A DNA stretch of 64,000 nt from Mucilaginibacter terrenus (GTDB lineage Bacteria > Bacteroidota > Bacteroidia > Sphingobacteriales > Sphingobacteriaceae). A program made the position numbers and the translations under genes. Below are positions 1-64,000 of the stretch, one piece after another (position 1 is the stretch's first letter; each line of letters starts with the position of its first letter). The notes below the pieces were generated by a model that saw only the letters and a list, made by a program, of their open reading frames with translations, was not told the DNA's origin and did no database searches. Location: contig NZ_QWDE01000001.1 of NCBI RefSeq assembly GCF_003432065.1, positions 620,001 to 684,000 of the forward strand, in the 5' to 3' direction.

Positions 1-765
1 CGTACCGCTATGAACCGTGGCGCCTTTGATTTTGTATGTAAGCCGGTAGATTTTGATGATCTTGATCTTACAATGCAAAAGACTATCGAGCACGTAAAGC
101 AGCTTCAGGAAACCATAAAGGCCATCAAAGAGAATAACATTCTCAAGATGTACGTGGATGAGAACGTGCTCAACTTTATGACTCATAAAGAGTTTGAAAA
201 CAGTTTATTAAAGAACGAAGTAATAGACGCTACGGTTATGTTTGTAGATGTTTGCGGCTTTACATCTATTACGGAGAATGTACCTGCCAACACGGTAGTT
301 GAGCTCATAAACGGCTTGTTTGACAAAATTGTAAAAGAGGTAGTTGCCCAAGGCGGCCATGTAGATAAATTTATGGGCGATGCAGTGATGGCTGTTTTTC
401 GTGGAGAATACCACCTTGACAGAGCGATAGATGCAGCCCTGGCGGCAAGACATCAACTTGCCGGCGTACAAGAGATAACTGCAGGCGAAAAAACCTTCAA
501 ACCCGAAATATCAGTTGGCATTAACTCCGGCGAGATGGTATCAGGAAACATTGGGTCAGCGTCTTTAAAGCGATTGGATTACACCGTCATTGGCGATTCT
601 GTTAACTTGGCGCAACGTTTACAATCTTCAGCAAAGGCAGGACAAATAATTATTTCTGAAGAAACTTATCATAAAGCAAAAGAGTCGTTCCATTGTGAAA
701 AGATAGGAGAGGTAATTCTTAAAAATAAGGCTAAACCTGTTACTATTTATGAAGTGATGGAATAA
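1..765 (+). CDS. Response regulator-adenylate/guanylate cyclase (5' end outside window)
   Basis: The reading frame is open to the window edge. Its first residues (RTAMNRGAFDFVCKPVDF) are the end of a CheY-like receiver, including the conserved Lys-Pro, so the ATG at 10 is internal and the gene begins upstream. A short coiled-coil linker leads to a class III nucleotide cyclase domain from about residue 75. Metal-binding Asp residues appear in FVDVCGF and MGDAVMAVF, Lys in VDKFMGD fits ATP as substrate, and NLAQR carries the transition-state Asn and Arg. It therefore probably makes cAMP in response to a partner histidine kinase that is not visible here. Cyclase identity is firm; adenylate rather than guanylate specificity is inferred from the Lys. 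Confidence 0.9.
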   Translation, partial: RTAMNRGAFDFVCKPVDFDDLDLTMQKTIEHVKQLQETIKAIKENNILKMYVDENVLNFMTHKEFENSLLKNEVIDATVMFVDVCGFTSITENVPANTVVELINGLFDKIVKEVVAQGGHVDKFMGDAVMAVFRGEYHLDRAIDAALAARHQLAGVQEITAGEKTFKPEISVGINSGEMVSGNIGSASLKRLDYTVIGDSVNLAQRLQSSAKAGQIIISEETYHKAKESFHCEKIGEVILKNKAKPVTIYEVME

Positions 766-786
766 CGTAATAAAAGGAGTTATAAT

Positions 787-1866
787 TTAATCCGTCAACG
801 GAACATTTTCCGCATTCACATCGCGCTTTACTACATTTATCTTTTTTACGTACAGTTCATCCGCCAGTATAACCGTTATAGCAAGCAACGGCACCGCCAG
901 GATTATGCCTAACGCGCCAGACAAGGTTCCCATGATAACCTGGCTGATAATGGTTAAAGCAGGCGGTAAATTAATAATCTTGTTCTGAATAATGGGGGTT
1001 ACAATATTGCTGACGATAGTTTGCGAGACAATATAAATAAGCGCTACAATAACGGCTGTATTTGTACTTACTGTCAGTGCAAGCAGCACACCGGGTATCA
1101 TGGCTACAAGCGACCCAAAGTTAGGTATGATCTTGAGCATACCCGCAAAAAGCGCTAAAACAAGCACAGCGGGAATCCCCATGATTGTAAGGCCTATTGT
1201 GAGCATCACAAATATCAGCACCATAGATAGCAACATGCCCTTAAGCCATCCCTTTAAGGATACGTTTACCCTGTTCATAATACATTGCCACAGTTCTTTT
1301 TTCTTTTCGGGGATTAATATCATAAATCCATTCTTGTACACAGACGGGCTTGCAGTGAAGAATAACGCGAGAAAAACAATGATGTAAATATTTCCCAGCA
1401 CGCCAAAACTGGTACTGAAAAAATGTTGGGCAGTAATAAATATCTTGCCGGAGTTATCATCAAAATAAGTAAGTACCTGTTGGCCAATTGGTGTTTCCGA
1501 CAACTTTTCGCGGGCGGCACTAATAGTACTAGGCAAGGTATGGCTCAACTGAGCTACCTGCATTTGCAGGCGTGCACCAATAAACCACAGCAATACCCCA
1601 ACAATGGCAAAAGAACCGCCGACAGATATAGACATGGCTACTTTACGGCTCCAGCCTGTTTTGCGTTGGATAATGTTGCCCAACCCATGGAAGTAAGTAG
1701 AAATAAGTGTGGCGGCAAGCACCATCAGCAATACATTGAACGCTACTCTCGCTATAAGTATCACTACTACTAGCAATGCTACAATTGCTACAGTGTGCCA
1801 TACCTTTTCTATATATGTTAGTTCTTTGCGTGGCCTTGGGGCGGGTTTTTGATCAGCTATATCCAT
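787..1866 (-). CDS. AI-2E family transporter (PerM/YdiK-like permease)
   Basis: A 359-residue multi-spanning inner-membrane protein of the AI-2E/PerM permease family (usual length about 350). A charged N-terminus is followed by a paired hydrophobic segment (about 25-75), a long periplasmic-type stretch (about 100-150), and a C-terminal bundle with the family-typical GIPAVLVLALFAG...IPNFGSLVAMIPG block and a hydrophobic end. Members export small molecules or act as proton/sodium antiporters; the substrate cannot be read from sequence. It is transcribed convergently to the cyclase with only 21 bp between them and divergently from the kinase cluster. Confidence 0.88.
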   Translation of the reverse strand: MDIADQKPAPRPRKELTYIEKVWHTVAIVALLVVVILIARVAFNVLLMVLAATLISTYFHGLGNIIQRKTGWSRKVAMSISVGGSFAIVGVLLWFIGARLQMQVAQLSHTLPSTISAAREKLSETPIGQQVLTYFDDNSGKIFITAQHFFSTSFGVLGNIYIIVFLALFFTASPSVYKNGFMILIPEKKKELWQCIMNRVNVSLKGWLKGMLLSMVLIFVMLTIGLTIMGIPAVLVLALFAGMLKIIPNFGSLVAMIPGVLLALTVSTNTAVIVALIYIVSQTIVSNIVTPIIQNKIINLPPALTIISQVIMGTLSGALGIILAVPLLAITVILADELYVKKINVVKRDVNAENVPLTD

Positions 1867-2094
1867 AAATTACATAAAGGACAACCTTTAAAGCCAAATG
1901 TTTTACAACCTTATAGAATGTGTTGTTAAGGTATACTAATAAGCGTTCCTTTAAGTTTTTGGTGAGATCCGGTTAGCTGCCGGGCGACTGCCTTCCATAC
2001 AAATTTTCATTTCCGTACAACAAACGGCTTTGTTTATTGTAATTTCAGGGGCGCGTTCCCGTTTACCGTAAAACCTCAACTTTTAGAAAGATAC

Positions 2095-3489
2095 ATGAGT
2101 AAAGTATTTACCATTGCAGAAGGATTAGAAAATTTAGGCGCTTTGCGTACCGGCGGGCAAGGCTCGGTATATAAAGGAAAGCGGACAGGTACCATCTATT
2201 CCGCCGTAAAACTCATACCGACACCAATCCTTAACGAAAGCGGCGATGATAAAAATTACCGAAACTTCTTAAATGAAGTAGCTAAACTGCAAAAGGTAAA
2301 CGAAATACCTAATCCGAACATTGTAAAAATACTCAGCTCAGGTGTAACAGATACCGGCTCGTTTCCTTTCATAGAGATGGAATACATTGAGGGGCCTGAT
2401 CTAAGTGAATTGCTGCAGCCGCCGCATGATAAGATATTTACGCTGAAAGAGCTAATTAAAGTTGCTGATCAGCTAGCTTGCGCACTTGCGCACTGCCATA
2501 AGGTTGGGGTAAAGCACGGCGATATCAAGAGCAATAATGTAAAATACAACATCCATACAGGCAATTACGTGTTGCTCGACTTTGGCTTGGCTATCATGAG
2601 CGAAGAACAACGCCGCAGCAGCATACGTCATGCCGGCGCGGTTGAATTTATGGCGCCGGAGCAGCATGAAGGAAAAATGCTGCTGCAGACAGATGTTTAC
2701 AGTTACGGTGTTATCCTTTACGAATTGCTTGCGGGTCAGGTACCTTTCCCACTGTCTGGGAACGGCGATACCGGGCGGAACTCTGTTATGGTGAACCATA
2801 TGGAAACCGATATACCGGATCCGATACGCTCCCGTAAGTTAAATATGCCTGAGGAGTGGGACGAAAAGAAGATCCGACAGGAAATGCAGGTTCCTGCGTG
2901 GTTGCTTAACCTCATCAATAAATGCCTTCAAAAGAATCCCGATGACCGTTTTAAAGATGGTTCTGAACTGCATGATGCAATAGTTGCAGGTAGCTTATCA
3001 TCTACAAACGGGAATGTTGCGGTCGGAGCTGCTACTGCTACAGAGAGCGTTGCAGCGCTCAAAGCAGATAATCAAAAGCTACAGCAACAATTGCTTGAAC
3101 TTCAAAACGCGCAACCCGTAATAGATCAGGAACTGGCAGAGCCCTTGGACAACTCTAAGATGGTTGTTTCTAAACTCGGCTTCAACGCACTGGTGGCATT
3201 GCTGGTGCTGTTTGTACTCTTCTCTGTGTATTCGGTATTCATTAAAAAGGATGCACGACTTCCTAACAACACCACTACTCAAGACTCTGTTCAAACTAAT
3301 TCTGATACCACGTTGATGAATAATCCGCAATACGAAGACTCTGCACGATTGGAGACAGAACGGAAGCGTATTTTAAAATTGCGTCGTGATTCCATCAAGC
3401 ATAGAAGAGATAGTATTATTAAGGCTTCTATAGACAGCGTTGCTGTGGACAGCAGCAGGGCAGATACATCTAACGATTCGCCGTTTTAA
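2095..3489 (+). CDS. Membrane-anchored Ser/Thr protein kinase (copy 1)
   Basis: A 464-residue Hanks-type kinase. Its glycine loop is GGQGSV (20-25), the ATP-binding Lys is K39 in SAVKLI, the catalytic loop HGDIKSNN has D143, the DFG Asp is D162 and APE is at 187-189. The catalytic motif is HGD instead of HRD, so it is a non-RD kinase whose activation may not need activation-loop phosphorylation. A coiled coil (about 325-345) and a single membrane segment (about 360-382) follow, then a short hydrophilic, Ser/Thr-rich tail. No PASTA repeats are present, unlike PknB. It opens a co-directional cluster with FHA, PP2C and FtsW-PBP genes, so cell-wall proteins are likely substrates (inference). Its paralogue closes the cluster at 11001-12368. 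Confidence 0.93.
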   Translation: MSKVFTIAEGLENLGALRTGGQGSVYKGKRTGTIYSAVKLIPTPILNESGDDKNYRNFLNEVAKLQKVNEIPNPNIVKILSSGVTDTGSFPFIEMEYIEGPDLSELLQPPHDKIFTLKELIKVADQLACALAHCHKVGVKHGDIKSNNVKYNIHTGNYVLLDFGLAIMSEEQRRSSIRHAGAVEFMAPEQHEGKMLLQTDVYSYGVILYELLAGQVPFPLSGNGDTGRNSVMVNHMETDIPDPIRSRKLNMPEEWDEKKIRQEMQVPAWLLNLINKCLQKNPDDRFKDGSELHDAIVAGSLSSTNGNVAVGAATATESVAALKADNQKLQQQLLELQNAQPVIDQELAEPLDNSKMVVSKLGFNALVALLVLFVLFSVYSVFIKKDARLPNNTTTQDSVQTNSDTTLMNNPQYEDSARLETERKRILKLRRDSIKHRRDSIIKASIDSVAVDSSRADTSNDSPF

Positions 3490-3575
3490 AAGTTCATATA
3501 CCAACCTGGCACGTGCTAAAAACATCTGCCTTTGTTTAGTGTTCATTATCATATTTTGAAGTTTACGATTTAAAC

Positions 3576-4535
3576 ATGGAAACCAAACCTAGTTTTTGGC
3601 AGCGCATTGGTATACAAGATTGGTTCTTGACCACAGAAAGTACCGGTGTTAACGGTAAAATACCGCCACTCACGCCTGAAAGCGTTTATAGTTATATTGT
3701 AGACCAGTTTCGTGAATCTATTAAGGACCTCTCGTTTGCAGGCCGGGTAGTTTTTTATCACGAATTCATCATCAGTTTTAATGCTGATGATTACCGTGAG
3801 TTTATCGAGAACAAGCAGGGTTTGTTTGGCTTAATAGTACAGGAGACTGTTAAAAAGTTTTATGAAATACTTAAGGAATATCGGCAGGAGGGTAAACGCG
3901 TAGAACCATCCGGATCCAAATGGGTGTTCAGGCTGGTATCGCATCCGGATTATCAACGCGGTGATAAAGGCTTTATCGGGAAGTTACTTCCGGATAACAG
4001 TCAACCCACCAAAAAGGAAGAGAACTTAAGGGTAACCTTTATTCCGCGTCAGACAGGTATTGCGCAGACATTCGATGTGAATCAGGATATTCTTAAAGGC
4101 TTTATCTATTACAGCGAAGGTTACTTTGAAATACCTTACCAGGAAGATCTGGAGTACAGCGAAAAGGAGGCGATTCAAAAGGAAAGCAAGAGCGTTGCCC
4201 GTTTCGAAACCATTATTCCCGATAAGCAGTTTGCCGGTAAAAAGGTAGAGTTTCTAATGAAGGATGACGATGTAATTGTCTCCGGGAACGACGAAGAACG
4301 CGATGAGCCAAATATATTCAAGATACCTTCGGAGTGGGTTAACACGCCGCATTTGCAGGTGCGCTTTAATAAGGCGGATGGTAAATTCTACCTGGCATCA
4401 TATGGCGAAATGACAACGCTCAACGAAATGGCGGTACCTACCAGCGATATTAATGCACCCAAGTGGGTAGAGCTGCCCGTAAATTCGCGTATGTTGTTAA
4501 ACGGTATAGTGGGCCTTAATCTGTTTAAGTCTTAA
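3576..4535 (+). CDS. FhaA-like protein with degenerate FHA-type C-terminus
   Basis: 319 residues, no signal peptide or membrane segment, hence cytoplasmic. Residues about 55-135 (AGRVVFYHEFIISFNADDY..., then an alpha-helical stretch and a beta strand) resemble the N-terminal DUF3662-type domain of actinobacterial FhaA. The last 70 residues (TPHLQVRF...FYLASYG...WVELPVNSRMLLNG) have the strand pattern of an FHA domain but lack the GR and SRxH phosphothreonine-binding residues. It probably acts as a scaffold between kinase, phosphatase and FtsW-PBP. The family assignment rests on pattern resemblance only; position inside the kinase cluster supports it. Confidence 0.6.
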   Translation: METKPSFWQRIGIQDWFLTTESTGVNGKIPPLTPESVYSYIVDQFRESIKDLSFAGRVVFYHEFIISFNADDYREFIENKQGLFGLIVQETVKKFYEILKEYRQEGKRVEPSGSKWVFRLVSHPDYQRGDKGFIGKLLPDNSQPTKKEENLRVTFIPRQTGIAQTFDVNQDILKGFIYYSEGYFEIPYQEDLEYSEKEAIQKESKSVARFETIIPDKQFAGKKVEFLMKDDDVIVSGNDEERDEPNIFKIPSEWVNTPHLQVRFNKADGKFYLASYGEMTTLNEMAVPTSDINAPKWVELPVNSRMLLNGIVGLNLFKS

Positions 4536-4539
4536 GCGT

Positions 4540-4638
4540 ATGTCGCAAATATTATCAATAAGCTTGTTAGTAATGGTGGTTTGCCTGTTGGCAACGCACT
4601 TTGTAGATATTAAAAACTCCGGCAAACACAATGGCTGA
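4540..4638 (+). CDS. Small single-span membrane peptide (32 aa)
   Basis: A 32-codon ORF opens 4 bp after the FhaA-like stop codon and its TGA (4636-4638) overlaps the ATG of the phosphatase gene (4631). The product starts MSQILSISLLVMVVCLLATHF, one continuous hydrophobic helix, followed by a short basic tail (IKNSGKHNG). Exact fit between two genes and overlap with the next start suggest translational coupling. The family is unknown, and without conservation data it could be a chance ORF. Confidence 0.4.
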   Translation: MSQILSISLLVMVVCLLATHFVDIKNSGKHNG

Positions 4639-6100
4639 AAACTTTTTTGGACTAACAGACACCGGTAAGGTGCGCAGCAATAACGAGGATACCTTTATTG
4701 CTACGCGGCTGGACAAAAGCCTTGTACTGGCAAGTGTTATAGACGGTGTTGGGGGGTATAATGGCGGCGAAGTAGCAGCAGCTATTGCACGCGAGCAGAT
4801 ACTGGATCACCTGAGCGAAACCAAAGAGAACTTTGTATTTGCAATGATAGAGGCTATACGCAAAGCGAATAGTGCCATTACTGCTAAAAAACAAGAAGTT
4901 AAAGAGTTGGACAGCATGGCTTGTGTAGCTACTCTGGCTGTTACCGACATCCCTAATAACTTGTTCTACTATGCGCATGTTGGCGATACACGCTTATACC
5001 TGCTGCGCGATGGCTCATTGGTTAAGATATCCAAAGATCATTCTTTCGTAGGCTTTCTTGAAGACTCTGGGCGCATAAGCGAGCGCGAAGCCATGGACCA
5101 CCCTAAACGTAATGAGATCAACAAAGCGCTGGGTTTTTCCAGCCAGATAGATGCTGACGATAGTTTTATTGAAACAGGTCAATCGCCGTTTCTGCCCGGA
5201 GATATGCTGCTGCTGTGCAGCGATGGGCTCACCGATATGGTGGATAAGGGAGAGATCACCAATATTATTACACAGCCAATTCCCTTAGCTGAAAAGGCTG
5301 GTAAGCTTATACAGGCCGCCAATAAAAATGGTGGTCACGATAACATAACTGTAGTGCTGGTGCAGAACGACAAGAAGCCTCAGCCGCAAGCAGCAACAAT
5401 ACCAGTTGTAGAGCTTAAGGAAAATACCGAACCGCCGCCAGAGGTAAAGAAAGAATATCAAAATGTAACCTCGGCGATTAAAGAAAAGCAACAAAAACCA
5501 ATGCCTGAAAAAAAAAGCAATTTGTACGCTGTGATCATCAGCATCTTGTGCCTGTTCTTTATAGGTGCTTCTGTTTATTACTACCTGCAATGGCAAAAGG
5601 AAATTAACAAAAGTGTAACCAAACCGGAGGCTATTGCCGTAACAAAGGAAAAGTCGCCACGCAATTCTGAAGAGATCAAACTGCAAAATGCCATTAACAT
5701 GATGAAGACAGATACGCTTGTATTGTCCGACACGTCGTTCAAACAGCCCTTGATCATCAGCGATACGCTGGATATTAGCCGCGCTAAGTTTTTCATTCGT
5801 GTAAAAGGTAATCTAGCCATACAGGCAGACACTGCTTATAATGCGCCTGCATTTATACTCAAAAGTGGCGTTAGGGCTGCTGGCTTTACCAACCTAAAGT
5901 TAAAGGGTTTTACGGCAGGTATAGCGTCCGGCAATATACCGTTGTACCTGCGTAATGTGGAGTTTAGCGACTGCAAAACACCAGTACAAAAGAATTATGG
6001 ATTACCAAGCGGCAGAGCCGTAACGGAAATATTCCCGGCAGCGGCACTTTATGCCGATTCTGTTAATAAAACTGTTAAGCCCCAAAATGGAAGCAGATAA
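4631..6100 (+). CDS. PP2C-family Ser/Thr phosphatase with membrane anchor
   Basis: 489 residues. The N-terminal 245 residues form a PP2C/Stp-type phosphatase: SNNEDTF, VIDGVGGYNGGE (metal-binding Asp and Gly), AHVGDTRLYLLRDG, LLLCSDGLTDMV and GGHDNITVVLV are all present, so the metal centre looks intact. A Pro/Lys-rich linker leads to a membrane segment at about 297-318, followed by a C-terminal extracytoplasmic domain (about 330-489) with a beta-helix-like sequence that I do not recognise. It should reverse phosphorylation by the two flanking kinases, as PstP does in actinobacteria. Its 3' end overlaps the FtsW-PBP gene by 14 bp, indicating coupled expression. Confidence 0.9.
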   Translation: MAENFFGLTDTGKVRSNNEDTFIATRLDKSLVLASVIDGVGGYNGGEVAAAIAREQILDHLSETKENFVFAMIEAIRKANSAITAKKQEVKELDSMACVATLAVTDIPNNLFYYAHVGDTRLYLLRDGSLVKISKDHSFVGFLEDSGRISEREAMDHPKRNEINKALGFSSQIDADDSFIETGQSPFLPGDMLLLCSDGLTDMVDKGEITNIITQPIPLAEKAGKLIQAANKNGGHDNITVVLVQNDKKPQPQAATIPVVELKENTEPPPEVKKEYQNVTSAIKEKQQKPMPEKKSNLYAVIISILCLFFIGASVYYYLQWQKEINKSVTKPEAIAVTKEKSPRNSEEIKLQNAINMMKTDTLVLSDTSFKQPLIISDTLDISRAKFFIRVKGNLAIQADTAYNAPAFILKSGVRAAGFTNLKLKGFTAGIASGNIPLYLRNVEFSDCKTPVQKNYGLPSGRAVTEIFPAAALYADSVNKTVKPQNGSR

Positions 6101-9100
6101 GGCGCAAAGACCCGGCAGAGGTAAAGAAAGGATTTTCCTCCTGCTCATTACGGTCCTCTTTTCTTTGTTGTTCTACAGGTTGTACGAAGTTGTGCAGCTT
6201 CGCTTTGCTGATGTTGATAAACGCCTGGCGGATGGCACAATGGTGAACCTTAATGACAAAGATCCCGCACAGGGCATACATCAGCTGCTTACCAAGGGGT
6301 ATTACTTTGAAGACAAACGCGATATAGAACTAATTACCAAAACGGTTGGCGATAACATTGGTGTAGGCCAAAAGATTGATAATGTTGGTGAACTAAATAA
6401 GCGTAAGTACTACGTAGTTGCCGATGATGCTTTTGCGAAAGGTGGCGAGTCGTTCAAAAAACGTGTAGAAGCGTCGCGATCTTTACTGGGCTATACCGGT
6501 GCGGACTCGTTGCTTTTTGTGAGTGAAAAACAATCGCCAATGAAACTGCCGCAGGTTACAGATCTGGCTATGGGCAAGTATGGCATCAGCGGCAGCATTT
6601 CACATGACGAAGAGCTGGTGCCGGGTGTATTGGTGAGGCTACAAATGATACTACCGCAAGACAGCCTGTTTAGTGATGAACTCACAGAGGATACAAAGCC
6701 GCGGACAGAACAGGGAGAAGGATTCAAAAAGGTACTTTATCCGGATAGTGCAGGTAAGTTAAAACTTCAGGAGCTTACCGCTTATGCACGCACGGATGGA
6801 TCCGGTAACTATCACTTCAAAGGCTTACCAGATGGTAAAGCATTCAAAATATTGCCTCTACAGCCGGGCTTCCAGTTCGGAACATCACAGGGCACTGAAA
6901 ACCTGGACGAAGATGCTGTATTTAGTTTTCGCCAGGCGCCCCACACCATAAAACTATTTTCTACAAGAGATTTTAATATCCTGAAAAAGGAGAAGTCGTT
7001 GATCATACGCACACCTGCGGAATTCAACCACTGGTTCTGGATCATAGCGGCAACTTTCATCGGTGCTTACCTGTTGATGCACATCATACTCTCGCTGTTC
7101 TTCAGTGATAGCGACCAGTTGATTTTGCCTGTAGTAATGATCCTGACAGGTCTATCTTTCCTGACACTGCTTAGCCTGCAGGATCCTTTACGTGACCGGT
7201 TCCTGGCAAAAGACTCACTGGTGTATTTAGGCATTGGGATGGTAGCATTCCTGGTGATGCTTGTCTTTAAGATGCGCCGCTTCACTGCCGATTCTAATCT
7301 GTACCGTTTGTTAGTTTTTAAAAACAACCAAAAGGCCTCAAACGGCTGGCCGTGGGTAGTGATAGCAGCAGGGTTATTAGCTATGACCATAAAGTTTGGT
7401 ACCGGTCCGGAAGGCAGCGGCGTAAAGGTGAACTTGTTTGGCTTTCAGCCGAGCGAGATTGTTAAATACCTTATCATTCTTTTTCTTGCCGGCTTCTTTG
7501 CAGCTAATGAAAAATTAATAAGCGAATACACCAGTTGGACAAAGCGTTGGTCTTTCTTTGCTTTTGCGCTTATAGCAATACTCGTCACGCTGATGCTATT
7601 TTTACTGCTGGGAGACCTTGGACCGGCCATGGTGGTGTGTTTTACCTTCATTGCCTTATTCTCGTTCTCCCGTGGCGACTTCATGTTTATGGCGATATCA
7701 GTAGTTATATATGTTATCGCCTCCTGGACCTTAAAGAACGTGTGGCTTTCAGCTGCGGTAACTGCCGGTATAGTGGCATTGCTCATGTTCTTCCAGCGTC
7801 GTAAGCTCAGTGAATCTGCCGTTATGGTACTCGTGATCATGGCTGCATTCCTTACCATTGACCAGATCCCGTATTTAGGTAAACTGTTCCCAGGCCCGGT
7901 ACAACGTTTGGTAGATCGCAAGGCCATCTGGATGGATCCATGGAACAATGAAGTTTACGGCGGCGACCAGGTAGCAAATGGCCTTTGGGCAATGTCAAGT
8001 GGTGGCGTATCCGGGCAGGGTGTAGGAGAGGGTTTTGCTAAAACCATCCCCGAAGCTCATACAGATATGATTCTCCCGTCAATGGGTGAAGAATTTGGCT
8101 GGACAGGGATCGTTTGTATTTTCATCCTGTTCCTCCTTTACCTGCACCGGTCAATTATAATAGGTCGGCGAACGGGTACACCGTTCCTGTTTTATTTGTG
8201 TGCGGGTGTAGGTATATCCACATTCGTCCAGTTCCTGCTTATTGCAGGTGGTTCTACCGGTGCATTGCCGCTTTCGGGCGTGTCGCTGCCGTTTCAAAGC
8301 TATGGCGGGTCATCATTGGTGGCCAACTTACTTGCTTCTGGCTTTTTAATGTCGGCATCAAGGGTAAAAGGTACAGCTATACAAATGAAGTACATCTCGG
8401 GCCAGCAGGACAAGAACCTGGTGCCTGCGCTTATAGCAGCGGTAATGGGCGTTGCCTTACTTACAGTGAGTGTTTCCCGTTATTTGTTCAATAATAAAAA
8501 GTGGGTGGTACAGCCTGCGCTAGTTGCAGATAAAGGCGGTGCGCGCATGTTTAGCTATAACCCCCGTATTGCTATATTGATGAACCGGCTGCAAGCCGGC
8601 AACCTTTATGACCGGGATGGGGTATTGCTGGCTACCAGCAAGCCGGACCTGGTGAAAAAGCAGATGGGCAAGCTGGCACAATCCGGAGCGGGTAACTATA
8701 ATATCGACTCAGCTATGCACAAACGGCTCGATCGTTATTATCCGTTTGCGGAGCAGATGTTCTTTTGGGTAGGTGATAACAATACCGGCGTTTTTAACGG
8801 CAGCCCTAACGGATACTTTGCCGAGTACGAACACGCAGCGGAATTAAGGGGATTTAAACTGCCGACCACCAACTTTAATGTTACAGCTAACCGCTACCGG
8901 GAGGACAGGTTCCTGGCGCGTGGTGTAAAAGAGATGACCGTCGTGCGGAAAGATTACAGTGCATTGTCTCCGCTGCTGCTTGCGGGTATAAACAGCACGG
9001 CAGTAGACTCATTCAAGAACCGTAATCGCGATGTCAGGCTTACATTGGATGCAGGTCTGCAAACCAACATTCAGCGTTCAATGGTCACCGATACCTCACT

Positions 9101-10157
9101 GCTTGATAACCGCGTATCAGTAGTGGTAATGGAATCTAACACAGGCGACGTGCTCGCATCATCAGTTTATCCGTTGCCTCCTGTAAGAGATTGGGAAAAG
9201 CTAACAATGAGTAATGCCGACCAGAACCAATTAGCCGGATGGATGACCACAAGCGACCTGGGCTTTACACTGGCAACGCAGCCTGGCTCAACCGCGAAGC
9301 TTGCTACATCCTTAGCATCCTTTAATAAGTTAGGCTTGGCAGCGGCCAATAAAACGTATCCCGTTGCCTCTTATGAACGCATCCGTACCAAAGGGCTGGA
9401 GCCTGATGAAACCGGTATGATAACGCTGGAGCGTGCAGTAGTAAAGTCTAACAACGTATACTTCATAAAACTAGCCAACGATCAGCACTTGCAGGAAGAT
9501 ATGGCTACGGTTTATCTTAAAACCGGCATGTTCCTGCATGGTGTGGGCGGTTACTACTACGGCCGCGAGCAGTTGAACCCTGCACAGGAAGATAAATGGC
9601 GTCAGCTTTGGCGTAAAACGGAATTTAACACCAAGCCAAGATATGACCCTAACAACATCCGGCGTACACGGGCCAAAGGCATATCGGGTATGTCGTGGGG
9701 ACAGGGCGAGTTAATCGCTACTCCCGCGGCCGTGGCACGTATGGCTGCAGGCATAGCAAACAACGGAACTATGCCTAATAACCGTTACGTGCTTAAGTTT
9801 AGTGATTCTGCAACTTCAGTTAAGCCGGGAGTAAAACTGGTAAATGATCCAAAATACGCTCAATTGATGCGTAAGTACATGATAGAGCAAAGCGAGGCCA
9901 AAACATATACCCTCGGGATCCCTGTAGCCGGTAAAACCGGTACACCGGAACGTATCTGGAAAGGGCAGCAGATAAACGATGGCTGGTATGTATTTTTCGC
10001 GCCCAAGCAAAAAGGCCCGGGTTATATTGTAACGTGCGTACGTGTAGAAGCCACAAAGGGCTCGTCAGACGCGGTTAAGCTAGCCGGTAAGCACGTAATA
10101 CCATTTTTGCTCAAAAAGGGCTATATTAAAGGGATTGCACAGCAAACAATTGAATAA
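6087..10157 (+). CDS. FtsW/RodA glycosyltransferase fused to class B penicillin-binding protein
   Basis: A 1356-residue fusion. Order: one N-terminal membrane helix (about 15-33); an unfamiliar domain; a carboxypeptidase-regulatory-like beta domain (about 160-265, with TDGSGNYHFKGLPDG); a SEDS polymerase with about ten helices (about 314-800) containing LLLGDLGPAMV, EAHTDMILPSMGEEFGW (conserved Asp) and LPFQSYGGSS; then a class B PBP (NLYDRDGVLLA onward) with catalytic STAK at Ser1068, SNN at 1121 and KTGT at 1283. Both glycan polymerisation and transpeptidation should reside in one chain. The start at 6087 gives the shorter overlap with the phosphatase gene; an in-frame ATG at 6051 would add 12 residues. 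FtsW or RodA is usually encoded separately from its PBP partner. Confidence 0.93.
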   Translation: MEADKAQRPGRGKERIFLLLITVLFSLLFYRLYEVVQLRFADVDKRLADGTMVNLNDKDPAQGIHQLLTKGYYFEDKRDIELITKTVGDNIGVGQKIDNVGELNKRKYYVVADDAFAKGGESFKKRVEASRSLLGYTGADSLLFVSEKQSPMKLPQVTDLAMGKYGISGSISHDEELVPGVLVRLQMILPQDSLFSDELTEDTKPRTEQGEGFKKVLYPDSAGKLKLQELTAYARTDGSGNYHFKGLPDGKAFKILPLQPGFQFGTSQGTENLDEDAVFSFRQAPHTIKLFSTRDFNILKKEKSLIIRTPAEFNHWFWIIAATFIGAYLLMHIILSLFFSDSDQLILPVVMILTGLSFLTLLSLQDPLRDRFLAKDSLVYLGIGMVAFLVMLVFKMRRFTADSNLYRLLVFKNNQKASNGWPWVVIAAGLLAMTIKFGTGPEGSGVKVNLFGFQPSEIVKYLIILFLAGFFAANEKLISEYTSWTKRWSFFAFALIAILVTLMLFLLLGDLGPAMVVCFTFIALFSFSRGDFMFMAISVVIYVIASWTLKNVWLSAAVTAGIVALLMFFQRRKLSESAVMVLVIMAAFLTIDQIPYLGKLFPGPVQRLVDRKAIWMDPWNNEVYGGDQVANGLWAMSSGGVSGQGVGEGFAKTIPEAHTDMILPSMGEEFGWTGIVCIFILFLLYLHRSIIIGRRTGTPFLFYLCAGVGISTFVQFLLIAGGSTGALPLSGVSLPFQSYGGSSLVANLLASGFLMSASRVKGTAIQMKYISGQQDKNLVPALIAAVMGVALLTVSVSRYLFNNKKWVVQPALVADKGGARMFSYNPRIAILMNRLQAGNLYDRDGVLLATSKPDLVKKQMGKLAQSGAGNYNIDSAMHKRLDRYYPFAEQMFFWVGDNNTGVFNGSPNGYFAEYEHAAELRGFKLPTTNFNVTANRYREDRFLARGVKEMTVVRKDYSALSPLLLAGINSTAVDSFKNRNRDVRLTLDAGLQTNIQRSMVTDTSLLDNRVSVVVMESNTGDVLASSVYPLPPVRDWEKLTMSNADQNQLAGWMTTSDLGFTLATQPGSTAKLATSLASFNKLGLAAANKTYPVASYERIRTKGLEPDETGMITLERAVVKSNNVYFIKLANDQHLQEDMATVYLKTGMFLHGVGGYYYGREQLNPAQEDKWRQLWRKTEFNTKPRYDPNNIRRTRAKGISGMSWGQGELIATPAAVARMAAGIANNGTMPNNRYVLKFSDSATSVKPGVKLVNDPKYAQLMRKYMIEQSEAKTYTLGIPVAGKTGTPERIWKGQQINDGWYVFFAPKQKGPGYIVTCVRVEATKGSSDAVKLAGKHVIPFLLKKGYIKGIAQQTIE

Positions 10158-10212
10158 ACCAACGGGTTAAAAAAAGGTCCGTATACACGTTATATATAAT
10201 ACTTTTAGATAC

Positions 10213-11004
10213 ATGATATTTAATTTGTTCGGTGGAAGCGAAAAGGACAGGCCCGAAGACGTAAAGGGCGTACGCCACACGCTGTTACAGTTTATAAAGC
10301 AGGAACTTCAGAAAGCGGAAGGTGGTGAAGGCTCAAACATTAAAGGCTTAAGCCTTTACATTAACTGTAGTGAGGCCGACCGGCACATGTACGAGGCCGC
10401 GGTTTACGCGGAGACGCCCGATCTTTTTAGGGACGAGATACAAAAGATAGCAGACGACTATGACCTCGGTTTGCCGGAACGCTGGTCGCTGGACATATTT
10501 TTTGATGACGACAAACCCGAAGAAGCAGTACAGGCCCTTAACGTTGATGCCGCGTTTTTTATTAAGACCGGTAAACACTTTATCCAGCAAAAGGCAACAG
10601 GCTATATAAGGGTATTAAATGGCGAGACCGAGCAGGCTGAATACGAGATACAATCCGGCGGCGATAAGGTTAATATAGGCCGCGATAAACGGGCCCAGGC
10701 TGATGATGGATTTTTCCGTACCAACCAAATAGCATTTCCATCAGACAGCGGTAACGCAGCAAACAAATATATAAGCCGCCAGCATGCGCACATCGAATGG
10801 AGTGTGGATACCCAGCGCTTTATGCTGTTTGCCGATGATGGCGGCATTCCTCCAAGGAATAAGATCAAGATACGTGCTGATAAAAGCGATAACGTTATAA
10901 AACTGCATTCTACAACCATCGGTCACCCGCTTGCCGAAGGTGATCAGGTTATACTTGGCGAATCTGCTGTACTGGAGTTCAGCTATCAACCCATGAGTAA
11001 ATGA
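10213..11004 (+). CDS. FHA-domain phosphothreonine-binding protein
   Basis: 263 residues, cytoplasmic. Residues 1-125 are an unfamiliar alpha/beta domain. The C-terminal FHA domain (about 145-258) keeps the phosphothreonine-binding signature: VNIGRDKRA (Gly-Arg), YISRQHAHIEW (Ser-Arg-x-His) and a late strand EGDQVILG. It probably binds a phosphorylated partner in the cluster, such as the kinase juxtamembrane region or the FtsW-PBP protein. Its stop overlaps the start of the second kinase (ATGA), so the two are translationally coupled. It corresponds in position and content to FhaB of the actinobacterial locus; that parallel is inferred. Confidence 0.9.
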   Translation: MIFNLFGGSEKDRPEDVKGVRHTLLQFIKQELQKAEGGEGSNIKGLSLYINCSEADRHMYEAAVYAETPDLFRDEIQKIADDYDLGLPERWSLDIFFDDDKPEEAVQALNVDAAFFIKTGKHFIQQKATGYIRVLNGETEQAEYEIQSGGDKVNIGRDKRAQADDGFFRTNQIAFPSDSGNAANKYISRQHAHIEWSVDTQRFMLFADDGGIPPRNKIKIRADKSDNVIKLHSTTIGHPLAEGDQVILGESAVLEFSYQPMSK

Positions 11005-12368
11005 GCAAGGTTTTTACAATAGCCGAAGGTTTAGAAAATTTGGGAGCACTGCGTACCGGCGGACAAGGTTCGGTATACAAGGGCCGCAGGACAGGTGTTA
11101 TCTATTCAGCTGTTAAAATGATCCCAACCCCGGTTTATTCGGAAAGCGGCGAAGATAAAAACTACCGTAACTTTCAGAACGAGGTAGCCAAGCTGCAGAA
11201 GGTTAACGAAATAACAAATCCAAACGTTGTTAAAATTTTAAGTTTTGGTGTTACCGAAAGTGGATCGTTCCCATTCATAGAAATGGAGTATATAGACGGC
11301 CCCGACCTAAGTGAATTGCTACAGCCACCACATGAGAAGATTTTCATGTTGAAGGAGCTGCTTAAAGTAGCTGATCAGCTTGCCTGCGCGCTTGCCCATT
11401 GCCATAAAGTAGGAGTAAAGCACGGCGATATAAAAAGTAATAACGTTAAGTACAATATAAACACCGGTAACTACGTACTCCTGGATTTTGGCCTAGCCAT
11501 CATGAGTGAGGAACAACGCCGCAGCAGCATTCGCAACGCTGGTGCAGTGGAGTTTATGGCACCTGAACAATCGGACGGTAAAATGCTGATGCAGACTGAT
11601 GTTTACAGCTATGGCGTAATCCTGTATGAGCTGCTTACCGGACAGGTACCTTTTCCCCTGAATACAAGTGGAGACACCGGACGGAACAACGTGATGATGG
11701 GGCACCTGGAAGGCAAGGTTCCTGATCCGCTTCCATTACGTAAAGCAGCACTACCCGGAAATTGGGGAACCGACAAACGTGAGATGGAAATGCAGGTACC
11801 TGCCTGGCTGCTGGCGCTGATTGATAAATGCCTCCAAAAAAAACCTGAGGATCGTTTTCCGGACGGTCAGGCTTTACACGACGCAATTGTTAACGGAACA
11901 TTAGCAACAGCCGGCGAACAGGTGAACATAGGAGCATCTACCTTACTAAGCGAAAACGAAAAACTGCAAACTAAACTACAGGAACGCAGCGATCCGGAGA
12001 AGGTTGGGATCCTCAGGATGGATAAGGGCGTAGTACACATGCAAAAAAGCGTGTTTGCAGGGCTTGTTTTCCTGGCGGCGTTATTTATGGTACTATTTGT
12101 CGTTTCGAAAGCCGGCAACAGCAACTCTGCACAATATGGCGCTGACGGAGCCGGCGTACCGCTTAAACCCTATAAATCCATTTTATTGTTAAAACCTTAT
12201 AACTATGATAGTTTGGTTCATACCCAGCAGTTCGCTCGTATGAAAGCAGATTCGATTGCCAAGTGGCGTGCTGCTGTATCAGCGGAAAGGTATAAATATA
12301 CTCCGCCTGTGATCTCCCAACCGGAAAAACCTAAAAAGAAACGTAAGAAGTTTTTGGGAATATTTTAG
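11001..12368 (+). CDS. Membrane-anchored Ser/Thr protein kinase (copy 2)
   Basis: 455 residues, a close paralogue of the kinase at 2095-3489. The first 28 residues are identical and the kinase domain differs at scattered positions only. GGQGSV, K39, HGD with D143, DFG D162 and APE are all kept. The tails have diverged: this copy has a short linker, a membrane segment at about 355-372, a Pro/Tyr-containing segment and a strongly basic end (KPKKKRKKF). Different tails on nearly identical catalytic domains suggest that the two differ in localisation or input, not in substrate choice. It is the last gene of the cluster. Confidence 0.93.
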   Translation: MSKVFTIAEGLENLGALRTGGQGSVYKGRRTGVIYSAVKMIPTPVYSESGEDKNYRNFQNEVAKLQKVNEITNPNVVKILSFGVTESGSFPFIEMEYIDGPDLSELLQPPHEKIFMLKELLKVADQLACALAHCHKVGVKHGDIKSNNVKYNINTGNYVLLDFGLAIMSEEQRRSSIRNAGAVEFMAPEQSDGKMLMQTDVYSYGVILYELLTGQVPFPLNTSGDTGRNNVMMGHLEGKVPDPLPLRKAALPGNWGTDKREMEMQVPAWLLALIDKCLQKKPEDRFPDGQALHDAIVNGTLATAGEQVNIGASTLLSENEKLQTKLQERSDPEKVGILRMDKGVVHMQKSVFAGLVFLAALFMVLFVVSKAGNSNSAQYGADGAGVPLKPYKSILLLKPYNYDSLVHTQQFARMKADSIAKWRAAVSAERYKYTPPVISQPEKPKKKRKKFLGIF

Positions 12369-12425
12369 GGCAGATGTCTTACTTGCTGCTTAAAATACAA
12401 CTTTGAGCTCATTGAATTGCTGTTC

Positions 12426-13256
12426 CTAATTGCCCATAATCACATTCAAAAAAGTTTGTGGCTGCCGCACCCAACTTGTATGGTTTAAGTCTGGCTCATC
12501 CAGGCATACACTTGTAACGTTTGCTGGTGTAAATTTTTCTAACAGGTGTTCTACAGCGCGTGGAGGTGCCAAAAAATCCTTTTTCAGATAAACGGCATGA
12601 ATAGGGATCATAATTGATTGAAGAGCAATTTCCCAGTTTGTATTACTACCTTCGATTTTATATCTACCGCTTAATGCCTGCTGTCCCCAGTCGTTTATAA
12701 GCTTTTTGCCTGAACGGCCACCAAAACCAAGGCGCTCTCCGGGGTAATAACCGTATATTTTTGCTATTAATCGTACAAATTGGCTGAACAAAAGAACTTT
12801 GAGCATACCAAAACCCTTCCATGACCGGTAGTAAACCGAACAGGTTGTACACAAGACCAAACGAGCAATACGCTGATCGTGCGTGGCACAATACAAACTT
12901 CCTAACTGGCCACCCATACTATGGCCCCAAAGTTCAATCTTTTTGGTGTTGAATAAGATACAGGCAAAGCTAATTGCCGCAGGAATATCTTCTGTCAATA
13001 GGTCATTATACCCAAAGTCGTTTTTCCGATCAGCCAATACTGAACTACTACCCTGGCCTTGAAAGTCAATGATAGCCGCCGCGCTCCCTCTCAGGGCAAT
13101 GCTCTTTAATAACCGGTCGTAAAACTTAGCTGAAATGCCAAACGCCGGCAATATCAAAACAGGCAATCTATAAGCTCCTTCCGGATGAACATACCGCATT
13201 TGGGTAGATTTTCCTAAGGCAACATCTATAGATATGGTAACGATTTTTGGTGGCAT
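12426..13256 (-). CDS. Alpha/beta hydrolase
   Basis: 276 residues with an alpha/beta-hydrolase fold. The nucleophile elbow GHSMGG follows KIELW (Ser at about 118), DLNHTSW near the C-terminus supplies the likely catalytic His, and FLAPPRAVEHLLEKF has the expected acid-region shape. No signal peptide is seen, so it is cytoplasmic. The sequence resembles serine aminopeptidase/lysophospholipase-like hydrolases (YPGERLGFGG insert), but the substrate is unknown. It runs convergently to the kinase cluster and divergently from the MFS gene, with 149 bp between the latter two. Confidence 0.85.
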   Translation of the reverse strand: MPPKIVTISIDVALGKSTQMRYVHPEGAYRLPVLILPAFGISAKFYDRLLKSIALRGSAAAIIDFQGQGSSSVLADRKNDFGYNDLLTEDIPAAISFACILFNTKKIELWGHSMGGQLGSLYCATHDQRIARLVLCTTCSVYYRSWKGFGMLKVLLFSQFVRLIAKIYGYYPGERLGFGGRSGKKLINDWGQQALSGRYKIEGSNTNWEIALQSIMIPIHAVYLKKDFLAPPRAVEHLLEKFTPANVTSVCLDEPDLNHTSWVRQPQTFLNVIMGN

Positions 13257-13364
13257 ATATCTTACATATCAAAAGTAAAGTATAAACTACTTAATAGAGC
13301 CATTAGTAAGCCGATTTTGACTGCCGGTTAGTTGTTGAAGATAATGTGTATGAGGGTTACCGTC

Positions 13365-13372
13365 TAATTTTG
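13365..13372 (+). promoter_or_regulatory. Candidate -7 promoter box for the MFS gene
   Basis: TAATTTTG fits the Bacteroidota -7 consensus TAnnTTTG and lies 33 bp before the ATG. The nearest upstream TTG (13335-13337) gives a 27-bp spacer, longer than usual, so the -33 element is uncertain. Confidence 0.45.
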
Positions 13373-13405
13373 CCGTCCCTAAAATTTGATTACTTTTAAG
13401 CCACC

Positions 13406-14707
13406 ATGCCTGAAAAGAACGATAAGAGAATAATTAACGCCTGGGCCATGTTCGACTGGGCAAACTCAGCTTATAATCTGGTTATTACCACCACCATATT
13501 TCCCGCCTACTATGTTGCCATAACCGAAAATGCTTCAAACGGAAACCGGGTGCAGTTCTTTGGGCATAGCTTTATCAACACGGCGTTGCAGAATTATTCA
13601 CTCTCATTTGCTTACCTGATAATGGTGCTGCTGTTGCCGGTGCTTAGCTCAATAGCTGATTATCGTGGTAACAAGAAAGTTTTCATGCAATTTTTTACCA
13701 TAATAGGATCGCTGGCTTGCTGTGGCTTGTTTTTCTTTGATGCAGCACACATCGAACGTGGCATTATATGCTTTGCTATAGCTGCCATAGGTTATAGTGG
13801 AGGGTTTGTATTCTACAACTCCTACCTGCCTGAGATAGCCACACTGGACATGCAGGATCGCGTTAGCGCAAAAGGCTTTACTTACGGCTATGTGGGCAGT
13901 GTTTTGCTTCAGCTTATCTGTTTTGTGTTCGTGCTTATGCCAGATAAATTTGGTTTAAATAAGTCGTCCGCTGCTCAGTTATCTTTTCTTCTTGTGGGTA
14001 TATGGTGGATTGGTTTCGCCATGATCCCTTTTTCCAGGCTGCCAAAAGGCAACCCTAATGCAACATCTCACCATCAAAACATTATCAAAGGTGGCTTCAT
14101 AGAACTCGGCAAGGTTTGGCAGAAGATAAAGGCTTTACCAATGCTGCGCGGGTATTTGCCGGCATTTTTCTTTTACTCTATGGGCGTGCAAACCATAATG
14201 CTTGCAGCAACCGCCTTTGCAGCCAAGGAACTGCATATGGATACTTCGGCACTTATCACCATTATACTCATCATCCAGATCATCGCCATATTTGGCGCCA
14301 TGCTGATGTCGCGGTTGTCTGACAAGTACGGTAATATCAGGGTGCTGATATTTGTAGTCGTGATATGGATAGGAGTGTGTTTAGCAGCTTACTTTACAAC
14401 CACACAAACGCAGTTCTATATTATTGCAGTTGTAGTTGGGCTGGTAATGGGTGGCATACAGTCATTATCAAGGTCCACTTACTCCAAGTATTTGCCTCAA
14501 GACACTACCGACACGGCATCCTTCTTTAGCTTTTATGATGTAACCGAAAAACTGGCAATAGTTGGAGGCTTGTTCAGCTTCGCATTCATAGAAGAACTTA
14601 CCGGCAGCATGCGCAATTCTACACTGGCATTGTGCGGGTTTTTCGTAGTAGGTTTACTATTGCTGGTTTCTTTATTAAGAACAGAGCATAAAGTGCAGAA
14701 AATTTAA
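13406..14707 (+). CDS. MFS transporter, UMF1/Atg22-like family
   Basis: 433 residues with about 12 hydrophobic helices. It opens with RIINAWAMFDWANSAYNLVITTTIFPAYY, which is characteristic of the UMF1 (vacuole effluxer Atg22-like) branch of the major facilitator superfamily, and has the long insert after the first helix typical of that family. A second half with LMSRLSDKYGN and GGIQSLSRSTYSKYLPQD matches MFS cytoplasmic loops. It is an inner-membrane exporter of unknown substrate. The Fe-S protein gene starts 28 bp downstream, so the two could be co-transcribed. Confidence 0.9.
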   Translation: MPEKNDKRIINAWAMFDWANSAYNLVITTTIFPAYYVAITENASNGNRVQFFGHSFINTALQNYSLSFAYLIMVLLLPVLSSIADYRGNKKVFMQFFTIIGSLACCGLFFFDAAHIERGIICFAIAAIGYSGGFVFYNSYLPEIATLDMQDRVSAKGFTYGYVGSVLLQLICFVFVLMPDKFGLNKSSAAQLSFLLVGIWWIGFAMIPFSRLPKGNPNATSHHQNIIKGGFIELGKVWQKIKALPMLRGYLPAFFFYSMGVQTIMLAATAFAAKELHMDTSALITIILIIQIIAIFGAMLMSRLSDKYGNIRVLIFVVVIWIGVCLAAYFTTTQTQFYIIAVVVGLVMGGIQSLSRSTYSKYLPQDTTDTASFFSFYDVTEKLAIVGGLFSFAFIEELTGSMRNSTLALCGFFVVGLLLLVSLLRTEHKVQKI

Positions 14708-14735
14708 GATTTTAGCGGCGGATAATTTTGTGCTG

Positions 14736-15464
14736 ATGACTGTAGATTTGTTCATACCCTGTTTTATCGATCAGCTGTACCCCGAAACTGCCTTCAATAC
14801 CGTTAAGGTGCTGGAGAAAGCCGGCTGTACAGTAAACTACAATCCCGAGCAAACGTGCTGTGGTCAGCCTGCTTTCAACGCTGGTTTTTGGGACGATGCC
14901 AAAACCGTCGGCACCAAGTTTCTGAACGACTTTAAGGAAGATAGCGTAATTGTTTCGCCATCTGCCTCCTGTACAGGTATGGTGCGCGACTATTATAACG
15001 ATTTGTTCACCAATACCATTTTGCATAATAAGTGCCGTAACATCCAAAGTAACATTTACGAACTAAGCGATTTTCTGGTGAATATACTCGGCGTAGATTA
15101 CTTTGGTGCCGAGTTGGATGGCAGGGCGGTTTATCATGACAGCTGTAGCGGTTTGCGCGAATGCAAGATCAAAGAAGAGCCGCGGCAGCTTCTGTCCAAA
15201 GTATTAGGATTGGAATTGGTAGACCTTAAAGATGGCGAAACCTGCTGTGGGTTTGGTGGTACTTTTGCCGTGAAATTTGATGGTATCTCCACCGCCATGG
15301 CTCAGCAAAAAGTAAACCACGCTATGGATGCCAAAGCCGATTACATTATCTCTACGGATACATCTTGCCTGCTACACCTGCAAAGCTATATCGACAAGAA
15401 CAACCTTCCGATTAAAACCTACCATATTGCCGATGTGCTGGCAAATGGCTGGGGTAATGTTTAA
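14736..15464 (+). CDS. (Fe-S)-binding protein, LutA/YkgE type (CCG domains)
   Basis: 242 residues with the two cysteine-rich CCG domains of LutA/GlpC-type proteins: CCGQPAFNAG with upstream Cys residues, then HDSCSGLRECK and CCGFGGTFAVKF. Family members carry an unusual Fe-S cluster and serve in L-lactate oxidation together with LutB and LutC; neither partner is next to it here. I chose the ATG at 14736 (MTVDLFIPCFIDQLYP), which aligns with the family start; a GTG two codons upstream is also possible. Confidence 0.88.
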   Translation: MTVDLFIPCFIDQLYPETAFNTVKVLEKAGCTVNYNPEQTCCGQPAFNAGFWDDAKTVGTKFLNDFKEDSVIVSPSASCTGMVRDYYNDLFTNTILHNKCRNIQSNIYELSDFLVNILGVDYFGAELDGRAVYHDSCSGLRECKIKEEPRQLLSKVLGLELVDLKDGETCCGFGGTFAVKFDGISTAMAQQKVNHAMDAKADYIISTDTSCLLHLQSYIDKNNLPIKTYHIADVLANGWGNV

Positions 15465-15506
15465 CAACATACACCTGTTTGGCAGCCAATTTGCTTTTGT
15501 TGAGGC

Positions 15507-15782
15507 ATGGCACCCATAAAAATGCATCCTTACGGTAAGCTTGGGCACGACAGTGGTGTAGTGGCGTATGCGTTTGACAAAACAAGTATTTTACTGGTTT
15601 TTAGAGATGACCACTATTACCTGTACAACAGCGACAAGCCCGGTTTGCAGCACGTTAAGAAGATGATAGCACTCGCTAAAAAAGGAGAGGGGCTTAGTAC
15701 CTACATCAGTCAGCATGAAGATGTACGCAACAACTACAAGGATCGCTGGACTAAAAGCGACTTCGCTGAGGATTTACTTTGA
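15507..15782 (+). CDS. Conserved hypothetical protein, small, beta-rich
   Basis: 91 residues. Alternating beta-type stretches (SGVVAYAFDKTSILLVFRDDHYYLYN) followed by an amphipathic helix (HVKKMIALAKKGEGLSTYI) resemble KTSC-like small domains, but no firm family can be named. It starts 42 bp after the Fe-S protein gene on the same strand and is followed by the thrS promoter. Cytoplasmic; function unknown. Confidence 0.7.
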   Translation: MAPIKMHPYGKLGHDSGVVAYAFDKTSILLVFRDDHYYLYNSDKPGLQHVKKMIALAKKGEGLSTYISQHEDVRNNYKDRWTKSDFAEDLL

Positions 15783-15784
15783 GA

Positions 15785-15817
15785 TTGCAGGCTAATTGCC
15801 AAATTATTCTATTTTTG
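15785..15817 (+). promoter_or_regulatory. Promoter for thrS-infC-rpmI-rplT
   Basis: TTG at 15785-15787, a 22-bp spacer, and TATTTTTG at 15810-15817 fit the Bacteroidota TTG-N17-23-TAnnTTTG promoter. It would start transcription near 15822 and give a leader of about 110 bases before thrS, long enough for regulation. Confidence 0.6.
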
Positions 15818-15827
15818 TCTCCATAAA

Positions 15828-15884
15828 ATGAAGATCACAGTAGTAGGTGATCGACTAACAAACAAATTTAAAACCGGCTTTTAA
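15828..15884 (+). CDS. Possible thrS leader peptide (18 aa)
   Basis: An 18-codon ORF (MKITVVGDRLTNKFKTGF) begins about 6 bases after the predicted transcription start and ends 50 bases before thrS. Three of 18 codons are Thr (ACA, ACA, ACC). This could sense threonyl-tRNA charging in the way attenuator leaders do, but no clear terminator/antiterminator pair was identified in the remaining leader, so the role is speculative. Confidence 0.3.
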   Translation: MKITVVGDRLTNKFKTGF

Positions 15885-15934
15885 GCAGGCTGCGCTGTAG
15901 CAACCCGGCAAAAAAAGCCAAATCATAGTTGTAT

Positions 15935-17860
15935 ATGATCAATATTACACTCCCTGATGGTTCCGTTCGTCAGTATGACAAAGGGATCACTTCCATGCAG
16001 ATAGCGCAGTCTATCTCCGAGGGCCTTGCCCGTAACGTTTTAGCCGCCGAAGTTGATGGCGAAGTTTGGGACGCAAGCCGCCCCATAGAACAAGACTCAT
16101 CCGTAAAACTGTTAACCTGGAACGACGCTAAAGGTAAATCAACCTATTGGCACTCGTCTGCCCACTTAATGGCCGAGGCGCTGGAAGCGTTGTACCCTGG
16201 TACAAAGTTTGGTATCGGTCCGGCAATAGAGACCGGCTTTTACTATGATGTAGATTTTGGTGACAAGACCCTCTCGTCCGACGATTTCAAGAAGATTGAG
16301 GATAAGATGATAGAGCTTGCCAAAGCTAAAAGCGAGTACATCCGCAAGCCGGTAAGCAAGTCGGATGCGATATCTTACTTTACCGAAAAAGGCGACGAGT
16401 ACAAACTTGATCTGATAAAAGATCTGCCTGATGGCAGCATTACATTTTATACACAAGGCAACTTTACTGACCTGTGCCGCGGGCCGCACATCCCCAACAC
16501 AGGCTTTATAAAGGCCGCTAAGCTCATGAGCCTTGCCGGTGCATACTGGCGTGGCGACGAGAGCCGCAAGCAGCTTACACGCATCTACGGCGTTACTTTC
16601 CCGAAGGCAAGCGAACTTACCGAATATCTTCATGTAATTGAAGAAGCTAAAAAGCGCGATCACCGTAAGCTGGGTAAGGAACTGGAACTTTTCGCTTTTA
16701 GTGAAAAGGTTGGCATGGGCTTGCCATTGTGGTTGCCAAAAGGAACCGCATTGCGCGAACGCCTTACTAATTTCCTGCAGAAAGCGCAGGTTAAGGCAGG
16801 TTACGAGCAGGTGATTACCCCGCACATCGGGCATAAGAACCTTTATGTAACATCGGGTCACTACGAGAAATATGGCGCGGATTCTTTCCAGCCGATTAAA
16901 ACACCGCAGGAGGGAGAAGAGTTCTTCCTGAAGCCGATGAACTGTCCGCATCACTGCGAGATATACAAAACAAAGCCTCGCTCATACAAGGACCTTCCTG
17001 TGCGATTAGCTGAGTTTGGTACCGTTTACCGTTACGAACAAAGCGGCGAACTGCATGGCCTTACACGTGTACGTGGCTTTACTCAGGATGACGCGCACTT
17101 GTTCTGCCGTCCGGACCAGGTGAAGGAAGAATTCAAGAAAGTAATTGACCTGGTACTTTACGTGTTTGGCGCGCTTGGTTTTGAAGACTACATTGCGCAG
17201 GTATCCCTACGCGATCCTAACAACAAGGCCAAGTATATTGGTACCGATGAGAATTGGGCATTAGCAGAATCTGCTATTATTGAAGCGGCTGAAGAAAAAG
17301 GCCTGCGTACAGTAATAGAAACAGGCGAAGCCGCTTTCTACGGCCCTAAGCTCGACTTTATGGTTAAAGACGCCCTTGGCCGTAAGTGGCAACTAGGTAC
17401 CATACAGGTTGATTATAACCTGCCCGAGCGTTTCGAACTGGAATATACCGGTGCCGATAATCAAAAGCACCGCCCGGTGATGATCCACCGTGCGCCGTTT
17501 GGCTCAATGGAACGTTTTGTTGCGGTGCTGATAGAGCATTGCGCAGGTAACTTCCCGCTGTGGTTGTCGCCCGAGCAATTTATTATCTTGCCTATATCTG
17601 AAAAGTATGAAGATTATGCAAAAAATGTTTCTGATGTGTTAAAAAATTCCGATATTTGCGGGCTAATTGACTTCAGGGACGAGAAAATCGGGCGTAAAAT
17701 ACGCGACGCTGAAGTTAAAAAGATCCCATATATGCTTATAGTGGGCGAGAAAGAAGCTGCCGAAGGCATGGTTTCTGTTCGTAAACACGGACAGGGCGAT
17801 TTAGGAAGCATGAGCATAGAGGAATTTAAACAACAAATAATTAAAGAAATAACAGTATAA
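15935..17860 (+). CDS. thrS: Threonyl-tRNA synthetase
   Basis: 641 residues, full length for bacterial ThrRS. The N-terminal TGS domain ([15 protein letters not shown]) is followed by the editing domain with [11 protein letters not shown] (HxxxH zinc/editing motif) and the class II catalytic core: [14 protein letters not shown] (motif 1/2 region with zinc-binding Cys), [32 protein letters not shown], and the motif 3 stretch [11 protein letters not shown]. The C-terminal anticodon-binding domain starts near 17560. An in-frame TTG at 15929 is less likely than the ATG at 15935. It is followed after 1 bp by infC. Confidence 0.98.
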
Positions 17861-17861
17861 C

Positions 17862-18428
17862 TTGGCATTAAACAAACCTTTCAACCGGGGACCCAGGCTA
17901 CCATTTAAGAAAAAGGAAGCCGAACATAATATTAATCAGTTCATCAGGGCACAGGAAGTGCGCCTTGTTGGCGACAATATAGAGCAGGGCGTTTATCCGC
18001 TTAAAGAAGCTTTAGCTATTGCTCAGCAACTGGAACTTGACCTGGTAGAGATATCTCCCAACGCCAATCCGCCCGTTTGTAAGGTAACAGACTACAACAA
18101 ATTTATCTACGAGCAGAAGAAAAAGCTAAAAGAGATAAAGAGCAATGCCAAGCAAACGGTAATTAAAGAAATACGCTTCGGACCGAACACAGACGACCAC
18201 GACTTTGAATTTAAGCTGAAACATGCTACAAAGTTTTTGGAATCCGGCGAAAAGGTAAGGGCTTATGTGCACTTTAAAGGCCGTGCCATTGTTTATAAAG
18301 AACAAGGGGAGATATTGCTTCTTCGTTTTGCGCAGGCATTAGAAGAGGTAGGCAAAGTAGAGCAATTGCCAAAGCTGGAAGGTAAACGCATGTTCCTGAC
18401 AGTGGCGCCAAAGGCAGCTAAAAAGTAA
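17862..18428 (+). CDS. infC: Translation initiation factor IF-3, TTG start
   Basis: 188 residues, full length, with the N-terminal IF3 domain ([23 protein letters not shown]), linker helix and C-terminal domain ([25 protein letters not shown]). The frame has no ATG at its beginning; TTG at 17862, one base after the thrS stop, is the only start that keeps the conserved N-terminus. Non-ATG starts are a known autoregulatory feature of infC because IF-3 discriminates against them. It is the second gene of the thrS-infC-rpmI-rplT unit. Confidence 0.97.
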
Positions 18429-18512
18429 TTACGTGCAGCACCTGAAAAGTGCTTGTACATTGAAAATAAAACGTTGCGAAACGTAAATATCTAAAAACAA
18501 ACAAATAGAGTT

Positions 18513-18713
18513 ATGCCAAAAATGAAAACCAATTCCAGTGCAAAAAAGCGCTTCAAGCTTACTGGAACAGGTAAAATTGCACGTAAGAACGCATACAAAA
18601 GCCACATCTTAACCAAGATGTCTACAAAACGTAAGCGTGCCTTAGGCCACACCAGCTTAGTATCTGATGCGGACATGGGTAACGTTAAACGTATGCTTTG
18701 TATCGGGAAGTAA
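18513..18713 (+). CDS. rpmI: 50S ribosomal protein L35
   Basis: 66 residues, highly basic, with the family opening [21 protein letters not shown] and [13 protein letters not shown]. It has the standard position between infC and rplT. The 84-bp gap before it contains small inverted repeats (ACGTT-GCGA-AACGT near 18471) but no known leader motif could be recognised. Confidence 0.98.
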
Positions 18714-18789
18714 TCAAATTAATTTTTTAACCAGGTATTAGAGTACTAAAGCGCCCGCAGGGGACACTCACTACCAAAAACAATCAAAA

Positions 18790-19134
18790 ATGCCACGTTC
18801 AGTAAATGCAGTAGCTTCGAGAAGGCGCCGCAAAAGAATCATGAACCTCGCCAAAGGTTATTGGGGTTCACGCAGCAAGGTTTATACCGTTGCTAAAAAC
18901 ACAGTAGAAAAAGGTTTACAGTACGCTTACCGCGACCGTAAAACCAAGAAAAGAGAATTCAGAGCGTTGTGGATACAACGTATCAACGCAGGTGCACGTC
19001 AGCACGGCATTTCTTACTCACAATTGATGGGTAAACTTGCAGCTAAAGAAATCGGCCTTAACCGTAAGGTGTTAGCTGATTTGGCGATGAACAACCCCGA
19101 CGCTTTCAAAGCGATTGTTGATGCGGTAAAATAA
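18790..19134 (+). CDS. rplT: 50S ribosomal protein L20
   Basis: 114 residues, the usual length. The start [30 protein letters not shown] and the [20 protein letters not shown] block are diagnostic. L20 binds 23S rRNA in early assembly. It is the last gene of the operon and is followed 18 bp later by a strong intrinsic terminator. Confidence 0.98.
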
Positions 19135-19152
19135 ACCGGCTCATTGCAATAG

Positions 19153-19184
19153 AAAAAGGCCTTCCAAACTGGAAGGCCTTTTTT
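19153..19184 (+). terminator. Intrinsic terminator after rplT
   Basis: AAAAAGGCCTTCC, a 5-base loop (AAACT), GGAAGGCCTTTTTT: a perfect 13-bp stem that ends in a T run. The matching A run on the other side could also let it work in reverse. Confidence 0.92.
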
Positions 19185-19212
19185 GTTGTTAAAGGTTTTG
19201 CTATCCTAACGT

Positions 19213-19695
19213 ATGCCCGACAAACCATCTTACCTTAATTTTGACCTGACAAGCTATGCCTGGAAGCCTGACATTAACTATCGCGACCATCCCGAGCTAT
19301 ACAGGGTAGGCAAAGGCGAACAAGGCGTGCTGATTTGCGAGCCTTACAAAAGCGAGATAGGCCAATACTGGCGCTTTAAAACCAAGGAAATAGCACTGGA
19401 AAGCAGCGCGACTATCTACGCCATGTTTTGCAGTTATGTGGAAGCAGGTGACTTTGTTGGTGCAGATATGGCCCGCAAGTACCTGCAAATGGGCTACACC
19501 CGGGCCCGGCGTTATGCCAATTACAAGGGCGGTAAAAAGTACGACGAGACAGACAACTACCGCTTACTGGAACGCGGGACCGGCGAACAGGAGAAAGCCG
19601 AAGCCGCGGCTGTATTTTACGAACAATGGAAAGCGGCAAAGGCAAACCCGGTTTACAGTACCCTAAAAAAGCAATGGAAACATGAAAGGGGTTAA
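19213..19695 (+). CDS. DUF4385 family protein
   Basis: 160 residues. The opening ([35 protein letters not shown]) and the central [26 protein letters not shown] match my recollection of the DUF4385 family, whose function is unknown. The charged, Arg/Lys-rich middle could bind nucleic acid. Its 3' end overlaps the following DUF2256-like gene by 14 bp, indicating co-expression. Confidence 0.85.
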
Positions 19696-19837
19696 AAAGC
19701 AACACCTGCCACAAAAGATATGCGTAACCTGCGGACGGCCGTTCACCTGGCGCAAAAAGTGGGAAAAGGTTTGGGACGAAGTTAAGTATTGCTCTGACTG
19801 GTGCCGCACAAAGCGTGCTGGCGGTACCAGCCAGTAG
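19682..19837 (+). CDS. DUF2256 family small zinc-ribbon-like protein
   Basis: 51 residues, overlapping the DUF4385 gene. Four cysteines form a CxxC...CxxxC arrangement in the order [18 protein letters not shown] and YCSDWCR, which is the DUF2256 pattern of a small zinc-binding domain. The length is typical of that family. Function unknown; DUF2256 genes are often found near photolyase or similar small genes, and no such neighbour is present here. Confidence 0.85.
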
Positions 19838-19887
19838 TATGAGTGCACAGTACAATAATTTAATACTAGACCCCCTTTACTTTCGCC

Positions 19888-19910
19888 TTTGTTGGTGTTG
19901 TCACCAACAA
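19888..19910 (+). repeat. Palindromic boundary repeat R1
   Basis: Copy 1 of four of a hairpin repeat with core GTTGGTG-TTGT-CACCAAC (arms extend to 9 bp). It sits between the DUF2256 gene and the lipoprotein gene and is preceded by GCC, as is R3. Confidence 0.85.
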
Positions 19911-19967
19911 ACTGGTGTTAAGTTTAAAACTATGCTTTAAATGTTTAAAGGCTCGTTTACCCCGTAG

Positions 19968-20636
19968 CTAAATAGCTAAAACGTTTTCTGAATAGTCGTA
20001 CTTTATTGCTACCAGCTTCTTGTTTTTAAAGATGAGCCTGGCAGAGGTTGTACCGGTTAGCCCTGCTTTTACATCTTTAGAGAACGAAAAGGCCCATTCT
20101 TCATAATTAGCCATATCGGTGTCGTAAGGTTTTGCCAGTGTTTTATCGGGTAAAACCAACTGGTAGTTGCTATATGCCGACACCTGGTATATGGCTGCCA
20201 ATTTATTGTAAAGGCTGGTCACTGCGTCGTTTATGTGGATGGCTGCATCATCAGGCACATCCAGCGGCCATTTGGTTTCTTGTGCGTTGCTGCTAGGAAA
20301 TTGAACTATAGCAGTAACCTTATCGCCCGGGAATTGTATGTAAGCGCCGGCAGGCAACGATGCATTACTTTGTAAGATTACCGACTGGTATAAAGGAAGC
20401 AAGTCTTTTATCTGTTCGGGTTTAGTGTAAACCGGGCGGTTCAATATCGCAACGGTATTGAAATTATACTGCACACCCGCTTGCTGCAATTGCGCAAATA
20501 CCTCCTGGGGCGAACTGCCTATGCTAATACCCCATTTTGAACCCGATGTAATGGTTTCAGACTTGGGACTGGTATTTTCTTTTTTGCAGGAGACCAGCAG
20601 CAAAGCGATCACCATTAAGAGGTAAATGTTTTTCAT
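19968..20636 (-). CDS. Lipoprotein of unknown function
   Basis: 222 residues with a type II signal peptide: MKNIYLLMVIALLLVSC, lipobox LVSC (Cys at about 17), followed by KKEN. The mature part is soluble and mixed alpha/beta, with a repeated SGSKWGISIGSSPQEVFAQLQQAGV opening that recalls small periplasmic domains but is not assignable. It lies alone between repeats R1 and R2. Confidence 0.75.
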   Translation of the reverse strand: MKNIYLLMVIALLLVSCKKENTSPKSETITSGSKWGISIGSSPQEVFAQLQQAGVQYNFNTVAILNRPVYTKPEQIKDLLPLYQSVILQSNASLPAGAYIQFPGDKVTAIVQFPSSNAQETKWPLDVPDDAAIHINDAVTSLYNKLAAIYQVSAYSNYQLVLPDKTLAKPYDTDMANYEEWAFSFSKDVKAGLTGTTSARLIFKNKKLVAIKYDYSENVLAI

Positions 20637-20815
20637 TTCGGCGTTTTAGGTTTTAAGATGTATTACGCCTGAAAAGCATTATGTGAAACAGCTGTTGCCA
20701 ATTTTATATCCGAGAGCAACAAATCTGTAAGTTGGACTTCTTGAGTTTGGCATACGTACTAAAAGTCCTTTGCCGTAGCTGCGGTGCCGGTGAACATTCA
20801 TCAGTAGGCTACTTT

Positions 20816-20834
20816 TTGGTGACAACACCAACAA
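20816..20834 (-). repeat. Palindromic boundary repeat R2 (inverted)
   Basis: The same hairpin core on the opposite strand, with the outer end of one arm changed. The surrounding 277-bp gap (20637-20913) has no convincing gene. A stretch GGTGCCG...ACATTCA at 20783-20800 is echoed beside R3. Confidence 0.8.
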
Positions 20835-20913
20835 GGGCTAAAAGTGATTTATCTGTTTGGCTAGGCACAAACACGGGAACAGGTGTGAGGCACTTAGCAT
20901 TCTTTAGTATATA

Positions 20914-21903
20914 TCAGTTCGTATTTGATAATAAAAGGAGCTTTTTCTTTTGTAGTTCCATTTGGTGTAACACAGTAGCGTCATAATCATTTTGTTCTTC
21001 CCCAATCTTGCTCATCATTATAAATAGCTCAATACATAGCAAAAAAATCAGCCATAGTAACCAAACAAACAAAGCAACACCAGACCCTGTAATTAAGAGG
21101 AACATTACATTTAACTCATCCAAAAAGCCAACTTTAGACTGAATTTCTTTCTCCAACGATGGTCTAAGAGCTAATAGTTGATTGTCTTTTAGAGATTTCG
21201 AAGCACGTAGTTGTTCTATTTGCTTGTTTAAAGGAGTCAGCAACTCAATCTTAGGGTTGTTGATAGAATTTACGGTAATGCTGTTTGCTTTTACAATCTT
21301 GGTGTTGGTGATCGCTGTATTTAAAGAATCTTTGACTGTATTGCTTACAGGAATAGATTGAGTTTGAGTGGTGATATTTTTTATCGTAGGGTGTAATGAA
21401 ATGTCTTCAACAATTTTCTTTCTTTCTGATTCTTTAGCGTTGATAATTGTATCTAGTTGAGCAATTTGCTTCTTCAGCTCGGCTTGTTTGTTAGGCAAAA
21501 TTTGATTTACCTTCGAATCCAGAAGATACAATTGCTTTTGTTCAATATCTTCCTTAAATATTATTTGGTCGATTATCACTGAACCAATAATCGCCATCGT
21601 TAATGCAATTAAACTTCTAAAGGCATACATTTTCCAGTCCTTCTTAACTGCTAAAATTATCTGTCGTTCTACTTGAATAATTATAACACACAGAACGATT
21701 GCTCCGAAAATCGCACCAACAAACCCAGTCTTTAAGTATCGTTGCGTGAAAACGAAACCAATAAAAGACCACAGAATACAGACGATTAACATTGCTGAAG
21801 TGTAGCGCTTTACAGCTTTTGCAGAAACTTCACTTGATACATTAATTATATTGAAGTTGTAACCTGTGAGAAAACAACCAAACTTTATCCACCAACTTTT
21901 CAT
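20914..21903 (-). CDS. DUF4407 family membrane protein
   Basis: 329 residues. Two N-terminal membrane pairs (about 38-75 and 92-110), a long charged coiled-coil domain (about 125-265, rich in Lys/Glu with KKQIAQLDTIINAKESERKKI), then a C-terminal membrane pair (about 270-300) and a cytoplasmic tail. This layout matches the DUF4407 family. The start at 21903 follows the upstream stop by 2 bases; an in-frame TTG at 21909 overlaps it. Third gene of an HNH/unknown/DUF4407 operon in AT-richer DNA; a role in phage defence or membrane stress is conceivable but unproven. Confidence 0.75.
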   Translation of the reverse strand: MKSWWIKFGCFLTGYNFNIINVSSEVSAKAVKRYTSAMLIVCILWSFIGFVFTQRYLKTGFVGAIFGAIVLCVIIIQVERQIILAVKKDWKMYAFRSLIALTMAIIGSVIIDQIIFKEDIEQKQLYLLDSKVNQILPNKQAELKKQIAQLDTIINAKESERKKIVEDISLHPTIKNITTQTQSIPVSNTVKDSLNTAITNTKIVKANSITVNSINNPKIELLTPLNKQIEQLRASKSLKDNQLLALRPSLEKEIQSKVGFLDELNVMFLLITGSGVALFVWLLWLIFLLCIELFIMMSKIGEEQNDYDATVLHQMELQKKKLLLLSNTN

Positions 21904-21905
21904 GG

Positions 21906-22481
21906 TCAAAATTTTCTGTTTAAAATCGAGTGGTGAGAAATTGCTGCAAGTCCATTTTTAAACCCTCTTGTATAACTAATTAAAACACCTTGACTATCAC
22001 CTGTTCCATTTTGAGCATCAGCTTCAATCTCTAATACTTTTTTTATGTGACTCTCAGCAATGCCTTTCTTCATTAACAACTCCTCGACTGTGTCAACCAT
22101 ACCGCTTCTACTTCGGCTATCGATATGATAGTTGATTTCTCGAATGAAATCTTCGTAAAAAGTTTTCACTTTGTTTACCACCCTTAGTAATTCATTTTTG
22201 ATCGCATCCAAATTTTGATTTAAGTGGTTAACATCTGGATTGATAAGCGCGTCATTGTACCCCTTACTTTCATGGTTACGGTCCAAAAAGCTAAAGAGTA
22301 AATTAATATTGTTATCAACAATGTTACCTTCTTCTTTTTCAGTTAGACCAACAGCATCGCTTTGAATAAACACGTTTTCTGGAATGTCTGCATGTTCTTG
22401 ATCCTTAGTTGAGTTAAGCGAAATGATCTGTGGAATGTCTATTTCAGGCTCTCTTCTTTTTAAAAAGTTAAATATTCCCAT
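21906..22481 (-). CDS. Unknown protein, middle gene of HNH/DUF4407 operon
   Basis: 191 residues, hydrophilic, no signal or membrane segment. It opens MGIFNFLKRREPEIDIPQ and has helical, charged central (NLDAIKNELLRVVNKVKTFYEDFIREI) and C-terminal parts. I recognise no family. It lies 4 bp after the HNH gene and 2 bp before the DUF4407 gene, so the three are one transcription unit and probably function together. Confidence 0.7.
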   Translation of the reverse strand: MGIFNFLKRREPEIDIPQIISLNSTKDQEHADIPENVFIQSDAVGLTEKEEGNIVDNNINLLFSFLDRNHESKGYNDALINPDVNHLNQNLDAIKNELLRVVNKVKTFYEDFIREINYHIDSRSRSGMVDTVEELLMKKGIAESHIKKVLEIEADAQNGTGDSQGVLISYTRGFKNGLAAISHHSILNRKF

Positions 22482-22485
22482 TATA

Positions 22486-22866
22486 TTAAATACTGATGTT
22501 TGGCACTTTGAACTTGTTATGACCTTTATTATGGCAGCGTTTACATAAAGTTATAAGCAAGCTGCTGTGATAATCCCAAGGAGGTTTGAATTGATTGATG
22601 TTTTTTATAAAGTGGTATTGGCGGTGGTGAACCTGCAGCTCATCTGATGATTGACAGTTAACGCATTTGTTATGGTCCCTTTTGATGATTAAAGCCCTTT
22701 TTGCTCGCCACCTTTCATCGAAAAGTAGACTACCATAGGAGCCATGTGATGAAGCGCTTTTTTTATGGTCGTCGCTTATTGCATTTAGGACATTATTCAA
22801 ACGATCGCCAGAGCCCACCTTCCTTTTGGAAGATACGTCCCGTAGGTGAAGGTATCTAGCATACAT
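22486..22866 (-). CDS. HNH endonuclease
   Basis: 126 residues. The C-terminal half has a compact HNH motif: KCVNCQSSDELQVHHRQYHF, then LITLCKRCHNKGH, giving two CxxC zinc pairs around His-His and the final His-Asn-x-x-His. The N-terminal half is basic with a K-R-rich stretch (HLRDVSSKRKV). It is the first gene of the operon and begins 86 bp from R3. It could cut DNA as a mobile-element or defence nuclease; which cannot be told from sequence. Confidence 0.88.
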   Translation of the reverse strand: MYARYLHLRDVSSKRKVGSGDRLNNVLNAISDDHKKSASSHGSYGSLLFDERWRAKRALIIKRDHNKCVNCQSSDELQVHHRQYHFIKNINQFKPPWDYHSSLLITLCKRCHNKGHNKFKVPNISI

Positions 22867-22948
22867 AGCTAATTATGATAAGGTTTGTATTTCATAAATA
22901 TACATATTAGATTTAATAACGCAAATAATATTAACCGCTGTTTGAGCC

Positions 22949-22971
22949 TTTGTTGGTGTTGTCACCAACAA
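22949..22971 (+). repeat. Palindromic boundary repeat R3
   Basis: Full-length copy of the hairpin repeat, identical to R1 over the arms and loop and likewise preceded by GCC. It separates the HNH operon from the BRCT gene. Next to it lies GGTGCCGTTAGACATTCA (23009-23026), which resembles the half-sites of integron-type recombination sequences. Confidence 0.85.
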
Positions 22972-23109
22972 ATAGCGCCAACAATCAAATACGCATGCGG
23001 TAGGTATGGTGCCGTTAGACATTCACTAAATACGAAAAAGATGAACACGAGGTCAAATCCTCATTGTATAAATAATTGTTGTTATATTTAACCAACCAAT
23101 TCTTATCAC

Positions 23110-24009
23110 ATGGAATCTTATGAGAATCTTAGCTTTAGAACATTTACTACTAAATCAGAGGCTGACAAAGCTATTAATTCGTTAAAAGGTATTTTACTCG
23201 GAATACAGTTCGATAAAGAAATCAATGAGGCCGAAATATCGGAGCTTGTTGAATGGTGTACAAAGCACAAAGAACTTGTTAATAGAAACCCGTTCAAAGA
23301 TTTAATGGATTGTATTAAACAAGCTGTAATTGAGCAGGAGAACAGAGTTGAAATAATAAATGACTTGTATTGGCTTTGCCAAAAGTATGAATCAGACAGT
23401 TATTACTACGACGCATTTACAGCCGACATGCAAATTTTACAAGGTATTTGTCATGGAATTCTTTCAGATGGTGTAATCAATAACGCTGAAATATTTGAAT
23501 TGGATCGGTGGCTGGAAAATAACGAACATCTCTCCAGTTACTATCCTTATGATGAGCTTAGAAGCTTAGTTGTTTGTATCTTATCAGATGGGAAAGTGAC
23601 CGAGGATGAGCGATTGCGCTTAACTGCCTACTTCAATGAATTTGTAAGCTTGAACGATAAGCAACTTACAAAACAAATTGAATTAGACATTAAGGACATA
23701 AAAATAAATGGTATTTGTACAGTTGATCCTGATATAAGCTTTGACGGAAAAACGTTTTGTTTTACCGGCGTTGCCAAAAATTACACTCGTTCTATTATAC
23801 AAAAGAGAATAACGGAACTTGGCGGACAGTATCACTCCAATGTTCTGCAAACGACAGATTATTTGATTGTAGGTGAAGGGGGTAATCCTTGTTGGGTATT
23901 TGCTTGCTATGGTCGCAAGGTAGAAAGTGCAGTAAACTTACGTAAGCAGGGATCGAGGATTTCGTTAATACATGAATTTGACTTTTGGGATGCTGTTCAA
24001 GATGCTTAG
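23110..24009 (+). CDS. TerB-like/BRCT domain protein
   Basis: 299 residues. Residues 1-215 are helical and hold two EF-hand-like or TerB-like repeats (GILLGIQFDKEINEAEI and GILSDGVINNAEI, then ILSDGKVTEDERL), implying a helical module built from three similar units. The C-terminal BRCT domain (about 215-295) has DGKTFCFTGVAKNYTR, RITELGGQYHSNV and DYLIVG, like the BRCT of NAD-dependent DNA ligase, which binds DNA ends or phosphopeptides. No nuclease motif is visible. It stands alone between R3 and R4 in AT-richer DNA. Confidence 0.82.
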   Translation: MESYENLSFRTFTTKSEADKAINSLKGILLGIQFDKEINEAEISELVEWCTKHKELVNRNPFKDLMDCIKQAVIEQENRVEIINDLYWLCQKYESDSYYYDAFTADMQILQGICHGILSDGVINNAEIFELDRWLENNEHLSSYYPYDELRSLVVCILSDGKVTEDERLRLTAYFNEFVSLNDKQLTKQIELDIKDIKINGICTVDPDISFDGKTFCFTGVAKNYTRSIIQKRITELGGQYHSNVLQTTDYLIVGEGGNPCWVFACYGRKVESAVNLRKQGSRISLIHEFDFWDAVQDA

Positions 24010-24078
24010 TTTACCAACCCTGTTGGCAAAAATATGTAGGCTAGGTAAGTATTCAGCCCTAATTGCCGTTTCGTGAGC

Positions 24079-24101
24079 TTTGTTGGTGTTGTCACCAACA
24101 A
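24079..24101 (+). repeat. Palindromic boundary repeat R4
   Basis: Fourth copy of the repeat with the same hairpin arms, closing the block 19.9-24.1 kb. It is immediately followed by a degraded coding remnant. Confidence 0.85.
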
Positions 24102-24113
24102 GTAGAGCTATGA

Positions 24114-24206
24114 AAAAAGCAATTGGGAGAAACAAGCGGAGCTTCTGTTGTTGGCGCTATTGGTGCCTCCTTACTACCTATATTTGCACTAAAAGAATGC
24201 AAGTAG
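24114..24206 (+). pseudogene. Coding remnant, C-terminal glycine-rich membrane fragment
   Basis: A 30-codon open stretch ends in TAG and reads KKQLGETSGASVVGAIGA, followed by LLPIFALKECK. The spaced small residues look like the end of a membrane protein. It is preceded by an in-frame TGA, only 12 bp from R4, so the rest of the gene may have been lost when R4 or its cassette arrived. The evidence is thin. Confidence 0.25.
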
Positions 24207-24248
24207 CTTTTTTAATGGATGACATGTTACAAGCTTGCACATCAACCT

Positions 24249-25385
24249 TTATGGCGGGTCGCCTATAGGTGAGCCAGCACTCTCCTCCGTTCTCTCCAAT
24301 TTCTTCAATACCCGGAATACCGTTTGTCGCGATTGCCCAACTTCGGCGGCTATCTGGCGTACGCTGCGGCCTTCAGCGTGCAGCTTGCTTATGGTATCTT
24401 CGTTGGTTTTACGCATCTGCTCGGTATGGGTGAGCAGGTGGGCAGCTTCCGGTTCCCTGGTAATCATCTCGAACTTTAAGAAGCTGTATGGCTTAACTAT
24501 GCGGCACAGCATTACGCTATCTGCGCCAAATTCCACCTCATCGTTACGCGCTTTTATTTGTTTAAGGTAGCGCATGCCGGGGGAGGTGTGGCTTTCGCCC
24601 ATGGCAAAGGCGCTGTCGGCAAAGTTCAGCAGCATTTTACTGCCCTGCAAATCGTTACGGGTAATTGGCCGGGCTGGGTTACGCTTTGGCGTATGCGCCA
24701 GCACCAGTATAGACAGGTTGTACTTCTGCTTTATACGCTGCAGGCTCTGCATCAGCTTTATGGCCCCGGCGCCGGATTCGGTACTGGTGCGCAGGCAGGT
24801 AATGTTGTCGATGATCATCGTCCGTGCCTTTGTAGTTACCAGCACGTTCTCAAAAGCATTAATAATGTAATCATGAAAGCTGGCAAACTTGCGTTCGCGT
24901 CCGGCATCAGGGTTGATCACCAGCCTATGGAAGTGCGGGGCAAACTCGTACGTATTGTAGCCGCGGTTGCTGTACCGCAGCGCGAACTGGGCCGCGCTAA
25001 GTTCAAAATCAAAGTACAGCACAGGGTCTGTCTGCTTTGTACACGACAAGCCGCCGATCATTTCACCTCTGGTGATGGAGTTGCCGATCTGTACGGCGAG
25101 GATGGACTTGCCTACGTTGGTATCGGCAAACAGGATGCACAGTTCGCCCATGCTCCAAAAGGTACCAAAGAGCCGGTTGAAGGACAGCTCTTCTTTGGGT
25201 ACATTAAGCCATTCGGTAGCTGTTTTAGAAATAAACGCGTCGTCGGTGTTTATCTCTTTGTCCTCGTCGTGTTTTCGCTTTAGTTCAAAAGCTTCGTCGG
25301 AGGTAATGTCGCCGCGGATCATGGAGCGTATCAGCTCGATCTCCATAGGGCGTTCGGCCGTGTGATAGGATGGGTAATAGGTCAT
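24249..25385 (-). CDS. RepA-like AAA ATPase with resolvase-type HTH
   Basis: 378 residues. Residues 70-300 form a RecA-fold hexameric helicase/ATPase: Walker A FADTNVGKSILA, Walker B ARTMIIDNITCL, and LSILVLAHTPKRN (arginine-finger region), as in plasmid RepA and AAA_25-type ATPases. A C-terminal helix-turn-helix of the resolvase type follows (GRSVRQIAAEVGQSRQTVFRVLKKL). Such combinations occur in plasmid replication and phage proteins. The gene borders the GTGTCCC repeat element and lies at the end of the repeat-bounded block, consistent with mobile origin. Whether it still replicates DNA is unknown. Confidence 0.8.
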   Translation of the reverse strand: MTYYPSYHTAERPMEIELIRSMIRGDITSDEAFELKRKHDEDKEINTDDAFISKTATEWLNVPKEELSFNRLFGTFWSMGELCILFADTNVGKSILAVQIGNSITRGEMIGGLSCTKQTDPVLYFDFELSAAQFALRYSNRGYNTYEFAPHFHRLVINPDAGRERKFASFHDYIINAFENVLVTTKARTMIIDNITCLRTSTESGAGAIKLMQSLQRIKQKYNLSILVLAHTPKRNPARPITRNDLQGSKMLLNFADSAFAMGESHTSPGMRYLKQIKARNDEVEFGADSVMLCRIVKPYSFLKFEMITREPEAAHLLTHTEQMRKTNEDTISKLHAEGRSVRQIAAEVGQSRQTVFRVLKKLERTEESAGSPIGDPP

Positions 25386-25406
25386 GAAATTTGTGGATTT
25401 GTATTA

Positions 25407-25414
25407 CAAATTTA
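25407..25414 (-). promoter_or_regulatory. Candidate -7 box for the RepA-like ATPase gene
   Basis: On the minus strand TAAATTTG matches TAnnTTTG and lies 22 bp before the start codon. ACAAAT is repeated on both sides, which might be an operator. No clear TTG lies at the right distance. Confidence 0.45.
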
Positions 25415-25454
25415 CCCATAATAAAAATAAGAAGTGCTGACACTGTTTTGTCAG

Positions 25455-25671
25455 TGGGTGTCCCAACCTCAGCGTCCCGAAGTGTCCCACTGCTTGCGAG
25501 ACAAACAACCTGAAAATAGCTTAACAACATCTATAACAACTAATTAGATATGTTTAGCTGAAGTATTTGTACTGTCCCGGGGTGTCCCGCTTGAGGTGTG
25601 TAAGTTGCTGGTGTACAGATTATTGTTTAAAACAGGTGTCCCGGGTGTCCCGCTCTCAAAGCGGGACACTT
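25455..25671 (+). repeat. GTGTCCC repeat element, copy A
   Basis: Full form of a dispersed element. The left part (25455-25493) has GGGTGTCCCA, GCGTCCCG and AGTGTCCCA. After about 70 bp and a CTAATTAG palindrome comes the core (25567-25671): TTGTACTGTCCCGGGGTG and TCCCGCTT, about 40 variable bases, GGTGTCCCGGGTGTCCCGC, and a closing hairpin GTGTCCCGCTCTCAAAGCGG. It fills the gap between the ATPase gene and the terminator of the next gene. Copies B and C share the core. Confidence 0.85.
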
Positions 25672-25677
25672 CGGCAC

Positions 25678-25708
25678 CAAAAAGCGGAACAGTTTTACTT
25701 GTTCCGCT
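25678..25708 (-). terminator. Terminator of the RibD-like reductase gene
   Basis: AGCGGAAC / GTTCCGCT stem with a 10-base loop followed, on the minus strand, by a T run, located 27 bp after the stop codon. Confidence 0.8.
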
Positions 25709-25734
25709 CGTACAGCATCAGGAATTACGTTCGT

Positions 25735-26328
25735 TCACCCGCCGATGGTACCTGTTTTAACCTCACCGGCGCGCTTGTAATTGGCAAAGATTACACCGCC
25801 CGGCGTAACCGTGCTTTCGGTCAACGTGAACGCCGCAGGGATAATGGTATCGTTAAAGAGGCGTTTGCCGTTGCCCAGCACTACGGGGTAGAGCTTGAGC
25901 CAGAGCTCGTCTACCAGGTCATGTTTAAGCAATAACCTGGCGAGTTCGCCGCTGCCCCAAACTTTGAGGTCGGGACCGTCGGTGTTCTTGAGCTTTTGAA
26001 TGTCTGCAACGTTTTTGAGAAAAATGGTATTGCTCCAGTCAGATTGTTCAAGCGTGTTGGACAGGACGTATTTTGTAGCCTCGTTAATGCCGGGCCAGTA
26101 CTCGGCATGCTGCGGCCAGTAGCCGGCAAATATATCGTAGGTTTTCCTGCCGAGGAGGAGGTCTGCAGGTGCCATTTGTTTTCGCATCATCTGCCCGGAA
26201 ACCTCATCATTATAAGGTGCAGACCATCCACCGTATTCGAAGCCGCCTGATGTGTCTTCGTCGGGTGCGCCCGGCGCCTGCATCACACCATCCAATGTGA
26301 TGAATGTTAAAACGATTATCTTTCTCAT
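25735..26328 (-). CDS. Dihydrofolate reductase family protein (RibD C-terminal type)
   Basis: 197 residues. The start KIIVLTFITLDGVMQAPGAPDED and the middle LLLGRKTYDIFAGYWPQ, ...GPDLKVWGSGELARLLLKHDLVDELWLKLYPVVLGNGKRLF are typical of the RibD C-terminal/DHFR-like reductase superfamily that uses NADPH. Family members with this length are mostly stand-alone proteins of unknown substrate, not riboflavin enzymes. It is followed by its own terminator. Confidence 0.9.
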   Translation of the reverse strand: MRKIIVLTFITLDGVMQAPGAPDEDTSGGFEYGGWSAPYNDEVSGQMMRKQMAPADLLLGRKTYDIFAGYWPQHAEYWPGINEATKYVLSNTLEQSDWSNTIFLKNVADIQKLKNTDGPDLKVWGSGELARLLLKHDLVDELWLKLYPVVLGNGKRLFNDTIIPAAFTLTESTVTPGGVIFANYKRAGEVKTGTIGG

Positions 26329-26432
26329 GGCTATTGCTTTGCTTGTGATTAATTATTACAAACATCAACAATAAAAAAGCGAAAAATGAGGGGCAAATGC
26401 GACAGTAAAAGGGGGGAGAATAGCGCCAAAAC

Positions 26433-26465
26433 AAAAAAGCCCCAGGGCTTTCGACCTGAGGCTTT
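26433..26465 (-). terminator. Terminator of tRNA-Lys
   Basis: On the minus strand AAAGCCTCAGG and CCTGGGGCTTT form an 11-bp stem (one T-G pair) that ends in a T run 13 bases past the tRNA. Confidence 0.8.
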
Positions 26466-26477
26466 ATACTTAAAACG

Positions 26478-26550
26478 TGACCCGGGAGAGATTCGAACTC
26501 TCGACCCAATGATTAAGAGTCATTTGCTCTACCAGCTGAGCTACCGAGTC
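26478..26550 (-). tRNA. tRNA-Lys (anticodon CTT)
   Basis: 73-nt cloverleaf on the minus strand. The acceptor stem GACTCGG pairs with CCGGGTC, the D-arm is AGCTCAGCTGGTAGAGC, the anticodon arm is AATGA-CTCTTAA-TCATT giving anticodon CTT, and the T-arm has GTTCGAATC. A discriminator A follows; no CCA is encoded. Confidence 0.96.
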
Positions 26551-26619
26551 GGGGCTGCAAATATACAGCTTTATGTGATTTTACAAACAGGTTTGTGTCA
26601 ATACTCTGCAAGGAGTGTA

Positions 26620-28248
<1,629 letters not shown>

Positions 28249-28264
28249 TTACTTGTAATTTCTG

Positions 28265-28272
28265 CAAAAATA
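28265..28272 (-). promoter_or_regulatory. -7 promoter box of the ABC-F gene
   Basis: Minus-strand TATTTTTG (TAnnTTTG) lies 16 bp before the ATG at 28248, so the mRNA leader would be about 12 bases. No TTG at the -33 position was seen. Confidence 0.5.
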
Positions 28273-28373
28273 CGCTTTAAAACTTAGTTTTTTAGCATGA
28301 ATAAAGGTGGTTGATTATTAAGAAAATTAAGTTTCCACACTAACATTAAAAATTCCCCAAAAGTTTAAAAAAA

Positions 28374-28405
28374 TTGGGGATTGTAGTACCCATAAATTAC
28401 ATTTG
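28374..28405 (+). promoter_or_regulatory. Orphan promoter in a 405-bp gap
   Basis: TTG (28374-28376), a 21-bp spacer and TACATTTG (28398-28405) match the Bacteroidota consensus. No annotated-size gene follows on this strand; the next candidate is a 26-codon ORF at 28538. A TCCCCAA/TTGGGGA inverted repeat (28354-28380) overlaps its -33 region and could be a binding site. The rest of 28249-28653 has no visible gene. Confidence 0.5.
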
Positions 28406-28537
28406 AAAACAAACTAACCAATTATCCAACGCGTTATTTATGAGTAATTAACCTATTTACAGCCGCTACTACCTTTTGGAACGCCCTTTGACTAGCATTT
28501 ACTAAAACGTACTATTTAAACCTTTTATATTTTAGTT

Positions 28538-28618
28538 ATGGGATCCGTAATAATCTGTTTGGTTGTCGTTAATATTGCAACGGCACTGCGTAACGTGGAG
28601 GAAAGAAAAATTTATTAA
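28538..28618 (+). CDS. Possible small membrane peptide (26 aa)
   Basis: 26 codons reading MGSVIICLVVVNIATALRN then VEERKIY: a hydrophobic helix with a charged end, typical for small membrane proteins. It lies about 130 bases downstream of the orphan promoter. It could instead be part of a small RNA or a chance ORF. Confidence 0.3.
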   Translation: MGSVIICLVVVNIATALRNVEERKIY

Positions 28619-28653
28619 ATAAATATAAACGCTTCCCCGGCTTAACCCAAAGA

Positions 28654-29049
28654 TCAGCTGAAAACCTCAGTAAGTCTTTGGGTTTCGTTTTCTGTAAGCT
28701 TTTGCAGTTGGCTGGAGGCTAGCATTTTCATCATCATGCTAAGGCTGGCGGTTATTATAAATGTCGCTTGGGTAGTATTGCCATCAGCCTCTAATTTCCA
28801 TTTCAACTCCATATCAAACGGCGGTTTTTCTGCCGGGATAATCGTGATCTCAAAATTAGGAACACGCGAACTAATCTTTAGGCTGAGTTTGGTGATATTT
28901 TGTATCTCAAAGCTTGCTTCTTCAGCGTTAGATTGCCAGTTGATGATGTTATCAGGCATTAGCCGGCCATGATTATTCATGTCGGCCAAGAAGTTATACA
29001 CCGGCTCTACAGGTTGATTTATTTGGACTGTACTCTCAAAAACACTCAT
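28654..29049 (-). CDS. SRPBCC-family protein
   Basis: 131 residues from the ATG at 29049, one base after the pyrE stop. SVFESTVQINQPVEPVYNFLADMNNHGRLMPDNI and the alternating beta strands (FEITIIPAEKPPFDMELKWKLE) show the START-like SRPBCC fold, which binds hydrophobic ligands or acts as a cyclase/stress protein. Specific function unknown. The close spacing indicates co-transcription with pyrE. Confidence 0.85.
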   Translation of the reverse strand: MSVFESTVQINQPVEPVYNFLADMNNHGRLMPDNIINWQSNAEEASFEIQNITKLSLKISSRVPNFEITIIPAEKPPFDMELKWKLEADGNTTQATFIITASLSMMMKMLASSQLQKLTENETQRLTEVFS

Positions 29050-29050
29050 A

Positions 29051-29692
29051 CTATTTTCCCCATGTAGACGGCTCTTCACGCCACTTCCTTAACATATCAG
29101 TATCCGCTTCAGATATGTATTGTTTATCGCTGGCGTATTTAATTAACGCGTTATAGTTTGATAAAGTTACATACGGGCATTTGGCATTTTTGAAATTCTC
29201 TTCGGCAACATCAAATCCATAGCTGAAAATAGCTGCAAGCCCTGCTACATTATACCCTGCATCACGCAACGCGTTTACAGCTTGTAAGCTGCTTTTGCCG
29301 GTAGATATAAGGTCCTCAACAACCACTACACGCTTGTCTGTAGATATTTCGCCTTCTATAAGGCTACCGGTGCCATGTTCTTTAGGCTTGGCCCTAACGT
29401 ATATGAAAGGTAAACCAAGCTCCTGTGCCACCAGTACACCCTGTGGTATGCCGGCGGTAGCAACACCAGCAATACAGCCAACAGCGCCAAATTTTTCCTG
29501 TATGTAGGAAGACAGCTGCTGCCTAATGTATGTGCGGATAGTAGGATAGGAGAGCGTTATGCGGTTATCGCAATAAATAGGTGACTTCCAGCCCGAAGCC
29601 CAAGTAAAAGGATTATTAGGTTGTAATTTTATTGCTTTAATTTGCAGCAGAAATTCGGCCACCTGCTGCTCGGTCTCACTATAGGTTAACAT
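29051..29692 (-). CDS. pyrE: Orotate phosphoribosyltransferase
   Basis: 213 residues. The PRPP-binding motif VVVEDLISTGKSS is diagnostic; the N-terminal FLLQIKAIKLQPNNPFTWASGWKSPIYCDNR is the typical OPRTase opening. It catalyses orotate plus PRPP to OMP in pyrimidine synthesis. Its ATG overlaps the divergent NUDIX gene ATG within CATG, so the two genes have no intergenic space; its promoter box lies inside the NUDIX coding sequence. Confidence 0.97.
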   Translation of the reverse strand: MLTYSETEQQVAEFLLQIKAIKLQPNNPFTWASGWKSPIYCDNRITLSYPTIRTYIRQQLSSYIQEKFGAVGCIAGVATAGIPQGVLVAQELGLPFIYVRAKPKEHGTGSLIEGEISTDKRVVVVEDLISTGKSSLQAVNALRDAGYNVAGLAAIFSYGFDVAEENFKNAKCPYVTLSNYNALIKYASDKQYISEADTDMLRKWREEPSTWGK

Positions 29693-30323
29693 GTCTCAAA
29701 AATACAGAATTTATATAAACGAAAAAGTAGTGTTGATAACCAACACTGCTCCTAAACAGGCTAACAAGTTTCAAAGAATTGATGCTGAGCATTTTGACTT
29801 GAAAATTATTTATCCGTGGGTAGATGCGCAGCCAGGGAAGTACTTCTACGTTAGAGTTAATGATCCTAAAGCCTTTTTGAAGAAGGCAGTAAGAACAGCA
29901 ACCTTAATTGAGGCGGCCGGAGGCTTAGTACAGAATGACGATGGCACCTACCTGTTCATCTATCGTAACGAAAAGTGGGACCTGCCAAAGGGCAAGCTTG
30001 AAAAAAACGAGAAAAAGAAAGAAGCTGCCGTACGCGAGGTAGAAGAGGAGTGTGGTATAAAAGTAAATAAGCTTGAGGAAAAGCTCTGCAGAACGTACCA
30101 TATGTACACCTGGAAGGGAAAAACGGTTGTTAAAAAAACATATTGGTACCTCATGAGCCATAAAGGCAAGGCAAAACTGGTGCCGCAGACCGAAGAAGGT
30201 ATTACCGATGTGCGCTGGTTTGATAAAACACAGATAGCGGCAATTGTAAAAAATACCTTTCCATCAATTATGGATGTGCTGGAGAAAGCAGAACTCCTTA
30301 CAGATAGGGTAAGGCTTCCTTAG
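29691..30323 (+). CDS. NUDIX hydrolase
   Basis: 210 residues. A first, unfamiliar domain (1-70) precedes the NUDIX fold with the complete box GKLEKNEKKKEAAVREVEEECGI (GX5EX7REUXEEXGU). It would hydrolyse a nucleoside diphosphate derivative; the substrate is not readable. Its first codons share the CATG palindrome with pyrE. Its 3' end overlaps the tail of coaD by 26 bp in the opposite direction. Confidence 0.93.
   Translation: MSQKYRIYINEKVVLITNTAPKQANKFQRIDAEHFDLKIIYPWVDAQPGKYFYVRVNDPKAFLKKAVRTATLIEAAGGLVQNDDGTYLFIYRNEKWDLPKGKLEKNEKKKEAAVREVEEECGIKVNKLEEKLCRTYHMYTWKGKTVVKKTYWYLMSHKGKAKLVPQTEEGITDVRWFDKTQIAAIVKNTFPSIMDVLEKAELLTDRVRLP
29697..29704 (-). promoter_or_regulatory. -7 box of pyrE inside the NUDIX gene
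   Basis: Minus-strand TATTTTTG ends 4 bases before the pyrE ATG and overlaps codons 3-5 of the NUDIX gene. Transcription would start at or next to the start codon, giving a leaderless or nearly leaderless pyrE mRNA. Confidence 0.6.
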
Positions 30324-30759
30324 GGATAAATTGCGTTACATCTCCATTGTAACGGATGATCTCGCGGACGATGCTTGAACTAATAGAGGAATACCCCGGC
30401 TTGCTCACAATAAAAATGCTTTCAATTTCGGGCTCCAGCGCATGGTTCATCTGAGCGATGGCTTTTTCATATTCAAAGTCCGACACAGTTCGTATGCCCC
30501 GGATCATGTACTCCGCGCCTATGCTCTTGCAAAAATTTACCGTAAGCCCCTCGTAAGCAACAACGTGTATTTTTGGATCGTTGTCAAATACAGCGCGTAT
30601 CATCTCCTCCCTTTTACCAACACTTAGTAATCCCTGCTTGGTACTGTTTACACCAATACCAATGTAGTATTTATCGAAAAGATCAACCGACCGGCGTACT
30701 ATGTCCACATGGGCCTTTGTAATAGGATCGAACGAACCAGGAAAGAGCGCTATTTTCAT
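30298..30759 (-). CDS. coaD: Phosphopantetheine adenylyltransferase
   Basis: 153 residues from the ATG at 30759, the usual length. ALFPGSFDPITKAHVDIV has the nucleotidyltransferase T/HxGH-type motif, and YMIRGIRTVSDFEYEKAIAQMN and ISSSIVREIIRYNGDVTQFIP complete the CoaD signature. It adenylates 4'-phosphopantetheine in CoA synthesis. The frame stays open 24 codons upstream, but that stretch runs into a terminator hairpin and is not conserved in type. Confidence 0.97.
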   Translation of the reverse strand: MKIALFPGSFDPITKAHVDIVRRSVDLFDKYYIGIGVNSTKQGLLSVGKREEMIRAVFDNDPKIHVVAYEGLTVNFCKSIGAEYMIRGIRTVSDFEYEKAIAQMNHALEPEIESIFIVSKPGYSSISSSIVREIIRYNGDVTQFIPKEALPYL

Positions 30760-30803
30760 AATTATGGATGTACAATTATAAGTATAGCTAAGTAGTTTTT
30801 TAT

Positions 30804-30845
30804 AATAAAATAACAGAACGCTATTAAGCATTCTGTTATTTTATT
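30804..30845 (-). terminator. Terminator hairpin of the glycine-rich lipoprotein gene
   Basis: A perfect 15-bp stem (AATAAAATAACAGAA with its complement) and a 12-base loop lie 13 bp after the lipoprotein stop. It also falls upstream of coaD, which supports the later coaD start. Confidence 0.75.
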
Positions 30846-30857
30846 AAATTCCAATGT

Positions 30858-31829
30858 TTAATCAATACCTCCCGGTAGGAAACTTACGCCAAACCATTTT
30901 TCAGCCAGGTAGCCGCCTACAGTATATCCGGATACTCCACCAATAATTCCACCGTAAAGCGGATTGATTTGACTACCAATTGCAGCGCCGATTGCTATAC
31001 AACTTACTACTACTACTACAGCAACAATTGCCTTGCCGATAGATGCCAGCGCACTCCACAACGATTGGTTTTGTAGGGCGTTTGTAGATAAGTGTTTTAC
31101 ATTATCTACGGCAAGTGGTGCGTTAATCAGGCTACTAAAATTGTAGTCGAAATCAGAGCTGTTAATATAAGCCTTAATAGCTATTAGTGAGTTTACCATA
31201 GCTGTCTTTTGATCACTAGGTAACGAAAAATCATTCTCTACCTGAGACTGTGTATTGGATATTATGTTGGTATAACGCCTTTTAATATTACTTACATCCG
31301 TTGCCGTGAAGCTTGTCTGATTGCTGTATGTAGAAAAGGCGGTTTCACTTGCTGAAATGAACGACCTGTTTAAGTTGTCTAAATATGAATATGAGGCAGT
31401 CGGTATGTTAGATTGCATTTCTGCTGGAACAGTAGATGCTTGCGCCATATAGTCAGAGAAAAGTGTAACCGGAGTTGGCGGATCACTCGGGTTGGGATTC
31501 ACAAGGTTTGGTTTTAAAATGCTTTTAACACTTTTATCCGGATTAATAAATTTCCCTGAAAGCTCAGCTACCAATGAGTTGAACAGTTTTACTTTTTCTG
31601 CTTGACCATTGACATAAGAAGAAAAGCTTTCTTCAGCTTTACTTAACGAACCTGACGTAGTACCGGCACTACTTTGCCTTTGCTGAAGATTGTAATCGTA
31701 AAATTTTGTGATCTCTTCAGAAACATTAGGTTTTTGGCTTTCGTTACTTGAATGAGTTTCTGAATTTTTTTGGCACGAGGATCCAAAAAACAAGAGCAAT
31801 GCCCCTGCTAATAGCAATTTTTTTTTCAT
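30858..31829 (-). CDS. Lipoprotein with C-terminal glycine-zipper membrane segment
   Basis: 323 residues. A lipoprotein signal MKKKLLLAGALLLFFGSSC precedes a Ser/Asn-rich helical region (about 25-250). The C-terminal 70 residues have two hydrophobic glycine-rich segments (VVVVVSCIAIGAAIG, GGIIGGVSGYTVGGYLAE) resembling glycine zippers that insert into or oligomerise in membranes. Pore-forming or outer-membrane structural roles are conceivable. No family assigned. It is flanked by coaD and rsmD, which are unrelated. Confidence 0.7.
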   Translation of the reverse strand: MKKKLLLAGALLLFFGSSCQKNSETHSSNESQKPNVSEEITKFYDYNLQQRQSSAGTTSGSLSKAEESFSSYVNGQAEKVKLFNSLVAELSGKFINPDKSVKSILKPNLVNPNPSDPPTPVTLFSDYMAQASTVPAEMQSNIPTASYSYLDNLNRSFISASETAFSTYSNQTSFTATDVSNIKRRYTNIISNTQSQVENDFSLPSDQKTAMVNSLIAIKAYINSSDFDYNFSSLINAPLAVDNVKHLSTNALQNQSLWSALASIGKAIVAVVVVVSCIAIGAAIGSQINPLYGGIIGGVSGYTVGGYLAEKWFGVSFLPGGID

Positions 31830-31959
31830 GTGATAAGATTTGTTTATTAATATTTATTTAAACGAATATAATAAACAATAATTAAATATCATCTGAAAAA
31901 ATTGCATAAAGGTTTACTTACACTTAACTAATAATACAATGCTTTTTAACTCGAAATGT

Positions 31960-32499
31960 CTATAATATTTTCTTAAAAAAAGAAAAGGATGAATGACCGT
32001 ATTTACGCTGTTCAACAAAAGCTGAGTGGTTGCTTAGGTTTTGCATGCTTTGATGCTCTACGATGAGCAGGCCGCCATCTTTCAGAAGTCCTTTTTCAAA
32101 AACTGTCTTAGATATTTCAGGTATCCTGTTAAGATCATATGGTGGGTCGGCAAATATCAGGTCGTACTGCTCCGTTTCGGCCTGCAAGTATTTGAATACG
32201 TCCGCCTTGTAGGTTTTTATCTGATCCAGCCCATGCTGCCGGGAGGTGTCTTTCAGGTAATATATACATTGCTGGCTACGGTCAATACTTGTAACTTGCG
32301 CTGCACCACGTGATGCAAATTCCATTGAGATGTTACCTGTACCGCTAAAAAGATCAAGCACGGCAATCTCCTCAAAGTCTATCTGGTTTTGCAGAATGTT
32401 AAACAGGGCTTCCTTGGCAAGATCAGTAGTTGGGCGTACAGGAAGGTTTTTAGGCGGGTTGAGCCGTAATCCTTTTAATTTTCCTCCGATGATGCGCAT
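31960..32499 (-). CDS. rsmD: 16S rRNA (guanine(966)-N(2))-methyltransferase
   Basis: 179 residues. MRIIGGKLKGLRLNPPKNLPVRPTTDLAKEALFNIL, DLFSGTGNISMEFASRGA (SAM-binding motif I) and the catalytic FADPPYD are diagnostic of RsmD. It overlaps the end of the DUF3822 gene by 25 bp, so both are read from one transcript. Confidence 0.96.
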   Translation of the reverse strand: MRIIGGKLKGLRLNPPKNLPVRPTTDLAKEALFNILQNQIDFEEIAVLDLFSGTGNISMEFASRGAAQVTSIDRSQQCIYYLKDTSRQHGLDQIKTYKADVFKYLQAETEQYDLIFADPPYDLNRIPEISKTVFEKGLLKDGGLLIVEHQSMQNLSNHSAFVEQRKYGHSSFSFFKKIL

Positions 32500-33293
32500 A
32501 GCGAAAGAGCTGCGAGGCTAAGAATTTTGTGAGGAACTATAGCTTCGGGTAAGTCCAGCGTTTGAATGGTATTCAACTTAACATGGCCAAAAAAGTCTGT
32601 AAGATAGCTAAAGCTCATATCGGCAGCATTGATATCGCCGCTAAATACCAACGTAATATCCGCTGGTTTAAGCTTTAATTCACTGGCAACCAGGGCCACA
32701 AAGTAGCCAAGCTCCTCATGATTTTTATAAGTGAATGAATTGAAGTAACGTAAACGGTTATAATTGAAGTTAAGCACCTCTACGACGCTGTTCTCTACGT
32801 TTAGAAATATGTCGGTACTGGTAGGATAGTTGTTAGCTACAGCACTTACCCAGCCTTTTGCACGGTGAACTGTTAATTGTTCATGCAGAGCAGCAAGCCC
32901 GGAAGCATCCGGCGTGCCGATTTGCGTTTTATATACTATAACATTATTACCATCGAAATCCTGAGCGTAAACACTATTCTCTGCCGACACATTTAACAGA
33001 CGCGCAATGTTGGCGGCATACTCACCATCGTATAAACTTTTTGGAACCAGCGTGAACCCGGTGTCATTAACCCCGGCAATTACCTGCTTATACTCTGCTG
33101 TTAAAATTTCTGACAGTTCTTGTGGGTTGGTTAATTCGGCTAGCGGGCAATTCTCTGCCCAAGCCAATAGCTGCCCGTTGTGTGCTATGATGTAAGAAAA
33201 GCTGGCGGCGTCTATTTGCAACAACAAAACATAGTCGCGCGCGGCGCCTAAATCAAGGCTTTCGTCGGTATATTTATAGTTGTGCTCGCTCAT
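32475..33293 (-). CDS. DUF3822 family protein
   Basis: 272 residues, cytoplasmic, with an ASKHA/actin-like repeat character: two alpha/beta halves and FNYNRLRYFNSFTYKNHEELGYFVALVASELKLKPADITLVFSGDI. DUF3822 is found almost only in Bacteroidota and is commonly next to rsmD, as here. Function is not known. An association with rRNA methylation would be inference from neighbourhood only. Confidence 0.85.
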   Translation of the reverse strand: MSEHNYKYTDESLDLGAARDYVLLLQIDAASFSYIIAHNGQLLAWAENCPLAELTNPQELSEILTAEYKQVIAGVNDTGFTLVPKSLYDGEYAANIARLLNVSAENSVYAQDFDGNNVIVYKTQIGTPDASGLAALHEQLTVHRAKGWVSAVANNYPTSTDIFLNVENSVVEVLNFNYNRLRYFNSFTYKNHEELGYFVALVASELKLKPADITLVFSGDINAADMSFSYLTDFFGHVKLNTIQTLDLPEAIVPHKILSLAALSLCASSEEN

Positions 33294-33357
33294 TCAGGTA
33301 AACAAAAGTAATATAATTTGCCATAGTTGATCTGCTTAATTATCATCATTTTTGCAT

Positions 33358-34782
33358 ATGCCTACATCTGAGCAGATCAGCAAAGCGTTTCCGTTTGAGC
33401 CTACACCGCAGCAGCAGGAACTATTTACAAAGCTACATACCTTTCTGTTAAGCGACGATGGCAACGAGTGCTTTATTCTGAGAGGATACGCCGGCACCGG
33501 TAAAACAACGGTTGTGAGCGCGCTGGTAAAAGCTTTGGCTGCATACAACTACAAGTCAGTGCTACTAGCACCTACGGGCCGCGCAGCCAAAGTAATAACC
33601 AACTACTCGGGCCGTAAGGCATTTACAATCCATAAAAAGATATATCGTAAGCGCTCGGCCATGAATATGGACGAGGCATTTCTGCTGAACGAAAACATGC
33701 ATGCCAATACGTTATTTATCATAGACGAAGCATCTATGATATCTGACGATATTAATGGCCATAATATATCCAGTTTACTAAAAGATCTGGTTAATTACGT
33801 TTACAATACACGCAATTGCAAGTTGATGCTGGTAGGCGATACTGCCCAGCTCCCGCCTGTAGGAACGGATGAAAGCCCGGCGCTGGACGCTGCTTTAATG
33901 AAAGACCAGTTTATGCTTGATATTTATAGTTACGAGATGACCCACGTGCTGCGCCAGCAGCAGGACTCCGGCATTCTGTTTAATGTTACTAAGGTTCGAG
34001 ACATGATACGCGAAGGGCTGGAGCAAATGCCACGAATAGTGACAAAAGGTTATAAGGATGTTTACCGCATGCGCGGCGATATGCTGGAAGAAGGCCTTAA
34101 CTATGCCTACCGCAAGTATGGATATGATGGGGCGCTGGTAATATGCCGCAGCAACAAAAATGCTAACCTGTATAACCGCCAGATACGTGGACGGATTTTA
34201 TATCGCGAAGAAGAACTTACCGGCGGCGACCAACTGATGATTGTACGCAACAACTACTTCTGGTTGCAGGATCAGGAGGAGGGAAGTACGGGATTTATTG
34301 CCAACGGCGATATAGCTCGCGTGAGAAAGGTGAGAAGGATTGAAGATATGTACGGATTCCGCTTTGCTGATGTGCAGTTAGAGTTTATAGACTACGCAGA
34401 AGATCCTATTATGGATTGCAAAATACTGCTGGATACAATGTATACCGATGCGCCTGCATTGCCTCCTGCAGAGCAAAAGCGCCTTTATATGGAAGCAATG
34501 AAGGACTATGAACACATACCCAGTAAAAAGAGCAAGCACGATGAACTAAAAAAGAACCCGTACTACAATGCGCTGCAAGTGAAGTTTGCTTATGCCATTA
34601 CCTGCCATAAAGCGCAAGGCGGGCAATGGGGTGCTGTTTTTGTTGATCAGGGTTACTTAACAGAAGAGATGGTGAACACCGATTTCCTTCGTTGGTTCTA
34701 CACGGCTTGTACCAGGGCTACCGATGAGCTATTTCTTGTCAACTTTAATGATCTCTTTTTTGCCGACCAGCCAGAGGTATAA
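33358..34782 (+). CDS. RecD-like DNA helicase / AAA ATPase
   Basis: 474 residues (the frame is open from a TTG at 33352; ATG at 33358 preferred). Superfamily 1 helicase motifs: Walker A GYAGTGKTT, motif Ia APTGRAAKV, Walker B LFIIDEASMI, motif III GDTAQLPPVG, and the UvrD-like C-terminal VTYAITCHKAQGGQW-type motif V (FAYAITCHKAQG). It is smaller than RecD2 and probably works without RecBC partners; none lie nearby. It ends 5 bp from the convergent glycosyltransferase. Confidence 0.92.
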   Translation: MPTSEQISKAFPFEPTPQQQELFTKLHTFLLSDDGNECFILRGYAGTGKTTVVSALVKALAAYNYKSVLLAPTGRAAKVITNYSGRKAFTIHKKIYRKRSAMNMDEAFLLNENMHANTLFIIDEASMISDDINGHNISSLLKDLVNYVYNTRNCKLMLVGDTAQLPPVGTDESPALDAALMKDQFMLDIYSYEMTHVLRQQQDSGILFNVTKVRDMIREGLEQMPRIVTKGYKDVYRMRGDMLEEGLNYAYRKYGYDGALVICRSNKNANLYNRQIRGRILYREEELTGGDQLMIVRNNYFWLQDQEEGSTGFIANGDIARVRKVRRIEDMYGFRFADVQLEFIDYAEDPIMDCKILLDTMYTDAPALPPAEQKRLYMEAMKDYEHIPSKKSKHDELKKNPYYNALQVKFAYAITCHKAQGGQWGAVFVDQGYLTEEMVNTDFLRWFYTACTRATDELFLVNFNDLFFADQPEV

Positions 34783-34787
34783 TAAAA

Positions 34788-35978
34788 TCAGTGGCTGGTT
34801 GGGTTGTGTGGTGTATGGATAAACTTCTTGTTGGCACCCTTAAGTTTAAACAACAGCATGACCATAGTAAAGAAGATCAAAGGGAGCTTCATTACAGCGC
34901 CTAACAATTTACCGTTAAAGAATTGTCCCGGTATAGCCACTAAGATGCCGATGTAGCATAATGCAGTTGCAGTAGCCCAGGCCTGCCAGGTAGGGCCGAC
35001 GCCGGGGAAGATGATAGACACCAGCAGCATAAACGGCATTAAGCCAAGCATCAATATCCTGGGTAATATGGCTGTTTGATAGATTTCGTTAAAGTAGTCG
35101 AAATTACCGCGTCTAAATAGCTCTGTAAAGCCAGTAGCACCGTAAGTTTTAAGCAGGTTAAATTGAGCAGATAACCACCTGCGCCGTTGTTTTTTAAATA
35201 CCTCTGGGTTGCTTACTTTTTCATCATAAATCAGCGCGGCGTCAGCATACGCTACATGTATTTTCTGGCGGGTAAGTACCAGGCCCATTTCTTTGTCAAA
35301 GCCGCCGACGGCATCTATTTTGGCCATAGTGTCCTTAAACAACCGGTACTCAAGCGCCATGCCTGATCCTATTATTGCCGCGGACAAATTAAATACACGC
35401 TGCGCTTTGCGGAAAATGTGATTATTTACTTCTTCACTTATTGCGTCCAGTATGGCTACAGGTGTCTCTGTGTTTTTGGCTACACGATGGCCCTGTATTA
35501 CTACATCGCCAGCATAAAGATAATTGTTGATATGATGCAGATAATCCGGGGCGGCAATATTGTCAATGTCAAATACCACGGCGGCATCGAAACCTTCTTC
35601 CGTGTTAGCTATGCCTTTGTGCAATGCTTTTGACTTGGTGCTGCTCTCAAAAACCACCTCAACCACTTGCAACGGCATCTCTTTAAGCTTTACAATTGTC
35701 TCCGGCTGCATAGAATCGGCTATCACACACACATGGAACTTGTCCTTGGGGTAATCAATTGTAAGTGCCTGTGCTGCGGAATTCAGTATTATAGCGTCCT
35801 CTTTATAAGCGCAGATATAAATTACAAACTTCTTAAATCCGCGGGCAACCGGTGGTGCCTTTTTGATGATTAGCTTACCGGTAACTGAGAATACGAACAG
35901 GTATAAGCTGTAAACACCCAGATAGATGAACACTAGCGAAAATAAAAGCCAGAAAATAAATCGTATTAGTTCTATCAT
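34788..35978 (-). CDS. Glycosyltransferase family 2, membrane-bound
   Basis: 396 residues. An N-terminal membrane helix (about 8-32) precedes a GT-A domain with FVIYICAYKEDAIILNSAAQAL, AVVFDIDNIA (DxD-like metal site) and a QxxRW-type motif (KQRRRWLSAQFN). Two or three membrane helices close the C-terminus (about 320-375). It is a processive-type GT2 that probably adds sugars to a lipid-linked or polymeric acceptor. It is the last gene of the exopolysaccharide region, separated from the flippase by 216 bp with no visible feature. Confidence 0.88.
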   Translation of the reverse strand: MIELIRFIFWLLFSLVFIYLGVYSLYLFVFSVTGKLIIKKAPPVARGFKKFVIYICAYKEDAIILNSAAQALTIDYPKDKFHVCVIADSMQPETIVKLKEMPLQVVEVVFESSTKSKALHKGIANTEEGFDAAVVFDIDNIAAPDYLHHINNYLYAGDVVIQGHRVAKNTETPVAILDAISEEVNNHIFRKAQRVFNLSAAIIGSGMALEYRLFKDTMAKIDAVGGFDKEMGLVLTRQKIHVAYADAALIYDEKVSNPEVFKKQRRRWLSAQFNLLKTYGATGFTELFRRGNFDYFNEIYQTAILPRILMLGLMPFMLLVSIIFPGVGPTWQAWATATALCYIGILVAIPGQFFNGKLLGAVMKLPLIFFTMVMLLFKLKGANKKFIHTPHNPTSH

Positions 35979-36194
35979 AATTTTACAGACTAAGCGAGCT
36001 TTTGGTTAATTCAATTATAAAGCAATATCGCTTTCGTGTTCTAACGTAAACTTAGCAACATTTACCATAACTTAATGTCATGTTTTACAAAAACACTTGT
36101 GCTTTTACGTAACAGCATAGGTAAAGTTCCCCTTAAAAGTAGTTTATTGTGCAATAGCTGATCAACTATTTTGACTTATATCTTTGATAGGAAG

Positions 36195-37532
36195 TCAGAC
36201 ATTCCCTTGTTGTGTAGCTTTTTTGTGAAGGAGATGTTGTATCATCTTCTTTAATTCTCCGTAACCTACACTGAGAATATCGTTAAATCTAAAGTTCAGG
36301 TTCTTTTTTAGTTGCACATAGCCAAATATTAGGCCGGAGTAGTAGGTGAACAACGATGCTATTGCTACGCCATACAGATCATGAAAAATAGCTATGCCAA
36401 GGAAATCGGCTACCACGTTAACAGTAAGCATCAGGAAAACCTTCATCATATTTAGATGCGGCTTGTTTAATATATCGAGAGTTACGCCCAGAAACCTATC
36501 TACAGGCATAATGATTACGTAGCACAAGAAGATGCGGAAGATGTTGAATGCATCTGATCCCGCGTATTTCTCACCCGTTAAAATATGAATCACTAAGCCT
36601 CCCAGCAGAAAGCCGGCTACTGCAATTGGCAGGAGTAAAACCGTAAGTAGCGACGCATATTTTTTCATGATGGTGGCTACTAGGGGTTTGTTGTCGTTTT
36701 GCGACGCTGCGGAAAGTTCTGGCAGGGCAGTTGCCACAAAACTACGCATGGGGATCTCAAAAAACTCCATTAAACGCTGCGGAATGTAATACACGCCAAC
36801 TAATTCTGTAGGGAACATCCATTTGATGATAAAGATGTCTGAACTCCTCAGTAGAATAGAACCAAGCGAGGTACCTACACTGTACTTGCCAAAGTTTGCA
36901 AGCTCTTTCATAGCCTCAACGCTTTTATGCCTTATGGTATGCGCTTGCGACCAGCCTGTAAACAGGCACATCAAACTTGTAAATACGTTAGCTCCCAGGT
37001 AGCAATGTATTACCGTTTCAAAATCTATGGTCTTCAAATAAATGGTTGCCAGTACAAGTAACAAAAACCCGCCTTGATTAGTGATCTGGATGATAAACAT
37101 CTTGTCGAACCTGCCGTCAGCCTGCAACATCCAGCCTGCAATGGCCGAAGGAAGGGTAGAAACATAGATAAGCCCGAACCACTTTAGTGTTGCTGTAAGG
37201 TTAGCGTCAGCGCCTTTGTAAAATATAAAGGCAAGCAGATCAATAGCAGCCAACCCGAAGGTTAATATAAAACCTACTGACCAGGCGGAACCAGCCACCT
37301 TTGCAGCACGTTCTTTTGGCGCACCTGCGTAAAATTTAATAAGAGATGTTTGCAGGAAACCTGTCCTGAACATATCCGCAAGTAAGAAGGTCTGGAGAAA
37401 GAAAATGTAATTTCCAAAGTCAACCTTGCCAAGTTTGCGCGTTAATTGCGACAGTACCAGCAAGCCGATTACAGGCATAGCAGCACTGCTTGCGAGACTG
37501 ATAGTGTGTTTGTTTACGATCTTTTTTAACAA
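36195..37532 (-). CDS. Oligosaccharide flippase (Wzx/MATE-like)
   Basis: 445 residues with about 12-14 membrane helices. The opening LKKIVNKHTISLASSAAMPVIGLLVLSQLTRKLGKVDFGNYIFFLQT is the usual start of polysaccharide biosynthesis flippases (Wzx), and the second half SSDIFIIKWMFPTELVGVYYIPQRLMEFF is also typical. It would move lipid-linked repeat units across the inner membrane. It is 25 bp after the acyltransferase gene. Confidence 0.92.
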   Translation of the reverse strand: MLKKIVNKHTISLASSAAMPVIGLLVLSQLTRKLGKVDFGNYIFFLQTFLLADMFRTGFLQTSLIKFYAGAPKERAAKVAGSAWSVGFILTFGLAAIDLLAFIFYKGADANLTATLKWFGLIYVSTLPSAIAGWMLQADGRFDKMFIIQITNQGGFLLLVLATIYLKTIDFETVIHCYLGANVFTSLMCLFTGWSQAHTIRHKSVEAMKELANFGKYSVGTSLGSILLRSSDIFIIKWMFPTELVGVYYIPQRLMEFFEIPMRSFVATALPELSAASQNDNKPLVATIMKKYASLLTVLLLPIAVAGFLLGGLVIHILTGEKYAGSDAFNIFRIFLCYVIIMPVDRFLGVTLDILNKPHLNMMKVFLMLTVNVVADFLGIAIFHDLYGVAIASLFTYYSGLIFGYVQLKKNLNFRFNDILSVGYGELKKMIQHLLHKKATQQGNV

Positions 37533-37557
37533 GGATATTGGTTTATTATATTTCTGG

Positions 37558-38172
37558 CTAAACAGCTTCCCAGCTACCAGATTCGAAGTTATACATTTTT
37601 ATCACTTTTGCAGGGTTGCCTACAGCAACGCTATAGCCCGGTACATCTTTTGTTACTACACTTCCGGCCCCAACTATAGCATGTTTACCAATTGTAACCC
37701 CAGCGGTAATTACACTATTAGCACCTATCCAAACGTTATCCTCAACTGTAATTTTGCTGGTATTAACCTTTTGCAACCGTGGCGGGATGGTAATGTCTTC
37801 AAAACCATGGTTCAAGCCCGAAAATACAACATTTTGCCCTGCCATGACATAATTGCCCAAAGTTACCGGGCCAATAATTATGTTGCTCAGCCCAACACCT
37901 ACATTATGGCCGATGATAACATCACCAACACCATTGTTAATTGCTGCAAAATCTTCTACGATGCTGTGATGTCCTATAACGAATTTATTGAATGGGAAAA
38001 GATCCATTCTGGAATAGAAGCCTATCCTAACGCTTTTTTCATACTTGTGAAAAAAAGGGTTTACAAACCAGCGCGTCCAGAAGCGTGGGCGGGAGTGACC
38101 CGACCGCACCAGCATTTTATGCACAAACTTTTTTAGCCTGGGCTTCGATTTAATAAATTCTCCTAACGTCAT
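37558..38172 (-). CDS. Acyltransferase, left-handed beta-helix type
   Basis: 204 residues with hexapeptide repeats (HSIVEDFAAINNGVGDVIIGHNVGVG, VWIGANSVITAGVTIGKHAIVGAGSVVTKDVPG) and the catalytic-type motif GLNHGFEDI. It resembles WcaF/MaoC-like O-acetyltransferases that decorate polysaccharides. Trimeric in known members; cytoplasmic. It belongs to the exopolysaccharide operon. Confidence 0.9.
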   Translation of the reverse strand: MTLGEFIKSKPRLKKFVHKMLVRSGHSRPRFWTRWFVNPFFHKYEKSVRIGFYSRMDLFPFNKFVIGHHSIVEDFAAINNGVGDVIIGHNVGVGLSNIIIGPVTLGNYVMAGQNVVFSGLNHGFEDITIPPRLQKVNTSKITVEDNVWIGANSVITAGVTIGKHAIVGAGSVVTKDVPGYSVAVGNPAKVIKMYNFESGSWEAV

Positions 38173-38181
38173 CCTTAAAAC

Positions 38182-39684
38182 TTAATCTTTTAACGACTTC
38201 GCCGTTGTATCTGCTAATTCTTTTCTTTTATCAATATCTAATCTCAGAGTGATGCTAAGTAGCGCACTCGCCATATAAAACAGTATGTTGGATGGGTACT
38301 GTACTAATGCTTGCTGCGGGTAATTGCCTACATTGTATACAAATATTACCAGTATCATGGCCAGGCAATAATTCTTAAGCTCAGGATCCTGTATAAGATA
38401 ATAATTGTTTATACCCGTTTTTAAAATGACGAACATTAGCGTGCAAAATAGTATTAAACCTATATAGCCCATCTCAACAGCAACCCTCACGTAGCCGCTG
38501 TCCGGCGGGAAATTTGCAAGAAAAGAGTTTGGCGCAAACCGTCTACCCCAAACACCTACAGAACCCAAGCCACCACCAATTGGGTGCGAGAGTATGTAGG
38601 GCTTTATACGCCGCTGATTTTCTGCACGCACATTAAAGGATGCATCTTTTGAAGGGTTAAAGGCAGATTGAAACCGCTTTATAGTGGGGTTAGACGTCGG
38701 CATAAATATGACTATCAACAACAAAAAGCCTGCCGCTACAACTCCTGTTACTATCTTTTTGTTAAACTTAAGTATTGCAAGTAAGGCCAGCGCTGCCGGT
38801 AAAAGTACATAAGCACCCCTGGTACCGGAGTATAACATGGCCAAAATGTAGAACGGGATAAGTAACATCATTAGCACCTTTTTCCAACGGCTAATTTTTA
38901 ACATCACAAAGCAAATGCACATAGTAACTGCTACAACCATATTGTAAGAAAAAGTTACCGGGTCGGCAAAAATTGCCGTTTTGCGCCAGTGGCCATTAAT
39001 GAACCAAAATTTTACCCTTGCTGGATCCGAGTAATACCAGGTTTTTTCAAAACTGAGAAATCCAAAGTTCTCCTGCTGAAAACCGGATATCGCCGCAAGC
39101 AAACACAAGCCAAGCCACAGTTTAAAAAGGAACTTAATAAACTCTATTCTTTGTATTTGGTAGAGGAAAATAAAGTACATCAGCATAATAAAGCCTACAG
39201 TACGTACGGTATACACCCATGCAAGTATGGATGGTGATACCGGATTAATGGCTTCTAAAAAGTTATAAGCCAGCCATGCCAGTACAAGGTAGCTGATGGG
39301 ATTTTTAAAGTAATACCAACTGTTATCGAACTTCTTCTTAAGAAAAAAACCGAAGATGAGCATGTAGGTAATCGCATCCAGCAATATACCCGTAGGTGTT
39401 CCATTAGGTAAAAACTCCGAAACATAGTTGAGCATAAAAGAGGCAACAACCAATACGGTTATACCAAATTCCGGATAGGCAATTATCCCGTAAACTATAG
39501 GCAGACCCACAACAACTGCTAAAATACCGGCTGCACCAATAATGCCACCTTTAACAACTATAAAGCTGATAAGCAAGGCAAAAGGGATGAGCAGGATGAT
39601 AAGAGTGCCGGGTGTCCAGTTAGCAGGCGCGAGTTTATCGCGGAGACTTTTAAACCTGCTATTACGTACCCGGTTATTGAGCAT
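38182..39684 (-). CDS. O-antigen ligase/polymerase family protein
   Basis: 500 residues from the ATG at 39684 with about 12 hydrophobic helices. The long periplasmic loop (FQSAFNPSKDASFNVRAENQRRIKPYILSHPIGGGLGSVGVWGRRF) is the conserved Wzy_C/O-antigen ligase domain. It would join repeat units into a polymer or transfer them to an acceptor. Preceded after 11 bp by a 47-codon membrane ORF and followed 9 bp on by the acyltransferase gene. Confidence 0.9.
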   Translation of the reverse strand: MLNNRVRNSRFKSLRDKLAPANWTPGTLIILLIPFALLISFIVVKGGIIGAAGILAVVVGLPIVYGIIAYPEFGITVLVVASFMLNYVSEFLPNGTPTGILLDAITYMLIFGFFLKKKFDNSWYYFKNPISYLVLAWLAYNFLEAINPVSPSILAWVYTVRTVGFIMLMYFIFLYQIQRIEFIKFLFKLWLGLCLLAAISGFQQENFGFLSFEKTWYYSDPARVKFWFINGHWRKTAIFADPVTFSYNMVVAVTMCICFVMLKISRWKKVLMMLLIPFYILAMLYSGTRGAYVLLPAALALLAILKFNKKIVTGVVAAGFLLLIVIFMPTSNPTIKRFQSAFNPSKDASFNVRAENQRRIKPYILSHPIGGGLGSVGVWGRRFAPNSFLANFPPDSGYVRVAVEMGYIGLILFCTLMFVILKTGINNYYLIQDPELKNYCLAMILVIFVYNVGNYPQQALVQYPSNILFYMASALLSITLRLDIDKRKELADTTAKSLKD

Positions 39685-39695
39685 ATTTAACTTGC

Positions 39696-39839
39696 TTACG
39701 CTAAGAACAATATTTTTACCGCCCAAAAAAATACACCTACAAAAACAAACCATATAGCCGCAGTGCGTGTACGCTTCTCCAAAGGGGAAAGCTGTGCGTA
39801 AGGGTCTTGCTTGGTTTTATCTTGAGGAACTATTTTCAT
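39696..39839 (-). CDS. Small single-span membrane protein (47 aa) in EPS operon
   Basis: A 47-codon ORF in the 188-bp gap between the Wzc-like and O-antigen ligase genes. It starts MKIVPQDKTKQDPYAQLSPL and continues to one membrane helix (AAIWFVFVGVFFWAVKILFL). The cytoplasmic basic N-tail and single span resemble small accessory proteins of membrane complexes. Both neighbours encode membrane proteins of polysaccharide assembly, so it may adapt or anchor that complex (inference). Confidence 0.55.
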   Translation of the reverse strand: MKIVPQDKTKQDPYAQLSPLEKRTRTAAIWFVFVGVFFWAVKILFLA

Positions 39840-39873
39840 GTAGCCGGAGTATTTGTCCGAAAGAATGTTCGAA

Positions 39874-42018
39874 TTAATCTTCAGGGATAGCTGCTTTGTT
39901 TAATATCCACCCTGCAAATTTGTTGTCAAGGCTGCGCAAAAAGTTTAAGTTCTCTTTTTGTGAACTTTTGACACTTTTTCTGGCGCCATAAACCGCAACT
40001 ACTTTGTTGGCAAACAGCATCCACTCTTTTGATTTATTTAGCGAGGACAGGGCAGGAGTTTCAATAATGATGATGTCGTACTTGGTCTTCAGTTCTGCAA
40101 ACCTGTTTCGTATAAAAATTTCGTCACTTACTTCCAGCGGCGTAACATCATCACCATGGTTCCCTAACACTGTGGTAGCGCCTGAGAACGCTTCATAATT
40201 ATCAGGATTGTTCTTAAAGTAGTCCTCCACAAACAGCCTTGGCTGAGCGGTGTTGGTGATTGTAGGGTGGGAGAAATTACCATCGATAAGCAATACTTTT
40301 TTATTGATCATGGCATAAGAATATGCCAGGCTTATTGCCAGCACGGTTTTTCCTTCGTCAGGTACCAAACTGGTGATGGCTAAAACCTTGTCGCCTTTAA
40401 GTTCCTGGTCTATCTCAAACCTTATCGAACGGATTAATTCCTTAAAGTGCTTCATTTTTTCACGGTGTTCCACATCCCAAAGTTTCCTCAGGTCTAATGA
40501 ACCGCCGCTCACAGTATTTAGGTAGCCCAACAACGGCAAATTAGTTTGTCTTACAAGGTCCGCAGGGGATTTAATGGAATCGTCAAGGAAGAACCTGATG
40601 AAGAGTATAACTACGCAAAACGCAAAAGCTATAATACCGCTGAGAATAATCAGCAGCATTTTCTTTGACGGCTCGGCACCCTGCGGGGTTGCTTGCTCAA
40701 CCTGTTGCAGCTTTACCGAAAAGGTGGACTGCAGGTTAGTCTCGTTATACTTGTTTAATACATCCAGGTATTCTTTGCTTGCTATATCAAGTTCAAAGTT
40801 GTACGTTTTTACGGTGGCATCAAACGGCACTAATTGCTGGAATTTAGCATTTAGACCAGCAAGTGCCTTGTCAATCTCTTTTATACTGTACTTAGCAATA
40901 TCACGCGATATCTCAAGATTTATTTTTTGCGTAACAAGGTTTTCCTTAGTTGCCAACGGGTTTGTCAGGTACTTGTCTGACGTTAATGCTATTTGCTGCG
41001 ACAGCGTTTTAGTAACCGAGTCTATCTGTGCTTTTACTGCAGGGTCAAAGTTACTTCTAACGTACTTGTTAGTTAATGCGTGCAGCTCATCTTGTGTAGC
41101 AGTTACCGATGTGTTGTATTTATTAAGGGATGCTTCTATGTACTGCCTGTCCTTAGGATCAAATTTTCCGTTGATGTTTTTTATTGTACCCTCATAAGAA
41201 GCAACATCTTTCTCCGCAGATAGCCTGCGGTCGTTGTACGTCATGATTTGGCTAAAGATGCCCCTTGATTGTTCATCAATGTTGAGCACGCCATGTTCTA
41301 TTTTGTACTGCTGTAACTGTGCAGTTTTCCTGTTAAGGGCTTCTCGTTTCTCGTTAAGCAGGCCGGCTAAAAACGTAACTGCATCAGTTTCATTTTGGCG
41401 AACGGTATGGGTGTAATAACTTATGAACTCCTCGCAAAGTGCATTTACCACAAATGCAGACATTTGCGGGTTCGACGATTCGCTGGTTACGGTAATAAAG
41501 TCGCTGTCACCATCGCGCTCTGCCCAAAGTATACCCCTAAGGCTGCGCTCGTCATACCACATCGAGTTAAGGAGGTTGTTAAGTCCTCTCTGGTCTTTAT
41601 CGTAGGTATCCAGCGGCTCCATGCGCTTTAGCTTGTCCGTAAATACTACTATAGCATGTTTCTTTGCAGCATCGTTCATGGTCATGAACAGCTTGCTATA
41701 GGGTTTAAAAGGGGTAGGCTGTGTAAGATCGTGCAGAATTAGGCGATAAGATACCTGGTTGTAAAGCTTGCTCAGCTTCATCATTTCAATCAGGTTACTA
41801 AAGTTCTGGGTTATCTGCTGCCGTTGTACCTGGTTATTGTCATTGTCGAGCAAATGACGAGACTCATCAACAATACCAGTGGCGATATGGGCGTAAGACA
41901 GGTACTTGTCCGGCAGGTTTTTTACCAAAAAGTAAGACACTATAATGGTAACAAGCGGAATTATAATTAGCAGGTTCTTATTTTTCCATAATACCTTCAG
42001 AAAACTCGCAAACTCCAT
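39874..42018 (-). CDS. Wzc-like polysaccharide co-polymerase/BY-kinase-like ATPase, motifs altered
   Basis: 714 residues. Two membrane segments (about 15-32 and 453-475) flank a long periplasmic coiled-coil domain, as in Wzz/Wzc co-polymerases. The cytoplasmic BY-kinase-like domain has Walker A SLVPDEGKT (Lys557). Walker A' reads LLIDGNF where the consensus is DxD, and the Walker B region reads IIIIETPA with Glu in place of Asp. The protein ends WILNKAAIPED with no C-terminal tyrosine cluster. It is therefore probably a structural/co-polymerase subunit with weak or no tyrosine autokinase activity. Between the TolC-like and small ORF genes. Confidence 0.9.
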   Translation of the reverse strand: MEFASFLKVLWKNKNLLIIIPLVTIIVSYFLVKNLPDKYLSYAHIATGIVDESRHLLDNDNNQVQRQQITQNFSNLIEMMKLSKLYNQVSYRLILHDLTQPTPFKPYSKLFMTMNDAAKKHAIVVFTDKLKRMEPLDTYDKDQRGLNNLLNSMWYDERSLRGILWAERDGDSDFITVTSESSNPQMSAFVVNALCEEFISYYTHTVRQNETDAVTFLAGLLNEKREALNRKTAQLQQYKIEHGVLNIDEQSRGIFSQIMTYNDRRLSAEKDVASYEGTIKNINGKFDPKDRQYIEASLNKYNTSVTATQDELHALTNKYVRSNFDPAVKAQIDSVTKTLSQQIALTSDKYLTNPLATKENLVTQKINLEISRDIAKYSIKEIDKALAGLNAKFQQLVPFDATVKTYNFELDIASKEYLDVLNKYNETNLQSTFSVKLQQVEQATPQGAEPSKKMLLIILSGIIAFAFCVVILFIRFFLDDSIKSPADLVRQTNLPLLGYLNTVSGGSLDLRKLWDVEHREKMKHFKELIRSIRFEIDQELKGDKVLAITSLVPDEGKTVLAISLAYSYAMINKKVLLIDGNFSHPTITNTAQPRLFVEDYFKNNPDNYEAFSGATTVLGNHGDDVTPLEVSDEIFIRNRFAELKTKYDIIIIETPALSSLNKSKEWMLFANKVVAVYGARKSVKSSQKENLNFLRSLDNKFAGWILNKAAIPED

Positions 42019-42019
42019 T

Positions 42020-42703
42020 TTATTTAATATCTTCTAATTTAACACCCAGCAACTCTTCAAGATTAGTTTTTGCAGTTAGCAGAGATAGTTCTGCCTGTAC
42101 CTTGTAACCACCTTGCTGGTAAAGGCTTGTTAAAGCCTCATTATAGGTCTGGAATGTCGTTTCCCCTTTTTGGAAGGAATATTTTAGCTGTTTAACAGCA
42201 GTCTCTCCGTCTACTATAGCACCAGAACGCAACCGTAATTCGGCCTGGGCGCTAAGGTACGAGAAATACAGTCTTTTTACTTGCGCCGTTAGGCTTAAAT
42301 CGTACTCCTCTTTTTGGTAGCGGGCTATGTTTACCGATTCTTTGGCGCTTTTTACAGCGAACGGCTTTCTCAAAAACTGACCTATGTTAACAGATATGCT
42401 TAGCTGGTAACCGTTAAAGATATTAGGCGTAATGAGGTTAAGTGAGTTCCGCGGACTATATATATAAGAGGCTGTAAAAGCATCCAGCCAACCTACAGTT
42501 GCCTGGCTTACACCCGTTTTGGCAATTACTAAATTTGACTCCATTAGCTTTACCTGGGGGTAGTTCTTTTTTGCCGTGGCAATTAATTTCTCCAGGTATT
42601 GATAATTGATATCATTGATCATCGTCTCCTGTGCGCGGAGCGATAATGAGCAGATTAGTCCGAAAAATAAAACAACAACGAACAGCTTTAATTTAATGTA
42701 CAT
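42020..42703 (-). CDS. Half-length TolC-like outer-membrane protein
   Basis: 227 residues with a signal peptide ending near SLRAQ. The rest is two-helix TolC/OEP character (NYPQVKLMESNLVIAKTGVSQATVGW; LSAQAELRLRSGAIVDGETAVKQLKYSFQKGETTFQTYNEALTSLYQ). TolC monomers are about 450-490 residues with two such repeats; here there is one. One beta pair and one helical hairpin per subunit would need more subunits per pore. It sits between the sugar transferase and Wzc-like genes and may form the export channel of the exopolysaccharide machine in place of a Wza (inference). Confidence 0.78.
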   Translation of the reverse strand: MYIKLKLFVVVLFFGLICSLSLRAQETMINDINYQYLEKLIATAKKNYPQVKLMESNLVIAKTGVSQATVGWLDAFTASYIYSPRNSLNLITPNIFNGYQLSISVNIGQFLRKPFAVKSAKESVNIARYQKEEYDLSLTAQVKRLYFSYLSAQAELRLRSGAIVDGETAVKQLKYSFQKGETTFQTYNEALTSLYQQGGYKVQAELSLLTAKTNLEELLGVKLEDIK

Positions 42704-42706
42704 AGT

Positions 42707-43801
42707 TTAAACTTTTTCTTTCTGGAGCATGGCCGGGATAGTACCGAATATGATCTTTAGGTCAAGCCAGAAAGAATATTTTTGAGCGTAAAAGTTATCA
42801 AGTTTTTTTCGTTCGCGTTCACTCATATCCTCTTTACCGCGTTTGCTTATCTGCCAAAGGCCTGTTAAGCCTGCAGGGCCCAAAAAGCGCATGGACCACT
42901 CGTTAGACGTAAGCATCTCTGCTTCGTAAACAGGCAGCGGACGATTACCAACTACGGACATATCGCCGCGCAAGATATTAAATAGTTGCGGGAGCTCGTC
43001 AAGACTGCTATTGCGCAGGAAATTACCCAGTTTAGTAATCCTCGGGTCGTTCTTGATCTTCACAAAAGCTGATTTTGCCACACCGGTTTCTTCGGCGGCG
43101 TATTGGTTATTGGTTTCAGAAAGCTTAGCCAGCAACTGATCCGCATCGGTACGCATAGACCTGAACTTGTAGAAGTCAAATACCTTGTACCCGGTACCAA
43201 CACGCTTACTTTTATAAAAAATAGGACCTTTTGAATCAAGCTTTATTGCCAGCGCTACAATCAGCATTATTGGCGATAAACAAATAAGCATGGTTATAGA
43301 TATGAACAGATCCAGAAACCGTTTACCGGCAGGCATTTTATAGGTGGTATCTACCTCTTTGCCAATCTCCAGCAGCTTCGGTTTTATCAGCTTGAACCTT
43401 ACCAGGAAGTTAAGCCGTTCGCGGAGGTCTGATGTTGCAAAAGGGTAGGTATAAAAGTCATGCAGTTTCAGCTTTATGGCGGTTTGTACCAAACGCTTGT
43501 CTGCACGGGTAGAAAGCATTACAATAATTACCCCATTCATCAGGAAGTTCTTGCGCAGTGTCTCCACCATTGCAAAACATTTCTCTTCCTTATCTACCTC
43601 CATTAATACGATTTCCGGAATAGTAAGTATAGATTGATTGCCCAGGTATTCGCCCAATTGTTCTACCGTATCGTTAAAAGCGAAGTGAAAGCTATCTCCC
43701 AGGTCCTTAGCTATCAGTTCCCTTAGTTCCAAACCCGCATAGGCAACGTTTATTTGCGAGCCCGAGTTCTCGTTCCAGTTAGTTGTTGTCTGATTCATCA
43801 T
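42707..43801 (-). CDS. Undecaprenyl-phosphate sugar transferase with N-terminal pseudo-receiver
   Basis: 364 residues. C-terminal 200 residues are a bacterial sugar transferase (PF02397-type): membrane helix ([19 protein letters not shown]), [24 protein letters not shown] and [21 protein letters not shown]. It transfers the first phospho-sugar to undecaprenyl phosphate. The N-terminal 130 residues have a receiver fold but the phospho-acceptor position reads LMEVD (Glu), so it probably cannot be phosphorylated. It overlaps the receiver gene by 23 bp. Confidence 0.92.
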
Positions 43802-44168
43802 AAACTTCCAGGGCTTGGTTGATTGCGGACTTTAAAACAGTAGGGTTAAAGGGCTTATGTATATAGGCGTCTAATTTAAACGGCATGTTTGCAACCTGCT
43901 CTTCCAGGTCATGGGCTGCTGACAGCACTATCACTGGTATATTGCGGTAAAAACCGCTGATCTTTACGTTTTTTATGAATGACTGACCATCAAAATAAGG
44001 CATCTGGAGGTCAGAGATAATGAGCTTTGGCCTGTTACCATCTTCCAGCCAGCTAAAAGCATCTATACCGTTGTTTTTTACAACGATTTCGTATTCCTTG
44101 GATAGGATGAAACTGAGAAGTTTAAGTATGCTCAGGTCGTCGTCAACAATTAGTAATGTTTTCTTCAT
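43779..44168 (-). CDS. Stand-alone response regulator receiver
   Basis: 129 residues, a single receiver domain with the acid pair DDD (10-12), phospho-acceptor Asp in LIISDLQMP (about 54), Thr/Ser in VIVLSAA and Lys in IHKPFNP. There is no output domain, so it must act by binding another protein, plausibly the pseudo-receiver of the overlapping sugar transferase. First gene of the exopolysaccharide operon. Kinase partner unseen. Confidence 0.93.
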   Translation of the reverse strand: MKKTLLIVDDDLSILKLLSFILSKEYEIVVKNNGIDAFSWLEDGNRPKLIISDLQMPYFDGQSFIKNVKISGFYRNIPVIVLSAAHDLEEQVANMPFKLDAYIHKPFNPTVLKSAINQALEVYDESDNN

Positions 44169-44392
44169 CCGTTAACTGTGGTAGTTAGTGCTATAAATAT
44201 GGCACTTTTTATTGAAAAATTTGTGTCAAAAAAATAATACGATCGGTGTTTTACAGCGATATTATCAATTGTACGATGATTAACAACTATAAGTTGTGTT
44301 AAAATATCGTGCCGATAATTGCTGTAAAATTAAACGATTTCGTTTGCAGACAGGTTTACCGAAACCAGGTGTAGTGCAATTGTTGGCAAAAA

Positions 44393-44404
44393 CCACATTT
44401 GTGG
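44393..44404 (+). promoter_or_regulatory. Candidate operator before the FGGY kinase gene
   Basis: CCACA-TT-TGTGG, a perfect inverted repeat, lies 45 bp before the kinase ATG in the 281-bp gap between divergent genes; ATTTGCAAAT follows at 44408. A repressor site is possible. No other clear signal was seen in the gap 44169-44449. Confidence 0.3.
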
Positions 44405-44449
44405 ATTATTTGCAAATATTTGAGTACGTGTAATTACCTTAGCCATCAT

Positions 44450-45955
44450 ATGTCACTACTACGTTTGAAAGCATATTTTGTTGGGATTGATTTAGGAACC
44501 GGCAGTACCAAGGCCGTGGCGACTGACGAATTGGGGAACACCATCTACACAACGCAGCAACATTACCCCACTATTACTTCTGATATTGCTTTTAACGAAC
44601 AAGATGTCAGCCTGATTTGGCAAGCGTTTAAAACGTGCCTTAATGATGTTATCGCACATTTTGAACAATCGCCTACGGCGGTTTCTTTCAGCAGTGCTAT
44701 GCACAGCATAATGCCGTTAGACGCCAACGGCAACCCATTAACCAACGCGATGATTTGGTCAGATGCCCGGAGCGGCGAAATAGCTCAATCGTTAAGAGAA
44801 TCTGTAAACGGCGAAAACTTGTACCGCACAACGGGTACAGCCATATACGCCATGTCGCCGCTTTGCAAGATCATGTGGCTGCGCGAAAACAGGCCCGAAT
44901 TATTTGCTGCAACTTACAAGTTCATATCTATTAAAGAATACATTTGGTACAAGCTGTTCGGCGTGTACGAAGTAGATCATTCTATTGCATCGGCTACCGG
45001 CATGTTTGACATTCTACAGCGCACGTGGTATCCTAAAGCTTTAGAACTGGCAGCTATAAACGCCACGCAGCTATCTGTAGCGGTAAGCACTACCTATATA
45101 CGGCGTATTACAAACGGGTCGTTTCCGGGCATAGCAGAAGAGACCGCTTTTGTAATAGGTGCCAGCGACGGTTGCTGCGCCAATCTCGGGGGTAATGCCA
45201 TACGGCCGGGCGTGGGCGCATTAACAATTGGTACCAGCGGCGCGGTTAGGGTAGGGTCAAACAAACCTGCCTATAACTATAAGGCAATGACATTTAACTA
45301 TCTGCTTAACGAGCAAACGTTTATTTGCGGTGGTGCGGTAAATAACGGCGGTGCAGCAATTGACTGGTTGTTGAAGGATTTTCTTGGTCTGGAGCCGGTA
45401 TCCGGTGTGGCTTACAACCAACTATTTAAAACTATTAAACTTATACGTGCGGGTAGCGAAGGGCTGGTATTTTTGCCATACCTGTATGCCGAGCGGGCGC
45501 CGGTGTGGGATGCGAAAAGTTCCGGGGCGTTTCTAAATATTCGCCCTAAGCATACGCAGGCACATTTTCTCCGGGCTGCGCTGGAGGGTGTATGCTTTGC
45601 GTTGAACGACGTGCTTAATGCCGTAGAAGAATCATCCAGCAAGGTAAACGAGATTGTGGCAAGCGGCGGGTTTATCTCCTCACCAGTTTGGGTACAAATA
45701 CTGGCGGACATCACCGGAAAAAAACTGGTATTGCAAGAAGGCGGCGATTCATCCGCACTGGGTGCTATTTACCTGGCAATGGAAGCTTTAGGGATTGATA
45801 TAGCACCAATATTGGCCAAAGCTGATGCAGAGGCGAAAACTATAAATCCTAATCAGGATGCGCATCAAACTTATACGAGGGTGTTTGCCGTATACCGGCA
45901 ACTATATGCCGATGTAAGATCGGCAATGCATAAACTGCACGACCTCGATCTATAA
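44450..45955 (+). CDS. FGGY-family carbohydrate kinase (gluconokinase-like)
   Basis: 501 residues from the ATG at 44450. ASKHA fold: YFVGIDLGTGSTKAV (phosphate 1), WSDARSGEIAQSL, DWLLKDF and the second signature region FLPYLYAERAPVWDAKSSGAF, VASGGFISSPVWVQILADITGKKL. The pattern is close to gluconokinase/xylulokinase FGGY kinases; the substrate cannot be fixed. It overlaps the convergent hypothetical gene by 6 bp at the 3' end. Confidence 0.9.
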   Translation: MSLLRLKAYFVGIDLGTGSTKAVATDELGNTIYTTQQHYPTITSDIAFNEQDVSLIWQAFKTCLNDVIAHFEQSPTAVSFSSAMHSIMPLDANGNPLTNAMIWSDARSGEIAQSLRESVNGENLYRTTGTAIYAMSPLCKIMWLRENRPELFAATYKFISIKEYIWYKLFGVYEVDHSIASATGMFDILQRTWYPKALELAAINATQLSVAVSTTYIRRITNGSFPGIAEETAFVIGASDGCCANLGGNAIRPGVGALTIGTSGAVRVGSNKPAYNYKAMTFNYLLNEQTFICGGAVNNGGAAIDWLLKDFLGLEPVSGVAYNQLFKTIKLIRAGSEGLVFLPYLYAERAPVWDAKSSGAFLNIRPKHTQAHFLRAALEGVCFALNDVLNAVEESSSKVNEIVASGGFISSPVWVQILADITGKKLVLQEGGDSSALGAIYLAMEALGIDIAPILAKADAEAKTINPNQDAHQTYTRVFAVYRQLYADVRSAMHKLHDLDL

Positions 45956-46354
45956 AATCATCACCCCGGGCTTGTTCACAACCGGAAGTTTAATAAAATT
46001 ATCGTCGATTATACTCTCCGGCAGGAAGATGAATTTTTTGTCGAATATTTCTTTGCCAATGTAGTAGCTGAGCCAGTACTCGTTGGTAAGCCCAAAGGTT
46101 TGCTCATCTATCGGCTCTATCAGTTTAAAGGAGTTGGCAGGTATTGTTGGAAATGCATGCCTTAGTACTGATGTTTTAACTTGTTCCCCATCCTTCTCAC
46201 CATAACCTTTCGAGGTGATCAGCACCGTTTCCAGCGGGATGTTTTTAAGGTTGATCAGGTATACATACCACACCTTTCTCTCCGCGTTCTCGCTTTCCAA
46301 TGCCACAGCTATGGCGATATCCTTAACTACATTCTGGGGAAGGTCCTTGATCAT
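45950..46354 (-). CDS. Conserved hypothetical protein
   Basis: 134 residues, cytoplasmic, all-beta-looking (WYVYLINLKNIPLETVLITSKGYGEKDGEQVKTSVLRHAFPTIPANSFKLIEPI). The sequence is recognisable as a Bacteroidota protein of unknown function; names copied from tRNA synthetase subunits occur in databases for such proteins but there is no synthetase motif here. Downstream of topA on the same strand, 87 bp away. Confidence 0.8.
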   Translation of the reverse strand: MIKDLPQNVVKDIAIAVALESENAERKVWYVYLINLKNIPLETVLITSKGYGEKDGEQVKTSVLRHAFPTIPANSFKLIEPIDEQTFGLTNEYWLSYYIGKEIFDKKFIFLPESIIDDNFIKLPVVNKPGVMIL

Positions 46355-46382
46355 GTTTTGTTATTAAAAAGTTGCAAGATTG

Positions 46383-46433
46383 TAACGCATAAATGTTGCC
46401 GCTGATTGCCATTGCAGCTACATTTATGCATTA
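46383..46433 (-). terminator. Hairpin after topA
   Basis: TAACGCATAAATGT and ACATTTATGCATTA form a 14-bp stem with one mismatch around a 23-base loop, 8 bp after the topA stop. No long T run, so efficiency is unclear. Confidence 0.6.
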
Positions 46434-46440
46434 CCTCTGA

Positions 46441-48822
46441 TTACTTCTTTTTTGGTGCCGCTTTTTTCTTTGCAGGCGCTTTAGCAGCGGGCTTTGCAGC
46501 TGCAGCTTTTCCAAACCGGCCTTTTTTTACATCTTTCGGTGCAGCATCGGCCAGTGCTTTACACTCTTCGTAGGTGAGTGATTTTGGGTCCTTATCTTTA
46601 GGTATCTTAACGTTCTGTTTTCCGAATTCAATGTAAGGACCAAAGCGGCCATTCAGCACCTTTACCGTTTCATCTTCCGGAAAACTCTTAATCAGCTTTT
46701 CGGCGTCCTTTTTACGCTTTTCATTGATAAGCTCAATTGCCTTTTCTTCGGTGACATCATGAGGGTCAATTTCTTTCGGCAACGAAATAAACCCACTGTT
46801 GTGGCTAATGTATGGCCCGAAACGGCCTATAGCCACTTTCATTACCTTACCTTCGTATTCGCCAACAACTTTTGGCAGCTTAAATAACTCCAGCGCTTCT
46901 TCAAGCGATATTGTCTCTATGCTTTGTCCGGTGCGCAAACTTGCATACAGCGGCTTCTTATCTTCGGTTTGTTCGCCAATTTGTACAAACGGCCCAAAAC
47001 GACCTATGCGTACAGATATCTTTTCGCCGGTTTCCGGGTGTACGCCCAACTCACGTTCGCCGGTAGCTTTGTCTGCTGTTTGTATGGTGCTCTCTACGTC
47101 CTTGTGGAAAGGATCGTAAAACGTGCGGATCATTTTAGTCCATTCCTGTAAACCCTGGGCAATCTCGTCAAACTGTTTTTCAACGCTGGCGGTAAAGTTA
47201 AAGTCTACAATGCCTTTAAAGTGCTGTACCAAAAAGTCGTTCACAACAGCACCTATATCTGTGGGAAATAGTTTCCCGCGTTCGGCACCGGTATTTTCGG
47301 TCTTTTCCTCTTTGCTGATATTCCCACCCTTAAGGGTTAACACGCGGAAGTTTCTTTGACGGCCCTCTCGTTCTTCCTTAACCACATAACCACGGTTTTG
47401 GATGGTAGAGATTGTAGGGGCGTAGGTAGACGGCCTGCCGATACCCAGTTCTTCCAGTTTTTTTACCAGACTGGCTTCTGTGTAACGTGCAGGCGGTCGC
47501 GAAAACCTTTCAGTAGCGTTCATTTCCTGTAGCTGCAATACCTGCCCTTTAGTTAATGGTGGCAATATGGCGTTCTCGCCGTCTGCTGTTTGGTTATCGT
47601 CATCGTCGTCGCTGCTTTCCAGGTACACTTTCAGGAAGCCGTCAAACTTCATTACTTCACCGTTGGCAACCAAATCTTCTTTACGGGTAGAGATGCCAAT
47701 CTTAGCAACAGTTTTCTCAAATTGTGCTTCGCTCATTTGCGATGCTATTGCGCGTTTCCAGATCAGGTCATACAAACGCTTTTCGGAGTTGTCGCCTTCA
47801 ATGGTATGCTTATTAAAATAAGTGGGGCGTATAGCTTCGTGAGCTTCCTGCGCACCGGCACTTTTAGTTTTATACTTACGTTGCTGGTGGTATTTATCAC
47901 CCCATGCACTGTTGATCTCGCTTGCCGCTGCAGCTAAAGCTGTGTCAGACAAGTTTACCGAGTCGGTTCGCATATAGGTAATGTTACCGCTTTCGTAAAG
48001 CTTTTGAGCCACCTGCATGGTACGCGCTACCGAGAAACCCAGTTTGCGGCTGGCTTCCTGCTGCAGGGTAGAGGTAGTGAACGGTGCGGCCGGTGAACGT
48101 TTGGTTGGCCTGGTCTCCAGAGATTTTATCTCGAAAGTTGCACTTACGCAGTCCTGAAGAAACTTTTCAGCATCCTCCTGTTTGCTAAAACGCTCTGCCA
48201 GTTCAGCTTTAAACGCGTCGCGCCCTTTGCCAAACAGGGCCACTATTTTAAAAGCGGCCTCTGATGTAAATTTATTTATTTCCCGCTCGCGGTCTACTAT
48301 TAAACGTACCGCAACCGATTGTACCCTGCCCGCAGATAATGATGGTTTTACCTTTTTCCATAGTACAGGCGATAGCTCAAAGCCCACGAGCCTGTCCAGA
48401 ACACGGCGTGCCTGTTGTGCATTTACCAGGTGGTAATCTATCTTGCGGGGGTTTTCAATAGCCTTTAAAATAGCGGGCTTGGTTATCTCATGAAAAACAA
48501 TGCGCTTGGTGTCGGCTTCCTTAAGGCCAAGGGTCTCAAAAAGGTGCCACGAAATGGCTTCTCCTTCGCGGTCCTCGTCCGATGCCAGCCAAACCATGTC
48601 GGCCTCTTTAGCTAATTTCTTTAATTCGCTTACTACCTGTTTCTTATCAGCCGGTACTTCATACCGCTGCTGAAAATTGTTGTTAATGTCAATGGCATCT
48701 TCGGACTTCACAAGGTCGCGTATATGGCCATAGCTGGACTTAACGGTAAAATCTTTCCCGAGATATCCTTCTATGGTTTTGGCTTTCGCCGGCGACTCCA
48801 CTATCAATAAATTTTTAGCCAT
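46441..48822 (-). CDS. topA: DNA topoisomerase I
   Basis: 793 residues from the ATG at 48822 (MAKNLLIVESPAKAKTIEGYLG). Toprim domain with SDEDREGEAISWHL; the active-site Tyr region is YMRTDSVNLS; the C-terminus has several repeated zinc-finger-like or Lys-rich GRFGPY units (IGRFGPYI, NGRFGPYIEF) and ends in an alanine/lysine tail. It relaxes negative supercoils. The open frame 15 codons upstream starts in a non-conserved hydrophobic stretch. Confidence 0.97.
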   Translation of the reverse strand: MAKNLLIVESPAKAKTIEGYLGKDFTVKSSYGHIRDLVKSEDAIDINNNFQQRYEVPADKKQVVSELKKLAKEADMVWLASDEDREGEAISWHLFETLGLKEADTKRIVFHEITKPAILKAIENPRKIDYHLVNAQQARRVLDRLVGFELSPVLWKKVKPSLSAGRVQSVAVRLIVDREREINKFTSEAAFKIVALFGKGRDAFKAELAERFSKQEDAEKFLQDCVSATFEIKSLETRPTKRSPAAPFTTSTLQQEASRKLGFSVARTMQVAQKLYESGNITYMRTDSVNLSDTALAAAASEINSAWGDKYHQQRKYKTKSAGAQEAHEAIRPTYFNKHTIEGDNSEKRLYDLIWKRAIASQMSEAQFEKTVAKIGISTRKEDLVANGEVMKFDGFLKVYLESSDDDDDNQTADGENAILPPLTKGQVLQLQEMNATERFSRPPARYTEASLVKKLEELGIGRPSTYAPTISTIQNRGYVVKEEREGRQRNFRVLTLKGGNISKEEKTENTGAERGKLFPTDIGAVVNDFLVQHFKGIVDFNFTASVEKQFDEIAQGLQEWTKMIRTFYDPFHKDVESTIQTADKATGERELGVHPETGEKISVRIGRFGPFVQIGEQTEDKKPLYASLRTGQSIETISLEEALELFKLPKVVGEYEGKVMKVAIGRFGPYISHNSGFISLPKEIDPHDVTEEKAIELINEKRKKDAEKLIKSFPEDETVKVLNGRFGPYIEFGKQNVKIPKDKDPKSLTYEECKALADAAPKDVKKGRFGKAAAAKPAAKAPAKKKAAPKKK

Positions 48823-48963
48823 TAACAGGTATTTTTCTGCAAAGAAACTATAAAGTAACAGAAACACAAATGTTTTTTCCGCTACAGCTCTGCACAGTTG
48901 TAAGATATAATATGGTAATGTTGTTTTGGCGAGCAGGAAAAAGCTCCCGCCAAATTGGTTTAA

Positions 48964-50052
48964 TTACAGTAAAAAGCCGCCGCCCAGTAAATCGCTGCCT
49001 TCGTAAAAAACAGCAGACTGGCCCGGTGCAATGCCGGAAACCATGTGGTCGAAAGACACCTTCATGTGATCGCCTATCTGCACAATCTTGCTTTGGGCAC
49101 CAACGTCTTTATAACGTATTTTGGTAATAGCCTCAAGCGGCTCGGTAATGCTGTCGTACTTTATCAGGTTAAGATTACGTACCCAGGCTTCTTTACGTTC
49201 CAGTTCTTCAGCTGTACCCAATACCACGGTGTTAGTATCTGCCTGTATCTGGGTAACAAACATCGGTTTGCCTAAAGCAATGCCCAGGCCTTTACGCTGG
49301 CCAATAGTATAAAAAGGATATCCCTGGTGTTTGCCTATCACGGTACCATCGGTAAGTACAAAGTTACCCGGGCCAACGCGTTCGTCCAGGTCTTCTACCT
49401 TATGGCGTAAAAAAGAACGATAGTCATTATCGGGTACAAAGCAAATCTCATAGCTTTCGCTTTTACCGGCAAGCTCTAACTGTCCCATTTCTACCGCCAT
49501 CTGGCGTATTTCGGGCTTGGAAAAGCTGCCCAGCGGGAACTTTGTCCGGGCCAGGTTCTTTTGCGATACGCCCCACAACACGTAAGACTGATCTTTATTT
49601 TCGTCCTTACCTTTAGATATAACGTACCTGCCGTTATCCTGAAGGCGGATGTTGGCATAGTGGCCCGTTGCAATAAATTCACAATCGAGCTTATCGGCGC
49701 GTTTAAGCAATGCCTCCCATTTAATGTGGGTATTGCAAAGTACGCATGGGTTTGGGGTGCGGCCAGCCAGGTATTCGTCAACAAAGTTGTCGATCACAAA
49801 ATCGCCGAACTCGTTGCGGATATCCAGTATATAATGCGGGAAACCATAGCCAACAGCAAGCGCCCTGGCATCGTTGATACTGTCGAGACTGCAGCAACCG
49901 GTTTCTTTTGAGCTGCCGCCGGAAGAGGCGTAATCCCATGTTTTCATAGTTAGGCCAATAACTTCGTAGCCCTGCTCGTGCAGCATTACTGCTGCTACCG
50001 AACTATCAACCCCGCCGCTCATGGCCACTAATATTCTTCCGTGCTTACTCAT
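48964..50052 (-). CDS. mnmA: tRNA 2-thiouridine(34) synthase MnmA
   Basis: 362 residues. PP-loop motif AMSGGVDSSVAA, active-site cysteines in NPCVLCNTHIKW and YEICFVPDNDYRSF, and GQRKGLGIALGKP are diagnostic. It thiolates U34 of Lys, Glu and Gln tRNAs; a tRNA-Lys(CTT) gene is in this window but is not a target by anticodon. A TTTGGC...GCCAAA hairpin lies between it and topA. Confidence 0.97.
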   Translation of the reverse strand: MSKHGRILVAMSGGVDSSVAAVMLHEQGYEVIGLTMKTWDYASSGGSSKETGCCSLDSINDARALAVGYGFPHYILDIRNEFGDFVIDNFVDEYLAGRTPNPCVLCNTHIKWEALLKRADKLDCEFIATGHYANIRLQDNGRYVISKGKDENKDQSYVLWGVSQKNLARTKFPLGSFSKPEIRQMAVEMGQLELAGKSESYEICFVPDNDYRSFLRHKVEDLDERVGPGNFVLTDGTVIGKHQGYPFYTIGQRKGLGIALGKPMFVTQIQADTNTVVLGTAEELERKEAWVRNLNLIKYDSITEPLEAITKIRYKDVGAQSKIVQIGDHMKVSFDHMVSGIAPGQSAVFYEGSDLLGGGFLL

Positions 50053-50060
50053 TATGGTTG

Positions 50061-50068
50061 CAAAGATA
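50061..50068 (-). promoter_or_regulatory. -7 box of mnmA
   Basis: Minus-strand TATCTTTG matches TAnnTTTG and ends 8 bp before the ATG at 50052, again a near-leaderless arrangement. Confidence 0.55.
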
Positions 50069-50278
50069 AGTGTTTAAACGTGATGTAAGGGTCAGGTTAG
50101 CGTAAAATGCCGTTACACCAATGTAGCAGCTAAAATCAAACAGGTTTTGCAAAAATCATCCTAAAGTATGAGGTAATTGTCGGCTGATTATGGCAATTTT
50201 GATGTGCTGGGTAAAACGATAGTGTTACAAGCTATACACAGTAATTAAAGTGACTATTAATATAAATAAATATACATT

Positions 50279-50683
50279 ATGAAGAAAGTAACTGGTATTG
50301 GTGGTGTTTTTTTTAAATGCGACGACGCGAAAGGCATGAACGAGTGGTATGCGAAAAACCTGGGTTTGGAGACCAGCGCGTATGGAACAACGTTTGAATG
50401 GCGGCATGCTGATGATCAATCAAAAATGGGTTCTACAACTTGGTGCGCTTTTCCAAACGATGCAAAGAACTTTGATCCGTCGACCAAGCCTTACATGATC
50501 AACTATCGTGTAGAGAATTTAACTGCCTTAGTAGAAGAACTTAAAAAAGAAAACGTAACGATTGTTGATCAGATTGCTGAGTACGATTACGGTAAATTTG
50601 TTCATATACTGGACCCTGAAGGAAACATAATAGAACTTTGGGAGCCGGGCGATGAGTCTGCTGAAGAGCAGTCTGCAGAGTAA
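50279..50683 (+). CDS. VOC-family protein (glyoxalase/bleomycin-resistance fold)
   Basis: 134 residues. Two beta-alpha-beta-beta-beta repeats: TGIGGVFFKCDDAKGMNEWYAKNLGLETS... and KPYMINYRVENLTALVEELKKENVTI ending in HILDPEGNIIELWEP. The last motif (D-P-E-G-N-x-I-E-L) carries the metal-ligand Glu. Substrate unknown. The gap before it (226 bp) holds nothing but the mnmA promoter and an AT-rich stretch. Confidence 0.9.
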   Translation: MKKVTGIGGVFFKCDDAKGMNEWYAKNLGLETSAYGTTFEWRHADDQSKMGSTTWCAFPNDAKNFDPSTKPYMINYRVENLTALVEELKKENVTIVDQIAEYDYGKFVHILDPEGNIIELWEPGDESAEEQSAE

Positions 50684-50811
50684 GTCGTTTTAAATAGGTG
50701 TTTAGGTTAACCGTACTATAACATTGAACTTCAATTAAGGACGAAGGCTAAAGTCCAAAACTAAGATGTAAGTAAAAGTGCGAAATCTGAAGAAAATTGA
50801 TGACCGATTAA

Positions 50812-51013
50812 GGGTGTCCCAAGTGTCGAAATTCTTTAGATGGTAAATCATCTTAAATCTGTTTATTATACTAATACACAGGTATTTATACCCACTCATA
50901 TGAAGTTTTTGTACTGTCCCGGGGTGTCCCGCTTACTCTAAGTAAGTACTTATTTAACAAGAACTTAACTGTTTTAGGTGTCCCGGGGTGTCCCGCTTTA
51001 AAAGCGGGACACT
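50812..51013 (+). repeat. GTGTCCC repeat element, copy B
   Basis: Left part GGGTGTCCCAAGTGTCGA (50812-50829), then a variable palindrome GGTATTTATACC (50881-50892), then the core (50909-51013): TTGTACTGTCCCGGGGTG and TCCCGCTT, 43 variable bases, ACTGTTTTAGGTGTCCC, and the closing hairpin GTGTCCCGC/GCGGGACAC. Fills the 453-bp gap between the VOC and M16 genes. Confidence 0.88.
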
Positions 51014-51078
51014 TTGCTTTGTAATTACCGCCAGGTAAAACAATAAACTGACATGAGCCTTACAACATAATAGGTGTA

Positions 51079-51113
51079 TTGATTCTTACGGATACACAAA
51101 AATTATACATTTG
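51079..51113 (+). promoter_or_regulatory. Promoter of the M16 peptidase pair
   Basis: TTG (51079-51081), a 24-bp spacer and TACATTTG (51106-51113) match the Bacteroidota pattern, with a leader of about 20 bases to the ATG at 51137. Confidence 0.5.
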
Positions 51114-51136
51114 TCAGGTTAAACACTTGTTATTAC

Positions 51137-52414
51137 ATGGTTAAATTCAACCGATTTACACTGGAAAATGGCCTCAGGGTGCTGGTACATGAAGATAGCA
51201 CCACGCCAATGGCCGTATTAAATATACTTTATGATGTAGGTGCACGTGACGAAAACCCGGATCAGACCGGTTTTGCGCACTTGTTTGAGCACCTGATGTT
51301 CGGCGGATCTGTTAACATCCCCAACTATGATGGTCCGCTTCAGCGTGTCGGCGGCGAAAACAACGCGTTCACCAGCAACGACATTACTAACTACTACATA
51401 ACGCTGCCTTCGGCAAATATCGAGACCGCTTTTTGGCTCGAGAGCGACCGGATGTTAAGCCTTGCTTTCAGCGAAAAAAGCCTGGAGGTACAGCGCAACG
51501 TTGTGATAGAGGAGTTTAAACAGCGCTACTTAAATCAGCCATACGGCGACGTTTGGTTAAGGCTGCGGCCGATGGTATACAAACAGCACCCTTACCAGTG
51601 GGCAACCATTGGCAAAACCATAAAGCATATTGAGGACGCTAAAATAGAAGACGTAAAAGCCTTCTTTCAAAAGCATTACAACCCCAGCAATGCTATAATG
51701 GTTGTTGGCGGTGATGTGAGGACAGGGCAGGTTAGGGAACTTGCCGAAAAATGGTTCGGACCAATACCGGCAGGAGAGAAGTACAACCGCAAATTACCTG
51801 TGGAAGCGCCGCAGAACGAAGAACGGCGTGAAACAGTAACGGCCAAAGTTCCGCTGGACGATGTATATATCGCGTTTCAAATGAGTAATCGTGCAGATCC
51901 AGGCTATTATGCCGTTGAATTAATATCTGACATACTTTCCAGGGGGAATTCATCCCGCCTTTATAAAAGTTTGGTAAAGGACAAGCAAATTTTCAGCGAA
52001 GTTCATGCCTACATCACCGGCAGTTTAGATAAAGGAATGTTTTTACTTGAGGGTAAACCGACAGAAGGCATCAGCATAGAGCAAGCCGAAGAGGAGCTTT
52101 GGGCCGAGCTAGAACGGCTAAAAACAGAACCTGTACCTGCAGACGAACTTACCAAGGTGAAGAATAAGACTGAGTCGACCATGGCGTTTTCAGAAATGTC
52201 CCTGCTTGACAAGGCCATGAACCTGGCTTATTATGAGCTAATGGGTGATGCAGAAGAGCTGAACCAGGAAACAGCTAAATATCTGGCTGTAACGCCTGCA
52301 CAAATACAACAGCAGGCAATAGAGATATTCCGAAAAGAGAACTCATCAACACTGATATACCTTGCTGAAAAGGTGGTACCATCGGAACAGGAGTTTTCAG
52401 AACTCGAAAATTAA
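51137..52414 (+). CDS. M16-family zinc peptidase (catalytic subunit)
   Basis: 425 residues. Inverted zinc motif HLFEH at His48-Glu51-His52 in TGFAHLFEHLMFGG; the downstream Glu ligand lies in VVIEEFKQRY (about 120). The typical insulinase/PPB domain pair follows. No signal peptide, so cytoplasmic or released by unknown means. It is paired with the non-catalytic partner 45 bp downstream, as in two-subunit processing peptidases. Confidence 0.95.
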   Translation: MVKFNRFTLENGLRVLVHEDSTTPMAVLNILYDVGARDENPDQTGFAHLFEHLMFGGSVNIPNYDGPLQRVGGENNAFTSNDITNYYITLPSANIETAFWLESDRMLSLAFSEKSLEVQRNVVIEEFKQRYLNQPYGDVWLRLRPMVYKQHPYQWATIGKTIKHIEDAKIEDVKAFFQKHYNPSNAIMVVGGDVRTGQVRELAEKWFGPIPAGEKYNRKLPVEAPQNEERRETVTAKVPLDDVYIAFQMSNRADPGYYAVELISDILSRGNSSRLYKSLVKDKQIFSEVHAYITGSLDKGMFLLEGKPTEGISIEQAEEELWAELERLKTEPVPADELTKVKNKTESTMAFSEMSLLDKAMNLAYYELMGDAEELNQETAKYLAVTPAQIQQQAIEIFRKENSSTLIYLAEKVVPSEQEFSELEN

Positions 52415-52459
52415 CAAAATGCTGAGCAGTTCTTTTGTTAAGAACTCAAAAACAAGCAC

Positions 52460-53740
52460 ATGACACTGAACAGAACTATACCACCGGCTTTTAATGGGGT
52501 GGAAGCCATAAACCTCATTCGTCCGGAACATACCGCCTTTGCCAACGGCTGCAATTTATATTCATTTAATTCTGGCGGGCAGGAGTTAGTACGTATTGAA
52601 TGGATATTCAATAATCTTCGGTTTAATCCGGCTAAGCCGCTGCTTAATGTAGCGGTAAACACCATGCTAACTGAGGGCACAAACACACTAACTTCGGCAG
52701 AAATTGCAGACAAAGTGGATTTTTATGGCGCATTTTTGCAGGTAGATTATAGCTACGATACTTCGCAGGTTACGCTGTATTCATTAACCAAGCATTTGCC
52801 GCAAATATTGCCGATAATCAGGGATGTAATAACTGATTCTGTCTTCCCTGAAAAGGAATTGGCAACCTACGTACGCAACCAGCAGCAAAAACTTGCGGTA
52901 AGCCTGCAGAAGAACGATTTTGTTGCACGTCGCATTTTTAATCGTGCGGTAAATGGAGACAATATATACGGCCTCACCGCTGAGCCCGAACATTATCGCA
53001 GTATTGTACGGGAAGACCTGCTGACGCACTTTAAAGAGATGTACCAGCCTGGCAATTGTACTATTATCCTTGCCGGCAAAATAGAAAAACTGCACATCGA
53101 CCTGTTGGCTGAACATTTTGAGAAAGGGTGGGAGAACGGCGCTAAAACTGCCGATGCTGTACAGGAAGCGATTAAACCCGCAGCAGAAAAGTTCTATTAT
53201 ACGCAAAAGGAAGGTGCGCTGCAATCCGCAATTAGGATTGGCATGCCGTTCATCAACCGCACCCATCCGGACTTCCCTGGCATGCAAGTGCTGAACACGC
53301 TTTTGGGTGGCTACTTTGGCTCGCGCTTAATGGCAAACATTCGTGAGGATAAGGGCTATACCTATGGTATTGGCTCGGGTGTGTCGTCCTTTAAGCAGGG
53401 TGGCTCGTTTTTTATCGCTTCAGAAGTTGGTGCGGATGTATGTAAGGCAGCCGTATCAGAGATAGAAAAAGAAGTAAACTTGCTGAAAAACGAGTTAGTA
53501 GCCGAAGAAGAACTATCCCTTGTGCGCAACTTTATGCTGGGTTCGCTTCTAGGCAGCCTGGAGAATGTGTTTTCGCATGCTGACAAGTTCAAGAACCTCT
53601 ACTTCTCTAATTTGGATTACGACTATTACGAGCGTTACACAAACACGGTGAAAAGCATCACCGCTGAAGAACTGCAGCAACTGGCGCAGAAATACTGGAA
53701 CTTTGATGAGTTCTACAAAGTGATTGTTGGGAAGTATTAA
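52460..53740 (+). CDS. M16-family protein without zinc site (partner subunit)
   Basis: 426 residues of the same fold, with NVAVNTMLTEGTNTLTSAEIADKVDFYGAFLQVDY in the place of the zinc motif, so no HxxEH. The glycine-rich loop (TYGIGSGVSSFKQGGSF) and substrate-binding RxxE..GxxG features remain. It should form a heterodimer with the upstream catalytic subunit. Its 3' end is followed by a strong perfect hairpin. Confidence 0.93.
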   Translation: MTLNRTIPPAFNGVEAINLIRPEHTAFANGCNLYSFNSGGQELVRIEWIFNNLRFNPAKPLLNVAVNTMLTEGTNTLTSAEIADKVDFYGAFLQVDYSYDTSQVTLYSLTKHLPQILPIIRDVITDSVFPEKELATYVRNQQQKLAVSLQKNDFVARRIFNRAVNGDNIYGLTAEPEHYRSIVREDLLTHFKEMYQPGNCTIILAGKIEKLHIDLLAEHFEKGWENGAKTADAVQEAIKPAAEKFYYTQKEGALQSAIRIGMPFINRTHPDFPGMQVLNTLLGGYFGSRLMANIREDKGYTYGIGSGVSSFKQGGSFFIASEVGADVCKAAVSEIEKEVNLLKNELVAEEELSLVRNFMLGSLLGSLENVFSHADKFKNLYFSNLDYDYYERYTNTVKSITAEELQQLAQKYWNFDEFYKVIVGKY

Positions 53741-53749
53741 CAGTACGCT

Positions 53750-53786
53750 GTGACACTAGGTTGATCTAAGATCAACCTAGTGTCAC
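53750..53786 (+). terminator. Long perfect hairpin after the M16 pair
   Basis: A 17-bp perfect stem starting GTGACACTAGGTTGATC with a TAA loop. It has no T run but its length and position, 10 bp past the stop, fit termination or mRNA end protection. Confidence 0.8.
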
Positions 53787-53811
53787 ATTAAACAAATATC
53801 AAAATGCAATT

Positions 53812-53840
53812 CTTTTAATCGAATTAAAAGCATATCTTTG
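53812..53840 (+). promoter_or_regulatory. guaB promoter with overlapping palindrome
   Basis: TATCTTTG (53833-53840) is a clean -7 box, 35 bp before the guaB ATG. Just upstream, CTTTTAAT-CGA-ATTAAAAG (53812-53830) is a perfect 8-bp inverted repeat with 3-base spacer that occupies the -33/spacer region. It looks like an operator for purine-dependent control, though the regulator is unknown. Confidence 0.65.
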
Positions 53841-53874
53841 CCCGGCAAATAATAACTCCAAATAATTATTTGCT

Positions 53875-55350
53875 ATGCAGTTAGACCCATCTAAATTTGT
53901 CGCCGAAGGATTAACTTATGACGACGTTCTGCTCCTCCCGGCTTACTCCGAAGTTTTACCACGCGAAGTTAATACCGGCACTTATCTGACAAAAAAGATA
54001 AGGCTGAACATCCCCATTATTTCTGCCGCTATGGACACCGTTACCGAGGCTGGACTGGCTATTGCCATTGCCCAGGCTGGTGGTATTGGTATACTCCACA
54101 AGAACATGACCATACAGGCGCAGGCTGATGAGGTACGCAAGGTTAAACGTTCTGAAAGCGGGATGATACAGGACCCGGTGACGCTTGATAAAGATGCACT
54201 GCTGTCTGACGCCGTGAATATTATGCGGGAGTATGGCATCGGCGGAATCCCCGTTATTGATGTCGATCACAAGCTAAAAGGTATTATCACCAACCGCGAT
54301 CTTCGTTTTCAGAAGGACCTGAGTTTGCCGGTGAGTGACATCATGACCAAGACCAATCTTATTACCGCTCCACAAGGCACCACACTTACCGAAGCTGCTT
54401 CTATCCTTCAGGATAACAAGATCGAGAAACTTCCGGTAGTGAATGATGAAGGTAAACTGGTGGGTCTTATCACCTATAAAGACATTCAAAAAGTAAAGAA
54501 CTTTCCTAACGCCTGTAAAGACGAATTTGGCCGCCTGCGTGTTGGCGCAGCTGTAGGCGTTGCTGCTGATAACATAGACCGTGTAAGGGCGCTAGTTGCC
54601 GCCGGTGTTGACGTTGTTACCGTAGACACAGCTCACGGCCATTCCAAAGGAGTTATCGAGATGGTGAAAGCGGTTAAGGCCGAGTTTCCGGAATTGCAGG
54701 TAATCGCCGGAAACATTGCTACTGCTGATGCTGCCAACGCCCTTGCAGATGCAGGTGCCGACGCAGTAAAAGTAGGTATAGGTCCGGGTTCTATTTGTAC
54801 TACACGTATTATTGCCGGTGTGGGTGTACCACAGTTATACGCTGTTTACGAGTGCGCTAAGGCTATGGAAGGCCGCGGTATACCGGTAATTGCTGATGGT
54901 GGTATCAAACAAACCGGTGATATTGTAAAGGCTATTGCTGCCGGTGCAAGCTCTATTATGGCGGGTTCCCTGTTTGCCGGTGTTGAAGAGTCACCTGGCG
55001 AGACCATCATTTACGAAGGCCGTAAGTTTAAATCTTACCGTGGTATGGGCTCGGTAGAGGCAATGGCTAAAGGTTCTAAGGACCGCTACTTCCAGGACGA
55101 GACTGACGTAGTTACTAAATTAGTTCCTGAAGGTATTGTTGGCCGCGTGCCATTTAAAGGCAACATGGCCGAGGTTATCTTCCAGTACATAGGCGGCCTG
55201 CGTGCAGGTATGCACTACTGCGGCGCTGCAACCATCGAAGATCTTCAGAAAGCCAAGTTTGTACGGATAACAGCAGCCGGCATGCGCGAAAGCCATCCAC
55301 ACGATATTACTATCACTAAAGAAGCACCTAATTATACGAGCAGAGGATAA
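53875..55350 (+). CDS. guaB: IMP dehydrogenase
   Basis: 491 residues. [29 protein letters not shown], two CBS repeats (residues about 95-215), the catalytic loop [15 protein letters not shown] with Cys, and [16 protein letters not shown] are diagnostic. It converts IMP to XMP, the first committed step to GMP. Regulated probably via the upstream palindrome. Confidence 0.98.
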
Positions 55351-55421
55351 AAAAGTCCGAAAGTCGTGGAGTCCAGGAGTCCGGAGGATAGAGAACACAT
55401 CCTTCGGACTTCCGGACTTTT
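55351..55421 (+). terminator. Imperfect repeat-rich hairpin after guaB
   Basis: AAAAGTCCG (55351) pairs with CGGACTTTT (55413), and within it AGTCCGGAGGAT pairs with ATCCTTCGGACT (one G-T pair). The stop codon runs straight into it. The sequence consists of repeated AGTCC units (AGTCCG, GAGTCC, GAGTCC), reminiscent of dispersed intergenic repeats. Confidence 0.6.
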
Positions 55422-55442
55422 CGATTTACCTTACTTACAACT

Positions 55443-56027
55443 ATGAAAAGCATTTGCGTTTTCTGCGGAGCAAATTTTAATGGTGATGCTGCATTGGCTA
55501 ATGCTGTTGAGCAACTTGCAGAAGTAATGGTGAACCGCGGCATTCAACTGGTTTATGGCGGCGGGAAGGTTGGTGTGATGGGCTTACTGGCTGATGCGGT
55601 GCTGAAGCGCGGCGGCAAGGTGGTAGGCGTTATTCCACAATTCTTACTTGATAAAGAAGTTGGTCACACCGGAATTACCGAACTGCATGTTGTTGAAAAT
55701 ATGCATCAGCGCAAGCAGCTAATGAATGATCTATGTGATGCAATCATTATGCTGCCGGGCGGATTTGGTACCCTGGAAGAGTTTTTTGAAGTGCTTACCT
55801 GGCTGCAGCTTGGCTTGCATAATCATCCGGTGGGTATACTCAACGTTGGCGGCTTTTACGATCACTTGCTGATGCAAATGGATGTAATGGTAGAACAGCG
55901 CTACCTTAAACCGGCAAACCGTAAATTGGTACTTGCGTCGGCTGATGCTATAGAGTTGGTGAACCTGATGGACGAGATCGAGATCAAACCCGACGAAGTA
56001 TGGTTCCACGATCGTGACCTAACCTGA
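55443..56027 (+). CDS. LOG family protein (cytokinin riboside monophosphate hydrolase type)
   Basis: 194 residues. SICVFCGANFNGD, LVYGGGKVGVMGLLADAVLKRGGKVVGVIP, and the PGGFGTLEEFFE motif (residues about 98-109) are the TIGR00730/LOG signature. Members release adenine-type bases from nucleoside 5'-monophosphates. Bacterial physiological role is unsettled. Close after guaB, on the same strand. Confidence 0.95.
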   Translation: MKSICVFCGANFNGDAALANAVEQLAEVMVNRGIQLVYGGGKVGVMGLLADAVLKRGGKVVGVIPQFLLDKEVGHTGITELHVVENMHQRKQLMNDLCDAIIMLPGGFGTLEEFFEVLTWLQLGLHNHPVGILNVGGFYDHLLMQMDVMVEQRYLKPANRKLVLASADAIELVNLMDEIEIKPDEVWFHDRDLT

Positions 56028-56068
56028 TTTTGGGTGTGTTTGCGCAATAGAAAACAACTGTCAATTGC

Positions 56069-56680
56069 TTACTGCAAACTTCTACCTGCCCGTTTATTTC
56101 TTACATATACTCTTAGCCGGTGTGTTGGCGTAATGCTTACAATCCCGTTGGTCTCTTGTTTATTGGAGAGCACAATGTACATCTCCACCTCAACACCATC
56201 TTTCGAGAATTTATCTGTTCGCTTAAATCTGCCGCTTTCAATGGCCGACGTGTCATCTAATGAGCCGCTGCTTTCTCCCGGGCCAAATATTGCTTGTGCT
56301 TGCGTGAGAAACTTCTTGTAGCGGTCTATAAACGGCAATAGGTCCTCTACAGGGCGTTTTATAGCTTGCTGGTCTTTCCCAAAATTGCTTTCGTCCAGTT
56401 CGTACAAAATATAGTTGATGGTGGAGTCTCTCGTGTTTGGAAAATAATATACCAGTACATTCGGAAGTAGCTTTTCTTCGCGGAGGTATACTACGGGCTG
56501 CCCAACTCCCGGCGCGTTTAAGTAGGTGTTCTCCAAAAACACAGGCGTGCTTTTGGCTGCTTTCTCAAACGTTTTTACATACTCCATTGTTTTTCCCTTA
56601 ACATCAAAAATGATCTGCGCGTACGCAGCGGACCGAACAGATGTAAGAAAAACTGTAATTGTAAGTATCTGCTTTATCAT
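56069..56680 (-). CDS. Exported protein of unknown function
   Basis: 203 residues with a signal peptide (MIKQILTITVFLTSVRSAAYAQ). The mature part is alpha/beta with no cysteine motif: TPVFLENTYLNAPGVGQPVVYLREEKLLPNVLVYYFPNTRDSTINY. No family recognised. The neighbouring genes are on the plus strand; it is a solo gene. Confidence 0.78.
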   Translation of the reverse strand: MIKQILTITVFLTSVRSAAYAQIIFDVKGKTMEYVKTFEKAAKSTPVFLENTYLNAPGVGQPVVYLREEKLLPNVLVYYFPNTRDSTINYILYELDESNFGKDQQAIKRPVEDLLPFIDRYKKFLTQAQAIFGPGESSGSLDDTSAIESGRFKRTDKFSKDGVEVEMYIVLSNKQETNGIVSITPTHRLRVYVRNKRAGRSLQ

Positions 56681-56797
56681 AATGTATAGCAATAAACGCG
56701 GGTATTAATCCGGCAGTGCGCTAAATTAAACATTAATTGCATGGGCAGGTTTAATGGGCAAATTTTCCTAAACTTACAGCACCTATTATAAACAATT

Positions 56798-58426
56798 ATG
56801 GATCTGGAATTTAATAAAAACGAGGATGTTAACAAGCAACTCGCCTTTGAAGTTACTACACGACTGAAGAAGATATACGCCGGCGGCGGCGAAAAAGCTG
56901 CTGCCAAGCAAAAGGAAAAAGGAAAACTGCTGGCCCGGGAGCGCATAGCTTACCTGATTGATGACGACAAGCCCTGGCTGGAAGTAGGCGCCTTTGTTGC
57001 TGAAGGTATGTATGCCGAGCACGGCGGTTGCCCAAGTGGCGGTGTGGTATGCGGTATTGCTTATGTAAGCGGCAGGCAGTGTGTTGTGGTGGCTAATGAT
57101 GCCACCGTTAAGGCCGGTGCGTGGTTCCCGATAACGGCAAAAAAGAATTTGCGTGCACAGGAGATTGCCATGGAAAATCGCTTGCCTATTATCTACCTGG
57201 TGGATTCTGCCGGCGTATACCTTCCGCTGCAGGACGAGATATTTCCGGATAAGGAACACTTTGGCCGTATATTCCGCAACAACGCGCTGATGAGCAGCAT
57301 GGGCATTATCCAGATAGCCGCCATTATGGGTTCTTGTGTAGCTGGTGGTGCGTATCTGCCTATCATGAGTGATGAAGCGATGATTGTAGACGGTACAGGG
57401 TCGGTTTTCCTGGCAGGATCTTACCTTGTAAAGTCGGCCATAGGAGAGGATGTAGATAATGAAACCTTGGGCGGTGCAACTACCCAATGCGAAATATCAG
57501 GCGTAACGGATTACAAGCACCCCAACGATAAGGCTTGTCTTGACTCCATCCGCAACATTATGAACAAGGTGGGTGATTATAGCAAGGCCGGGTTCGACCG
57601 TATAAAGCCATCCGCACCAAAACTAAACGAAAGAGACATTTACGGCATACTGCCGGATAACCGGGAGAAGGCTTACGATATGAAGGAGATCATTTTTCGA
57701 CTGCTGGACGATTCTAACTTCGAAGAATACAAAGAAGGTTACGGTCAAACCATCATTTGCGGATTGGGCCGTGTGGACGGATGGGCAGTTGGTATTGTAG
57801 CTAACCAACGCAAAGTGGTTAAAAGCAAAAAAGGAGAAATGCAGTTTGGCGGGGTTATCTATTCCGACTCGGCAGATAAGGCCACACGTTTTATCATGAA
57901 CTGTAACCAAAAGAAGATTCCTTTAGTTTTCCTGCAGGACGTCACCGGCTTTATGGTAGGCAGCCGTAGCGAACACGGCGGAATTATTAAAGACGGCGCT
58001 AAAATGGTGAACGTGGTGTCTAACTCGGTAGTGCCTAAGTTTACCATTGTTATAGGTAACTCGTACGGGGCAGGTAATTACGCCATGTGTGGCAAAGCGT
58101 ACGATCCAAGGCTTATTTACGCATGGCCATCAGCTAAAATAGCGGTAATGGGTGGTGCACAAGCGGCCAAGGTGCTGGTGCAAATGCAGGCCGCCGGTTT
58201 AAAGGCGAAAGGCGAAGAGGTTGACAGTGTTAAAGAGGCCGAACTGTTAAAACAAACGACCGACCGATATAATGCCCAAACTACGCCTTATTATGCTGCG
58301 GCCAGGCTTTGGGTAGATGGCATCATAGATCCGCTGGAAACACGAAAAGTGATATCCATGGGGATAGAAGCGGCCAATCATTCGCCAATTGAGAAACAGT
58401 TTAATGTGGGCATTATACAAACCTAA
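56798..58426 (+). CDS. Acyl-CoA carboxylase subunit beta
   Basis: 542 residues of the carboxyltransferase family (MCCB/PCCB). GGGEKAAAKQKEKGKLLARERIAYLIDD, VVVANDATVKAGAWFPITAKK, MGSCVAGGAYLPIMSDEAMIVDGTGSVFLAG and GNSYGAGNYAMCGKAYDPRLIYAWPSAKIAVMGG are diagnostic. Probably transfers CO2 from carboxybiotin to a short or branched acyl-CoA; the biotin carboxylase subunit is not in this window. A small DUF3592 gene follows 3 bp later. Confidence 0.95.
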   Translation: MDLEFNKNEDVNKQLAFEVTTRLKKIYAGGGEKAAAKQKEKGKLLARERIAYLIDDDKPWLEVGAFVAEGMYAEHGGCPSGGVVCGIAYVSGRQCVVVANDATVKAGAWFPITAKKNLRAQEIAMENRLPIIYLVDSAGVYLPLQDEIFPDKEHFGRIFRNNALMSSMGIIQIAAIMGSCVAGGAYLPIMSDEAMIVDGTGSVFLAGSYLVKSAIGEDVDNETLGGATTQCEISGVTDYKHPNDKACLDSIRNIMNKVGDYSKAGFDRIKPSAPKLNERDIYGILPDNREKAYDMKEIIFRLLDDSNFEEYKEGYGQTIICGLGRVDGWAVGIVANQRKVVKSKKGEMQFGGVIYSDSADKATRFIMNCNQKKIPLVFLQDVTGFMVGSRSEHGGIIKDGAKMVNVVSNSVVPKFTIVIGNSYGAGNYAMCGKAYDPRLIYAWPSAKIAVMGGAQAAKVLVQMQAAGLKAKGEEVDSVKEAELLKQTTDRYNAQTTPYYAAARLWVDGIIDPLETRKVISMGIEAANHSPIEKQFNVGIIQT

Positions 58427-58429
58427 GCA

Positions 58430-58822
58430 ATGAACGATGAGTTATTTACTGCAGCCCTAGGCGGGTTGCTCTTTGCCGTGGGCTGCATTGTTTATCTTAA
58501 ACGTAAAAAATTGCTGCGCTCAGGCATAAGGGTAGTTGGTACAGTAGCCGGTTTTGCGCCTCGTGCAGATGCTGATAGTTTGCCGATACCATTGATAAGG
58601 TATGTTACTGCGGATAAGAAGATACTGACCGAACAGTACGACGTTGCGGTAAGTTCAGCAGACAAGTATTCAGAAGGGCAAAAAGTAGAGGTTATTTATG
58701 ATCCTGATGATGCTTCAAGCTTTGTTATAGATAACAAAACAACAAGATATTTATGGCTGTTCTTTATGGCAGGTGGTGTTGCTTTGTTCATCGGGGCTTA
58801 TATTTACTATTTGTTGAAGTAA
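58430..58822 (+). CDS. DUF3592 membrane protein
   Basis: 130 residues, a membrane helix at each end (about 7-24 and 103-128) around a small soluble beta domain (GIRVVGTVAGFAPRADADSLPIPLIRYVT..., SEGQKVEVIYDPDDASSF), which is the DUF3592 pattern. Function unknown. It is 3 bp downstream of the carboxylase gene and probably co-transcribed. Confidence 0.85.
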   Translation: MNDELFTAALGGLLFAVGCIVYLKRKKLLRSGIRVVGTVAGFAPRADADSLPIPLIRYVTADKKILTEQYDVAVSSADKYSEGQKVEVIYDPDDASSFVIDNKTTRYLWLFFMAGGVALFIGAYIYYLLK

Positions 58823-59154
58823 AGGCCTTCTCTTGTTCAAAAAGCCTTCTCGACCTTGTTTTAATCGAAGTCGCTTTATCAAATGACTACAGCTTTAATA
58901 CTGAAGAACGGGACGATAACCTAAATGCGGCCTCAGAACCGGCGGTCAGCACAAGCATTGCTAACGCACTTGCTCGGAAGCCGGTTGTGCAGCCGCGAGC
59001 TTTCTTTGCGGTACTTTCTTTGGCGGTCAAAGAAAGTACCATCCACAGATTTTACAAAAACATCATCCTTTCCTAACGGAGGATAAATTTAGCAGGCAAT
59101 AAATGGCATGAGTTTAAACCTTGCCGCGCTAAAACAAATTTCCTACCTTCCCGA
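58823..59154 (+). repeat. 332-bp gap with one strong inverted repeat
   Basis: No gene is visible. GGTACTTTCTTTG-GCGGT-CAAAGAAAGTACC at 59010-59040 is a perfect 13-bp stem. Stems of this type occur as dispersed repeats in Bacteroidota genomes, to my recollection. Also present is a short GC-rich patch (59000) that could be a small RNA, without evidence. Confidence 0.7.
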
Positions 59155-60330
59155 ATGAAAAAATTGTTCTTTATACTTTTCATGTTTTCAGCGTCGCAGC
59201 TGAAGGCTCAGGACGTCAATAAAATTCATCAGAATGCAATCCTCGTAGATACCCATAACGACGCAATTTCCAACGAACTTATTACAAAGAACGACCTTGG
59301 CAAGCTTCAAACTACTGGCAACTTTGACCTGGTTAGGGCAAAGCAGGCAGGACTGGATGTGCAGGTATTTTCTATTTGGTGCGGCGATCAATACAGTAAT
59401 GGCACTGCATACGCCTTTGCCAACCGGGAGATAGATTCAGTACTGGCGCTTATCAACCGTAACCCGGACAGAACAGTGCTGGTACGCACAGCCAAAGATC
59501 TGAAGAAAGCTGTAAAACAGGATAAAATGGCCGCTATGTTGGGTGTAGAGGGCGGCCACATGATAGAAGACCGGCTCGACTATATAGACAGTCTCGCAAA
59601 AAGAGGCATGTGTTACCTCACCCTTACATGGAACAATAGTACCAATTGGGCAAGCTCTGCTCGAGACGAAGTATTGCATAAAGAACGGCTGAAGCAAACA
59701 GGCCTTACCGACTTTGGCAGGCAGGTAGTACACAAGCTGAACGATATGGGCATCATGATTGACCTGTCGCATCCCGGCGAGCAAACTTTTAAAGATGTAA
59801 TGGCCATAACTACAAAGCCGGTTATTGCATCGCACAGTTGTGCTTACGCGCTGTGTCAGCACCGTCGCAATCTTAAAGATTACCAGCTAAAAGCCATTGC
59901 CAAAAACGGGGGAGTGGTATTTGTAAACTTTTACAGCGGCTTTATAGATAGTACGTATGATGCCAAACACGAGGCTTACCTGGCCAGGCATAAACCGGAA
60001 CTGGATTCGTTGATTAAAGTATACAATGACTATGACCTTGCCAGCATACGCCTCAATGTCATCAACAAAAAGGAAGCCGACCAGCTGCGACCGCCATTAA
60101 GTATGTTGATCAAACATATTGATTACATGGTTAAGCTGATGGGGGTAGACCATGTGGGTATTGGCTCTGACTTTGACGGCGCAGAATCATACCCGCTAGG
60201 CTTGGACAGCGTAACTGATTACCCTAAGGTAACTGCCGAACTGCTAAAGCTGGGCTACAGCGAAAAAGACCTCCGAAAGATCATGGGCGAAAACTTTATA
60301 CGGGTACTGAAAGCGAATAAGGGAAAATAG
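59155..60330 (+). CDS. Membrane dipeptidase (peptidase M19)
   Basis: 391 residues. Signal peptide MKKLFFILFMFSASQLKAQ, metal site VDTHNDAISNE (His-x-Asp), GVEGGHMIEDRLDYID, THSWN-type region LTLTWNNSTNWASSA, VIASHSCAYAL and MDHVGIGSDFDGAE. These are the renal-dipeptidase family zinc and catalytic positions. Exported; likely cleaves dipeptides with broad specificity in the periplasm. Confidence 0.94.
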   Translation: MKKLFFILFMFSASQLKAQDVNKIHQNAILVDTHNDAISNELITKNDLGKLQTTGNFDLVRAKQAGLDVQVFSIWCGDQYSNGTAYAFANREIDSVLALINRNPDRTVLVRTAKDLKKAVKQDKMAAMLGVEGGHMIEDRLDYIDSLAKRGMCYLTLTWNNSTNWASSARDEVLHKERLKQTGLTDFGRQVVHKLNDMGIMIDLSHPGEQTFKDVMAITTKPVIASHSCAYALCQHRRNLKDYQLKAIAKNGGVVFVNFYSGFIDSTYDAKHEAYLARHKPELDSLIKVYNDYDLASIRLNVINKKEADQLRPPLSMLIKHIDYMVKLMGVDHVGIGSDFDGAESYPLGLDSVTDYPKVTAELLKLGYSEKDLRKIMGENFIRVLKANKGK

Positions 60331-60405
60331 CCCTGGAGTTGTGTGTAAATATGCCTTGGTTGATAAGTTTTACTGCCGTTTGACCATGCCCGTGCATCTT
60401 TTTAT

Positions 60406-60428
60406 TACCTTTGTATTCAATATTTTTG
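60406..60428 (+). promoter_or_regulatory. Two overlapping -7 boxes before trxB
   Basis: TACCTTTG (60406-60413) and TATTTTTG (60421-60428) both match TAnnTTTG, with TTTG at 60379-60382 as -33 for the first (23-bp spacer). The second box would start at about the trxB ATG (60435), i.e. leaderless. Confidence 0.55.
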
Positions 60429-60434
60429 ATACTG

Positions 60435-61391
60435 ATGTCACAAGATACCGAACACGTAAAATGTTTAATTATAGGCTCTGGGCCTGCTGGGTACACAGCC
60501 GCAATATATGCTTCACGCGCAGACCTTAAACCGGTAATGTATACCGGTATGCTGGCCGGCGGTCAGCTTACCCAAACTACCGAGGTGGAAAACTTTCCGG
60601 GGTATCCGGCCGGTATTATGGGGCCAGAAATGATGGAAGATTTTCGTAAACAGGCGGAGCGTTTAGGTACGGATATTCGTTTTGGTTACGTTAGCTCTGT
60701 TGATTTTGCTTCCCTTCCGCACAAAGTAGTGGTTGATGAAAGCAAAACCATTCTGGCTGATACCGTCATCATTTCTACAGGTGCATCTGCTAAATGGCTG
60801 GGTTTAGAGTCTGAGCAAAAATATAGCGGTTTTGGCGTTTCTGCCTGCGCTGTTTGCGACGGATTCTTTTTTAAAGGCCAGGATGTAGCCATTGTAGGGG
60901 CGGGAGATACCGCAGCTGAAGAAGCTACTTATCTTGCCAAAATGTGCCGTAAGGTTTACATGATTGTTCGTCGTGATGACTTCCGGGCTTCAAGGGCAAT
61001 GGTTCATCGCGTGTTGAACACCCCGAATATTGAAGTGCTTTACAATACTGAAACGAAAGAAATACTTGGCGACGGGCAAAGTGTTACCGGCGTTGAAGTT
61101 ATCAATAACCAATCTAACGAAACCCGTACGCTTGATGTTACCGGCTTTTTTGTTGCTATCGGACACAAACCTAATACCGATATATTCAGAGGCTGGTTAA
61201 AGATGGACGAGACCGGATACATTATTACACATCCCGGATCAACTGTAACCAATGTAGAAGGCGTGTTTTGCTGCGGCGATGCACAAGACCACATCTACCG
61301 CCAGGCGGTTACTGCAGCGGGTACAGGTTGTATGGCAGCCATTGATGCCGAGCGTTACCTTGCTGCAAAAGAGCACGTGGTTACAGCTTAA
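60435..61391 (+). CDS. trxB: Thioredoxin reductase
   Basis: 318 residues from the ATG at 60435. FAD-binding GSGPAGYTAAIYASRA, redox-active CAVC in SACAVCDGFFFKGQDV, NADPH-binding GAGDTAAEEA and the final FCCGDAQDHIYRQAVTAAGTGCMAAIDAE. Reduces thioredoxin. The upstream eight codons of open frame begin before the second promoter box and are not conserved in type. Confidence 0.97.
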   Translation: MSQDTEHVKCLIIGSGPAGYTAAIYASRADLKPVMYTGMLAGGQLTQTTEVENFPGYPAGIMGPEMMEDFRKQAERLGTDIRFGYVSSVDFASLPHKVVVDESKTILADTVIISTGASAKWLGLESEQKYSGFGVSACAVCDGFFFKGQDVAIVGAGDTAAEEATYLAKMCRKVYMIVRRDDFRASRAMVHRVLNTPNIEVLYNTETKEILGDGQSVTGVEVINNQSNETRTLDVTGFFVAIGHKPNTDIFRGWLKMDETGYIITHPGSTVTNVEGVFCCGDAQDHIYRQAVTAAGTGCMAAIDAERYLAAKEHVVTA

Positions 61392-61412
61392 TCTCCTTCC
61401 GATAGACATAAT

Positions 61413-61452
61413 GAAGAGCGCTTGCATATACTTGTAAGCGCTCTTCTTTTTT
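61413..61452 (+). terminator. Intrinsic terminator after trxB
   Basis: GAAGAGCGCTT (61413-61423), a 12-base loop, AAGCGCTCTTC (61436-61446) and a run of six T, 22 bp after the trxB stop. Perfect 11-bp stem. Confidence 0.93.
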
Positions 61453-61532
61453 AAGTTTAAAATTATGTTAGTCTGGGTAAGACATCCGGCAACTTAGCAG
61501 GCAAATTATTGCCAGTTGATAAAATATTAGGT

Positions 61533-61742
61533 GTCACGCTCTGGAGTATTTTAGCTGTCCCAAGGTTCGCATTTGACACTATGCGAAAATGATATAAATT
61601 ATTGTCATTTAGGTCATTAAATCAAATGACCTAAACCTTTTGTACTGTCCCGGGGCGTCCCGCTTTAATCAGGTAAATAGCTTTTATACAGACACTTAAC
61701 TGTTTTAGCTGTCCCACGTGTCCCACTCTCAAAGCGGGACAC
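61533..61742 (+). repeat. GTGTCCC repeat element, copy C
   Basis: Left part with GCTGTCCCAAGG (61554), a variable hairpin TTAGGTCATT/AATGACCTAA (61609-61635), then the core (61640-61742): TTGTACTGTCCCGGGGCG and TCCCGCTT, a variable stretch, ACTGTTTTAGCTGTCCC, and the closing CAAAGCGGGACAC. Its end is only 9 bp from the purE stop codon, so it lies in the purE 3' region and could terminate it. This and the trxB terminator fill the 360-bp gap. Confidence 0.88.
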
Positions 61743-61751
61743 CTAAGCTAA

Positions 61752-62249
61752 CTAACCTTCCATTTCCTTTGCCGATTCTTCTACTTTACGGGCAAGTTCC
61801 TGCTTATACTTAATGAGGTTTCCGGTTATGGTTTCATCTCCGGTAGAAAGTATTTGTGCTGCTAAAATGCCTGCGTTTTTTGCAGCATTTAACGCGACCG
61901 TAGCTACAGGGATTCCGTTAGGCATTTGTAGTATGGAGAGGATAGAGTCCCAGCCGTCAATAGAGTTGCTGGATTTTACAGGCACGCCAATTACGGGTAA
62001 ATGTGTAAGCGATGCAACCATGCCCGGCAAGTGCGCGGCGCCACCAGCGCCTGCTATAATCACTTTAATGCCCCTGTCAGCAGCTGCACGCGCAAAGCTG
62101 AACATGCGATCAGGCGTGCGGTGCGCCGACACCACGGTGATCTCGTAATCTACACCAAGTTCTTTTAGTACGTCAGCAGCATCTTGCATAATATGCAGGT
62201 CGGACTTGCTGCCCATTATAATGGCTATTTTAGGTTGAGGAGTGTTCAT
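61752..62249 (-). CDS. purE: N5-carboxyaminoimidazole ribonucleotide mutase
   Basis: 165 residues from the ATG at 62249, four bases after the purK stop. IAIIMGSKSDLHIMQDAADVL, VVSAHRTPDR and GAGGAAHLPGMVASLTHLPVIGVPV are diagnostic class I PurE motifs. Works directly after PurK in purine synthesis. An in-frame TTG upstream (62261) would overlap purK; ATG preferred. Confidence 0.96.
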   Translation of the reverse strand: MNTPQPKIAIIMGSKSDLHIMQDAADVLKELGVDYEITVVSAHRTPDRMFSFARAAADRGIKVIIAGAGGAAHLPGMVASLTHLPVIGVPVKSSNSIDGWDSILSILQMPNGIPVATVALNAAKNAGILAAQILSTGDETITGNLIKYKQELARKVEESAKEMEG

Positions 62250-62253
62250 AGTG

Positions 62254-63393
62254 TTATGCAATCACTTTAAGTGTTTGTTGTACATATCGTGCTGTCTCGA
62301 TGGCTTTCTCACGGTTGCTATCAATTATTGTTACGTGCCCCATCTTACGGAAGGGCTTAGTTAAAGCTTTCCCATACAAATGAACGTAAACACCGGCGCA
62401 TTTAAGTACCTTTTCTATACCCTGGTAAATGGCAGGTCCTTCATAGCCGGCTTCACCTAAGATGTTTATCATTATAGCGTTGCTCAGGCAATTGGTATCT
62501 CCCAGCGGCTGGTTGAATATAGCACGCAGATGCTGCTCAAATTGTGAAACAACGTTGCCCTCAATACTCTGGTGTCCGCTATTGTGCGGACGTGGAGCGA
62601 GTTCGTTAACCAGTATCTTACCGCTTTTGTCCAGGAACATTTCTACAGCAAGCAAGCCTACAATGTTCAGCGTTTCAGCAATTTTCTTAGCTATTTGCTC
62701 CGCCTCTTGCTGTATCTCAAACGGCAGGTTAGATGGTGAGATCAGGAACTCCACCAAATTGGCTTCAGGGTTAAACTCCATCTCCACTAACGGAAAAGTT
62801 TTAACATCGCCTGCCTCGTTTCTGGCCACTATAACAGCAATTTCCTTTTCGAAATCAACCCAACGTTCTATCAGGCTTGGTTCGGTGAATGCATTTTCAA
62901 GGTAGCTTTCGTCCACAACCTTAAACACACCTTTGCCGTCGTAACCGTCACGACGAAGTTTTTGGATGTATGGAAATGGAATGTGGCTCTCCCTTAATTG
63001 CTGAGCCGATGATATGATCTGAAATTCAGCGGTTGGGATATCATTTTCTTTAAAGAATTGTTTCTGCAATCCTTTATCCTGTATTAACCGGATAATACGG
63101 CTTTGCGGGTAAACCATTACGCCTTCTTTCTCCAGCTGTTCCAGCGCGTCTACGTTAACCTTTTCAATTTCAATGGTAAGCAGGTCTACCTTTTTGCCAA
63201 AATTGTATACGGTCTCGTAATCACTTAATGAGCCCACTACAAACTCATTGCAGAGCCGGCGGCAGGGAGCCTCGCGATCGGGATCTAAAACTTTAATGGT
63301 AACGTTGTAATTTATAGCTTGTTGAATAAGCATGCGGCCCAACTGGCCCCCGCCTAAAATGCCTAATCTGAGATCGCCGTAGAATGCTTTCAT
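62254..63393 (-). CDS. purK: 5-(carboxyamino)imidazole ribonucleotide synthase
   Basis: 379 residues from the ATG at 63393. ATP-grasp fold: GILGGGQLGRMLIQQAI, PYIQKLRRDGYDGKGVFKV and NELAPRPHNSGHQSIEGN. It carboxylates aminoimidazole ribonucleotide with ATP and bicarbonate. First gene of the purKE pair. Confidence 0.96.
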   Translation of the reverse strand: MKAFYGDLRLGILGGGQLGRMLIQQAINYNVTIKVLDPDREAPCRRLCNEFVVGSLSDYETVYNFGKKVDLLTIEIEKVNVDALEQLEKEGVMVYPQSRIIRLIQDKGLQKQFFKENDIPTAEFQIISSAQQLRESHIPFPYIQKLRRDGYDGKGVFKVVDESYLENAFTEPSLIERWVDFEKEIAVIVARNEAGDVKTFPLVEMEFNPEANLVEFLISPSNLPFEIQQEAEQIAKKIAETLNIVGLLAVEMFLDKSGKILVNELAPRPHNSGHQSIEGNVVSQFEQHLRAIFNQPLGDTNCLSNAIMINILGEAGYEGPAIYQGIEKVLKCAGVYVHLYGKALTKPFRKMGHVTIIDSNREKAIETARYVQQTLKVIA

Positions 63394-63401
63394 GTAGCTG
63401 A

Positions 63402-63409
63402 CAAATTTA
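63402..63409 (-). promoter_or_regulatory. -7 box of purKE
   Basis: Minus-strand TAAATTTG matches TAnnTTTG and ends 8 bp before the purK ATG; a TTTG at 63421 is too near to be the -33 element, so that part is unclear. Confidence 0.5.
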
Positions 63410-63533
63410 GGGTTTTCTTTCAAACACTTACATACTATTAACAACACGTTCACAAACAACATTTACAAAGCGCTGTTTAGTTTACACACAACGGTAAAGG
63501 CTGTTAAACGGTAGAAATGAAGCCGTAAAAACG

Positions 63534-63541
63534 TACCTTTG
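63534..63541 (+). promoter_or_regulatory. -7 box of the isocitrate dehydrogenase gene
   Basis: TACCTTTG fits TAnnTTTG and lies 28 bp before the ATG at 63570. The TTG at -33 is missing; GTTAA at 63504 is too far. Confidence 0.5.
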
Positions 63542-63569
63542 CCTCGTTTTTTACATCTTATTTAATTAC

Positions 63570-64000
63570 ATGAAGTTTAATATAGCAGTAGCAAAGGGTG
63601 ATGGTATTGGCCCGGAAATAATGGCGGCCGTGTTGCGGATTTTCGACGCAGCTGAAGTGCAGTTAGGTTACGAGTACGTGGAAATGGGTAAATCTTATTT
63701 CGACGCCGGCCATTCTACAGGGATGACCGCCGAAGCAAAGGAAACCATCGAGCGTTTGGGTATTTTGTTCAAAGGCCCAATGGAAACACCCAAAGGTAAG
63801 GGTGTTAAAAGTATCAACGTTACTGCCCGCAAGGTATGGAACACTTATGCCAACCAACGTGACTTCCGCTCTTTAAATGGAGTAGATACCGTGTTCTCTA
63901 AAGCGGGCATTCCTATAAACCTGACCATTGTTCGCGAAAATATTGAGGATACTTATGGTGGTATTGAGCATTTGCTGACCAATGATGTTGCTGTAGGACG
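63570..64000 (+). CDS. Isocitrate/isopropylmalate dehydrogenase family, 5' part (cut by window end)
   Basis: The first 143 residues are present, reading on at the window edge. The start MKFNIAVAKGDGIGPEIMAAVL is the family's NAD(P)-binding opening, and FKGPMETPKGKGVKSINVTARK with the NQRDFRSLNGV and IVRENIEDTYGGIEH stretches favour an isocitrate dehydrogenase of the NADP-using type. Cofactor preference is not decidable from this part. Confidence 0.88.
   Translation, partial: MKFNIAVAKGDGIGPEIMAAVLRIFDAAEVQLGYEYVEMGKSYFDAGHSTGMTAEAKETIERLGILFKGPMETPKGKGVKSINVTARKVWNTYANQRDFRSLNGVDTVFSKAGIPINLTIVRENIEDTYGGIEHLLTNDVAVG

Follow-up and report, generated by a model that had tools for sequence, protein, structure and literature searches.

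The window, by which we mean the whole 64,000-nt stretch of the Mucilaginibacter terrenus genome that was analyzed, carries six co-directional ORFs on the + strand between positions 2095 and 12368, all of them located where the original prediction had placed six genes with short gaps or overlaps. In order, they encode a kinase (K1), an FhaA-like protein, a PP2C phosphatase, a SEDS-PBP fusion, an FHA protein and a second kinase (K2), with successive junctions of 86 bases, 95 bases, an overlap, 55 bases and -4 bases. The catalytic motifs of the enzymes are intact, and the features are as follows:

2095..3489, + strand: K1, a Hanks-type Ser/Thr kinase (Pfam Pkinase, 1.4e-36)
3576..4535, + strand: FhaA-like protein of 319 aa (profile chain to FhaA_N/FHA proteins; FHA fold by AlphaFold/Foldseek)
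4631..6100, + strand: PP2C-type phosphatase (Stp1_PP2C_phos, 1.3e-63; Pfam PP2C_2, 8e-15)
6087..10157, + strand: SEDS-class B PBP fusion, one protein (FTSW_RODA_SPOVE, 1.5e-47; Transpeptidase, 6e-26)
8049..8066, + strand: SEDS catalytic motif PEAHTD, its HTD invariant in the fusions compared
9288..9299, + strand: SxxK motif (STAK) with the transpeptidase nucleophile, shared by 16 aligned fusions
9447-9455 and 9933-9941, + strand: transpeptidase SxN and KTG motifs, respectively (both conserved, the latter as K[T/S]G, among the 16 aligned fusions)
10213..11004, + strand: FHA protein (Pfam FHA, 0.003; AF2/Foldseek matches to FHA)
11001..12368, + strand: K2, a Hanks-type kinase (Pfam Pkinase, 2.9e-36)

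Both kinases carry the sequence HGDIKSNN and are therefore non-RD, and no PASTA domain was matched in any cluster protein using Pfam/NCBIfam, in agreement with the initial description of two non-RD Hanks kinases lacking PASTA domains. K1, K2 and the PP2C each contain one TM, with the catalytic domain N-terminal of it; in K1, the cytosolic catalytic domain (aa ~18-286, including the HGD loop) is followed by a TM at aa ~365-383 and an outer tail of ~80 aa. The K2 catalytic domain is a near-duplicate of that of K1, with a nucleotide identity of ~75% over the first ~660 columns that drops towards chance beyond this point, and the TM and tail of K2 are unrelated to those of K1. In the kinase tree, the two kinases of the window pair as sisters (99/95), and the two of a second locus (L033) do likewise; in five other Mucilaginibacter loci, by contrast, the K2 kinases form one clade and the K1 kinases lie on separate branches. 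Such a pattern suggests that the catalytic domain has been homogenised repeatedly, the TMs and outer tails being free to diverge, and the pair may provide one catalytic output with two inputs. The kinases had been equated with pknA and pknB, and the tree instead identifies them as a lineage-specific, homogenised duplicate pair, which accounts for two of the three strong Hanks kinases in this genome. The phosphatase has a PstP-like layout, with a cytosolic catalytic domain (aa 9-245), a TM (aa ~298-316) and an outer domain of ~170 aa; it contains the motifs RxxNED, DGxGG, GDTR, SDGLTD and DN, and its profile matches Tsukamurella PstP at 1e-50.

The longest ORF of the fusion spans 6051-10157, and its likely start is the ATG at 6087, inside the overlap with the PP2C gene. 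The encoded protein consists of TM1, a periplasmic domain of ~270 aa (CarboxypepD_reg-like in relatives, 7.7e-12), the SEDS polymerase, a further TM and the transpeptidase. The SEDS catalytic Asp and the transpeptidase SxxK, SxN and KTG motifs are present, and all 16 aligned fusions share HTD, SxxK, SxN and K[T/S]G. Its best named match is from M. pallidiroseus (78%). Since the host genome also encodes separate housekeeping FtsW and RodA proteins, each with a transpeptidase alongside, the fusion adds an accessory synthase, the third, to FtsW/FtsI and RodA/PBP2. Natural SEDS-PBP fusion ORFs, likewise joining polymerase and transpeptidase in one ORF, have been mentioned previously (PMC10449877); the fusion described here differs from them in its TM1 and periplasmic domain, in its fixed FHA/FhaA partners and in the existence of a PP2C-SEDS-PBP version in one relative (L041).

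The FhaA-like protein is soluble, without a TM, and comprises an FhaA_N-type domain (aa ~30-125) and a degenerate FHA fold (aa ~208-318). Taken alone, it matched nothing in Pfam/NCBIfam, FhaA_N included. Its label was reached through relatives: a profile chain led from the window protein to those of L035/L036 (E 2.6e-26, with full-length homology) and from these to L037-L040 (E 1.5e-12), and the L037 protein passes the Pfam cut-offs (FhaA_N, 27.4 vs 25 bits; FHA, 3.6e-12). A PDB sequence search with the L037 protein did not return the FhaA N-terminal domain structure among its matches. The AlphaFold model has a mean pLDDT of 67.5, with a poor middle and a moderate N-terminus, and only its FHA part was used; this C-terminal half is modelled as an FHA fold, with Foldseek matches that include the MDC1 and GarA FHA domains, and profile comparison pairs it with the downstream FHA protein (E 1.4e-8). 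In the window lineage, the Arg of the G-R motif has been lost from this domain and S-R has been replaced by N-T/S/A, with the His and Asn retained, whereas L037-L040 keep both this Arg and S-R. The designation as FhaA-like therefore holds through descent, although its FHA domain is degenerate and predicted to lack canonical phosphothreonine binding in the window lineage. This predicted loss would match transposon data for Corynebacterium diphtheriae FhaA, in which the FhaA_N (DUF3662) domain is essential and the FHA domain dispensable (PMC10166564).

The downstream FHA protein also lacks a TM and consists of an N-terminal alpha/beta domain followed by an FHA domain with an intact G-R...S-R-x-H signature, of which G156, R157, S188, R189 and H191 are invariant among 16 aligned FHA proteins. 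Its Pfam FHA match (0.003) falls just under the cut-off, orthologues reach 2.5e-8, and its AF2 model (pLDDT 84) matches FHA domains in Foldseek. A PF00498 search of the M. terrenus genome gave no match because its FHA domains are divergent. We do not identify the N-terminal domains of both proteins as FhaA_N, as hhalign found no homology between them despite similar predicted topologies. Since the FhaA-like protein has lost its Arg and Ser, the role of canonical reader is left to the downstream FHA protein alone, and its residues suggest that FHA-mediated control can run canonically through this protein and not through the FhaA-like protein. It had been proposed to be FhaB, an identification that we abandoned given its missing TM, its extra N-terminal domain, the HEPN_Swt1 domain carried by orthologues in two relatives (L038 and L041), and its position after the PBP and not beside fhaA.

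Searches with the fusion, the FhaA-like profile and the FHA profile marked an identical set of 12 of 297 phylum genomes, corresponding to 7 of 140 genera. The probability of this coincidence by chance is ~1e-21 if genomes are treated as independent and ~6e-12 at the genus level, with relatedness making both values optimistic. Among 150 genomes of the genus, 100 encode the FhaA-like protein and 102 the fusion, and in good-quality genomes each was found in 83 of 118; the fusion-only genomes G704 and G711 are 63-65% complete. In the class sample, matches occurred in 11 of 395 genomes, one of which (G378) shows a weak, partial match and lacks the module, and none of the other sampled genera of the family contained it. 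The gene order FhaA-like, PP2C, (kinases), fusion, FHA, (kinases) is kept in relatives down to ~35% identity (range ~35-86%), so that the proposed co-conservation across Bacteroidota was borne out both by the searches and by the neighbourhoods, most of which also link a PP2C, SEDS, class B PBP and Hanks kinase. In three genomes of one distant genus (L037, L039 and L040), neither a kinase nor a PP2C adjoins the FhaA-like/fusion/FHA core, and in L038 a PP2C is present with no kinase beside it, so that the core may do without phospho-control or receive it in trans. Elsewhere, PP2C, SEDS and PBP form a single protein (L041) and FHA is fused to a kinase (L036), fusions that would tie the parts of the cluster together. 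Spirosoma oryzicola carries one copy of the module on a plasmid of 137 kb; a plasmid search with the L037 FhaA-like protein and a search of viral contigs each returned no match. A single conserved insertion site was rejected, as the MFS flank found on the right here is, in relatives, a long way from the module. In some relatives, the left-flank signalling genes adjoin the module. A further locus, L077, holds a paralogous FHA/FhaA-like/PP2C set flanked by genes that we named caspase-like by reading.

We consider it probable that this operon is the Bacteroidota version of the actinobacterial Fha-PstP-RodA-PbpA-Pkn module and that it acts as an accessory synthase of peptidoglycan gated by kinases. 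The gene set and its order, the intact catalytic motifs, the co-occurrence and the homology are read from the sequences themselves, and from these we infer phospho-control of wall synthesis by the cluster, together with a signal, substrates, FHA binding, direction of regulation and physiological role. In the proposed mechanism, the fused SEDS polymerase and transpeptidase would make and cross-link glycan alongside FtsW/FtsI and RodA/PBP2, and the two transmembrane kinases, with their divergent outer tails, and the transmembrane PP2C would set the phosphorylation of cluster proteins upon an envelope signal. The FHA protein would read phosphothreonine and would act with the FhaA-like scaffold, whose own FHA domain is expected to lack canonical phosphate binding, to recruit or switch the synthase.

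The main rival to this reading concerns purpose and not anatomy, namely that the kinases induce or switch the synthase upon envelope attack or as part of a programmed response, such as spot repair or the building of a resting-cell wall, and not during ordinary growth. The accessory distribution and the plasmid copy would fit such a stress, developmental or conflict device, as would the Swt1-like HEPN domain on FHA orthologues, the caspase-like neighbours of the paralogous set and the resemblance of the kinases to PADLOC defence kinases (mad6, 1.7e-46; PD-T4-6). Matches to a defence library are, however, expected for any Hanks kinase or PP2C, the fusion, FhaA-like and FHA proteins have no PADLOC match, and the window cluster contains no effector or toxin gene; we therefore regard this purpose as unlikely, if still the strongest competitor of its kind. 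An anti-phage defence system was rejected as the primary reading, as PADLOC matched only the kinases and, weakly, the PP2C, with no whole-system match.

The reading of the operon as a relative of the actinobacterial module depends on ancestry. Linkage of PstP, RodA, PbpA and kinases is a feature of Actinobacteria that is partly common to Firmicutes, and the mycobacterial pstP locus, which also includes rodA, pbpA, kinases and fhaA/fhaB, controls cell division and the synthesis of the wall (PMC6554272). In Tsukamurella (L123) the cluster order is fhaA, fhaB, pstP, rodA, pbpA, pknA, pknB, and that of Nonomuraea (L124) is identical. With these clusters and that of M. tuberculosis, the operon shares an FhaA-type protein, a PstP-type membrane PP2C, a RodA-type SEDS, a class B PBP, Hanks kinases and the core order fhaA-pstP-rodA-pbpA. 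It differs from them in that SEDS and PBP are fused and have gained a new periplasmic N-terminal domain, that the PASTA kinase PknB is missing and the kinases are duplicated and HGD-type, that the FHA domain of FhaA is degenerate and the FHA protein is not FhaB-like, and that the synthase is accessory, not the sole RodA, in a Gram-negative host. PASTA-kinase/Stp systems of Bacillota similarly link a kinase and a PP2C to cell-wall synthesis, but here PASTA is absent and the SEDS-PBP and FHA scaffolds share the operon. Among open-access papers, we found no account of the module in Bacteroidota.

We weighed shared ancestry against convergent assembly, in which Bacteroidota kinases, PP2C and FHA proteins gathered independently around a duplicated SEDS-PBP pair and the likeness is functional only. 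Kinase/PP2C/FHA sets are widespread in bacteria, the FHA protein and kinases are unlike FhaB and PknA/PknB in architecture, and placement of the PBP domain is weak, with PbpA as the nearest neighbour of the fusion in the transpeptidase tree at 85/68. Along with that tree, the failure to detect FhaA_N directly in the window protein and the lack of a PASTA sensor weigh against our main reading. Convergence is, on the other hand, hard to reconcile with the detection of FhaA_N in 5 of 297 phylum genomes, all five of which carry the fusion, with the core order common to both groups, and with the SEDS tree, in which the fusions, few outside lineages and long branches notwithstanding, group with four actinobacterial RodA-type SEDS proteins at 100/100, apart from Bacteroidota RodA and FtsW; the controls comprised actinobacterial FtsW, Bacteroidota RodA and FtsW, and others, and the FtsW controls, actinobacterial FtsW among them, fell outside the group. 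The SEDS grouping and common gene order thus favour shared ancestry over chance, and we judge convergent assembly improbable. The claim of an actinobacterial-style kinase/phosphatase/FHA/SEDS-PBP module in Bacteroidota was accordingly sustained by co-localisation in relatives, the reference clusters and the SEDS tree; as for the equation of its genes with pknA/pknB, pstP, rodA, pbpA, fhaA and fhaB, the core set and order stood, and the pknA/pknB and fhaB equivalences did not. That the fusion is instead a constitutive spare synthase with hitch-hiking neighbours that are not regulators would suit the persistence of the core without adjacent kinases in L037, L039 and L040, but is very improbable given the direct fusions of PP2C to SEDS-PBP and of FHA to a kinase and the fact that FHA and FhaA-like proteins occur strictly together with the fusion.

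Returning to the kinase-gated accessory synthase, a more far-reaching version of this reading, which we put forward tentatively and rate at slightly below an even chance, is that the module represents a horizontally mobile, actinobacterial-type, phospho-regulated third SEDS-PBP machine in Gram-negatives, in which FhaA is a phosphate-independent scaffold and the second FHA protein is the phospho-reader. If this is true, the core role of FhaA would not be phosphothreonine binding, and the natural loss of phospho-binding in the FhaA-like protein would constitute a ready-made experiment on FhaA role, consistent with the C. diphtheriae data (PMC10166564). As a homologue that is fused and transferable, the version in these Gram-negative Bacteroidota would offer a covalently tethered synthase for probing FHA and kinase action on SEDS-PBP, one that is in principle non-essential because FtsW/FtsI and RodA/PBP2 remain, and phosphorylation control of wall synthesis may extend far past Gram-positives.

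When the stretches at window 2095-2755 and 11001-11661, belonging to K1 and K2, the two Hanks-type kinases of the module, were compared, the kinase domains looked homogenised, as gene conversion might leave them, whereas the tails of the two proteins are unrelated. The same pattern, with homogenised-looking kinase domains and unrelated tails, was found at L033, a locus from a relative.

Further features lie beside the module or apart from it:

G000:C1:615789-620765 (window 1-765, extending upstream as far as about -4212): signalling ORF run, beside the module
L038:3072-5339: gene for a LysM/SLT lytic transglycosylase, adjoining the module on its upstream side
L041:3949-6150: likewise a gene for a LysM/SLT lytic transglycosylase, adjoining the module on its upstream side
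L077 466-9323 (G131:C44): second FHA/FhaA-like/PP2C set

Caspase-like genes flank the L077 set on either side, and its contig carries no SEDS-PBP gene. On another contig of G131, the genome of L077, L042 (G131:C121) encodes a divergent SEDS-PBP fusion accompanied by a kinase fragment and DUF4384-like proteins, with no FhaA-like gene on that contig. At G667:C1:3404459-3408495 the fusion apparently occupies two overlapping frames, one N-terminal (TM/periplasmic) and one SEDS-PBP, reflecting either a frameshift or a genuine two-gene state.

Both loci with the transglycosylase gene immediately 5′ of the module are from high-G+C genomes. The left-flank signalling run (two large ORFs, one small and a response-regulator-like adenylate cyclase) adjoins the module in the window, L047, L090 and L091, even though their right flanks are not alike.

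Follow-up and report, generated by a model that had tools for sequence, protein, structure and literature searches.

A SEDS polymerase and a class B penicillin-binding protein joined in one reading frame within a kinase/phosphatase/FHA gene cluster of Mucilaginibacter terrenus and other Bacteroidota

Results

We analyzed a 64,000-nt stretch of the genome of the soil bacterium Mucilaginibacter terrenus (contig NZ_QWDE01000001.1, positions 620,001 to 684,000; here called the window, with positions counted from its first letter). Six tightly packed genes, all on the plus strand, code in this order for a Ser/Thr protein kinase, an FhaA-like protein, a PP2C phosphatase, a fusion of a SEDS glycan polymerase with a class B penicillin-binding protein (PBP), an FHA protein, and a second kinase. 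The kinases STK1 (2095 to 3489) and STK2 (11001 to 12368) match PF00069 with 126.7 and 125.7 bits, respectively; Pfam detected no PASTA domain in either, only the kinase domain. The PstP-like PP2C phosphatase (4631 to 6100; PF13672, 55.4 bits) has intact motifs, a transmembrane (TM) helix, and a periplasmic tail, and scores 214.6 bits against NCBIfam Stp1, for which the cutoff is 230. The FHA protein (10213 to 11004), whose gene end is overlapped by 4 bases by the start of STK2, reaches 18.3 bits with PF00498, just under the cutoff, and its phosphothreonine-binding residues G156, R157, S188, R189, and H191 are invariant in 13 orthologues. The FhaA-like protein (3576 to 4535), composed of an FhaA_N-like part and a degenerate FHA domain, has no Pfam match in the window and was assigned on the basis of distant orthologues: in orthologue L070, PF12401 (FhaA_N) scores 27.6 bits (cutoff, 25) and FHA scores 46.9 bits, and a profile of the family aligns in its C-terminal part with FHA domains of solved structure. 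Scanning for promoters and terminators produced no excess of matches over shuffled sequence.

The first-pass annotation, made from the letters of the window, was silent on this kinase/PP2C/FHA locus and on its actinobacterial kinship. A defense-system reading of the kinases was rejected, as the only PADLOC matches were to the generic kinase domain and, weakly, to PP2C; the fusion, the FhaA-like protein, and the FHA protein had none.

The fusion gene occupies positions 6087 to 10157 and encodes 1,356 amino acids in a single frame, as seen from Pfam and orthologue alignment; the claim that one unbroken frame carries both a SEDS and a class B PBP domain is borne out. Read from its first ATG, the frame would span 6051 to 10157 and encode 1,368 amino acids. 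The ATG at 6087 agrees with the starts of the orthologues and with the first-pass annotation and is the likely start of the gene, which there overlaps the 3' end of the PP2C gene (stop at 6100).

Family-averaged hydropathy places the N-terminal membrane anchor, as had been proposed, at residues 16 to 34 (6132 to 6188). It is followed by a periplasmic N-terminal domain (residues 39 to 312; 6201 to 7022), delimited by hydropathy and by a PF13620 match in orthologue L070 (38.9 bits; cutoff, 32.3). The carboxypeptidase-regulatory-like domain that the first-pass annotation saw here is thus detectable in an orthologue, but in the window protein it falls below Pfam detection, and the region is absent from one distant member of the family, L073. 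After a second TM helix (residues 317 to 335; hydropathy), which has no RodA counterpart, comes the SEDS glycan polymerase domain (residues 341 to 760; 7107 to 8366), recognized by PF01098 (FTSW_RODA_SPOVE; 162.6 bits; cutoff, 26.4) and by a profile search against FtsW/RodA structures. Its helices run from residue 346 to residue 760 in the family-averaged hydropathy profile and include two added ones, 552 to 570 and 579 to 597, that are missing from the most distant fusions. The catalytic Asp, D660 in PEAHTDM (8064 to 8066), aligns with D262 of Escherichia coli RodA. The protein does not reach the NCBIfam equivalog scores for either ftsW (156.8 of 337.5 bits) or rodA (138.3 of 336.7 bits).

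A cytoplasmic linker (residues 761 to 777) separates the last SEDS helix from the membrane helix of the class B PBP (residues 778 to 796; 8418 to 8474; hydropathy), after which follow a periplasmic pedestal and the transpeptidase domain (residues 1011 to 1328; 9117 to 10070; PF00905, 91.8 bits; cutoff, 22.1). The latter carries the motifs STAK (S1068 to K1071; 9288 to 9299), SNN (S1121 to N1123; 9447 to 9455), and KTG (9933 to 9941) of K1283-T-G-T. With SxxK, SxN, KTG, an N-terminal TM helix, and no Pfam match to a GT51 domain anywhere in the fusion protein, this half has the features of a class B PBP. Among 21 fusions, with identity down to 31%, residues D660, S1068, K1071, S1121, N1123, K1283, and G1285 do not vary, and T1284 is almost invariant; the FtsW/RodA core with its conserved Asp and the transpeptidase with STAK, SNN, and KTGT, both read from the sequence at first pass, are confirmed. 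Because the SEDS C terminus and the PBP N terminus are both cytoplasmic, the order of the fusion preserves the native topology of both enzymes.

We searched contigs of close relatives, 395 Bacteroidota genomes, and a plasmid collection. The contigs of named genomes yielded 40 fusion loci, which belong to Mucilaginibacter, Pedobacter, Daejeonella, Paraflavisolibacter, Segetibacter, and further members of the Chitinophagaceae/Sphingobacteriaceae. Nearly all are full-length and in one frame; a few truncated by the end of a contig and one that contains masked bases are the exceptions. In the phylum-wide sample, the fusion was present in 15 of the 395 genomes, representing 8 genera, with distant families at ~31 to 34% identity. 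No unfused member of the fusion SEDS clade was found in these 395 genomes, where every match at an E value of ≤1e-40 belongs to a frame 1,222 amino acids long or longer. The patchy distribution, considered with unrooted trees, is compatible either with old loss or with transfer.

The fusion travels with its neighbors. About 35 loci of Sphingobacteriales/Chitinophagaceae, among those long enough to be compared, retain the order FhaA-like, PP2C, fusion, FHA, kinase, and the locus, with variable kinase positions, also occurs in distant Bacteroidota and, together with one fusion copy, on a Spirosoma plasmid. Profiles of the fusion, FHA, and FhaA-like proteins match the identical 15 of the 395 Bacteroidota genomes and none else at the thresholds used. 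In L073 (genome G179), PP2C, SEDS, and PBP are joined in one frame of 1,387 amino acids in which the PP2C metal-binding motifs are intact; this triple fusion is the strongest single clue hinting that the phosphatase may control the synthase directly.

The M. terrenus genome also contains the canonical machines. A dcw cluster (ftsI-murE-mraY-murD-ftsW-murG-murC-ftsQ-ftsA) lies on one contig and an mreB-mreC-mreD-PBP2-RodA cluster lies on another (gene names other than those of the SEDS and PBP members were read from the sequences), and bifunctional PBPs are probably present as well, to judge by partial transpeptidase matches and the length of the frames. In all seven fusion-bearing genomes checked, i.e., the window genome and six others, the fusion coexists with FtsW and RodA. 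The search for separate ftsW, ftsI, rodA, and mrdA genes, suggested at first pass, thus returned complete FtsW/FtsI and RodA/PBP2 sets in the window genome, which rules out the idea that the fusion replaces a lost canonical pair. Since both complete sets coexist with it, the fusion represents a third SEDS-class B PBP machine.

The nearest parallel to the locus is found in another phylum, in the gene cluster governing actinobacterial wall growth. The actinobacterial pstP locus comprises seven genes with roles in cell wall synthesis and phosphorylation, and pstP, rodA, pbpA, and a PASTA kinase gene are linked throughout Actinobacteria (PMC6554272). In the Nonomuraea and Tsukamurella loci, the genes for FhaA, FhaB, PP2C, RodA, PbpA, and two kinases follow one another in that order; the order FhaA, PP2C, SEDS, PBP, kinase is common to both and to the fusion locus, which has an extra FHA gene before the kinase.

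We built an unrooted tree of 37 SEDS sequences, 12 of them from fusions, whose branches are long. The 12 fusion SEDS halves form one clade (100/100) and share one side of a 100/99 branch with actinobacterial RodA, with the FtsW and RodA proteins of Bacteroidota, E. coli, and Listeria on the opposite side; the branch survives when the shorter-branched distant fusions alone are used. The approximately unbiased (AU) test rejects grouping of the fusion SEDS with Bacteroidota RodA (P = 0.003) or with Bacteroidota FtsW (P = 0.008). On the basis of the tree and the AU test, an origin of the SEDS half in the RodA or FtsW of its own genome is rejected. The fusion PBP halves likewise form one clade (100/100), apart from FtsI and PBP2. 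In this likewise unrooted analysis, their grouping with PbpA is absent from the best tree and is not rejected by the topology test (P = 0.31), and the test speaks weakly against a grouping with Bacteroidota PBP2 (P = 0.036).

Taken with the shared gene content and order (FhaA, PP2C, SEDS, class B PBP, and kinase), the grouping of the SEDS halves suggests that the fusion locus is related to fhaA-pstP-rodA-pbpA-pknA-pknB, with rodA and pbpA linked end to end in the order usual for the two genes. The two differ in several respects. In the actinobacterial fhaA-fhaB-pstP-rodA-pbpA-pknA-pknB arrangement rodA and pbpA are separate, whereas in Mucilaginibacter they are fused, with an N-terminal anchor and a periplasmic domain added; an FHA gene follows the synthase; the SEDS half lacks the loop-2 Trp of actinobacterial RodA; and the host is Gram negative and also keeps RodA/PBP2. 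Unlike actinobacterial PknB, the kinases of the fusion locus are without PASTA domains, and because of this we call the locus related to, and not a member of, the actinobacterial type.

Discussion

We consider it likely, from the sequence evidence assembled here, that the fusion is a third and dedicated peptidoglycan synthase, controlled by a phospho-switch whose genes lie in the same cluster. The first-pass annotation had proposed a dedicated machine distinct from FtsW-FtsI and RodA-PBP2; that a third SEDS-class B PBP set exists, with both halves in clades of their own, is upheld, and "dedicated" is what we infer. RodA-PBP2 uses Asp262 as the base, and engineered RodA-PBP2 and SpoVE-SpoVD fusions are active (PMC6207328, PMC10449877). 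By analogy, and in keeping with the invariant residues, the SEDS part would join lipid II units with Asp660 as the base, and the new strand would move up the PBP part to Ser1068 and be cross-linked into the wall, as the transpeptidase motifs and solved RodA-PBP2 complexes suggest. The contact between SEDS and PBP, otherwise made by recruitment, would be permanent in the fusion, which is one chain, since the cytoplasmic linker suits the native topology of both partners. The target of the kinases would be the synthase itself or a helper; once phosphorylated, it would be bound by the FHA and FhaA-like proteins, and PP2C would reset the switch. This circuit is suggested by the conservation of the locus, the co-occurrence of its genes, its actinobacterial counterpart, and the triple fusion of PP2C, SEDS, and PBP. 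Weighing against the overall reading are the PASTA-less kinases, the degenerate FHA domain of the window's FhaA-like protein and its lack of a Pfam match, the long fusion branches in unrooted trees, the absence of a PBP-PbpA grouping from the best tree, and a Trp missing from the polymerase.

The polymerase half departs from known SEDS proteins at one site. Trp102 and Gln111 of periplasmic loop 2 (E. coli RodA numbering) are invariant in all species analyzed in an earlier study, in which W102A lowered RodA activity, the equivalent substitution in SpoVE caused a severe sporulation defect, and W102F was still active in vitro (PMC10449877). In the fusion, loop 2 (residues 438 to 460; 7398 to 7466; GxGPEGSGxxVNL...QPSEIVK in the alignment) has no Trp, and none is found in this loop in any of the 21 aligned fusions, although Gln111 is kept in every fusion; the FtsW, RodA, and actinobacterial RodA proteins compared all have it. 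Where these have the Trp, the fusions share a conserved GxGPxGSxxxxNL (GPEGSGxxVNL), the exact Trp column being uncertain because loop lengths differ. The Trp lies outside the Pfam definition of the SEDS domain, so the fusion still counts as one. A SEDS subclass without this Trp may either handle the acceptor differently or make another product.

The missing Trp thus raises the possibility that the polymerase is altered. In its strongest form, the SEDS half would be a nonstandard polymerase with a changed acceptor-site loop, making short strands, priming, or transferring another undecaprenyl-linked glycan, and the transpeptidase would do the rest. The replacement of the Trp by a conserved motif in all the aligned fusions, the weakness of W102A together with the SpoVE defect, and the long branch that separates the fusion SEDS from all other SEDS proteins point this way. 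We nevertheless regard it as unlikely: the equivalents of RodA Q111, E114, K117, D159, R210, P257, and D262 are identical in all 12 fusions compared, and that of T261 is also kept; activity of W102F in vitro argues that the Trp itself is not a strict requirement; and the fused transpeptidase is intact.

Doubtful to a somewhat greater degree is a stress or back-up role, in which the fusion would stand in for canonical machines disabled by beta-lactams or envelope stress, much as low-affinity class B PBPs do. Its status as a third copy with a patchy distribution (15/395 genomes), its presence on a plasmid in Spirosoma, and the best solved-structure match of the transpeptidase profile, PBP2a/MecA, would suit such a role, but that match is little above PBP2/MrdA (100 versus 94 bits), no mecR-type inducible regulator was seen adjoining the fusion, and the neighboring kinase, PP2C, and FHA genes speak for growth control. 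Finally, a sequencing or assembly artifact, or a stop overlooked between two genes, can be dismissed: although some distant genomes show one stop codon inside the matched stretch, the open frames there are still at least 1,222 amino acids long, the same single frame recurs in ~40 named genomes and in distant ones, so that the frameshift check proposed at first pass finds it intact in dozens of independent assemblies, and every part of the fusion, linker included, is under purifying selection (pN of 0.08 to 0.29 versus pS of 0.58 to saturation).

A third synthase under phospho-control, our preferred reading, has partial precedents. RodA-PBP2 and FtsW-FtsI resemble the fusion in their two catalytic domains, topology, and catalytic residues but are separate polypeptides encoded in mre and dcw clusters. 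The first-pass statement that SEDS and PBP are normally separate agrees with the separate FtsW/FtsI and RodA/PBP2 in this genome and needs one amendment, as a natural fusion is mentioned in a single sentence for Rhodococcus RHA1 (PMC10449877, citing McLeod 2006). By that description, likewise one frame for both enzymes, the two are alike; Rhodococcus belongs to a different phylum, and the sentence gives no locus context. The engineered RodA-PBP2 and SpoVE-SpoVD proteins have the same SEDS-linker-class B PBP plan and show that a fusion can work; unlike the natural protein, they have a short artificial linker, no N-terminal domain, and no phospho-locus. In the open-licence literature, we found no account of the Bacteroidota fusion family or the phospho-locus that surrounds it, nor of the triple fusion or the absence of the loop-2 Trp, and within that literature these four appear to be new, a SEDS-PBP fusion as such having already been mentioned.

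Structural studies of how transpeptidase partners activate SEDS proteins have relied on engineered fusions; the family described here makes available a natural single-gene synthase with a fixed 1:1 ratio for structural and single-molecule studies. The missing Trp provides a natural experiment on which residues of the loop are required for SEDS catalysis. In Actinobacteria, the link between phosphatase and synthase has so far come from gene linkage, cotranscription, and in vitro tests, and the triple fusion strongly supports the view that the phosphatase of such loci acts at the synthase. More tentatively, and with somewhat less than even confidence, the fusions may constitute a distinct SEDS subclass that is permanently coupled to its transpeptidase, directly phospho-switched, and able to polymerize without the loop Trp, which would give these Bacteroidota a third wall-growth machine beside the divisome and the elongasome.

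Variation in the fusion and its neighboring genes

In one distant Bacteroidota genome, the fusion is extended further: a single 1387-aa frame (L073:7253-11413) encodes the PP2C phosphatase together with the SEDS polymerase and the PBP transpeptidase. The FHA gene lying 3' of this triple fusion is enlarged to 426 aa (L073:11473-12750), and the FHA gene 3' of the fusion in a second distant genome is likewise enlarged, to 471 aa (L071:11390-12802). The 471-aa protein carries an N-terminal Swt1-like HEPN domain (PF18731, 90 bits), and the 426-aa protein looks like this HEPN-FHA protein.

In Paraflavisolibacter caeni, an insertion of ~4 kb (L043:14035-18274) separates the fusion from the FHA gene. 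Upstream of the locus in the window, reading the sequence by eye, we noted an adenylate/guanylate-cyclase-like protein with a response-regulator-like N terminus (10-765).

Duplicated and plasmid-borne loci

Two near-identical copies of the locus are present on a single contig of Pedobacter panaciterrae O48 (L042 and L045); either the locus was duplicated recently or the contig is misassembled. Separately, genome G131 encodes a standard SEDS-PBP fusion plus a second, diverged copy with a 1310-aa frame (contig 121, 5783-9094; L167/L168).

The plasmid database PLSDB includes whole chromosomes entered as plasmids, those of Nonomuraea (L079, 11.85 Mb) and Listeria (L133, 2.9 Mb). The 137-kb plasmid unnamed7 of Spirosoma oryzicola (L078) carries the entire locus, in the order FHA-PP2C-kinase-kinase-fusion-FHA. 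Since the whole locus resides on this plasmid, the fusion locus may be mobile between replicons.
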